Below are positions 1-36,841 of a stretch of 36,841 nt of DNA, piece by piece. Source of the stretch: Pseudonocardia sp. Lineage in GTDB: Bacteria > Actinomycetota > Actinomycetes > Mycobacteriales > Pseudonocardiaceae. Positions within the stretch are counted from its first letter, which is position 1. Each line of letters begins with the position of its first letter. The stretch lies in the NCBI RefSeq assembly GCF_025965585.1, contig NZ_JAOPWR010000054.1:1-36841 (forward strand). Direction: 5' to 3'. The notes below the pieces were generated by a model. That model was given only the letters and a program-made list of their open reading frames with translations, searched no databases and had not been told where the DNA came from. The translations under genes were made by a program, and so were the position numbers.

Positions 1-19
1 CGTCAGTCATGCTGGTTCT

Positions 20-916
20 GTGAACGATCGCCCACCGGCCCCGTCGGACTCGCCGTCTGCGCTGGCCGCCGCACTGCGCACCACCGGCTACCTCGCCGAC
101 GACGGCCTCGCCACGGCGACGTTCCTCGCCATGCGCATGAACCGACCACTGTTCTGCGAGGGTGAACCCGGCACCGGCAAGACCGCTCTCGCCCAGGCAC
201 TGGCGGAGGTGACCGGCTCCGAGCTGATCCGCCTGCAGTGCCACGAGGGCATCGACGCGTCGCAGGCTCTCTACGACTGGGACTTCCCCCGCCAGCTGCT
301 GCACCTGCGCGCGCTCGAGGCCGCCGCGGGTGCGGAGAGGATGGACGTCGACGCCGTCGAGGCCTCTCTCTACGACCCCAAGTTCCTGCTGGCGCGCCCC
401 ATCCTGCGCGCGCTGCAGACCACACCGAGCGTGCTGCTCATCGACGAGATCGACCGCGCCGACGACGAGTTCGAGGCCTTCCTCCTGGAGGTCCTCACCG
501 AGCACGCGGTGACGATCCCCGAGGTCGGCGAGATCCGGGCCACCACGCCCCCGATCGTCGTGCTCACGTCCAACCGCACACGCGAGGTGCACGACGCCCT
601 CAAGCGCCGCTGCCTCTACCTGTGGCTCGACCACCCCGACCTGCAGCGCGAGATCGAGATCCTGCACTCGCGGCTGCCGGGCCTGCCCGAGCGGCTCGCC
701 GCCCAGGTGGCCGGCGCCGTCCGCGCGCTGCGGCAGGCCGACCTGCTCAAGCCCCCGGGCGTCGCGGAGACCATCGACTGGGCACGGGCGCTGCAGCTCG
801 TCGGCGCACGGCACCTCGACGTCGACAGCGCGGCCGCCACGCTCGGCGCCGTCCTCAAGTACCGCGAGGACGCCGACCGCGTCCGCAAGCAGCTCGACAC
901 CCTGCTCGCGTCCTGA
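20..916 (+). CDS. MoxR-type AAA+ ATPase, CoxD-like
   Basis: A 298-residue MoxR-family AAA+ ATPase. The sequence shows Walker A GEPGTGKT at about residues 48-55, Walker B VLLIDEID at about 138-145 and a sensor-1 stretch VLTSNRT near 181-187, followed by the helical lid domain typical of MoxR proteins. The family acts with a VWA-domain partner as a cytoplasmic chaperone pair; in carboxydotrophs CoxD (with CoxE) helps build the copper-sulfur-molybdenum site of CO dehydrogenase. The next gene is such a VWA protein and the third is XdhC/CoxI-like, so a role in maturing a molybdenum hydroxylase is the natural inference. The GTG at 20 gives the usual family length; the upstream region is outside the window. 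Whether the client is CO dehydrogenase or another xanthine-oxidase-family enzyme cannot be told because the catalytic subunits are not visible. Confidence 0.9.
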   Translation: MNDRPPAPSDSPSALAAALRTTGYLADDGLATATFLAMRMNRPLFCEGEPGTGKTALAQALAEVTGSELIRLQCHEGIDASQALYDWDFPRQLLHLRALEAAAGAERMDVDAVEASLYDPKFLLARPILRALQTTPSVLLIDEIDRADDEFEAFLLEVLTEHAVTIPEVGEIRATTPPIVVLTSNRTREVHDALKRRCLYLWLDHPDLQREIEILHSRLPGLPERLAAQVAGAVRALRQADLLKPPGVAETIDWARALQLVGARHLDVDSAAATLGAVLKYREDADRVRKQLDTLLAS

Positions 917-923
917 GCGCACC

Positions 924-2072
924 GTGACGAGCACAGAGGCACCCGTCGCCGACCCCGTCGCCGACCCCGTCGAGGGGCTCGTCGGTTTCACGGTCGTGCT
1001 CCGCAGCGCGGGGCTGTCCATCACCACCGACCGGGTCGCCACCTTCCTGGGCGCGCTCGACGAGCTGGACGTCACCAGCCGGATGCAGACGTACTGGGCC
1101 GGGCGGCTCACGCTCTGCTCCGACCCCGACGACCTCCCGCGCTACGACCAGGCCTTCGATGCCTGGTTCACCCCGCAGGAGGGCGGGCGCACCCGTGTCT
1201 CCGACGAGCGCAAGCCGCCGCCGCCGAAGCTCGCCGCGCTCACACCTTCCACGGAGGACTCCTCCGAGGAGGGCGACGACGACCGCGAGACGCCGCAGGT
1301 GCACGCCAGGGCCAGCGGGTCGGAGGTGCTGCGCAACCGCGACCTCGCCGAGCTCACCCCGTCCGAGCGCGAGCACCTGCGCAGGCTGCTGGCCCTGCTG
1401 CGCCCCGAGCCGCCGACCCGGCCGACCCGGCGCCGCAGCCCGTCGCGGCACGGCGAGGCCGATCCCGCCCGCACGCTGCGCGCCGCGCTGCGCAACGAGG
1501 GCGAGGTCCGGCAGCTCTACCGCCGCGACCACTCGCGGCGGCCCCGCAAGATCGTGCTGCTCGTCGACGTTTCCGGCTCGATGGAGCCCTACGCCGACGC
1601 GCTGCTGCGCTTCGCGCACGTCGTCGTGCGCCGCTCGCCGCAGGCCGTGGAGGCGTTCACGCTCGGCACCCGGCTCACCCGTGTCACCCGCGAGCTGCGG
1701 ATGCGCGACGCCGACCGCGCGCTGGCCGCCGCAGGCCGGGCCATCCCCGACTGGTCCGGCGGCACCCGCCTCGGCGAGGTGATGCGCGCGTTCGTCGACC
1801 GCTGGGGGCAGCGCGGCGCCGCCCGTCGCGCCGTCGTCGTCGTGTTCTCCGACGGCTGGGAGCGCGGCGAGACGGACCTGCTTGGCGTCCAGATGCAGCG
1901 GCTCGCCCGGCTCGCCCACAAGGTGGTCTGGATCAACCCGCACGCGGGCAAGGACGGCTACGCGCCGGTGCAGGGTGGAATAGTGGCCGCCCTTCCATAC
2001 TTGGACGAACTGCTGGCCGGGCACAGTCTGGCCACTCTCGAAGAGCTCCTTGAGGTGATCCGCGATGCGTGA
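924..2072 (+). CDS. VWA-domain protein, CoxE-like
   Basis: A 382-residue protein with a C-terminal von Willebrand factor A domain. The MIDAS motif DVSGSM lies at about residues 215-220, preceded by the hydrophobic strand KIVLLV, and a second acidic element FSDGWERG follows near residue 310. The first 200 residues are charged and Pro/Arg-rich with a low-complexity acidic stretch (EDSSEEGDDD). This architecture matches CoxE proteins, which work with the MoxR/CoxD ATPase during maturation of aerobic CO dehydrogenase and related molybdenum enzymes. It begins 7 bases after the ATPase stop and its 3' end overlaps the next gene by 8 bases, so the three genes are almost certainly one translationally coupled operon. 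The GTG start at 924 is taken because it immediately follows the upstream gene. Confidence 0.88.
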   Translation: MTSTEAPVADPVADPVEGLVGFTVVLRSAGLSITTDRVATFLGALDELDVTSRMQTYWAGRLTLCSDPDDLPRYDQAFDAWFTPQEGGRTRVSDERKPPPPKLAALTPSTEDSSEEGDDDRETPQVHARASGSEVLRNRDLAELTPSEREHLRRLLALLRPEPPTRPTRRRSPSRHGEADPARTLRAALRNEGEVRQLYRRDHSRRPRKIVLLVDVSGSMEPYADALLRFAHVVVRRSPQAVEAFTLGTRLTRVTRELRMRDADRALAAAGRAIPDWSGGTRLGEVMRAFVDRWGQRGAARRAVVVVFSDGWERGETDLLGVQMQRLARLAHKVVWINPHAGKDGYAPVQGGIVAALPYLDELLAGHSLATLEELLEVIRDA

Positions 2073-3180
2073 CGTGATGGACCGGCTCGAGGGCTGGTGG
2101 AAGAACGGCGAGACCGCGGCGCTGGCCACGGTCGTCGGCACCTACAGCTCCGCGCCCCGGCAGCCCGGCGCGTCGATGCTGGTCGGACCGGACGGCGAGG
2201 CCGTCGGCAGCGTGTCCGGCGGGTGCGTCGAGGGCGCCGTCTACGAGCTGGGCCAGCAGGTGCTCGGCGACGGGCGCCCGGTGTTCCAGCGCTACGGGGT
2301 CTCCGACGAGGACGCTTTCACCGTGGGCCTGACCTGCGGCGGCATCATCGACATCTTCGTCGAGAAGGTCGGCCCGGAGACCTACGACCAGCTCGGCTCG
2401 GTGGCCCAGGCCATCCGCGACGAGACGCCGGTGGCGGTGGCCACCGTCGTCACCGGGCCGTCCGACAAGCTCGGCAAGCGGCTCATCGTGTGGGCCGACC
2501 GGGTGGAGGGCGCCACCGGCTCGTCCCGCCTCGACGACGCCGTACGCGACGACGCCCGGGGCCTGCTCGACGCCGGCCGCAACGCGATCCTGCACTACGG
2601 CATCGACGGACAGCGCCGTGGCGAGGGCCTCGACGTGTTCGTCGAGTCGTTCGCGCCGCCGCCTCGCATGATCGTGTTCGGGGCGATCGACTTCGCTGCC
2701 GCCGTCGCGCGCATGGGCACGTTCCTCGGCTTCCGCGTCACGGTCTGCGACGCGCGTCCCGTGTTCGCCACCGCCACCCGCTTCCCGGGCGCGAACGAGG
2801 TCGTCGTCGAGTGGCCGCACCGCTACCTGAAGGCCGAGTCCGACGCGGGCCGCGTCGACAAGCGCACCGCGCTCTGCGTGCTCACCCACGACCCGAAGTT
2901 CGACGTCCCGCTGCTGGAGGTCGCGCTGCGGCTGCCCGAGGTGGGCTACATCGGCGCGATGGGCTCGCGGCGCACCCACGAGGACCGCATCGAGCGGCTC
3001 AGGGAGATCGGCGTGACCGACGCCGAGATCGCCCGGATGTCGAGCCCGATCGGCCTGGACCTCGGCGCCCGCACGCCCGAGGAGACCGCGGTGTCGATCG
3101 CGGCCGAGATGATCGCCCAGCACTGGGGCGGCGCCGGCACCCGCCTCGCGAACCGCGAGGGCCCGATCCACGCCGGCTGA
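2065..3180 (+). CDS. XdhC/CoxI family molybdenum-cofactor insertion/sulfuration protein
   Basis: A 371-residue XdhC/CoxI/CoxF-family protein. The N-terminal XdhC_CoxI domain (about residues 10-75) contains the typical SAPRQPGASMLV and SGGCVEGAV segments and a conserved Cys in GLTCGG near residue 92. The C-terminal half (about 190-345) is the Rossmann-like XdhC domain, with MIVFGAIDFA, a VLTHDPKFD stretch and the hallmark YIGAMGSRRTHEDR. Family members bind molybdopterin cytosine dinucleotide and help sulfurate and insert it into xanthine dehydrogenase or CO dehydrogenase. One residue is odd: the first glycine-rich loop reads FGAIDFA, where many homologues carry G-x-G-x-x-A. The ATG at 2065 overlaps the end of the VWA gene by 8 bases, which implies coupling. 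A hairpin follows the stop and probably ends the operon. Confidence 0.9.
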   Translation: MRDVMDRLEGWWKNGETAALATVVGTYSSAPRQPGASMLVGPDGEAVGSVSGGCVEGAVYELGQQVLGDGRPVFQRYGVSDEDAFTVGLTCGGIIDIFVEKVGPETYDQLGSVAQAIRDETPVAVATVVTGPSDKLGKRLIVWADRVEGATGSSRLDDAVRDDARGLLDAGRNAILHYGIDGQRRGEGLDVFVESFAPPPRMIVFGAIDFAAAVARMGTFLGFRVTVCDARPVFATATRFPGANEVVVEWPHRYLKAESDAGRVDKRTALCVLTHDPKFDVPLLEVALRLPEVGYIGAMGSRRTHEDRIERLREIGVTDAEIARMSSPIGLDLGARTPEETAVSIAAEMIAQHWGGAGTRLANREGPIHAG

Positions 3181-3197
3181 CGCCTCATCCCGACACG

Positions 3198-3239
3198 ATC
3201 GGGCGCGGGGCCTGCCCGATGGGACAGGGTCCGCGCCCG
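3198..3239 (+). terminator. Hairpin(s) after the coxDE/xdhC-like operon
   Basis: Just 17 bases after the XdhC stop, ATCGGGC and GCCCGAT form a 7-bp perfect inverted repeat around a 9-base loop (3198-3220). An overlapping longer pairing, CGGGCGCGG with CCGCGCCCG (3200-3239), is also possible. No T-tract follows, as is common in high-GC actinobacteria, so terminator function is inferred from position only. Confidence 0.45.
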
Positions 3240-3395
3240 GCCGCCGGTACGGTCCGCCACGGCCGATCCGCGGCTGACGTGCATGTCCGTGACCTGCCGT
3301 ACCCAGCATGCGAGGGCCTGCCCGGTGGCGGTTGCCGCGCGTCCCCGTCACCGGATACGCACCGTTCGCACCTGCCCGCTCACCCCCGGTTCTTG

Positions 3396-3401
3396 TAGCC
3401 T
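3396..3401 (+). promoter_or_regulatory. Possible -10 element for the alcohol dehydrogenase/two-component operon
   Basis: TAGCCT fits the actinobacterial TANNNT -10 consensus and lies 65 bases upstream of the chosen GTG. A convincing -35 was not seen at the right distance, so this is a weak call. Confidence 0.25.
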
Positions 3402-3465
3402 GGGCGACGCCGCGGGTCGGGACGTTCGGCGTACGGCGACGGACGATGTGGTGCGGGAGGGCAAT

Positions 3466-4713
3466 GTGGTCCTCGCCGATGAAGCCCGCAAGGCCGGTGA
3501 CTCGGTCCTGCTGGCACGGCGTAGTCCGGACGATCGACGCGTGACCGACGGCGACTCCGGACCGCTCCGGCTGTCCAAGTTCCACGCCCCGGAGATCGTC
3601 TTCGGCCCCAACTCACTCGCCGAGGCCGCGCACGCCGCGGTCCGGCTGGGCGCGCGGCGGCCGCTCGTCGTCACCGACCCCGGGCTGACCGAGGCGGGCT
3701 GGCCCGCGGAGCTCCTCACCCAGCTGCGGGCCGCCGGCCTGCGCCCGGTGGTCTGGACCGACGTCACGCCCAACCCGAAGGACCACGAGATCGAGGCGGG
3801 CCACGAGCGCTACGTCGAGGCCGGCTGCGACGTGGTGCTCGGCATCGGCGGCGGCTCGGTGATCGACGCGGCCAAGGGCATCGCCCTGCTCGCCGCGAAC
3901 GGCGGGCGCATCCTCGACTACGAGGGCATCGACCGCATCGCGCACCCGATCCCGCCGCTGATCATGATGCCGTCCACGTCCGGCACGGGCGCCGACGTCT
4001 CCCAGTTCTGCGTCGTCACCGACACCGAGCGACACACCAAGATCACGATCATGGGGCGCGCGCTGGTGCCGGACGTGTCGGTGATCGACCCCCGGCTCCT
4101 CGTCACGATGCCCGACGAGCTGAATGCCGCCACCGGTCTCGATGCGCTCACGCACGGCATCGAGGCGTTCGTGTCGCTGGCCCACGGCCCGCTCACCGAC
4201 CACCACGCGCTGCAGGCGATCTCGCTGGTCAACGGCAACCTCGCCCACACCATCCACGAACCGCGCGACACCGAGGCGCGCTCGTTCATGGCGCAGGCCG
4301 CGCTGGAGGCCGGCCTGGCGTTCACCAACGCGATCCTGGGCGCCACGCACGCCATGAGCCACCAGGTCGGCGGCATGCTCGACCTCCCCCACGGCGTCGT
4401 CAACGGGGTGCTGCTGCCGCACGTCATCCGCTTCAACGGGGCCGAGCTGCCCGAGCGGTTCGTGCCGATCGCGCAGGCCCTGGGCGTGTACGAGCCGGGG
4501 ATGCCCGCGCCGGAGGCCGTCGAGCGGGTGGCCGAGGAGGTCCGCACGCTGGGCGATGAGGTCGGCGTGCCGCGCGGGCTCGGGGCGCTGGGCGTCACGG
4601 GCGAGGACATCCCGCGCCTCTCGGAGCTCACGTTGAGCGACGCGTGCCTCACCACGAACCCGCGGCCCACCTCCGTGGGCGACGTCGAGACGCTGTTCAA
4701 GGCGGCCCTGTGA
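3466..4713 (+). CDS. Iron-containing alcohol dehydrogenase, possibly ErcA-like
   Basis: A group III iron-dependent alcohol dehydrogenase. Visible family hallmarks are FHAPEIVFGPNSL at the start, the nucleotide-binding GIGGGSVIDAAKGIA, MPSTSGTGADVSQF, the metal-site signature GLDALTHGIEAFVS, and the later LGATHAMSHQVGG and LPHGVVNG His motifs. Such enzymes oxidise alcohols or reduce aldehydes with NAD(P) in the cytoplasm. The GTG at 3466 is chosen because GGGAGG sits 5 bases upstream, giving 415 residues; a shorter start at GTG 3541 gives 390 residues, closer to the family norm. The ORF-track start at 3283 looks like an over-extension. Only 13 bases separate it from a histidine kinase gene followed by a response regulator. 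That order recalls ErcA of Pseudomonas and the MnoSR locus of mycobacteria, so a role in sensing alcohols rather than bulk catabolism is possible (inference). Confidence 0.88.
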   Translation: MVLADEARKAGDSVLLARRSPDDRRVTDGDSGPLRLSKFHAPEIVFGPNSLAEAAHAAVRLGARRPLVVTDPGLTEAGWPAELLTQLRAAGLRPVVWTDVTPNPKDHEIEAGHERYVEAGCDVVLGIGGGSVIDAAKGIALLAANGGRILDYEGIDRIAHPIPPLIMMPSTSGTGADVSQFCVVTDTERHTKITIMGRALVPDVSVIDPRLLVTMPDELNAATGLDALTHGIEAFVSLAHGPLTDHHALQAISLVNGNLAHTIHEPRDTEARSFMAQAALEAGLAFTNAILGATHAMSHQVGGMLDLPHGVVNGVLLPHVIRFNGAELPERFVPIAQALGVYEPGMPAPEAVERVAEEVRTLGDEVGVPRGLGALGVTGEDIPRLSELTLSDACLTTNPRPTSVGDVETLFKAAL

Positions 4714-4726
4714 CGGCGAGGACTGC

Positions 4727-6100
4727 ATGACGGCCGCCTCGCAGTGGCCCCGCCGGTCGGGCCGCACCGCCGCGAGCCGTCCGCGCCCCGACCTCGCAGC
4801 GCTCACCGGGCTCCGCTCGGGCAAGCCGCACTACTACCCCGAGTACCGCACGTCCGCGGAGCGGCTGCACCGCGTGATCCTGGCGCTGGAGCGGATCTCG
4901 GCGGCGCTCGTCCGCACGATGGAGGGCTCCGAGGCATTGGTCCGCGCGGTGGTGGAGGCCACGGCCGACCACCTGAGCGCGGAGTGGGTCGTGTTCGCCC
5001 TCGTCGACGGCGAGCTGCCCGAGGCCCAGCCGCGGCACCTCGTCCGCGGGCCGGACGGCGCCGAGTGGTCCGACGCGCGCGCCGTCCCGGAGCGGGTGTG
5101 GCAGCACCTCGAGCACGTCAAGGCGGGCGAGGCCGACGACCACCACGACCCGCTGCAGGCCCGCCGCCACCTGCACGTCGCGGTGAAGCTGGACGGCCGC
5201 ACCGTCGGCGGGTTCGTCGCGTGGACGCCGGAGGAACGCGAGATCGACGACACCGACCACTCGGTGCTGCGCATCCTGGCCGGTCAGACGGCCGCCGCGC
5301 TGCAGAACTGCGCCCTGCTCGACCACTCGGCCCGGCTGCACGCGCGCACCGCTCTGCAGGCCGACGACCTCAAGGCCCGCAACGAGCAGCTGATCGCCAC
5401 GCAGGCCGAGCTGGGCGCGGCCCGGCAGTGGGAGGTGCTCGACATCGAGCGCCACCGCATCGCGCGGGAGCTGCACGACAGCGTCACCCAGTACGCGCTG
5501 TCGGCCGGCATGCACATCGAGCTGGTGCGCACCGAGATCGCCGACGACCGCCTGCGTGCGCAGCTCGACACCGCCAAGGACCTCACGCGCCGCGCCGTCG
5601 AGCAGCTGCGGTCGGCGATCTACGCGCTGAGCGACGCCGAGCACCACGGCCACGGCGTCGACAAGGACCTGCCCTCGATGCTGCGCCAGCTCTCCGGCGT
5701 GCACATGCCCGACGAGCTGCGCGTGGAGGTGCGGATCGGCGGCACGCCGGTGGCGCTGCCCGCCGACTGCGAGCAGTCGCTGTTCCGCATCGCGGGCGAG
5801 GCGCTGTTCAACACCGCGGTGCACGCCGAGGCGAGCAAGGCAGTCGTCCGGCTGGCGTACCTGTGCCATTCGGTCCGGCTCACCATCTCCGACGACGGGG
5901 GCGGCAAGCCCGAGGAGGTACGGCGCAGCCTGCGTGCGGCCACCGTCGCCACGCCGTCTGGCGAGCACCGTGGGCTGGTGAACATGCAGGCCAGGGCCCG
6001 TGAGCTCGGTGGCTCGCTGACGTTCCGCCGGGCCCGGCTGGGCGGCTTGCAGGTCCAGGTGGACATCCCGGTCCCCTGCGCGAACGGAGCCCCCTCGTGA
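4727..6100 (+). CDS. GAF-domain sensor histidine kinase (NarL/MnoS type)
   Basis: A 457-residue soluble histidine kinase with no membrane segments. Residues about 60-200 form a GAF-type sensory region, followed by a short coiled segment. The HisKA_3 dimerisation motif RHRIARELHDSVTQ then places the phosphorylated His near residue 250. The HATPase_c domain closes the protein, with an N-box-like EALFNTAVHAEA, the G1 box SDDGGG and the HRGLVNMQARA segment. The gene follows the Fe-alcohol dehydrogenase by 13 bases, and its TGA overlaps the response regulator GTG by four bases (GTGA). The lack of a membrane domain suggests that it reads a cytoplasmic cue, plausibly an alcohol-derived signal or the neighbouring dehydrogenase itself. 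The closest parallel known to me is MnoS in methylotrophic mycobacteria; that relation is inference from layout and domains. Confidence 0.9.
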   Translation: MTAASQWPRRSGRTAASRPRPDLAALTGLRSGKPHYYPEYRTSAERLHRVILALERISAALVRTMEGSEALVRAVVEATADHLSAEWVVFALVDGELPEAQPRHLVRGPDGAEWSDARAVPERVWQHLEHVKAGEADDHHDPLQARRHLHVAVKLDGRTVGGFVAWTPEEREIDDTDHSVLRILAGQTAAALQNCALLDHSARLHARTALQADDLKARNEQLIATQAELGAARQWEVLDIERHRIARELHDSVTQYALSAGMHIELVRTEIADDRLRAQLDTAKDLTRRAVEQLRSAIYALSDAEHHGHGVDKDLPSMLRQLSGVHMPDELRVEVRIGGTPVALPADCEQSLFRIAGEALFNTAVHAEASKAVVRLAYLCHSVRLTISDDGGGKPEEVRRSLRAATVATPSGEHRGLVNMQARARELGGSLTFRRARLGGLQVQVDIPVPCANGAPS

Positions 6101-6768
6101 CCGCTGCCCCGCTGGCTCCCCGCAGCCGCCCGATGCCCACCCGCATCGTGCTCGTCGACGACCACTCGATCATGCGGCAGGGACTGCGCGCCGTGCTGGA
6201 GCGCGAGGACGACCTGCGCGTCGTCGGCGAGGCGGGCACGCCTGCCGACGCGGTGGCCGCCGTCGCGGCGACGCGGCCGCACGTCGTGCTGCTGGACCTC
6301 AAGCTGACGGCCGGCCCGCAGACCGACGGTCTCGACGTCTGCCGCAGGCTGTGCGCCGCGCACCCCGGGCTGGGGGTGCTGGTGCTCACCACGTTCTCCG
6401 AGGACCGGCTCGTGGTCGAGTCGGTGCAGGCCGGCGCGCGCGGCTACGTCGTCAAGGACGTGGACACCACCGAGCTGGTGCGCGCCATCCGTGCCGTCTC
6501 CCGTGGGGAGAGCGCGTTCGACGCCCGCAGCGCGTCGGCGATGGTGCGCTCGTTGTCGGGCGGCATGCCGGAGCGGGAGCGGCTCACCGAGCGCGAGCTC
6601 GACGTCCTGAGGCTGCTGGCCCGCGGCCTTTCCAACCGCGCGATCGGCGCCGAGCTGTTCATCTCCGAGACCACCGTCAAGTTCCACGTCGGCAACCTCA
6701 TGCGCAAGCTCATGGTGTCGCGGCGTGCCGAGGCGGTCTACGCGGCGACCAAGCAGGGACTGCTGTAG
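6097..6768 (+). CDS. NarL/LuxR-family response regulator
   Basis: A 223-residue response regulator. The receiver domain starts at RIVLVDDHSIMRQG with the acidic pair DD, has the phospho-accepting Asp in VVLLDLKL (residue 67 from this start), the conserved Thr in VLTTFSE and Lys in YVVKDVDT. The C-terminal LuxR/GerE helix-turn-helix is LTERELDVLRLLARGLSNRAIG with the recognition helix SETTVKFHVGNLMRKL. It overlaps the kinase gene by four bases (GTGA), so the two are cognate partners. A downstream ATG at 6133 could also be the start, but the GTG fits translational coupling. Likely targets would be alcohol-oxidation genes, here or elsewhere in the genome. This is inferred from the linked dehydrogenase. 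Confidence 0.93.
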   Translation: MTAAPLAPRSRPMPTRIVLVDDHSIMRQGLRAVLEREDDLRVVGEAGTPADAVAAVAATRPHVVLLDLKLTAGPQTDGLDVCRRLCAAHPGLGVLVLTTFSEDRLVVESVQAGARGYVVKDVDTTELVRAIRAVSRGESAFDARSASAMVRSLSGGMPERERLTERELDVLRLLARGLSNRAIGAELFISETTVKFHVGNLMRKLMVSRRAEAVYAATKQGLL

Positions 6769-6779
6769 AACTCCGCCGC

Positions 6780-7391
6780 ATGCGGTTCTACGCGGAACGC
6801 CCGCTCCGTCTCCTTCGCCAGGTGCTCGCCGACGTCCTCGTCGTGGCGTGGGTGGTGCTCGTCGTGACGGTGGCGAGGGCGGCGTACGACCTGGTCCAGC
6901 AGCTCCGGAGCCCGGCTCTGACGCTGGTGACCGCGGGCGAGGCCATCCGCAGCACGTTCGCGGGAGCGGCGGACACCGCCGGCAGGGTGCCCGTCGTCGG
7001 CGACGACCTCGCCCGCTCCCTCGGGACGGGCGCTGGTGCCGGTGCGTCGCTGGCCGCCGCGGGACGCGAGCAGGTGCAGACCGTCACCGATGCCGCGCTG
7101 GGCACCGCCGTCGGGATCGTCGTGCTCGCCGCGCTGCCGGTCGTGCTGATCTGGCTGACGGTGCGCGTGCGCTACGCGCGGGCCGCACGGTCGGCCGTCG
7201 TCGCCAGGCGGGTCGACTCCGACCTGCTGGCGCTGCGCGCCCTGGCCCACATGCCGGTGCGCAGGCTGCTGGCCCTCTCCGACGACCCGGCCGCGGCCTG
7301 GCGGCGCGACGACCGCGACGTCGTCCACCGGCTGGCCGAGCTCGAGCTGCGGTCGCTGGGCCTGCGCTCGCCGCGCGTCAGGGCGGACTGA
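6780..7391 (+). CDS. Two-helix membrane protein of unknown function
   Basis: A 203-residue protein that I do not recognise. It has a hydrophobic helix at about residues 16-36 (VLADVLVVAWVVLVVTVARA), a roughly 70-residue Gly/Ala-rich extracytoplasmic segment, a second helix at about 107-128 (VGIVVLAALPVVLIWLTV) and a basic cytoplasmic tail. The topology is therefore a hairpin with both ends inside. The ATG at 6780 lies 11 bases after the response regulator stop, so it is probably the last gene of that operon. The ORF-track start at 6351 runs inside the regulator and is rejected. Its stop abuts the stop of the convergent lipoprotein gene with no base between. It could be an accessory of the two-component system or simply a passenger. 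Confidence 0.75.
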   Translation: MRFYAERPLRLLRQVLADVLVVAWVVLVVTVARAAYDLVQQLRSPALTLVTAGEAIRSTFAGAADTAGRVPVVGDDLARSLGTGAGAGASLAAAGREQVQTVTDAALGTAVGIVVLAALPVVLIWLTVRVRYARAARSAVVARRVDSDLLALRALAHMPVRRLLALSDDPAAAWRRDDRDVVHRLAELELRSLGLRSPRVRAD

Positions 7392-8225
7392 TCACACCAC
7401 CGTGATCGTCTTGGTGTCGGTCATCGGCGGACGGCCAGCGCCGTCGGACGGGTCGTCCTCGGTGACGCGCAGCTCGTAGGTGCCGGGCTCGAGGGTGACG
7501 GTGAACGAGTACGGCGAGAACCGCTGGCCCTCAGCGGTCGACGCGGCCCCCGACCTCACGACGACCCCCTCGCGGCGCACCTCCCACGGCAGGTTCGCCT
7601 CGAACACCGCCGCCTCCCCCGACACGACGACGTCCCGTTCCACGGAGGCCCCGTTCATCGGGCTGTCGATCTGGACGAGGGAGCGCACGGCGTAGGCGTC
7701 GCCGCGGAGGACGGGTGCGGACACGTCGATCCCGCCCAGCACCGTCGCGGCCGGAGCACCGTCCACGAGCACCCGCACAGACAGGGTCGATCGCAGCACG
7801 CCCTGCACCGTGTAGACGAGCTGCTGCAGGCTCATCCGCGCCGCAGCCGGATCGGTGGCGGGTCCGGTGGCCTGCGCGGTCAGATCGACGGTGATCAGGT
7901 CGCCGGCCACCACCGGCGAGCGCAGCGCGGTGCCCGCGGGCCAGTAGGACCGGTAGTCGGGATCCAGCGCGGCGCCGAACATCTCGCGGACGGCATCGCT
8001 CGCCGCATCGGTCGTGGTGACCCGGTGGAACTCGCGCTGCAGCCGGAACCCGGCAGGCGTGGAGGCCACGTAGTAGGCGGGCAGCGCCACCACCCGGCCG
8101 GGCGCGTCCGTCGTCGTCGGACTCCCCGGGGTCGTCGGGGTCGTCGCTCCCCCCGGCGCGACCGCGGCGTCGGCGCAGCCGGCCAGCAGCACCGCGAGCA
8201 GGACCACCATCGCGATTCGTCGCAC
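7392..8225 (-). CDS. GerMN/Gmad2-domain lipoprotein
   Basis: A 277-residue secreted lipoprotein. The N-terminus MRRIAMVVLLAVLLAGC is a lipoprotein signal peptide with lipobox LAGC and Cys at residue 17, followed by a Thr/Pro-rich linker. Residues about 45-165 fit a GerMN domain (SLQQLVYTVQGVLR is typical) and about 175-277 fit the C-terminal Gmad2 immunoglobulin-like domain (IDSPMNGASVERDVVVSGEA). Actinobacterial proteins of this type sit on the outer face of the membrane and are of poorly defined function; GerM itself acts in spore germination and peptidoglycan-linked processes. GTG 8225 is chosen because GGAGG lies 8 bases upstream and the lipobox then falls at the right distance; the track ORF to 9098 is an over-extension. 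It is divergent from the carbonic-anhydrase-like gene. Confidence 0.85.
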   Translation of the reverse strand: MRRIAMVVLLAVLLAGCADAAVAPGGATTPTTPGSPTTTDAPGRVVALPAYYVASTPAGFRLQREFHRVTTTDAASDAVREMFGAALDPDYRSYWPAGTALRSPVVAGDLITVDLTAQATGPATDPAAARMSLQQLVYTVQGVLRSTLSVRVLVDGAPAATVLGGIDVSAPVLRGDAYAVRSLVQIDSPMNGASVERDVVVSGEAAVFEANLPWEVRREGVVVRSGAASTAEGQRFSPYSFTVTLEPGTYELRVTEDDPSDGAGRPPMTDTKTITVV

Positions 8226-8369
8226 CGCGATCACCTCCACCGAAGGATCGGAACCGGACCCTCGTGAGAATCTGGACGCACCCACGGGGGTCAGGTTGCC
8301 CGCGCGGGCCCTCGTCACCCGGACGGCGCGCCGGACCCACCCGGGTGGACGCGCCCCGCGGATGGCACC

Positions 8370-8903
8370 GTGTCGGTCATGCCGCTGTTCGCCTTCGAGG
8401 GCCTGGCCCCGACCGTGCATCCCGACGCGTTCGTCGCCCCGACCGCCACCCTCGTCGGCGACGTGCGCGTCGAGGCGCACGCGTCGATCTGGTACAACGC
8501 CGTGCTCCGCGCCGACTTCGGCCCGATCATCGTGCGGGAGGGGGCCAACGTGCAGGACGGCTGCGTGCTGCACGGTGGTGACGACCCCGTCACCGAGGTG
8601 GGCCGCGGCGCCACCATCGGCCACCTCTGCGTCGTGCACGGCTGCGTCATCGGCGAGGAGGCCCTCATCGGCAACGGCTCCACGATCCAGGACGGCGCGC
8701 GCATCGGCGCCCGCTGCCTGGTGGGCGCCGGCGCCACCGTCGCCCCCAACACAGTGATACCCGACGGCCAGCTGGTGCTCGGGTCGGTGGCGCGGGTGAA
8801 GGGCCCGCTGACGGAGTCGGCCCGGTGGTGGGTGGAGGGCAACCCGGAGATCTACCGGCAGCTGGCGAAGCGCCACCGCGCGTCCGTCACCCCGGTGATC
8901 CCC

Positions 8904-8912
<9 letters not shown>
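8370..8912 (+). CDS. Gamma-carbonic-anhydrase-like hexapeptide-repeat protein
   Basis: A 180-residue left-handed beta-helix protein of the gamma-carbonic anhydrase/PaaY/YrdA family. Hexapeptide-repeat phasing is visible through about residues 15-130 (DAFVAPTATLVGDVRVEAHASIW, then VIGEEALIGNGSTIQDGARIG). Candidate zinc ligands are His in VLHGGDD and in the HLCVVHG segment, spaced as in family members. Members are trimeric cytoplasmic enzymes or enzyme-like proteins; activity varies, so carbonic anhydrase activity is plausible but unproved. The start may be GTG 8370 or ATG 8379; neither has a strong Shine-Dalgarno. Its last codons and stop form one arm of a hairpin shared with the convergent thiG. 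Confidence 0.85.
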
Positions 8913-11039
<2,127 letters not shown>

Positions 11040-11044
11040 CTCGC

Positions 11045-11128
11045 TCCCTGCGCCGGCATGACCCGGATCAGGTTCGACGGTCGGGATCCCTGTCGGATCC
11101 CCTCTCAGCCCTGCGGGCTCCCGTGCGT
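11045..11128 (-). ncRNA. TPP riboswitch (thi box) controlling thiO-thiS-thiG
   Basis: On the minus strand the aptamer core is clear: GGGCTGAGAGG (the CUGAGA element), then GAACCTGATCCGGGTCATGCC, and the closing GCGCAGGGAG. These match the most conserved blocks of the THI element that binds thiamine pyrophosphate. The terminal AGGGAG is also the ribosome site for the thiO ATG at 11039, so ligand binding can hide it and stop translation directly without a separate expression platform. The outer P1 partner was not clearly identified, so the 5' boundary is approximate. Confidence 0.93.
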
Positions 11129-11157
11129 CACCTGCGGTCCACCCTACGCCCTGCACG

Positions 11158-11163
11158 TAATGT
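11158..11163 (+). promoter_or_regulatory. Probable -10 of thiE, implying a leaderless mRNA
   Basis: TAATGT fits TANNNT and ends 7 bases before the thiE GTG at 11171, so transcription would begin at or next to the start codon. No Shine-Dalgarno is present in front of thiE, which fits leaderless translation, common in actinobacteria. No clear -35 was seen. Confidence 0.45.
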
Positions 11164-11170
11164 CCGGCCC

Positions 11171-11839
11171 GTGCCAGGACTCGACGGAACGGCCCTGCGG
11201 GCACGGCTGGACGCCGCCCGCCTCTACCTCTGCACCGGCGCGCGGCGCGACCGCGGCGACCTCGCGGACTTCGCCGACGCGGCCCTCGCCGGCGGCGTCG
11301 ACATCGTCCAGCTGCGCGACAAGGGCCCTGACGGGCCGCTGGAGGCGCGCGACGAGCTGGCCGCCCTGGAGGTTCTCGCCGAGGCCTGTGCGCGGCACGG
11401 GGCGCTGCTGGCCGTCAACGACCGGGCGGACGTCGCGCTCGCCGCGGCCGCCGACGTGCTCCATCTGGGTCAGGACGACCTGCCCGTCGCGTGGGCCCGG
11501 AAGGTCGTGGGCGACGAGGTGGTGGTCGGCCGCTCCTCGCACAGCGCCGACGAGACGCTCGTGGCCGCCGGCGAGCCCGGCGTCGACTACTTCTGCGTGG
11601 GCCCGTGCTGGCCGACGCCCACCAAGCCGGGCCGCCCCGCCCCCGGCCTGGACCTGGTCCGCACGGTCGCCGGGCGCTCGCCGTCCCGGCCGTGGTTCGC
11701 CATCGGCGGTATCGACGAGCGCCGCCTCGACGACGTGCTCGCGGCGGGTGCGGAGCGCATCGTGGTGGTCCGCGCGATCACCGAGGCCGAGGACCCGCGG
11801 GGCGCCGCGGCTGCGCTGAGGTCCCGTCTGCCCGCCTGA
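11171..11839 (+). CDS. thiE: Thiamine-phosphate synthase ThiE
   Basis: ThiE, 222 residues, joins HMP pyrophosphate and thiazole phosphate to thiamine phosphate in a cytoplasmic TIM barrel. Motifs in order are [87 protein letters not shown] and [12 protein letters not shown]. The P-T-P-T-K loop and GG segment bind phosphate. The GTG at 11171 is chosen because conserved sequence starts soon after and a -10 sits 7 bases before it; the track ORF from 10937 overlaps the riboswitch. It is divergent from thiO and seems not to be under the riboswitch. Confidence 0.94.
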
Positions 11840-11921
11840 GAGTCCACGCCGACGCTCCGTGTCGGCTCGCGAACCGATCCGTCTCGACTCGCTCGGTGGC
11901 GGTGCGTCGGCTCGCGGGTGG

Positions 11922-12866
11922 CTAGCCCCGCGCGCCCGCTCCGCTTCCGAACAGGCCCCCGAGGGCGGGGGAGTTCGTGGTGGCGCCCGAGGGCGAGCGG
12001 TTCGAGCCCGTGCTCGGCGTGTTGGTGGCCTGGGACCCCGACGAGCTGCCGTCCTGCCCCGGGGAGGCGGTGCTCGACGGGCCGGCCGTGGGGTCCGGCG
12101 TAGCGGTCGGGGCGGCGGTGGAGTCGAATGTCGAGCCGTTGGGGGCGGTGGTGGGCGCGGTGGTCGGCTCGGTGGTGGGCGCGGTGGTGGACTCGGTGGA
12201 CGTGCCGTGGTCGGCGCCGAACACCCGCCCGACGGATGTGCCGGACTGGTTCGAGGTCAGGGTGGATCCCTTGGCCCACTCGATCCCCGTGACGGCGAGC
12301 AACCCGATCACGAAGACGAGGACCGTGGCGCCCGCCCACATCAGCCACCGATGCCGCGACGGGGCCGCAGACGGCGGCACGACGGGTTCGACGCGCATCC
12401 GGACGGTCTGGCCCTCGGGGCTCCGCTGCATCGGCAGCGTGAGCTCGCTGGGCGTCGTGCCGGTCGCGGCGGCGCCACGCCTGCCCACCGGCCTGATCCG
12501 GGCCACGAGGGTGTCGCGCGTCCGGTCGAGGTAGCGCTGGTAGATCGTGGCGGCGACGGTGCTGGCCACCGAGCCGAGCGCCGCGCCTGCGACGGTGCCC
12601 GCGGCGCCGAACAACGAGCCCAGTATGGCGCTCGTGGCCGCCGCGCCCGCGCCCGCGAGGATCTTGTTGACCGTCAGGTCCTTCGCCGGGGACGACATCG
12701 TCGTCACCGCATCCGACACGGCCTCCGGGCCGCGCGCCTGGGCCCGCCCCGGAGGGATCGCTGGTCGGGCCGGCAGGCCACCTGCGGCGGAACCGTTCGG
12801 GTTCAGCCGGTTCGGGGTCGGCCGGGCAGCGGGATCGGACGGGCGGGCGGCGGGGTGCGGCGGCAT
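11922..12866 (-). CDS. Unrecognised single-pass membrane protein with Thr/Pro repeats
   Basis: A 314-residue protein of unknown function. The first 50 residues are Pro/Arg/Ala-rich and probably disordered. Residues about 60-110 are a Gly/Ala-rich hydrophobic helix pair ([22 protein letters not shown]) that runs into [13 protein letters not shown] clear transmembrane helix follows at about 173-192 ([21 protein letters not shown]), then a roughly 110-residue extracytoplasmic tail of Ser, Thr, Pro and Gly with [16 protein letters not shown] repeats. The tail looks like a cell-wall-spanning or glycosylated stalk. Similar GxxxG-rich segments with Ser/Thr stalks occur in actinobacterial hypotheticals, but I cannot name a domain. 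AGGAG lies only 2 bases before the ATG at 12866, so the true start may be slightly downstream. The plus-strand ORFs here follow its repeats and are shadows. Confidence 0.7.
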
Positions 12867-12981
12867 GGCTCCTGTACGCGATCAGTTTGCGGGTGGTGGC
12901 TCCGTTGCGGGTTGTGGCTCTTTCGGCCTCAACGCCGATCCTTCCCGGATCGCTCCGGACGATCACCATTGGTGAGCCCTC

Positions 12982-13692
12982 TCACCCTGCCCCTGGTGAA
13001 CGCCGCCGCGATACCACCGGATGCCGCAGGCCGGGGTGGCCCGCGGGCAGCGCCGTTCGGAGCAGCGGCCACGACGACGCGACGCACCCGGCGACGAGTG
13101 GCCAGGTCAGCAGAACGCGCGCGACGCCGAGCGCCACCACCTCGTCCGCCGCGAACAACGGCAGGAAGACGGCGAGCCGCACCAGGTACTGCCCGACCCA
13201 GACACACGACGCCCGCTGGTAGCCGCGCAGCAGGTCCGGATCACGGCGCCAGGCGGTGCGCTGCCCGAGCGCCGTGCCCACGACGAGCCCCAGGAGCGGC
13301 CACCGGATGATGATCGAGACCGCCCAGGCGAGCGCGCTCGCGGCGTTCGTGACGATCTGGACGAGGAAGAAGTCCACGGCCCGGCCGGTGTAGAGCGCGA
13401 TGAGCGCCGCGACGGCGACGCCCAGCAACCCGATGAGCACCGACCGCGGCCGACGCCCGGTCACCAGGCGGAACACGGCGAGCACCGCGGCGGCCACGAC
13501 CGCCGTTCCGCCGCCCCACGCGACCGGGGAGGCCGATCCGGAGGCCTGCGCCACCGTGAGCCCCACGACGAACGCCACAGCGGGCACCGTCGCGTCCAGC
13601 GCGCCCGCGCGCCCTCCGAGCAGCGCGCGCAGGGAATCAGGGTCCGACACGGCTGGGGGCGGCGGGTCGGAGCGCTGCTCGGGGACGGCCAT
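12982..13692 (-). CDS. DUF3159-family membrane protein
   Basis: A 236-residue polytopic membrane protein of the actinobacterial DUF3159 family. After a short hydrophilic start come SLRALLGGRAGALDATVPAVAFV and about five or six hydrophobic helices, including SVLIGLLGVAVAALIALYTG, WPLLGLVVGTALG and VVALGVARVLLTWPLVAGC. The loop TAWRRDPDLLRGYQRAS and the stretch CVWVGQYLVRLAVFLPLF are characteristic. In other actinobacteria DUF3159 genes often lie near trk-type potassium uptake and dut/DUF3710 genes; that context is absent here. Function is unknown. It is divergent from the SGNH hydrolase. Confidence 0.8.
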   Translation of the reverse strand: MAVPEQRSDPPPPAVSDPDSLRALLGGRAGALDATVPAVAFVVGLTVAQASGSASPVAWGGGTAVVAAAVLAVFRLVTGRRPRSVLIGLLGVAVAALIALYTGRAVDFFLVQIVTNAASALAWAVSIIIRWPLLGLVVGTALGQRTAWRRDPDLLRGYQRASCVWVGQYLVRLAVFLPLFAADEVVALGVARVLLTWPLVAGCVASSWPLLRTALPAGHPGLRHPVVSRRRSPGAG

Positions 13693-13820
13693 GGAGTAAG
13701 GGTGCCCTATTGCTAACGATCGATCACTCCTACTGGCGCGGATGATCGGTCCTGGGTGATGCTGGGGAGATCTCCAGCCGTCGCCGCGATGACGGGGATG
13801 TGAACGAGAGGGGCGATCGC

Positions 13821-14606
13821 GTGAGCCGATGGAACACCTTCGTCGCGATCGGTGACAGCTTCACCGAGGGACTGGACGACCTGCGGGCCGACGGCACCCC
13901 GAGGGGTTGGGCCGATCGTGTGGCCGAGCAGCTGGGCGCCGGCGATCCCGGCTTCCGCTACGCGAACCTGGCCGTGCGCGGCAAGCTGCTCGACCAGATA
14001 GTGGAGGACCAGCTACCGGTGGCCGAGCGGCTGCGTCCCGACCTCGTGGGTTTCTGCGCCGGCGGCAACGACATCATCCGGTTCTCCTGCGACACCGACG
14101 ACCTCGCCCGCCGCTTCGACACGGCGCTGGAGCGGGTCACCGCCACCGGCGCCCAGGTCGTGGTGTTCACCGGCTTCGACCTCGGGCGTATGCACCCGCT
14201 GATCCGCAGGCTGCGCGGGCGTGTGGCCTGCTACAACGAGCTGATGCGCGCCAGTGCCGAGCGGCACGGCAGCACGGTCGTCGACCTGTGGGGCATGGCC
14301 CCGCTGGCCGACCCCCGCACGTGGGGCAGCGACCGGCTGCACCTCACCGCGGAGGGCCACAAGCGCGTGATGCTGCGCTTCCTGGAGACGCTCGGCGAGC
14401 CCGTCGCGGAGGACTGGCGCGCCCCGCTCCCCGAGGCCGCGCCCGCTCCGTGGCGCGACCGCCAGCTCGAGGACCTGCGCTGGATGCGCAACTGGGTGCT
14501 CCCGTTCGTGCACAACCGCGTCCGCGGCCGTCACACCGGCGACGGGTTCCTGCCCAAGCGCCCCGAGCTGCTGCCCCTGGACGCAGGCCGCCGCCCCGCC
14601 GTCTGA
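13821..14606 (+). CDS. SGNH/GDSL-family hydrolase
   Basis: A 261-residue SGNH hydrolase. Block I is VAIGDSFTEG with the nucleophile Ser near residue 13, block II the Gly in ANLAVRGK, block III AGGNDII with the oxyanion Asn, and block V GSDRLHLTAEGH with the catalytic Asp and His. There is no signal peptide, so it probably acts in the cytoplasm as an esterase or lipase-like enzyme of unknown substrate. GTG 13821 is preferred over GTG 13800 because GAGAGGGG lies 7 bases upstream and the catalytic block then starts the protein as in homologues. A strong hairpin follows the stop. Confidence 0.88.
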   Translation: MSRWNTFVAIGDSFTEGLDDLRADGTPRGWADRVAEQLGAGDPGFRYANLAVRGKLLDQIVEDQLPVAERLRPDLVGFCAGGNDIIRFSCDTDDLARRFDTALERVTATGAQVVVFTGFDLGRMHPLIRRLRGRVACYNELMRASAERHGSTVVDLWGMAPLADPRTWGSDRLHLTAEGHKRVMLRFLETLGEPVAEDWRAPLPEAAPAPWRDRQLEDLRWMRNWVLPFVHNRVRGRHTGDGFLPKRPELLPLDAGRRPAV

Positions 14607-14639
14607 GCCGCCTGGGTCGTCTCGGTCATCGACGAGAGA

Positions 14640-14668
14640 AGGGCCCCCGCACCGAGGGCGGGGGCCCT
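14640..14668. terminator. Bidirectional terminator between SGNH hydrolase and ectD
   Basis: AGGGCCCCCGC and GCGGGGGCCCT form a perfect 11-bp stem with a 7-base loop. It lies between two convergent genes, 34 bases after one stop and 17 bases after the other. There is no T-tract, but position and strength support termination from both sides. Confidence 0.75.
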
Positions 14669-14684
14669 CCCGTCTGCGGAACCG

Positions 14685-15596
14685 TCAGCGGGGCAGCGGC
14701 GTGAAGTCGCGCGCCCCGATGTAGGTCGGGCGCGGTGACGGCGCCGAGAACGGCTCCACCAGCGTGTTCTCCACACTGTTGAACACCACGAAGATGTTGG
14801 AGCGCGGGTAGGGCGTGATGTTGCTGCCCGACCCGTGCATGCAGTTGGAGTCGAACAGCGTGGCCGAGCCGGCGGCACCGGTCAACATCTGGATGCCGTG
14901 AGCGTCGGCGAGTGTCGTGAGGCTCTCCCGGTCGGGCGTGCCGATCTCCTGCTCGCGCAGCGACTCCTTGTAGTGGTCGGCCGGGGTCTCACCGACACAC
15001 GACACGAACGTCCTGTGCGAGCCTGGCATGATCATCAGGCAGCCGTTGTGCGCGAAGTTCTCGGTCAGCGAGATCGAGATGCTCACCGCGCGCGGCGAGG
15101 GCATGCCGTCCTCGGCGTGCCAGGTCTCGAAGTCGGAGTGCCAGTAGAACCCGCCGCCGCCGAAGCCGGGCTTGTAGTTGATCCGCGTCTGGTGGACGTA
15201 GACGTCCGAGCCGAGGATCTGGCGGGCCCGGCCGGCCACGCGCTCGTCGGCGACGAGCTTCGCGACGGCGTCGCTGAGCTTGTGCACCTCGAAGACCGAG
15301 CGGACCTGCTGCGAGGTCTTCTCGACGATGGTGCGCTCGTCCGCCTTGACTCCCGCATTGGTGGCGAGCCGGTCGAGCTCGGCCGAGTACAGCGTGACCT
15401 CGTCGGGCGTGAGCAGCTGCGGCACGGTGATGAAGCCGTCACGCTGGTGCGACGCGAGGTCATCAGCCGACAGCAGGCCGGGGTCGTTGCTCCAGACAGC
15501 GGGCTCGGCCCGGTCGATCAGCAGCGGCCGGTCCGCGATCCGCGTCGGGTAGCGGTCCGGGGTCCGCCTGCCGGTCGCAGTGTCGGTCACGGCCAT
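14685..15596 (-). CDS. ectD: Ectoine hydroxylase EctD
   Basis: EctD, 303 residues, is a non-haem iron, 2-oxoglutarate-dependent dioxygenase that converts ectoine to 5-hydroxyectoine. The iron site is visible as HSD in FYWHSDFETWHAEDGMP and a distal His in NCMHGSGSN. The family block TRINYKPGFGGGGFYWHSDF and the segment SISLTENFAHNGCLMIMPGSH are diagnostic. The N-terminus includes DRYPTR, as in other EctD proteins. The ATG at 15596 overlaps the ectC stop (TGATG), so it is the last gene of ectABCD. The longer track ORF is rejected. Confidence 0.96.
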   Translation of the reverse strand: MAVTDTATGRRTPDRYPTRIADRPLLIDRAEPAVWSNDPGLLSADDLASHQRDGFITVPQLLTPDEVTLYSAELDRLATNAGVKADERTIVEKTSQQVRSVFEVHKLSDAVAKLVADERVAGRARQILGSDVYVHQTRINYKPGFGGGGFYWHSDFETWHAEDGMPSPRAVSISISLTENFAHNGCLMIMPGSHRTFVSCVGETPADHYKESLREQEIGTPDRESLTTLADAHGIQMLTGAAGSATLFDSNCMHGSGSNITPYPRSNIFVVFNSVENTLVEPFSAPSPRPTYIGARDFTPLPR

Positions 15597-16006
15597 CAGC
15601 TTGCCTCCTTCTCCTCCTCCGCCGGCGTGATCAGCGGGTACACACCGTTCTCGTCGTGCACCTCGCGGCCGGTCACGGGCGGGTTGAACACGCACACCGT
15701 GGTCATCCGCGTCCGGGGACGCAGCTGGTGGCGCTCGTTACCGGACAGGACGTAGATCGACCCCGGCGCGAGCTGATAGGTCGTGTCGTTGTCCTTGTCG
15801 TACAGCTCGCCCTCGCCCTCGGTGACGAAGACGGCCTCGATGTGGTTGGCGTACCAGAAGTCGTTGATCGAGCCGGCGTCGAGCACGGTCTCGTGCACCG
15901 AGAACCCGACACCATCACCCGCGAGGACGATGCGCTTGCTGCGCCAGTTCTCGGTCTTGACGTCGCGGTCGGTGCCGGTGATCTCGTCCAGCGAGCGAAC
16001 GATCAT
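15596..16006 (-). CDS. ectC: Ectoine synthase EctC
   Basis: EctC, 136 residues, is the cupin-fold enzyme that cyclises N-gamma-acetyl-diaminobutyrate to ectoine. It begins with the diagnostic [16 protein letters not shown] and contains [38 protein letters not shown] and SGNERHQLR, covering the metal-binding residues of the cupin barrel. Length matches the family. Its ATG overlaps the ectB stop by four bases and its stop overlaps ectD, showing tight coupling. Confidence 0.97.
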
Positions 16007-17268
16007 GAGGTGGACACTCCTTCAGTCACAGCGCGCACCGACTCCTTCACGATCTCGAGGCCCTCGGTGAGCTCGTCGTCGGTGATGGTCAGCGCCGGCA
16101 TGACCTTCATGACCTCGTCGGACGGTCCGGAGGTCTCCATCAGCAGTCCCCGTTCGAACGCCGCGGCACACGTCTTCGACGCCAGCTCGGGCTGGCTGAA
16201 CGACAGCCCGCGGGCCAGGCCGCGGCCCTTGGGGATGAGCTCGACGGCCTGCGAGGCCGCGGCCAGCTCGGTGAACACGGCCTCGACCCGCTCACCCTTG
16301 GCGATCGTCGAGCGTTCGAGCGTGTCGTCACTCCAGAACTCGCGCAGCGCAGCCGTGGCCGTGACGAACGCAGGGTTGTTGCCGCGGAACGTGCCGTTGT
16401 GCTCGCCGGCGCCCCACTGGTCGTGCTCGGGCTTCATCAGCGTGAGCGCCATCGGGAGCCCGTAGCCGCCGATGGACTTCGACAGGCAGACGATGTCGGG
16501 CTCGATGCCCGCGATCTCGAACGAGAAGAACGGACCGGTGCGGCCGACGCCCATCTGCACGTCGTCGACGATGAGCAGCAGGTCGTTGCGCTTGCACAGC
16601 GCATCGAGCTCCTGCAGCCACTCGATGCGGGCGGGGTTGATGCCGCCCTCGCCCTGCACGGTCTCGACGATCACGGCGGCCGACGCGTTGAGGCCGCTGC
16701 CGCAGTCGGCCAGCAGCTTCTCCAGCCACATGAAGTCCGGGACGGTGCCGTCGAAGTAGTTGTCGTAGGGCATCGGGGTGGCGTGCACCAGCGGGATGCC
16801 GGCGCCGTCGCGCTTCATCGAGTTGCCCGTCACCGACAGCGCGCCCAGCGTCATGCCGTGGAACGCGTTGGTGAAGTTGATGATCCCCTCGCGACCGGTG
16901 ATCTTGCGGGCGAGCTTCAGCGCCGACTCCACCGAGTTGGAGCCGGTGGGGCCGGGGAACTGCACCTTGTAGTCCAGGCCCCGCGGCTCGAGCACCACGT
17001 CGCGGAAGGTCTCGAGGAACTCCTGCTTGGCCTTCGTGTGCATGTCGAGGCCGTGCGTGATGCCGTCGCGCATCAGGTAGTCGATGAGCGTCTTCTTGAG
17101 AGCGGGCGGGTTGTGCCCGTAGTTCAGCGCCCCGGCACCCGCGAAGAAGTCGAGATACGAATTGCCGTCCACATCCGTCAGACGGGATCCGACTGCGGTG
17201 TCGAAGACCACCGGCCAGGAACGGCAGTAGCTGCGAACCTGGGATTCCAGATCGTCGAACACGGTCAT
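16003..17268 (-). CDS. ectB: Diaminobutyrate-2-oxoglutarate transaminase EctB
   Basis: EctB, 421 residues, is a class III PLP-dependent aminotransferase that makes L-2,4-diaminobutyrate from aspartate semialdehyde using glutamate. Motifs are [14 protein letters not shown] near the start, [37 protein letters not shown], the PLP aspartate in [15 protein letters not shown] and the Schiff-base Lys in [14 protein letters not shown]. The ATG at 17268 starts MTVFDDLES, the normal family N-terminus; the longer track ORF runs into ectA and is rejected. It starts 7 bases after the ectA stop and overlaps ectC by four bases. Confidence 0.97.
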
Positions 17269-17275
17269 TACGACA

Positions 17276-17800
17276 TCATCCTCGGGTAATCGGGCCGATT
17301 CGGAACAGGACCTCGGGCAGGTGCTCGACCCCGAGCACCTCCGAGCCGAACAGCTCACTGCGCTGCACGTCCGCGGAACACCTCGCTGCGAAGCCGCTGA
17401 ACAGCGCGATCGAGCTGTCGTTGTCGGGAGTGATGGTGGTTTCCATGTGGTCGACATTCGGCACGCCCTCGAAGAGCGTGTCGAGCATCGCGCCGGCCAC
17501 GCCCCGCCCACGGGCCGACTCGTCGACCGCCACCTGCCAGACGACCAGCGTGGAGGGCTCGTCGGGCCGGACGTACCCGCTGACGAAGCCGGCGAGCCGA
17601 CCGTCGATGCGGGCGATCACGGACGTCTTGGAGAAGTCCCGGAACCAGAGCGCGTAGGCGTACCGAGAGTTGACGTCGAGTACACCGGTGGCCTTGACGA
17701 GCTCCCAGCAGGCACCCGCGTCTCGCGGCGAGGGATGCCCGATCACCACGGGCGGGGCCTTCTCGTCGTGGACGGAAGGGAGCGATACGGGGGCGGACAT
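17276..17800 (-). CDS. ectA: Diaminobutyrate acetyltransferase EctA
   Basis: EctA, 174 residues, is a GNAT acetyltransferase that transfers acetyl from acetyl-CoA to the gamma-amino group of diaminobutyrate. The family start [39 protein letters not shown] is split here only by normal variation, and the acetyl-CoA loop is [30 protein letters not shown] is the conserved C-terminal signature. ATG 17800 gives the usual length; the track ORF to 17890 adds an unlikely extension. No Shine-Dalgarno is visible, but a TANNNT hexamer 8 bases upstream suggests a leaderless message. It is the first gene of ectABCD. Confidence 0.95.
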
Positions 17801-17808
17801 GTCATCAG

Positions 17809-17814
17809 AAGGTA
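17809..17814 (-). promoter_or_regulatory. Probable -10 of the ectABCD promoter
   Basis: On the minus strand TACCTT (TANNNT) ends 8 bases before the ectA ATG at 17800, which would make the transcript leaderless or nearly so. A weak -35-like GGGACC lies 16 bases upstream (17831-17836). Confidence 0.45.
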
Positions 17815-17875
17815 ACAGGGTCGATCGCTCGGTCCCGTCCTGAGCGTCCGTTCCGCCACGATCCGGGTGACCTGA

Positions 17876-17892
17876 AGTGACGGCTATCACGA
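17876..17892. promoter_or_regulatory. CRP/GlxR-like binding site upstream of ectA
   Basis: GTGA-CGGCTA-TCAC, followed by GA, matches the GTGA-N6-TCAC core used by CRP-family regulators, including the mycobacterial form that prefers a following G and A/C. Its centre is about 83 bases upstream of the ectA start, a reasonable distance for activation. The 250-base region between ectA and the sigma-factor gene holds nothing else clear. Confidence 0.45.
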
Positions 17893-18053
17893 CCGCGTTT
17901 GAAGCGCACAGGAATCGGTTACCGGCGCGTCACCGCTGCTCAGTACGCACATTCGGCCGGTGCTCGCCGCCGCTTTCCGGGTCCCGGTCCGGCCCTTATC
18001 ACGGGTCCGCAACGACCATCACATCCTCGCACCCCGATCGCTGTGCGGTGCGG

Positions 18054-19307
18054 TCAGCGCGCCTGCTCCACCGCGGTGTCCGCGGCTCCCGGCCCGTCCG
18101 GCAGCGCCGCCCGGCGGCGGCGCAGGAACTCACGCTCAGCGGCGTTCGCGGCCCGCTCGACCGCCGCGTCGTAGGCTCGCGCCGCCTCTCCGTAGCGCCC
18201 GAGCCGGCGCAACAGGTCGGCCCGGACGGCGTGCAGGAGGTGCATCCCGTCAAGGTCCAGGGCGTCGACGAGCGCGAGCGCGGCGGCAGGGCCGTCCACC
18301 TCGGCCACGGCGACGGCCCGGTGCAGCTCCGCCACGGGGCTCGGCGTGACCGCGAGCAGCTGGTCGTAGAGGGCGACGATCTGCCACCAGTCGGTGAGCG
18401 CCGCCGATGCCGCGTCGCTGTGCACGGCGTTGATCGCGGCCTGTACCTGGTACGGCCCGGGACGACCGCGCTGCAGGCACTGCCGCACCAGCGCCTGCCC
18501 CTCGTCGACGAGCGCGCGGTCCCACCGGGCGCGGTCCTGGTCGGCCAGCAGCACCATCTCACCGTCCTCGGCCGTGCGGGCGGGCCGGCGCGCCTCGATG
18601 AGCAGCATCAGCGCCAGCAGCCCGGTGACCTCCGGCTCGTCGGGCATGAGCTCGGCCAGCAGCCTCCCGAGCCGGATCGCCTCGGCGCAGAGGTCCTCGC
18701 GCACGAGCTCCTCGCCCGAGCTGGCCGTGTACCCCTCGTTGAACACGAGGTAGACGACGGCCAGCACGGCGCGCAGCCGTTCGGGGAGGTCGGCGTCGCG
18801 GGGGACGCGGTAGGGGATGCGCGCGTCGCGGATCTTGCCCTTGGCCCGCACCAGCCGCTGGGCCATCGTCGGCTCCGGCACGAAGAAGGCCCGCGCGATC
18901 TCGGCGGTGGTGAGCCCGCCGAGCAGGCGCAGCGTCAGGGTCACCTGGGCCGCGGGGGCGAGGGCGGGATGGCAGCAGGTGAAGATCAGGCGGAGCCGGT
19001 CGTCGCGCACGGGGCCCTCCTCGGCCGGTTCGTCGCGCGTGTGCAGGAGCGCGGCCTGGGCGTGCCGGTCGTGGCGGGACGCCTCGCGGCGCAGGCTGTC
19101 GATCGCCCGGTTGCGCGCGGTGGTGATGATCCAGCCCGCCGGGCTGGGCGGCAGGCCGGCGGTGGGCCAGCGCCTGGCGGCCTCGACGAAGGCCTCCTGG
19201 ACCGCCTCCTCGGCGAGCTCGATGTCGCCGAGGACGCGGACCATCACCGCCACCGCACGGCCGTGCTCCTCGCGGAACACCCGGCCGACGTCGGCGAGGT
19301 CGGGCAT
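18054..19307 (-). CDS. ECF sigma factor, ECF42/DUF6596 type
   Basis: A 417-residue extracytoplasmic-function sigma factor. The sigma-2 region is [35 protein letters not shown] with [17 protein letters not shown]. The sigma-4 region is [40 protein letters not shown] roughly 230-residue helical C-terminal extension follows, with [58 protein letters not shown] and [19 protein letters not shown], the TPR-like extension of the ECF42 group. These factors lack a classical anti-sigma factor and are paired with DGPF/YCII proteins, as here: the start overlaps the stop of the upstream DGPF gene (TGATG). ATG 19307 is chosen on that overlap. Confidence 0.9.
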
Positions 19308-19648
19308 CAGCCCGTGACGTCGCGGCAGGGCCGCACCTCGACCGGCAGGGTCGTGGCCACCGCCATCCGGCGGCCCCACTCCAGCGCCGCGTCCAGGTCG
19401 GGAGCGGTGATCACCGTGAGCCCGCCGAGGTGCTCCTTGCCCTCCGTGAACGGGCCGTCCGTGACGAGCGCGTCGGGCCGCACAACGGTGGCCGTGCTCG
19501 ACGGGAACAGGCCGGCCGAGAACACCCAGGCGCCCGCGGCCTTGATCTCGTCCGCGAGCGCCGTGACGTCGCGCATGATCGGTTCGAGGACCTCGGGCGC
19601 GGGAGTGTCGCCGTCGGGCTGGTAGATGCTGAGCAGGTACTGCGTCAT
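19307..19648 (-). CDS. DGPF/YCII-related protein, ECF42 partner
   Basis: A 113-residue YCII-related protein. The name-giving motif is in [17 protein letters not shown], preceded by [13 protein letters not shown] and followed by [14 protein letters not shown], as is normal for the family. Such proteins form small ferredoxin-like dimers and are nearly always encoded beside, and transcribed by, ECF42 sigma factors; their biochemical role is not settled. GGAGG lies 7 bases before the ATG at 19648. It is the first gene of the two-gene operon and has a promoter-like TGTCGA about 75 bases upstream. Confidence 0.9.
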
Positions 19649-19700
19649 CTCGGTTCCTCCTCGTGGGCGTCGGCCCGGTGCCGGGCGCCCACCCTCCACA

Positions 19701-19725
19701 CGAACGGCTCCCCGCCGGATCGACA
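19701..19725 (-). promoter_or_regulatory. Possible ECF42-type autoregulated promoter
   Basis: On the minus strand TGTCGA (19725-19720) is followed after 17 bases by CGTG. From memory, the published ECF42 motif is TGTCGA at -35 and CG(A/T)C at -10, so the first element is exact and the second three of four. The position fits a short leader for the DGPF gene. Confidence 0.5.
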
Positions 19726-19744
19726 CCCGCCCCGAAGGATCATC

Positions 19745-20143
19745 ATGGCCCCGGTCACACTGCCCGACGACCTGCTCGCGCTCCTGAAGCAGCCCAGCCC
19801 GTGCTACCTGACGACGTTGATGCCCGACGGCTCGCCGCAGATCACCCTGACCTGGGTGGACACCGACGGGACGAACATCCTGATCAACACGGTGCAGACC
19901 CACCAGAAGGTGCGCAACATCGAGCGCGACCCACGCATTGCGGTGGCCGTCTCCGATCCCGCGGCGCCAGCGCGGTACTTCGCCGTGCGCGGGCGGGTGA
20001 CGGGAACGAGCACCGAGGGCGCCGTGGAGCACATCGAGGCGCTCGCACAGCGCTACCTCGGCACCCCCTACCCCTGGTACGGCGGCCGCGACCAGGTGCG
20101 TCTGATCCTCACGATCGAGGCGCGCCGGATCACGGGCATCTGA
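19745..20143 (+). CDS. PPOX-class F420-dependent oxidoreductase-like protein
   Basis: A 132-residue split-barrel flavin/F420-binding protein. The order LLKQPSPCYLTTLMPDGSPQITLTWVD, INTVQTHQKVRNIERDPRIAVAVSD and YFAVRGRVTG is the signature of the TIGR03618-like PPOX group, and the end DQVRLILTIEARRITG is also typical. Many actinobacterial members use F420 to reduce small organic substrates; the substrate cannot be told. AAGGA lies 5 bases before the ATG at 19745. It is divergent from the DGPF gene, leaving 96 bases for both promoters. Confidence 0.88.
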   Translation: MAPVTLPDDLLALLKQPSPCYLTTLMPDGSPQITLTWVDTDGTNILINTVQTHQKVRNIERDPRIAVAVSDPAAPARYFAVRGRVTGTSTEGAVEHIEALAQRYLGTPYPWYGGRDQVRLILTIEARRITGI

Positions 20144-20149
20144 GCGGCG

Positions 20150-20893
20150 TCAGAACTTCAGCGCGGTCCCGTACAGCTCCTCCATCGCCTCCCAGTGCCG
20201 CTGCTCGGCCGCAGCGTCGTAGGTGGGGTTGTCGGGCACCGCGAAACCGTGCGCGGCCGGGTAGGTCACCACGGTGTGGGCGACGCCGGCCTTCGTGAGG
20301 GTGTCCTCCAGCAGCGCGGCCTGCTCCGCGGTGAACGACCCGTCGTTCTCGGCGCCTGCCACGTAGACGGTGGCGCGGAGCCGGTCGGCGAGCAGGTGCG
20401 GGCTGTTCGGGTCGTCCTCCACGGCGATCCGGCCGCCGTGGAACGACGCCGCCGCCGCGACCCGGTCCGGGTGGCTACCGGCGACCAGCATCGAGGCCCG
20501 CCCGCCCATGCAGTAGCCGGTGGTGCCGACGCCCGTGCCGGCCACCTCGGGACGCTCGGCGAGGAAGTCCAGGAACGCGCCCGCGTCCGCGACGATCTTC
20601 TCGTTGGTGAGGCTCCCGACCATCCCCATCAGCCGCGTGCGCTGCTCCTGGTCGGAGAAGACCGTGGCCATGTCGAAGGGTTCGAACCCGCCCTCGCGGT
20701 AGTACACGTCGGGCAGCAGCACGGTGTAGCCCAGCCCGGCCAGCCGGTCGGCCATGGTGCGGAACGTGTCCCGGACGCCACCGGCGTCCGGAAAGATGAT
20801 CACTGCGGGCCAGGGGCCCGAGCCCTCGGGCGTGTGCAGGGTGGCGCTGCAGTCCCCGTCCGGGGCGGCGATGGTGACGTCGGTGCGTGGCAT
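20150..20893 (-). CDS. Dienelactone hydrolase family protein
   Basis: A 247-residue alpha/beta hydrolase of the dienelactone hydrolase family. The nucleophile is Cys128 in GYCMGGRAS, with Asp184 in AENDGSF and His215 in AAHGF completing the triad. The opening AVIIFPDAGGVRDTFRTMADRLAGLGYTVLLPDVYYREG is characteristic. Members hydrolyse dienelactones in chlorocatechol breakdown, but many have unknown substrates, and no catechol genes are near. ATG 20893 starts conserved sequence; the longer track ORF is rejected. Its stop lies 6 bases from the convergent PPOX stop. Confidence 0.88.
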   Translation of the reverse strand: MPRTDVTIAAPDGDCSATLHTPEGSGPWPAVIIFPDAGGVRDTFRTMADRLAGLGYTVLLPDVYYREGGFEPFDMATVFSDQEQRTRLMGMVGSLTNEKIVADAGAFLDFLAERPEVAGTGVGTTGYCMGGRASMLVAGSHPDRVAAAASFHGGRIAVEDDPNSPHLLADRLRATVYVAGAENDGSFTAEQAALLEDTLTKAGVAHTVVTYPAAHGFAVPDNPTYDAAAEQRHWEAMEELYGTALKF

Positions 20894-20922
20894 GGGCCCG
20901 ATCCTGTCGTGACGACGATGGT

Positions 20923-20967
20923 GGGGCCGTTCTACTCCGGTCGGCGATGAGTTCTCGGTACGGCCCC
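20923..20967. repeat. Inverted repeat upstream of the dienelactone hydrolase gene
   Basis: GGGGCCGT and ACGGCCCC are perfect 8-bp arms separated by 29 bases. This may be a regulator site or chance in GC-rich DNA. Confidence 0.25.
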
Positions 20968-21017
20968 GGTCCGTCCCTGGCGGGTGCACGAGCTCCCGCT
21001 GACCGAGAGGCACCGAC

Positions 21018-21128
21018 ATGACCAGCACCACGCTCTCCGCCCGCAGCATCTGGACGGCGCCGGCCGTCGCCGTGACGGTCCTGTCCGCGGCTACGCCAGG
21101 CCGAGCATCCGCACCGCGTTGTCCTTGA
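21018..21128 (+). pseudogene. Truncated start of a small membrane-protein gene
   Basis: An ATG with a GAGAGG ribosome site 7 bases upstream opens MTSTTLSARSIWTAPAVAV, running on into TVLSAATPG and stopping after 36 residues inside the end of the convergent amidohydrolase gene. It reads like the first transmembrane segment of a small membrane protein, with sequence sense lost close to 21090, exactly where the amidohydrolase stop lies. I infer a gene cut off by deletion or insertion; the parent family is not certain. A real 36-residue peptide is the alternative. Confidence 0.45.
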
Positions 21129-21957
21129 GGATCAGCGGCCGGACCTCGTCCTTGATCTCCAGCGTCGCGAAGTCGGCCAGCCAGCGGTCGGGGGTGATCA
21201 CCGGGAAGTCCGACCCGAACAGCACCTTCTCCCGCAGCAGCGAGTTCGCGGCGCGCACCAGCTGCGGCGGGAAGTACTTCGGCGACCACCCCGACAGGTC
21301 GATGTAGACGTTCGCCTTGTGCGTCGCGATCGAGATCGCCTCGTCCTGCCACGGCACCGACGGGTGCGCCAGCACCACCGTCAGATCCGGGAAGTCGGCC
21401 GCCACGTCGTCGAGCAGCATGGGGTCGGAGTAGCGCAGCTTGATCCCGCGTCCGCCCGGGAGACCGGCTCCGATCCCCGTCTGCCCGGTGTGGAACAGCG
21501 CGGGCACGCCGAGCTCGGCGATCGTCTCGTAGAGCGGGTAGAACGCGATGTCGTCGGGACGGAAAGCCTGCAGGCTGGGGTGGAACTTGAACCCCCGCAC
21601 CCCGTGCTCCCCCACCAGCCGCCGGATCCGTGTGACCGACGCCTTCCCGCCGTGCGGATCCACCGACCCGAACGGGATGAGCACGTCGGCGTGGGCGGCC
21701 GCGGCGTCGGCGATCTCCTCGCTCGACAGCGCCGGGTGCCCCGTGCCCGACGGCGCGTCCACCGTGAACACCACGGCGGCGGCGTTGCGGGCCCGGTAGT
21801 GCTCGGCGATCACCTCCACCGTCGGGGTGCGGTCCTGGTCGGCGCGGAAGTACGTCGCCGACGCGTCCATCAGCTCCTGGTCGAGGGAGAAGCAGCCATG
21901 GCCGTCCTGCTCGACGTGGACGTGCACGTCGATCGCGTCCAGTGCGGCCACGTCCAT
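21091..21957 (-). CDS. Amidohydrolase-2 family metal-dependent hydrolase
   Basis: A 288-residue TIM-barrel amidohydrolase of the ACMSD/gamma-resorcylate decarboxylase-like branch. Metal-site residues are visible in AIDVHVHV near the start, FKFHPSLQAF, VPALFHTGQTG and LFGSDFPVITPDRW, with VLAHPSVPWQDEA and YIDLSGWSPKYFP between. Family members hydrolyse or decarboxylate small carboxylic or aromatic substrates; the substrate is unknown. GGGAGG lies 7 bases before the ATG at 21957. The gene ends beside a truncated ORF on the other strand, which may mark a recombination junction. Confidence 0.85.
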   Translation of the reverse strand: MDVAALDAIDVHVHVEQDGHGCFSLDQELMDASATYFRADQDRTPTVEVIAEHYRARNAAAVVFTVDAPSGTGHPALSSEEIADAAAAHADVLIPFGSVDPHGGKASVTRIRRLVGEHGVRGFKFHPSLQAFRPDDIAFYPLYETIAELGVPALFHTGQTGIGAGLPGGRGIKLRYSDPMLLDDVAADFPDLTVVLAHPSVPWQDEAISIATHKANVYIDLSGWSPKYFPPQLVRAANSLLREKVLFGSDFPVITPDRWLADFATLEIKDEVRPLILKDNAVRMLGLA

Positions 21958-22041
21958 CTCAGGTCCTCCCGCGAGCCGTCCGGTCCGGCGGGCCCGACGC
22001 TACGCCCGTGATCGGGAAGCCCCGAGCGTCAGGGAGCAGGG

Positions 22042-22272
22042 TCAGGACGCCATCCGCCTCGACACCGGCCGTTCGGCGGCGAGGGCCGCCACGAGACGGC
22101 GGCGGGCCCGGGCGCGGGCGTCGGGAGCGGGGGCCAGCAGCGGGCGCAGGCGCACCAGCGCGGCGACGACCTCCCGCTCGCGTGCACGGTTCTCACCCGC
22201 CGCGCGCCGGGGTGCGGGGACCGCGTGCCGGACGGCGTCGTTCCGGTCGGTGGCGACGACATCGGTGCTCAT
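22042..22272 (-). CDS. Small basic helical protein, unrecognised
   Basis: A 76-residue protein beginning MSTDVVATDRNDAVRHAV, with GGAGG 8 bases upstream of the ATG at 22272. The central region REREVVAALVRLRPLLAPAPDARARARRRLVAAL resembles the short helix at the N-terminus of actinobacterial DUF5667/anti-sigma-like proteins, but nothing else of such a protein is present. It is Arg/Ala-rich and has no membrane segment. It could be a short regulator or a remnant of a longer gene. The strong ribosome site supports translation. Confidence 0.5.
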   Translation of the reverse strand: MSTDVVATDRNDAVRHAVPAPRRAAGENRAREREVVAALVRLRPLLAPAPDARARARRRLVAALAAERPVSRRMAS

Positions 22273-22440
22273 ACGACTTTCCTCCTGACGACCGGGGAGC
22301 GGGTCCTCGGCCGGGTGGCGGCTAGGCGGTTCACCCATTCATCGCAGTCACGCACCGCAGCGTTTCAGTGGCTGCGAGGTGACCTCCCCGGCGGGCGCGC
22401 ACAGAAACCGCCGAGATCGCCAACCGGTTGAGTAACTGGA

Positions 22441-22560
22441 ATGACGTCTGTCGCACCGAGCGCGCTCGCCGGTCGCCTGGCGCAGCGGTTCAGCACGCCG
22501 ACGGCGGAGCGGTTCACCCTGCCCGAGTACCGGCCGGGAGAAGGCACTCCGCGCCCATGA
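22441..22560 (+). other. Short ORF of doubtful status in the 295-base gap before the GMC gene
   Basis: The gap 22273-22567 contains a 39-codon ORF starting MTSVAPSALAGRLAQRFSTP with no clear ribosome site. It may be a gene remnant or chance. Nothing else is seen in the gap. Confidence 0.2.
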
Positions 22561-22567
22561 CGCAGCT

Positions 22568-24193
22568 CTAGACGCGCGCCCGCGCGCGGCCCGTCGGGGC
22601 CGCGGAGTGCAGCTGCGCCTTGAGGTGGTCGGCCAGCCGGATCGTCAGTGCGACGATCATCTGGGTGGGGTTGGCGTGCCCGGACGTCGGGAACACCGAG
22701 CTCCCCGCGACGTACAGGCCGTCGACGCCGTACACGGCGCCGTCGGTGTCGACCACGCCGTCGGTCGGGCACGCGGCCATCCGCGTGGTGCCGGACGGGT
22801 GGGCGGCGTCGTGGAACGCCCGCGTGTACGCGTCCTCGGTGGTGAGGTCGTACAGGTCGGGGGCGGGCAGTCCGAGCCGGCGCATCTCCGCAGCGAACGC
22901 GCGTGCGGTGCGGGTGACGGTCGCGATCTCCTGCTCGCTGCTGCGCCAGTGGATGCGCGCGATCGGCGTGCCGAACGCGTCGACGGTGTCGGCGAGCGTC
23001 ACGCGGCTCTCGGGGTCGGGCACCTGCTCGACGATGCAGACCACGTCGAGCGACGCGACGTCCCGGAGCGGGCCGCGGTGGTCGACGATGCGGCGCTTGG
23101 TGCCCTCGGCCAGCATCGCCGCGCCGCGCAGCACGTTCCGGGCGTTGCGTCCGACCGGGGCCTCGCGGCGCGCGAGCCGCCCCAGCGACGTCAGCGGATC
23201 GTCCTCGACCGGGATCCCGACCATCCACAGTGCACAGTTGAGCAGTCCCTCGGCGCGCTGGACCTCGTGGCTCAACGCGACGCCGGGCGTGGAGAGGAAC
23301 GTCTCGCCGCCGACCGTGGTGCGGTAGTCACCGAAGATGCGCTGCACCGCCACGCGATCGCTCTGCCGGAACCGACCCACCATGCCCCGCGGGTGGTCCA
23401 TCAGGTGGCGGCCGACCAGGTCGTGGTCGTTGCCGAGGCCGGCCGGGATCCGTCGGTTCGACGCCAGCAGGAGGCGCGCGTTCTCGATCGCACCGCCGCA
23501 GAGCACGGTGAACCGCGCCCGCACGGAGCGGCGCTGCCCGTCGCGCCCGGTCACCTCCACCGCGTCGACGCCCTCCCCCGGGGCGTCCACGTCGATGCTG
23601 GTGACGGTGGCGTTGAGGAAGCCCCGCACGGTGGGAGCGTGCACCCGCAGCGCGTCGGGGCCGAACCGCATCGAGTCACGCGGGTTCGCCGAGTCGCGGC
23701 TGTAGGTCCACGAGTAGTGCCGGAGCAGCGACGCGTCGAACGACGGGCTGGTCGCCGACCGGGCGGCCACGGTGCGTTCGTCGGTGTTGTCGGCGACGTC
23801 GATGCCGAGGTAGGGCATCGACCGCGCGAAGTAGGGCGCGAGCAGGCGGCGGTCGAGGGGCCAGCCGGAGTTCGGCACCCAGTCACGGTGGGTGAAGTCC
23901 AGGTCGTCGAACACGGCGGCGCGGCCCGACCACGTGTGCGACGTCCCGCCGAGCACGCGGTTGCGCACGGCGAACTCGTCGGTGACCCGGCGGCGGCCGG
24001 TGCTCTCGGTGGCGTTGAGCGCGTCGTTCCAGGCGTCCTCGTCGCGGTCGCCGCTCTCCAGCAGCACGACCTTCACCCGGCTGCCGGCCAGCTCGCGGGC
24101 GAGCGTGAGACCGGCCGGCCCGGTGCCGACGATGCAGACGTCGGCGTCGAGCACGGTCCCCGGGTGGAGGGCCCGCAGGTCCCGGAAGTCCAT
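22568..24193 (-). CDS. GMC-family FAD oxidoreductase
   Basis: A 541-residue glucose-methanol-choline oxidoreductase. FAD binding is shown by DADVCIVGTGPAGLTLARELAG near residues 17-38 and VVLLESGD. RVLGGTSHTWSGRA and VLCGGAIENARLLLAS are family motifs, and the C-terminus has HPSGTTRMAACPTDGVVD, GLYVAGSSVFPTSGHANPTQMIVAL with the catalytic His/Asn region. No signal peptide is present. The substrate is unknown; sugar, alcohol or sterol-like compounds are possible. GGAGG lies 8 bases before the ATG at 24193. A TGTCGA box lies about 165 bases upstream on the coding strand, a possible target of the neighbouring ECF42 factor. Confidence 0.88.
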   Translation of the reverse strand: MDFRDLRALHPGTVLDADVCIVGTGPAGLTLARELAGSRVKVVLLESGDRDEDAWNDALNATESTGRRRVTDEFAVRNRVLGGTSHTWSGRAAVFDDLDFTHRDWVPNSGWPLDRRLLAPYFARSMPYLGIDVADNTDERTVAARSATSPSFDASLLRHYSWTYSRDSANPRDSMRFGPDALRVHAPTVRGFLNATVTSIDVDAPGEGVDAVEVTGRDGQRRSVRARFTVLCGGAIENARLLLASNRRIPAGLGNDHDLVGRHLMDHPRGMVGRFRQSDRVAVQRIFGDYRTTVGGETFLSTPGVALSHEVQRAEGLLNCALWMVGIPVEDDPLTSLGRLARREAPVGRNARNVLRGAAMLAEGTKRRIVDHRGPLRDVASLDVVCIVEQVPDPESRVTLADTVDAFGTPIARIHWRSSEQEIATVTRTARAFAAEMRRLGLPAPDLYDLTTEDAYTRAFHDAAHPSGTTRMAACPTDGVVDTDGAVYGVDGLYVAGSSVFPTSGHANPTQMIVALTIRLADHLKAQLHSAAPTGRARARV

Positions 24194-24397
24194 GGTGAAC
24201 GCCTCCAGCGTCGATCGGCACGGTGGAGCGGGCTCCACGGTCGTTCAACGTCGCCCCGACGGTGGCGATGCGGTGCCCGATCGGAGGGCGTTTCAGCCGC
24301 AGGTCACCGGGTCCGGACGATCGGCGGGCCCGACGGCTCGAACGCGGGTAACGTCCCCTCGACAACTTGAGCTCTCACTCATCGACCTGGAGGATCC

Positions 24398-24817
24398 GTG
24401 CCCCGATGGACGCCGTCCCACCTTCCGGTCCGCCTCACCGCGGGCGCCTTCATCCTCAACGCCGGTCTGGGCAAGTGGTCGGGTGACGAGCAGACCGCCG
24501 CAGGCCTCCACGGCATGGCGGCGGGCACCTACCCGTTCCTGAAGTCGATCGACCCGCCGAGGTTCCTCAAGCTGCTCGCCGGCGCGGAGATCGGGCTGGG
24601 GGCCGCGCTCCTCGCGCCGTTCGTCCCCGCCGGGGTGGCCGGCGTCGGGCTGACCGGTTTCGCCGCGGGGCTGCTCGGGCTCTACGTCCGGACGCCCGGG
24701 ATGCGGCAGGGGATCCGTCCGACGCAGCAGGGCACCGCGATCGCCAAGGACGTCTGGCTGCTCGGCATGGGCGCGGGCCTCGTCCTCGACGCCCTGTCCG
24801 CACGCAGGTCGAGCTAG
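24398..24817 (+). CDS. DoxX-like small membrane protein
   Basis: A 139-residue membrane protein with DoxX-like layout. It has an N-terminal helix with HLPVRLTAGAFILNAGLGKWSGDE, two central helices (LLAGAEIGLGAALLAPFVPAG and VAGVGLTGFAAGLLGLYV) and a last helix VWLLGMGAGLVLDAL. The RPTQQGTAIAKDVWLLG segment is conserved in actinobacterial homologues. Function is uncertain; DoxX proteins have been linked to redox complexes in the membrane. GGAGG lies 4 bases before the GTG at 24398. It is divergent from the GMC oxidoreductase. Confidence 0.78.
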   Translation: MPRWTPSHLPVRLTAGAFILNAGLGKWSGDEQTAAGLHGMAAGTYPFLKSIDPPRFLKLLAGAEIGLGAALLAPFVPAGVAGVGLTGFAAGLLGLYVRTPGMRQGIRPTQQGTAIAKDVWLLGMGAGLVLDALSARRSS

Positions 24818-24863
24818 GCGCCGCGCGGCGGGAGTGCCCCGCGGGCGCCGGGTTGACGCGAGC

Positions 24864-24985
24864 ATGAGGATCGGCATCACCCGCAAGCTCAGGGCTCTCG
24901 GGCACGAGGTGCGCGTCGCCGACTCGCGGGACCCCGGGACGCTCGCGGATCTCGCATCCGAGACCGGTGCCGGCCGAGGCGCCGC
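24864..24985 (+). pseudogene. Remnant of an F420-dependent NADP oxidoreductase-type gene
   Basis: The ORF opens MRIGI and goes straight to TRKLRALGHEVRVADSRD, PGTLADLASETGA, then loses sense. Intact family members read MRIGIIGTGNIG followed by an equivalent helix, so the Gly-rich NADP loop (about 10 residues) has been deleted in frame and the rest of the roughly 200-residue protein is missing. Without the GxGxxG loop it cannot bind nucleotide. I take it as a dead fragment. The 210-base spacer around it ends in a large palindrome. Confidence 0.7.
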
Positions 24986-25023
24986 GCGAGCGCCCGGCCG
25001 ACATCCGGGCGGAGTGACCCGGT

Positions 25024-25049
25024 GCCGGCCGGGCCGCGGCCCGGCCGGC
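25024..25049. terminator. Perfect 26-bp GC palindrome after the aldehyde dehydrogenase gene
   Basis: GCCGGCCGGGCC followed by GC and GGCCCGGCCGGC makes an uninterrupted 26-base palindrome one base from the aldehyde dehydrogenase stop. As RNA it could fold into a hairpin ending minus-strand transcription. No T-tract is seen. Confidence 0.55.
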
Positions 25050-25050
25050 G

Positions 25051-26475
25051 TCAGGCCCCGCCGAAGACCGACTTGATCTCCAGGAACTCCCGGAGCCCGA
25101 AGTCGGCGTACTCGCGTCCGTTGCCGGACTGCTTGTAACCGCCGAACGCACCCGCGAAGTCGAGGCCGGCCCCGTTGATGTGCACCATGCCGGTGCGCAT
25201 CCGCTTCGCGACCTCGCGCGCCCGCGCCGGGTCGGCCGAGGAGACGAAGCCGGAGAGGCCGTACTCGGTGTCGTTCGCGATGCGGACGGCGTCGTCCTCG
25301 TCGGTGTAGGCGATGAGGGTGATGACCGGCCCGAAGATCTCCTCGCGCGCGATCGTCATGTCGTTGGTGACACCGGACAGCACGGTCGGCCGGACGAACC
25401 AGCCCTTCTCCCGGCCCTCGGGCCGCCCGAGGCCGCCCGCCACCAGGGTGGCGCCCTGGTCGAGAGCGCTCTGCACGAGTCGCTGCACCTTGTCGTAGGC
25501 CGCCTGCGAGATCAGCGGGCCGATGCGGACGCCGGGCTCGTCGGGCGCGCCGACCGTGATCGCCGCGGCGGCGTCGCGGGCGATGGCCTCGGCCTCGGCC
25601 ATCCGCGCCTCCGGCACGAGGAAGCGCGTGCCGGCGTTGCACGACTGGCCCGAGTTGGCGCACACGTCGCCCATGTCGCGCGGGATGGCGACGGCGAGGT
25701 CGACGTCGTCGAGCAGGATGTTGGCCGACTTGCCACCCAGCTCCTGCGCCACCCGCTTGACGGTGGGCGCCGCGCTCAGGGCCACCTCCACACCGGCGCG
25801 GGTGGACCCGGTGAACGACACCATGTCGACGTCCGGATGCGAGGTCAGCGCCGAGCCGACGGTGGGCCCGTCGCCGTGCACGAGGTTGAACACGCCCGCC
25901 GGCACACCGGCCTCGTGCAGGATCTCGGCGAGGATGACGGCGTTGAGCGGGGCCAGCTCCGACGGCTTGAGCACCATGGTGCAGCCGGCCGCCAGCGCGG
26001 GAGCCACCTTGGCGCCGATGAGCAGCGGCGGCCAGTTCCACGGGGTGATCAGCCCGCACACCCCGATGGCCTCGTGGCGCATCAGGGTGGTGCCCCGGGT
26101 CTCCTCGAAGGCGAAGTTCTTCAGGGCGTCGAGCGCGGAGGCGAACTGCCCGAGCCCGGCACCGACCTGGGCTGCCCGCGCCAGCTCGGCGGGAGCCCCG
26201 ATCTCCGCCATGATCGCCTGGGCGAGGTCCTCGCCGCGGCTCTGGAAGACCTCGATGATGCGCTCCAGGAGCGCGATCCGCTCGGCCACCGGCGTGGCCG
26301 AGAAGGACGGGAAGGCCGCGCGAGCCGCCGCCACCGCCCGATCGACATCGGCCGCACCACCGAGGGCCACGGTGGCGATCGGCTGCTCGGTGGAGGGGTC
26401 GATCACGTCCAGGGTCGCCGTCGTGGACGGCGCCACCCACTCACCGGCGACATAGAAACGATCCGCGTTCTGCAC
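25051..26475 (-). CDS. NAD(P)-dependent aldehyde dehydrogenase
   Basis: A 474-residue aldehyde dehydrogenase. Visible residues are the Asn of GLITPWNWPPLL, the cofactor site MVLKPSELAPLNA, GDGPTVGSAL, SFTGSTRAG, the general-base Glu of QELGGKSANILLDD and the catalytic Cys of NSGQSCNAGTRFLVP. EEIFGPVITLI and FGGYKQSGNGREYG-like sequence (GREYADFG) close the fold. It oxidises an aldehyde to the acid in the cytoplasm; the substrate is not known. GTG 26475 is chosen because GAGGAG lies 6 bases upstream; the much longer track ORF in another frame is a shadow. A palindromic operator lies 15 bases upstream, so the gene is likely repressed by a local-type regulator, though none is adjacent. Confidence 0.92.
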   Translation of the reverse strand: MQNADRFYVAGEWVAPSTTATLDVIDPSTEQPIATVALGGAADVDRAVAAARAAFPSFSATPVAERIALLERIIEVFQSRGEDLAQAIMAEIGAPAELARAAQVGAGLGQFASALDALKNFAFEETRGTTLMRHEAIGVCGLITPWNWPPLLIGAKVAPALAAGCTMVLKPSELAPLNAVILAEILHEAGVPAGVFNLVHGDGPTVGSALTSHPDVDMVSFTGSTRAGVEVALSAAPTVKRVAQELGGKSANILLDDVDLAVAIPRDMGDVCANSGQSCNAGTRFLVPEARMAEAEAIARDAAAAITVGAPDEPGVRIGPLISQAAYDKVQRLVQSALDQGATLVAGGLGRPEGREKGWFVRPTVLSGVTNDMTIAREEIFGPVITLIAYTDEDDAVRIANDTEYGLSGFVSSADPARAREVAKRMRTGMVHINGAGLDFAGAFGGYKQSGNGREYADFGLREFLEIKSVFGGA

Positions 26476-26489
26476 CCGTCACTCCTCGG

Positions 26490-26513
26490 TAGACTAGAAT
26501 CCTTTCTAGTCTA
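26490..26513. promoter_or_regulatory. Palindromic operator upstream of the aldehyde dehydrogenase gene
   Basis: TAGACTAGAA and TTCTAGTCTA are perfect 10-bp inverted arms around TCCT. It is AT-richer than its surroundings and lies at the expected promoter position 15-38 bases before the GTG. The form fits a TetR- or MarR-type dimeric repressor; no such gene is next door. Confidence 0.8.
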
Positions 26514-26581
26514 GGCACGACGGGGAGCACTGATCAACCCGACGTACGACACAGTCAGCCCGAGCGAGGTCACGACGGGGA

Positions 26582-26600
26582 ACTAGAACCCTTTATGGTC
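26582..26600. promoter_or_regulatory. Second, degenerate copy of the operator
   Basis: ACTAGAACCCTTTATGGTC matches 16 of 19 bases of ACTAGAATCCTTTCTAGTC in the first operator, 89 bases away in the same orientation. The left arm is intact and the right arm is damaged. CACGACGGGGA also occurs twice between them (26516 and 26571), which suggests a local duplication. Confidence 0.6.
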
Positions 26601-26731
26601 CGGTCGACGTGCGGTTCGCCTCAGCGCCCACCAGGACCTCGCGTAGCCGCGTGACGAACGCCGCGGGGCGGCGCCTCGTGGGCGATCGCGGTGCGGACCA
26701 GGTCGGGATGGGCTCGGGCGAGGGCCGGCGC
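26593..26731 (-). pseudogene. Alpha/beta hydrolase remnant with central deletion
   Basis: On the minus strand one frame reads LAPALARAHPDLVRTAIAHEAPP, the segment around the second helix of alpha/beta hydrolases. It breaks off, and the next frame reads AAFVTRLREVLVGAEANRTSTGP with a TAA at 26593-26595, a plausible C-terminus. The two parts are directly joined, so some 150 or more residues between them, with the His/Asp of the triad, are gone. I infer a dead gene; the stop even lies within the second operator copy. Confidence 0.6.
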
Positions 26732-26732
26732 G

Positions 26733-26825
26733 AGCCTGCGCGACGGGCGCATCGCGGAGGTCACGTCGTTCATCGGGGCCGAGCACGTCACGCTCCTCGG
26801 CCCGCCCGCCACCGCCGGCTCCTGA
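26733..26825 (+). pseudogene. C-terminal fragment of a SnoaL-like domain protein
   Basis: The plus strand reads SLRDGRIAEVTSFIGAEHVT then LLGPPATAGS and stops. DGRIAEVTxF near a C-terminus is typical of SnoaL-like domains, including those fused to ECF sigma factors of the SigJ/ECF41 kind. Nothing upstream continues it; the sequence switches at about 26732 to the hydrolase remnant on the other strand. Two dead genes therefore appear joined end to end. Confidence 0.5.
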
Positions 26826-26835
26826 GCCGTCGGGG

Positions 26836-27069
26836 TCAGTCGTCCCCGCCGTCCCGCAGCTTCAGCACGATCCGCAGGACGCACTCGACGGCCGACTCGA
26901 ACGCACCGCCCCGCAGCTCGCCCCGTACCGCGAGGTTCTGCGAGGCGAACTGGAGCAGCTGGTCCGGCCCGACCCGGCGCACGACGAGCGCGGCGATCTC
27001 CTCCAGATCGAGGCCGGGATTGTCCAGGCGGGTCAGTGCGAACTCGACGACCAGCTCCTCGTCCGTCAC
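26836..27069 (-). CDS. Small acidic helical protein, unrecognised
   Basis: A 77-residue protein starting MTDEELVVEFALTRLDN. It is predicted to be nearly all helix, with LDLEEIAALVVRRVGPDQLLQFASQNLAV and ESAVECVLRIVLKLRDGGDD. No membrane segment or known motif is seen. AAAGGGG lies 4 bases before the GTG at 27069, and a short start gives a compact protein; the track ORF to 27444 overlaps the promoter and start of the multicopper oxidase and is rejected. It is divergent from that oxidase, so a regulatory link is possible but not shown. Confidence 0.55.
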   Translation of the reverse strand: MTDEELVVEFALTRLDNPGLDLEEIAALVVRRVGPDQLLQFASQNLAVRGELRGGAFESAVECVLRIVLKLRDGGDD

Positions 27070-27256
27070 GAATCCCCTTTCCCGAGAAGGCCGACTCCCC
27101 CATTTACGGGTGCCACCGACACCCCAACAACGGCTGCCTCGGATCCCTTGCGCCACAGCATTGTCGTCCTTCGACCGGTGACATGGCGCCGCCGGCCCGT
27201 GCGGGACCGGAATGGTCGGCCACCGAGACCGATCGGCGAGGGAAAGGACGATCGAT

Positions 27257-29464
27257 ATGTCCGATGAGTCCATTGTGGACCGTTTGTTCACCCGGCGGAC
27301 CATGCTGCGCGCGAGTGCTGTCGGCACCGCCGCCGTGGGCCTCACGGCCGCGCAGCAACTGATCGTGCCCTCGCTGCAGCAGAGCGGCCTGCTCTCGGCC
27401 GACGGCGTGTTCGACGGCGCCTCCATCGCGCTCGCCGACAACATCTACACCGAGGCGTTCCCGACCAGCCCGCTGATCCTCTCGCCGTTCGTCGACCCGC
27501 TGCCCGTCCCGCAGGCGCTCCGGCCGGTGGACAGGTCGGACTTCACGACCTGGCCCAGCCCGCCCGGACCGGGCGAGGGCCAGCAGAACTCCCTGGGCAA
27601 CGAGAAGCACCAGTGCTGGTCCGACGACCAGAGGGTCCGGTCCCCCGACCCGATCGTCTACAAGATCGACGTCAAGGTGGACCAGCACGCGTTCACCTCC
27701 TCGCAGGTGCTCCCGATCGACACCTTCGGCCAGCCCGCCGTGTCCTTCGACGCATCCGGCAAGACGTACCCCGCGGGCCTGCTGCGCACCCTGCCCAACA
27801 GCACGATCTACGGCTTCAACGGGACCTTCCCCGGCCCGATGATCAATGCCGAGTACGGCAAGCCTGCGCTCGTGCGGTTCACGAACATGCTCGACGAGAA
27901 CCCGCTCAACCTCGACCGCCAGGACTTCGGGACACCCGACCTGTCGTTCCTCACCCACCTGCACAACGGCCACACCGCACCCGAGAGCGACGGCAACCCG
28001 CACTACTCGATGACGCGGGGCCCGAAGCACCACGGCTATCTGCCGAAGCAGTGGGTGGACAACCTCTACCTGAACTGGCCCGCGGCCAGCGACGATCGCG
28101 AGAAGCAGAGCTTCTTCTGGTTCCACGACCACCGGATGGACCACACCGGCTCGAACGTCTACAAGGGACTCGTCGGTCTCTACCCGATCTACGACCCGAA
28201 GCCGATGGGCTCGGCCGGCATGACCGACGGCGGCGACGAGCGCCAGGGCCTGCGCCTGCCCGGGGTCCGCACGAACAACTCGAACGGCTCGTTCGACGTC
28301 AGGTACGACATCCCGCTGGCCTTCTACGACACGCGTCTCGACGACGGCGTCACGCTGCACAACGACATCCACGACTCGGAGTTCAAGGGCGTCAAGAACC
28401 CGGCCAAGCACCCCGAGTGGTGGGGCAAGACCTTCTTCAAGCACTTCCCCAACCACGGCTTCACCGGCGACATCTTCACCGTCAACGGCACGGCTTACCC
28501 AGTGCTGCGCGTGAAGCGCCGCAAGTACCGCTTCCGCTTCCTGGACGCGTCGATCTCCCGGATCTACGAGTTCAAGCTGATGACCTCCACGCAGGGCCCG
28601 AAGTCGGCGGTGTCGCTCGGCCTGCAGGGCACCGAGCTGCAGGGCCAGTACCGCATCCCGGACGGGCAGCAGTGCATGCGGTTCATGCAGGTGGCCTCCG
28701 ACGGCGGGCTCGTGCCGTTCGCGTTCAAGCGCGACTCGTTCGAGCTGTGGCCGGCCAAGCGGCGCGAGATGGTGGTCGACTTCATGACCTACCAGGACGG
28801 TTCGCCGACCAGCCCGGGTGACGTCATCTACCTGACCAACGTCATGAAGATGCCCGACGGCCGGATGTGGAGCAACTCGTCGCGCTTCCTGCCCGACCCG
28901 AACTACAAGGTGCCCATGATCAAGATCATCATCGACGACGGACCGCCGGAGCGGGACGACAGCATCGTCTTCGACCAGAAGCCGCTGCGCGCACTGCCTC
29001 CGCTGCCGAGCAACTGGCAGAGCATGCTGGACAACCGGCTGATCTTCGAGGTGAAGCGCGGCAGCGCAGGCGGCGAGACCGAGTGGCTGATCAACGACAA
29101 GCCGTTCGACCCCTTGGTCAACGCCACGAGCCTGAAGAACAAGGCGGGCAGGACACCGCTGGCGCAGCAGAAGATGGGCAGCTTCAACCTGTGGGAGATC
29201 CGCAACGGCGGCGGGGGCTGGGTGCACCCGTTCCACCTCCACATGGAGGAGCACCGCACCGTCATGCGCAACAACAAGGACGTCACCGCCTCGAGCCCGG
29301 GACACCCCGACGACGTCTCCCGCGAGGATCTCGTGGCGCTCGACCCGAGCGAGTCGGTGATCATCTACCGCGGGTTCCGTGACTTCGTCGGACCGTACGT
29401 CGCGCACTGCCACAACCTGGCGCACGAGGACCACGCGATGATGTTCGGCTGGGAGATCACGTAA
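27257..29464 (+). CDS. Tat-exported multicopper oxidase
   Basis: A 735-residue multicopper oxidase with all four copper motifs. The trinuclear site residues are HLHNGH near 234-239, WFHDH near 290-292, HPFHLH at 657-662 and HCHNLAHEDHAM at 717-728; the last also supplies the type 1 copper Cys718, His723 and axial Met728. The N-terminus carries a Tat-like signal TRRTMLRASAVGTAAVG at about residues 14-30. It should oxidise an organic or metal substrate outside the membrane with reduction of oxygen to water. At over 700 residues it is longer than usual CotA/laccase types (about 500), with insertions around residues 300-400. ATG 27257 has AAAGGA upstream and puts the signal at the start. It leads a run of same-strand genes to 32880. 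Confidence 0.92.
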   Translation: MSDESIVDRLFTRRTMLRASAVGTAAVGLTAAQQLIVPSLQQSGLLSADGVFDGASIALADNIYTEAFPTSPLILSPFVDPLPVPQALRPVDRSDFTTWPSPPGPGEGQQNSLGNEKHQCWSDDQRVRSPDPIVYKIDVKVDQHAFTSSQVLPIDTFGQPAVSFDASGKTYPAGLLRTLPNSTIYGFNGTFPGPMINAEYGKPALVRFTNMLDENPLNLDRQDFGTPDLSFLTHLHNGHTAPESDGNPHYSMTRGPKHHGYLPKQWVDNLYLNWPAASDDREKQSFFWFHDHRMDHTGSNVYKGLVGLYPIYDPKPMGSAGMTDGGDERQGLRLPGVRTNNSNGSFDVRYDIPLAFYDTRLDDGVTLHNDIHDSEFKGVKNPAKHPEWWGKTFFKHFPNHGFTGDIFTVNGTAYPVLRVKRRKYRFRFLDASISRIYEFKLMTSTQGPKSAVSLGLQGTELQGQYRIPDGQQCMRFMQVASDGGLVPFAFKRDSFELWPAKRREMVVDFMTYQDGSPTSPGDVIYLTNVMKMPDGRMWSNSSRFLPDPNYKVPMIKIIIDDGPPERDDSIVFDQKPLRALPPLPSNWQSMLDNRLIFEVKRGSAGGETEWLINDKPFDPLVNATSLKNKAGRTPLAQQKMGSFNLWEIRNGGGGWVHPFHLHMEEHRTVMRNNKDVTASSPGHPDDVSREDLVALDPSESVIIYRGFRDFVGPYVAHCHNLAHEDHAMMFGWEIT

Positions 29465-29507
29465 GAGCCCCGTCCGACGCCTCTCACCCCGACGAGCGGG
29501 AGCTCCC

Positions 29508-30122
29508 ATGTCGATCGGCCTCGCCACGGAACGACTCGGTTCCGTCCGCCGCGCACTGCCCGTCCACTGGCCGACCGCGGTCGCGCTGGGCGTGGTCCTG
29601 GCCTACGCCGACGGGTTCTGGCTGACGTCCGTGCAGGAGGCGGTCGGTGCCATCCAGCGGGTCCGGAGCCCGTTCGCCAACTGGCTGCTGCACTCGACCC
29701 TGATGCTGCCCGTGTTCCTGGTCGCCGTGGTCGGGGCGCTGGCGCTCGCCCGCCGGCGTTTCGACGCGGCGCCGTACACCCCGGCGAGGACCGCGGCGGC
29801 GGCGGCGCTGGTGGTCGCGGCGGCCACGCTGGTGGGAGTCGTCCAGGTCACGGCGAGTGCCCTCTACGACTACCAGCTGCAGCTGGCGGAGCTTCAGCAG
29901 ACCCGGTCCTCCCACTTCCACTCGCTCACGCCGGACCCGGTGGGCACCTGCGGGGCGGAGTGCGTCGCGCAGAACCTCACCTTCGAGACCGACGTTCGGG
30001 CGGTCCTCTACGTGGCCGCGGTCCTGCTCGTCACCAACGTCGTGGCCGTCGGCTGGATCGTCGCGATGCGCGGCGGCCGCGTTGATGCCCTCCGGCGTTC
30101 CGCGGCCGCTACGGAGGCCTGA
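29508..30122 (+). CDS. Four-helix membrane protein with a His/Cys extracytoplasmic loop
   Basis: A 204-residue membrane protein that I do not recognise. Helices are at about residues 22-42, 63-81, 96-118 and 164-186. Positive charges (RR at 14, ARRR at 81, RR at 196) put both ends inside. The 45-residue loop between helices 3 and 4 is then outside and carries His136, His138, Cys148 and Cys152 (SHFHSL, GTCGAEC), suited to bind metal or form a disulfide. GGGAG lies 6 bases before the ATG at 29508, 43 bases after the multicopper oxidase. A role as a membrane partner of that oxidase is an inference from order and from the loop facing the same compartment. Confidence 0.75.
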   Translation: MSIGLATERLGSVRRALPVHWPTAVALGVVLAYADGFWLTSVQEAVGAIQRVRSPFANWLLHSTLMLPVFLVAVVGALALARRRFDAAPYTPARTAAAAALVVAAATLVGVVQVTASALYDYQLQLAELQQTRSSHFHSLTPDPVGTCGAECVAQNLTFETDVRAVLYVAAVLLVTNVVAVGWIVAMRGGRVDALRRSAAATEA

Positions 30123-30124
30123 CC

Positions 30125-30598
30125 ATGACCACCCACGTCGATCCCGAAGCCGTCGCGATCCGGCCCGACCGCCGCCGAGCGGTCGGCACGATCGCCCTGG
30201 TGGCGGCGGGTGCGCTGCACGTCGCGGTCGCCCTCGACTACCTCGGCCACGAGGTCCGGCTCTTCGCTCTGTTCGTCGCGGCCGGCGCGGTGCAGCTCGT
30301 CCTCGGACCACGCCTGTGGAGGGGGAGCCGCCCGCGGCGGGACGTGGCCGTGATCGCCGTGACCGCCGCGCTGTTCCTCGTGGACGTCTACGTCCGCAAC
30401 GTCGGGCTGCCGATCGGGCCGACCGGCCCGCGTCCCGATCCCGACCTGCTCGGGATCGGGCTGGTCCTGGGCGGCGTCGTCGCCCTCGCGGCTCTCCCGG
30501 CGACGCTGCCGCCCCGCGCGCGGTTCTGGACGACCGGTGCGCTCGCCGTAATCGCCGTCGGCGTCTGGTCGCTCTGGGTGGCGGGCACGCTCGTCTGA
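30125..30598 (+). CDS. Five-helix membrane protein, unrecognised
   Basis: A 157-residue polytopic protein with hydrophobic helices at about residues 19-38, 44-63, 73-91, 108-127 and 134-155. It has a basic N-terminus (RPDRRRAV) and a Pro-rich external loop (GLPIGPTGPRPDPD). No family is recognised. It begins 2 bases after the previous stop, so the two membrane proteins are co-translated and may form one complex. The start ATG 30125 follows from that spacing. Confidence 0.75.
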   Translation: MTTHVDPEAVAIRPDRRRAVGTIALVAAGALHVAVALDYLGHEVRLFALFVAAGAVQLVLGPRLWRGSRPRRDVAVIAVTAALFLVDVYVRNVGLPIGPTGPRPDPDLLGIGLVLGGVVALAALPATLPPRARFWTTGALAVIAVGVWSLWVAGTLV

Positions 30599-30604
30599 TA
30601 CCGG

Positions 30605-30621
30605 ACCTCGCCGGCCGAGGT
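30605..30621. terminator. Short hairpin between the membrane-protein pair and the HAD gene
   Basis: ACCTCG and CGAGGT pair around CCGGC, 7 bases after the stop. It is small, so it may attenuate rather than stop transcription, or be chance. Confidence 0.3.
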
Positions 30622-30635
30622 GCTAGGAACGGGCT

Positions 30636-31421
30636 GTGGATGACGTGCGCGGGGTGCTGCTCGACATCGACGGCGTGCTGACGGTCTCCTGGGAGCCGCT
30701 GCCCGGAGCCGTCGACGCGGTCCGGGCCGTCCGGGAGGCGGGCCTGCCGGTGGTGCTCCTGACCAACACGACATCGCGCACGAGGGCAGGCACGGCCCGC
30801 GTCCTCGCCGACGCCGGGTTCCCCGTCGGGCCCGACGAGATCCTGACGGCCACCGCGGCCACCGCCGCCCACCTGCGGGAACACCACCCGGACGCGCGCT
30901 GCCTGCTCCTCAACAGCGGGGACGTCACCGACGACCTCGACGGTGTCCACCTGGTCCCCTCCCACGCCGACCCCGAGGTCGTGGTGCTGGGCGGGGCGGG
31001 GCCAGAGTTCGGCTACGAGGCCCTGAACGACGTCTTCGGGCACCTCCAGCGCGGTGCGCAGCTGGTCGCCATGCACCGCAACCTCTACTGGCGCACCGAC
31101 GAGGGTCTGCAGCTCGACACCGGTGCGTTGCTGCGCGGCCTGGAGGAGGCGGCCGGCGTCGAGGCGGTCGTGGTGGGCAAGCCCGCCGGCACGTTCTTCG
31201 ACGCCGCACGGCGGGCACTCGGGGTGTCGGGCGACGGCGTCGTCATGGTCGGCGACGACCTCGGCAGCGACGTCCTGGGCGCCCAGGACAACGGGATCAC
31301 CGGTGTCCTCGTCCGCACCGGCAAATACCGGCCGTCCGACGAGGACGGCACGGACGGCAGGCGGCCGGACCACGTCATCGACTCGATCGCCGACCTCCCC
31401 GGACTGCTCGGCATCGGCTGA
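30636..31421 (+). CDS. HAD-IIA family phosphatase
   Basis: A 261-residue HAD hydrolase of subclass IIA (NagD/LHPP-like). Motif I is LLDIDGVL with both aspartates, motif II LLTNTTSRTR, motif III Lys in VVVGKPAGTFF, and motif IV MVGDDLGSDVLGAQDNG. The cap lies between motifs II and III, as subclass IIA requires. LHPP-type enzymes release phosphate from phospho-amino acids or pyrophosphate; the substrate here is unknown. GTG 30636 has AGGA 7 bases upstream. It lies 37 bases after the membrane-protein pair and is probably part of the same run. Confidence 0.88.
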   Translation: MDDVRGVLLDIDGVLTVSWEPLPGAVDAVRAVREAGLPVVLLTNTTSRTRAGTARVLADAGFPVGPDEILTATAATAAHLREHHPDARCLLLNSGDVTDDLDGVHLVPSHADPEVVVLGGAGPEFGYEALNDVFGHLQRGAQLVAMHRNLYWRTDEGLQLDTGALLRGLEEAAGVEAVVVGKPAGTFFDAARRALGVSGDGVVMVGDDLGSDVLGAQDNGITGVLVRTGKYRPSDEDGTDGRRPDHVIDSIADLPGLLGIG

Positions 31422-31558
31422 CCGCGGCCAGGCGCCGGAGCCGGCGTCGCTCCCGGCCCGAGATCGACCCCGCGGAGTCGCACGATGAGACAGCCGGCGC
31501 CCGACCGAGGTGGGACGGTGCGCGAGTTGCGATGTGGCAGCCAGGAGCAGGAGCCTTC

Positions 31559-32518
31559 ATGTCGGGTACCGATCACCAGCGCGGCGCCGCGACCTCCGGC
31601 GGGCCCTCCCGCCTGACCACCTGGCATCACGAGGCGTTCTCCGCGGTCGAGCGCTGGAAGTGGCTGCACGCCCTCAACGACCGCGTGTCGGCGGTGACGC
31701 TGCCGCTGTACGACAGGTACCGGGGCAACCTGGCCGTCGAGCTCATGCACGGTGGCCGGTGGGCCGGGCACTCCGTCCACGCGGCGCTGTCCGACCTGCC
31801 GATCGGGTTGTGGTCGGGCACCCTCGTGCTCGACATGTTCGGCAAGGACCGCGCGGACGACGGCGGCCGGATGGATCCCGCGGCCACGCTGAGCGCGGCC
31901 GGTCTCGTCGCGGCGGCGGCCACGATCGCCACCGGCGTCACCGACTGGAACGTCAGCGACGGCGACGACCGCAGGGTCGGGCTGTTCCACGGGCTGCTGA
32001 ACCTCGCAGGCAGCGCGCTCCAGGCCGCCTCGCTGGCGGCGCGGCTGTCGGGGCACCGGCCCTCCGCCCGCGCGCTCGCCATGACCAGCATGACCGTCAC
32101 CGCGGCTGCCGGGTTCGTCGGCGGACATCTCGTGCAGGGCAAGGCGGTCATGGTGAACCGCGTGGCTACGACCACCGGCCCCAGCCGATGGGTGCGCGCG
32201 ATCGCCGAGACCGACCTCGCCGACGGTGCGTCGACCGGCGTGGTGGTCGAGGGCAGGCAGATCCTGCTGCACCGCGACGGCGAGCAGGTGCACGCGCTGG
32301 ACGACCTCTGCAGCCACGCCGGCGGCTTGCTCAGCCGCGGCGAGATCACCGGTTGCGTCGTCGCGTGCCCGCTGCACGAGTCGCTGTTCGACCTCCGGGA
32401 CGGCCACATCGTGCGCGGTCCCGCCCATCACCCCCAGCCCGTCCTGCCGACGCGCATCCGCAACGGCTGGATCGAGGTACGGGGCTCCCAGCCCCGGTCC
32501 CGGCGCGCGACGACCTAG
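31559..32518 (+). CDS. DUF2231-Rieske fusion protein
   Basis: A 319-residue fusion. Residues about 40-190 fit DUF2231, a four-helix membrane domain: HSVHAALSDLPIGLWSGTLVLDMFG, AATLSAAGLVAAAATIATGVTDW, LFHGLLNLAGSALQAASL and TSMTVTAAAGFVGGHL. Residues about 205-310 are a Rieske domain with C251-x-H253 (CSHAGG) and C270-x2-H273 (CPLHES), so one [2Fe-2S] cluster is expected. His residues in the helices (HSVHAAL, LFHG, GGHL) could ligate haem, by analogy with other DUF2231 proteins; this is inference. AGGAG lies 5 bases before the ATG at 31559. It is followed 8 bases on by a second Rieske gene, which suggests an electron-transfer chain. Confidence 0.88.
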   Translation: MSGTDHQRGAATSGGPSRLTTWHHEAFSAVERWKWLHALNDRVSAVTLPLYDRYRGNLAVELMHGGRWAGHSVHAALSDLPIGLWSGTLVLDMFGKDRADDGGRMDPAATLSAAGLVAAAATIATGVTDWNVSDGDDRRVGLFHGLLNLAGSALQAASLAARLSGHRPSARALAMTSMTVTAAAGFVGGHLVQGKAVMVNRVATTTGPSRWVRAIAETDLADGASTGVVVEGRQILLHRDGEQVHALDDLCSHAGGLLSRGEITGCVVACPLHESLFDLRDGHIVRGPAHHPQPVLPTRIRNGWIEVRGSQPRSRRATT

Positions 32519-32526
32519 GAGGACAC

Positions 32527-32880
32527 ATGGCTTGGGAAGCGGTAGCGGATCTCGACCAGCTCGAGGAGGGCGACATGATGCTCGTCCAGCTTGGCGAGCC
32601 GGTCTGCGTCGTCCGTCTCTACGAGGACGAGGCGGTCGCCGTGCACAACACGTGCACGCACCAGCAGCAGCCCCTCAACGAGGGCTACCTGCAGGAGGAC
32701 GACACGCTGATCTGCCCGGCGCACAACTCCTGCTTCGACCTCCGGACGGGCGAGCCGCGCGGGGTGCCGGCCGTGGCCCCGATCCCCGTGTACGCCTGCA
32801 AGATCGAGGACGGCGCGATCTGGGTGGACATGGAGCAGCAGCTCAACGATGCCGCGATCCCGCACAAGCCCTACCACTGA
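32527..32880 (+). CDS. Rieske-type [2Fe-2S] ferredoxin
   Basis: A 117-residue single-domain Rieske ferredoxin of the biphenyl-dioxygenase ferredoxin/NirD type. Cluster ligands are C43-x-H45 in NTCTHQQQ and C63-x2-H66 in ICPAHNSCFD, and the start WEAVADLDQLEEGDMM is typical. No signal is present, so it is cytoplasmic. Such proteins pass electrons to an oxygenase or another redox enzyme, but no oxygenase is in sight. GGAGG lies 4 bases before the ATG at 32527. The gene directly follows the DUF2231-Rieske fusion. Confidence 0.9.
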   Translation: MAWEAVADLDQLEEGDMMLVQLGEPVCVVRLYEDEAVAVHNTCTHQQQPLNEGYLQEDDTLICPAHNSCFDLRTGEPRGVPAVAPIPVYACKIEDGAIWVDMEQQLNDAAIPHKPYH

Positions 32881-32927
32881 GCGGTCTGCAGCTCGGTTCG
32901 GCTCGACGCTCGCGGACCTGCGCAGGC

Positions 32928-33005
32928 CTACGGGGCCGGGTTGTCGAGGACTCCGGTCGCGATCACGATCGAGACGGCCACGACGATCGCGACGAGCACG
33001 GCCAT
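32928..33005 (-). CDS. Possible 25-residue single-helix membrane peptide
   Basis: The minus strand encodes MAVLVAIVVAVSIVIATGV, then LDNPAP and a stop. Nineteen consecutive non-polar or small residues make a full transmembrane helix. GGAGG lies 10 bases before the ATG at 33005. It is below the ORF-track limit. A chance hydrophobic reading of GC-rich DNA is possible, but the pattern is unusually clean. Confidence 0.35.
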   Translation of the reverse strand: MAVLVAIVVAVSIVIATGVLDNPAP

Positions 33006-33550
33006 CAGCCCCACGCCTCCAGCAGGCCCTGACGCCGGGCCCGACGGGCAGCGGGCCGCTCACCGACGACGACCGGGCCGAACTACGACGCCGTCCCACG
33101 TCGGTCCATCGGCGAAACTCGGACATCAGGGACACGCTCGGGGTCCGAGCGTCGTCCGACCGGGGCCGGCGTCAGCGGTGACACGGCGGGGCGGGGGCCT
33201 CGTTCGGGAGATGTGCCCACCGACACGGCCATCGCGAGGCGCTCGGGCAGCGCGATCGCGGCCGCGTCGTCATTTCTGGGGCAGCGAGATAACGGATCTG
33301 CTTCGAGCATCGAGAGAACTCGTGGCAGCGGTGGTCCCCTCCGCCGCGCCGCTCGGTTGGCAGCGACTACCCCTCCATGCTGCCGGCCGGAGGCAGCGCC
33401 CGCCCGGGCACGGACGGGCGCTGCCGTGCGGTGCGCCTCCGCGACGCCCCGGTCACCTGTTCTTCGGCCCGCCCGGCATCCCCCGTGTGCCGTCCTCATT
33501 ACGCAGCCTGCTGACGGCGCGGTGCACCGCCGCACGGCGTGCCGAGCGAT
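33006..33550. other. Gap of about 545 bases without a convincing gene
   Basis: Every frame here gives Arg/Pro/Ala-rich translations with no recognisable motif, and none has a good ribosome site. The only structured element is the hairpin at 33392-33425. Base composition is slightly less biased by codon position than in flanking genes, as judged by eye, consistent with decayed or regulatory DNA. Confidence 0.5.
33392..33425. terminator. Strong hairpin within the gap
   Basis: GGCAGCGCCCG and CGGGCGCTGCC are perfect 11-bp arms with a 12-base loop. No gene ends nearby on the plus strand, so it may be the leftover terminator of a lost gene or a leader structure for the PucR-like gene. Confidence 0.5.
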
Positions 33551-34411
33551 ATGGTGCCCCGCTACGTGAGCGGGGGTCCCGTGAGCGAACCCAACGTCGC
33601 TGAACTGCGCAGGCGTCGAGCCCTGATGGACGACCTGGTCACGGGCACGGACGACTCGAGCGCGTACGCCCGCGCCCACGACCTCGGGTACGACCTGCAC
33701 GCACCCCACTGGATGATCGTCACCCAGTACCAGGCCGGCACATCGGATACCGCCCTCACCCGGTCGGTCGAACGTGCCGCGGAGCTGCTACAGATGGGTC
33801 CGCTGCTGAGCAGGCGGGCGGAGTTGGTGCTGCTGCTGGCCCAGCGGCCGGCGCCGCGCGCCGCAGGGGGCCTGTGGAGCCGGCTGTACGAGGAGGTGCG
33901 CAAGCTCCTGCCCGGGCCCACTGTGGAGATCGGTGTCGGGGGGTCCTGCGAGCAGCCCTCGGACGTCCCGCGGTCATGGCGCGAGGCGCTGCGGGCGCTG
34001 GCGGTGCGCCGGGCCGAGCCTGGCGGCACGGGCGGGATCACGGTGTACGCGGACCTGCGGATCGACTCGGTCCTGCCCCTAAGGGCGGACCGGGTCGAGG
34101 CCGAGGAATTCGTGCGGCGCTGGCTCGGGCCGGTGCGCGAGCACGACGCGCAGGAGGGCAGCGAGCTCGTCGAAACGCTGGCGACCTACATCCGGCACGC
34201 CGGCGAGCTCACCGCCGCAGCCCGCGACCTCAGGGTCCATCGGAGCACCGTCCGGTACCGCATGCACTTGATCACCTCGCTGAGCCTGCGCGGCGCGGCG
34301 GACATCGACGGAACCGGACCCGACGTCCGCGACCACCGGAACTGGCCGAGCCTGCAGACGGCGGTCTGGGTCAGCCGCATCCTTGACGCCGCGAGGTGGG
34401 GGGCGCCCTGA
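33551..34411 (+). CDS. PucR-family transcriptional regulator lacking an N-terminal sensor
   Basis: About 286 residues. The last 60 form the PucR C-terminal helix-turn-helix: LVETLATYIRHAGELTAAARDLRVHRSTVRYRMHLI. The middle (about 50-180) fits the CdaR GGDEF-like domain (HWMIVTQYQ, LLLAQRP, VEIGVGGSCEQPSDVPRSWREALRALAV). Usual members carry about 200 further N-terminal residues with a GAF or PucR domain; here the ORF begins inside the linker LRRRRALMDDLVTGTDD. Starts at ATG 33551, GTG 33566 and GTG 33581 are all possible and none has a strong ribosome site. It could be a natural short form or the surviving half of a longer gene whose front lies in the degraded gap upstream. Confidence 0.75.
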   Translation: MVPRYVSGGPVSEPNVAELRRRRALMDDLVTGTDDSSAYARAHDLGYDLHAPHWMIVTQYQAGTSDTALTRSVERAAELLQMGPLLSRRAELVLLLAQRPAPRAAGGLWSRLYEEVRKLLPGPTVEIGVGGSCEQPSDVPRSWREALRALAVRRAEPGGTGGITVYADLRIDSVLPLRADRVEAEEFVRRWLGPVREHDAQEGSELVETLATYIRHAGELTAAARDLRVHRSTVRYRMHLITSLSLRGAADIDGTGPDVRDHRNWPSLQTAVWVSRILDAARWGAP

Positions 34412-34444
34412 GACGCCCCGAGTGGGAAGGACCGGGGAACACCG

Positions 34445-34618
34445 ATGACCACCCCTGACGCTCCGGCCGCCCAGCCCGCGTCCGGCCCGGTCGCATCGAC
34501 GCCGTCCGGGCCGAGCAGCCGCGACCTCGTGGACGTGTTCCGCGTGCGTGCGCCGGGCGACCGGCTCCGTCGGCTCCGCCTCGCCGGTCGGGTCCTTCCG
34601 GGAGACCTCGACCAGTAG
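34445..34618 (+). CDS. 57-residue ORF, possibly a truncated gene
   Basis: Starts MTTPDAPAAQPASGPVAS and ends RVLPGDLDQ. The front is a Pro/Ala/Ser-rich tail, then RDLVDVFRVRAPGDRLRRLRLAGRV, a short amphipathic basic segment. GGGGA lies 6 bases before the ATG. The change from a disordered leader to structured sequence that stops at once suggests the first piece of a longer protein. It follows the PucR-like gene by 33 bases. Not recognised. Confidence 0.35.
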   Translation: MTTPDAPAAQPASGPVASTPSGPSSRDLVDVFRVRAPGDRLRRLRLAGRVLPGDLDQ

Positions 34619-34639
34619 CACCTCCACGGATCGCCGTGG

Positions 34640-34656
34640 ACGTCGCCTACGTCCCT
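34640..34656. repeat. Short inverted repeat before the STAS gene
   Basis: GGACGT-CGCCT-ACGTCC, perfect 6-bp arms, in the spacer 34619-34794. It may be a weak terminator or regulator site. A TANNNT hexamer, TAGATT (34691-34696), lies further on and could be a -10 for the next gene. Confidence 0.3.
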
Positions 34657-34794
34657 CCGGGCTGTGCGGCGCGACCAGGGCCGCAGACGGTAGATTCCGA
34701 GCCAATCGGACAGAGCGCCGCCCGTTCCGTACGCCGGCCGCAGGTCGGATCCGTGTGACTGACGTGGAGTCGCGGACGAGGAGTGCCACCGCGC

Positions 34795-35187
34795 ATGCAC
34801 AGGGAAAGGGCCATCGGACCGGTAGTGGAACAGCAGGCGTTCGTCGTCGAGACCGACCAGCTCCGGCCAGGTGTGCCGCTCGTGCGTGTCCGGGGCCGGC
34901 TCGACCTCGCGACCGCGGACACGCTCCGCCTCGTCGTCGACGAGTGCCTCGACCACTCGCCGTGGGCGATCGTCCTCGACCTGTCCGCGCTGGTGGGGCT
35001 CCGGGACGGCGCTGTGCAGGCGCTCGTCGACCTCGCCTGTCGCGCCGGACAGGCGGACATCGGCCTGTACCTCGTGACCACGGACATCGTTGTCGAGAAC
35101 GTGCTCGACGACGGTGAGACGAAGGACCTGTTCGACATCCACCACAGCATCGAATCGGCGGAGCGGACACTGCACGGAAACAGCTGA
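34795..35187 (+). CDS. STAS-domain protein without the usual phosphoserine
   Basis: A 130-residue STAS protein of the anti-sigma-factor-antagonist type. The first strands are FVVETDQLRPGVPLVRVRGRLDLATAD, and the central loop is AIVLDLSALVGLRDGAVQALVDLA. In SpoIIAA/RsbV proteins this loop reads with Asp-Ser-Ser-Gly, the second Ser being phosphorylated; aligned here it is Arg-Asp-Gly-Ala, so the acceptor is absent and an Asp stands one position away. It may act as a constitutive antagonist or have another partner. ATG 34795 is preferred to GTG 34783 because GAGGAG precedes it; spacing of about 12 bases is long. Confidence 0.75.
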   Translation: MHRERAIGPVVEQQAFVVETDQLRPGVPLVRVRGRLDLATADTLRLVVDECLDHSPWAIVLDLSALVGLRDGAVQALVDLACRAGQADIGLYLVTTDIVVENVLDDGETKDLFDIHHSIESAERTLHGNS

Positions 35188-35334
35188 CGGTGCCGGTGGC
35201 CCGCTGCTCCGAGCGTGGCGCATGCCGCGGTTGCCCGGACCGCTCGCAGGACGGATGGGTCACAAGCGACGGCGAGTGGAGCCAGCCCGCTGGCATCGTG
35301 AAAGGGCCCGCTCCCCAGCCTGGAGGACTCCACC

Positions 35335-35577
35335 GTGATCACGTTCGAGGACTGGCTCATCAGCCAGACATCCGCCCAGCGCCCGCGCAGCACCCTCGCG
35401 CAGCTGATGCTCGACGGCCGCTTCGCCGAGGTCGATCTGGGCGCACGCGGCACACGCGACGCGCTGCGGCGTCTCCTCGACGACTTCGAGCGTGACGCGG
35501 CGGGCCAGTGGGTGCGCAGCACCCCGCTGCCCCGGCGCTCGAGCACGGGCGCGCCCCGCTCGCCCGTCGGGAGCTGA
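35335..35577 (+). CDS. Small hypothetical protein of 80 residues
   Basis: Begins MITFEDWLISQTSAQRPRS, continues TLAQLMLDGRFAEVDLGARGTRDALRRLLDDFERDA and ends in a basic Ser/Pro tail. The body is helical and soluble. GGAGG lies 8 bases before the GTG at 35335, which supports translation. Not recognised. The tail from about residue 58 has a different character and overlaps the region leading to the NrfD remnant, so the original end may have been lost. Confidence 0.55.
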   Translation: MITFEDWLISQTSAQRPRSTLAQLMLDGRFAEVDLGARGTRDALRRLLDDFERDAAGQWVRSTPLPRRSSTGAPRSPVGS

Positions 35578-35627
35578 CGCCCGGGTCGCTCGACGGCCGT
35601 GCCGCGGTCGGGTCGAGGGCTGTGCGA

Positions 35628-35960
35628 ATGGAGCGTCTCGGACGGAAGTCGGCCGTAGCACTGCCCGTGGACACCGCCATCCCCGCCTGGCACGACGCGC
35701 ACCGCGAGATGCCGATCGTGTTCGCCGGCAGCGCCCTCGCTGCCGCCGGCGGCCTCGCCATGATCGGCACTCCCACCAGCGAGAACACGCCGGCCACCCG
35801 CGGGATCCTCGGCGCGGCGGTCGAGCTCACCGCGGCCGCGGTGCTGGAACGGCACCCCCGCGATGGCATCGTGCCCCAGGGGGCGCGGCTCGCCGAGCGC
35901 GCTGACGGCAGCACTCCACCCGAATCGGCGCGACTATCGGCGGTGCGCAAGAGTTCGTAA
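35628..35960 (+). pseudogene. Fragment of an NrfD/polysulfide-reductase-type membrane protein
   Basis: The frame reads [42 protein letters not shown] and [20 protein letters not shown]. This matches the middle-to-late part of NrfD-type quinol-interacting subunits, where the segment TAxPxWHxARRELPFxFAGSA joins two helices. The first 150 or more residues and the end are missing; the last 30 residues are unrelated in character. With no signal of a start domain, I take it as a relic. NrfD proteins normally sit beside an iron-sulfur ferredoxin and a molybdopterin enzyme, neither seen here. Confidence 0.65.
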
Positions 35961-36027
35961 TAGTTCGCTGCGCCCCTCCGCACTCCCGGCGCTCGACGCC
36001 GCCCCGACCAGTCGGCACGGTGCCGTG

Positions 36028-36306
36028 ATGGGTACCCGGGCGTTGGTCGCCGGGCGGCCGGCCGTGCTGGCCGGGGCCCTGCTGGTAGCTGTGGGCGTGG
36101 CCAACCACTACCTGGGCGGGATCGGGTGGTATGGGTGGCGTCCGGCTCACCGCGACCCTGGGCCCGACCGCCTACGTGTTCCCCGCCCACCCGCCGGCGT
36201 CACCGCCCGGCTGCGCAACGCCCTGATCGGGACACGCCGCTGGCTCGGCGCCGGCCTGCTGGGGCTGGCGGTGTTCGGGCTGTGGACCGCCCAGACCGCG
36301 ACCGAA
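36028..36306 (+). pseudogene. HPP-family membrane protein remnant with compensated frameshifts
   Basis: Frame 1 reads [33 protein letters not shown]; frame 2 then supplies [18 protein letters not shown]; frame 1 resumes with [13 protein letters not shown] and [20 protein letters not shown]. Joined, this is the N-terminal half of an HPP-family four-helix protein. It shifts near 36130 and back near 36190, and the later helices are absent. The frame is open into ctaD, but the intervening Arg/Pro/His-rich stretch is not a real extension. Two sequencing errors could mimic the shifts, but the missing end argues for decay. Confidence 0.65.
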
Positions 36307-36438
36307 TACCAGGACCGAACCAGGACCCCCTCGCGACCGGCCGGGGCCAGACCGCACCGCCCGACGACTCTTCGATCCGCTCACCCCGCCACGGGGGATG
36401 CGCAGAGGCAACTGTTGCGGCACACTTTGCCGCGGCGG

Positions 36439-36457
36439 CGTGGCCACCACGGCCACG
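36439..36457. repeat. Hairpin upstream of ctaD
   Basis: CGTGGCC-ACCAC-GGCCACG, 7-bp perfect arms, 36 bases before the ctaD ATG. It may lie in the leader of the ctaD message. The rest of 36307-36492 shows nothing else. Confidence 0.35.
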
Positions 36458-36492
36458 ACGCGGATGCGTGTCCACTGCGGCCGGAGGCTGGC

Positions 36493-36841
36493 ATGACCGA
36501 CGTAGCTCCGAAACCGATCACCACCCGGCCCTACCCGGCCCGACCCACGGTGAAGGGGTCCGTGCTGCTGAAGATGCTGCACACCACCGACCCCAAGGAC
36601 ATCGCGATCCTGTACCTGTTCACCGCGTTCGGGTTCTTCATGGCCGGCGGCGCGATGGCACTACTCATGCGCGCCGAACTCGCCCGACCAGGACTCCAAT
36701 TCCTGTCACAAGAGCAGTACAACCAACTGTTCACCATGCACGGCACCATCATGCTGCTGCTCTACGCCACACCGATCCTGTTCGGCTTCGCCAACTACAT
36801 CGTGCCACTAGGCATCGGCTCCCCCGACGTCGCATTCCCAC
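36493..36841 (+). CDS. ctaD: Cytochrome c oxidase subunit I, partial (3' end outside window)
   Basis: The first 116 residues of subunit I of the aa3-type terminal oxidase. The start [18 protein letters not shown] is typical of actinobacterial CtaD, followed by helix I ([25 protein letters not shown]), [25 protein letters not shown] with the first haem a ligand His83, and the beginning of helix II and the next loop ([14 protein letters not shown]). The full protein is about 550-600 residues and reduces oxygen to water in the membrane. GGAGG lies 5 bases before the ATG at 36493. The gene is cut by the window edge. Confidence 0.96.

Follow-up and report, generated by a model that had tools for sequence, protein, structure and literature searches.

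In Rhodobacter capsulatus, production of the exported multicopper oxidase CutO requires CutF, a protein with a CxxxC motif (PMC8456105, PMC9973294). In Bacillus, the proteins MnxE and MnxF bind copper and are required by the multicopper oxidase MnxG (PMC5622069). Here we compare with these systems a locus from Pseudonocardia sp. that lies in a 36,841 nucleotide stretch of DNA (contig NZ_JAOPWR010000054.1), which was analysed as a whole and is called the window in the following. From this locus and its relatives we find that undescribed membrane proteins accompany exported copper oxidases across several bacterial lineages. No description of the two membrane families concerned was found in the literature, most subscription journals lying outside the scope of the search.

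The locus consists of six genes on the same strand (27257-32880) that are separated, in order, by 43, 2, 37, 137 and 8 bp. An earlier note on this DNA had described exactly this arrangement and had named the products as a Tat-type multicopper oxidase, two unassigned polytopic membrane proteins of 204 and 157 residues, a HAD phosphatase, a DUF2231-Rieske fusion and a free Rieske ferredoxin. All these assignments held. Family-model searches placed the HAD product in TIGR01458/HAD-IIA and confirmed both Rieske proteins; for the two membrane proteins, which are polytopic, no Pfam or NCBIfam match above cut-off was obtained. The proposal that the six genes form a single redox cluster stood in part: neighbourhoods and fusions tie the membrane proteins to the oxidase, but not the HAD and the two Rieske genes. 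The unit that goes beyond chance is the oxidase with the membrane proteins, not all six genes. Its core is the oxidase and the 204-residue protein, with the 157-residue protein as a looser third component. Recent acquisition of foreign DNA, as judged by composition, was rejected. GC3 is uniformly high (0.87-0.96), such that the GC dip of the oxidase gene stems from its amino-acid make-up. The assembly is rated as 5% contaminated; a contaminant contig is spoken against by a neighbouring aldehyde dehydrogenase that is 79-82% identical in genomes of the same genus.

The first gene (27257-29464, + strand) encodes the oxidase, a CotA-like protein of 735 residues (P0001). It matches Pfam Cu-oxidase_2 and Cu-oxidase_3 and carries an RR signal at its N-terminus, with a Tat model score below the cut-off. 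The copper ligands are complete (H234/H236, H290/H292, H657/H660/H662 and H717-C718-H719/H723/M728). The cupredoxin fold together with the four motifs HxH, HxH, HxxHxH and HCHxxxHxxxxM places the protein in the CotA/bilirubin oxidase group of the multicopper oxidases. BoxA of Arthrobacter sp. QXT-31 is likewise a CotA-group oxidase. Across 35 relatives of the window oxidase the motifs HLH, HDH, HPxHLH and HCHxxxHxxxxM are invariant. The best PDB match of the structure model was CotA laccase (E 7e-35, ~22% identity, long insertions). Against the NCBIfam CueO equivalog the protein scored 90 bits at a cut-off of 525, and the MnxG model NF041487 gave no match. Cu(I), Mn(II) or another donor may serve as its natural substrate, metal oxidation being considered more likely than oxidation of phenolics.

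The second gene (29508-30122, + strand) encodes the 204-residue membrane protein (P0002), which its conserved neighbourhood marks as the dedicated partner of the oxidase. A genome scan yielded 78 loci with oxidase relatives and flanks of up to 10 kb, in whose open reading frames we located family members by iterative searches. A gene of the 204-residue family was present at 54 of these loci, at 52 of them within 700 bp downstream of the oxidase. In Actinomycetota, every one of the 41 oxidase-carrying genomes contained an oxidase partnered with a 204-residue relative (46 of 53 loci). Seven copies have no partner; all of them are additional paralogues in four Arthrobacter genomes, each of which has a partnered copy as well. 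In these Arthrobacter sets (L012/L013/L048, L014/L046/L049/L054, L016/L022 and L019/L024) only one of the two to four oxidase paralogues is partnered, and a single membrane partner may serve several oxidases. Most Chloroflexota oxidase loci also contain a 204-residue relative, often in a shortened form that lacks the loop region described below. In other phyla covered by the 78-locus survey the oxidase occurs without this partner. At 25 loci the 204- and 157-residue families are fused into one protein of ~380 residues that keeps the gene order of the window.

The linkage was also seen from the side of the membrane protein. A profile of the 204-residue family gave strong matches in 2 of 347 Actinomycetota genomes and in 2 of 111 genomes of a second family, in each set the only two genomes with the oxidase. 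As one genome is common to both sets, the strong matches stem from three genomes overall. All other matches were weak (E 6e-5 to 6e-4), and thus no strong homologue without an oxidase was found in either set. Within the genus the oxidase occurs in 2 of 62 genomes, and among 151 sampled genomes of the window's own family only in the window's own genome. Such a patchy distribution fits horizontal transfer, although the tree did not point to a source.

The 204-residue family has a loop before the last helix, in which Met, His and Cys make up 13.4% of the residues compared to 2.7% in the rest of the family (Fisher p 3e-69, with the related sequences not being independent). In the window this putative copper-binding loop spans residues 125-166 (29880-30005, + strand) and contains the motifs HFH and CGAEC. 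The latter is of the CX3C type, which occurs in the loop of 30 of 49 members, among them the window protein. In the other 19 members CX3C is absent, and most of those retain His and Met, as seen for the Arthrobacter members, which have no Cys. By the positive-inside rule the loop is predicted to face outward, i.e. to lie on the same side of the membrane as the exported oxidase. The module comprises 4 to 9 helices with strongly conserved residues. For the fused membrane protein an all-helical structure was predicted with confidence (pLDDT 84.8), which gave no significant match in the PDB and no fold hinting at a function. TctB and 7TMR-DISM came up for the membrane proteins below cut-off and were rejected, as was a circular tendon repeat protein matched in the PDB by the membrane-family query A1, which we judged a composition artefact. 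Kinship of the two membrane families was rejected as well (hhalign probability 0.4%).

The third gene (30125-30598, + strand) encodes the 157-residue membrane protein. Its family is broader, with matches in 64 of the 347 Actinomycetota genomes. At 9 of the 20 top-scoring loci, which were chosen as best scoring and are thus not a random sample, a multicopper oxidase adjoins the family member or resides in the same polypeptide. CueO-like oxidases of ~525 residues adjoin it in L138, L139, L141, L145 and L148, another multicopper oxidase lies near it in L143, and in L135 it is fused to a two-domain oxidase. A 157-residue-like domain furthermore forms the N-terminus of giant proteins (L136, L139, L141, L142, L145 and L148). 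One of these, with 2091 residues, matched MnxG in the PDB (E 8e-220), and two matched the MnxG model NF041487 with E ~3e-122 to 5e-122, below its equivalog cut-off. In the giants the domain is followed by a 204-residue-like segment (E 1.4e-9 in L148 and 4e-4 in L136, by alignment only in the others), such that the order is reversed with respect to the window. The MnxG-type giants of Actinomycetota (e.g. L145:7231-13506) are manganese-oxidase relatives with a membrane module of their own.

Both types of pairing can be found side by side. At one locus (L044:9971-15012) a long oxidase, a 204-residue type, a short oxidase and a 157-residue type follow each other on one strand. The genome of the window itself carries on contig C334 (L009) a 525-residue oxidase followed by a 157-residue paralogue of 41-43% identity; this pair (6831-8902), the oxidase of which is CueO-like, is located, by eye, between NarL-type two-component genes and hydrogenase-maturation-like genes. 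Two genomes of the genus each encode, within 3-5 kb of a multicopper oxidase, a Tat-type Rieske protein and a response regulator of NarL type, the latter very similar between the two (L009:11754-13749 and L172:3272-4898). Several 157-residue relatives possess His-rich tails or extra His-rich domains (L131:6086-7489, L140:5895-6644 and L143:5844-6692). The copy in the window has lost several near-invariant residues of the family, e.g. by the changes H39Y and E117G, and may therefore be decaying or altered in function.

In other phyla members of the oxidase family have metal-efflux genes as neighbours. CusB-type proteins follow oxidase relatives in Acidobacteria and others. L061, L064 and L084 encode CusB-type fusion proteins downstream of the oxidase, in which a domain scan showed a heavy-metal-binding and a YHS domain; in L069 and L072 the downstream products were judged to be of this type from their N-terminal sequence. 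An RND pump is also encoded downstream in L061, where it was confirmed, and in L064. Di-haem CCP/MauG proteins were found downstream of the oxidase in Nitrospirota, Nitrosospira and Chloroflexota; those in L070, L073, L081 and L055 are large, with 790-940 residues.

If the six genes acted together, the membrane and Rieske proteins could relay electrons between the exported copper enzyme and the cytoplasm or membrane. Rieske proteins and multicopper oxidases both carry single electrons, and the common strand and the short junctions favour such a relay. Against it, homologues of the HAD, DUF2231-Rieske and Rieske genes were found at none of the 78 oxidase loci (flanks of up to 10 kb). Another genome of the genus, G659, encodes the oxidase at 79% identity together with the 204-residue protein, and within ~8 kb of this oxidase no 157-residue, HAD or DUF2231-Rieske gene was found. 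A short Rieske-like open reading frame upstream matches P0005 and P0006 weakly. Relatives of the DUF2231-Rieske gene were seen in 20 further genomes of the window's family, with no oxidase, 204-residue, 157-residue or HAD relative within 1.5 kb, whereas the oxidase was found in no other of the 151 family genomes sampled. On the strength of the 78 loci and G659 we reject the HAD and both Rieske genes as parts of the module and take the HAD phosphatase, the DUF2231-Rieske protein and the Rieske ferredoxin for chance neighbours. Since, in addition, no haem, flavin or iron-sulphur motif was seen in the membrane proteins, we regard the six-gene relay as highly improbable. The earlier idea of an electron link through the membrane proteins found no positive support, and the conserved Met/His/Cys loop points to the handling of a metal more than to a relay by haem, flavin or iron-sulphur groups. 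The link between membrane proteins and oxidase proposed in the same place is backed more strongly than sequence alone could tell (52 of 78 loci, 41 of 41 Actinomycetota genomes). Homologues occurring mostly without the oxidase, which would have spoken against this link, were looked for and not found for the 204-residue protein. A check of neighbourhoods, as the earlier note had suggested, thus gave co-occurrence of this protein with the oxidase and of many 157-residue relatives with other multicopper oxidases, while the DUF2231-Rieske gene was absent.

What the membrane module does for the oxidase can be read in several ways. We see about even chances that it handles a metal, most likely copper, for the exported enzyme. 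The Tat-exported CotA-like oxidase would then work outside the membrane, served by one or two polytopic proteins. The loop of the 204-residue protein would bind Cu(I) at the outer membrane face. The protein could then either load the copper sites of the oxidase or offer it Cu(I) as a substrate, and the helices of the 204-residue protein may hold the oxidase near the membrane in a physical complex. A similar role as second partner would fall to the 157-residue protein. Copper handling is favoured by the linkage across genomes, the gene fusions, the Met/His/Cys loop, the His-rich tails of 157-residue relatives, the CusB-type neighbours and the CutF precedent; it is weakened by the lack of CX3C in 19 of 49 members, the shortened Chloroflexota forms without the loop region, the partnerless oxidases, the loss of near-invariant residues from the 157-residue copy in the window and the lack of a known-fold match. 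The membrane proteins could instead merely anchor or dock the secreted oxidase, with a structural loop (disulphide or interface) and no role for a metal. Direct fusions of the same domains to oxidase domains, as in L135 and the MnxG-type giants, have the form expected of an anchor, and CX3C could be a disulphide. However, a module of several helices with strongly conserved residues and a His/Met-rich loop exceeds the needs of an anchor, and the Arthrobacter loops keep His and Met but have no Cys, which renders pure anchoring rather unlikely. An oxidation of Mn(II) outside the cell, with the membrane proteins binding or delivering manganese or accepting the products in the manner of the MnxG accessories, appears quite unlikely. 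It draws on the two membrane families at the N-terminus of the MnxG-type giants and on BoxA, which is listed with the Mn(II)-oxidising proteins that have been characterised by experiment (PMC12896264). The window oxidase is, however, CotA-like and without a match to the MnxG model, Met and Cys ligands suit Cu(I) better than Mn(II), and the wider oxidase context includes copper/heavy-metal efflux.

More generally, the two families might be a membrane partner module of exported multicopper oxidases of CotA-like, CueO-like and MnxG type that passes copper, substrate metal or electrons between the membrane and the enzyme, which we consider a tentative possibility. If true, the oxidation of metals by bacteria of these lineages would be coupled to the membrane. 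For two families without Pfam or NCBIfam match, partnership with exported copper oxidases thus becomes a likely role. The fusions tie both of them to manganese oxidases of MnxG type, an enzyme group whose accessory proteins are little understood. Copper supply, or membrane retention, of exported oxidases in Gram-positive bacteria thereby becomes a testable question.

Among the described systems, the CotA laccase/bilirubin oxidase group shares the fold and the copper ligands of the oxidase. The window protein differs by its length of 735 residues with N-terminal extension and insertions, by its membrane partner and by the missing spore context. With CueO/Cus the locus has in common an exported oxidase, CusB-type proteins beside oxidase relatives and a CueO-like oxidase paired with the 157-residue family, although no efflux genes were identified at the window locus. 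In MnxEFG a multicopper oxidase likewise comes with obligatory copper-binding accessory proteins, and the MnxG-type giants of some Actinomycetota include fused 157- and 204-residue-like segments. In contrast to MnxG the window oxidase is CotA-like, and MnxE and MnxF are of ~12 kDa; the membrane queries A1 and A2 did not match them in a PDB set that may not include MnxE/F chains. CutF-CutO(-CutG) resembles the module as a Tat-exported multicopper oxidase that relies on a protein encoded beside it, which lies outside the cytoplasm and bears a CxxxC copper motif, provided that the 204-residue protein is placed with its loop outward as predicted. CutF, however, is a small, Sec-exported DUF2946 protein that is encoded upstream of the oxidase and takes part in translational control, whereas the 204-residue protein is polytopic and encoded downstream, not immediately upstream, of the oxidase; neither this protein nor the 33 aligned members of both membrane families matched Pfam, DUF2946 included. 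By the tests made the module is not a member of the CutF-CutO system and probably not of MnxEFG, yet we infer that it works like CutF-CutO or MnxEF-MnxG.
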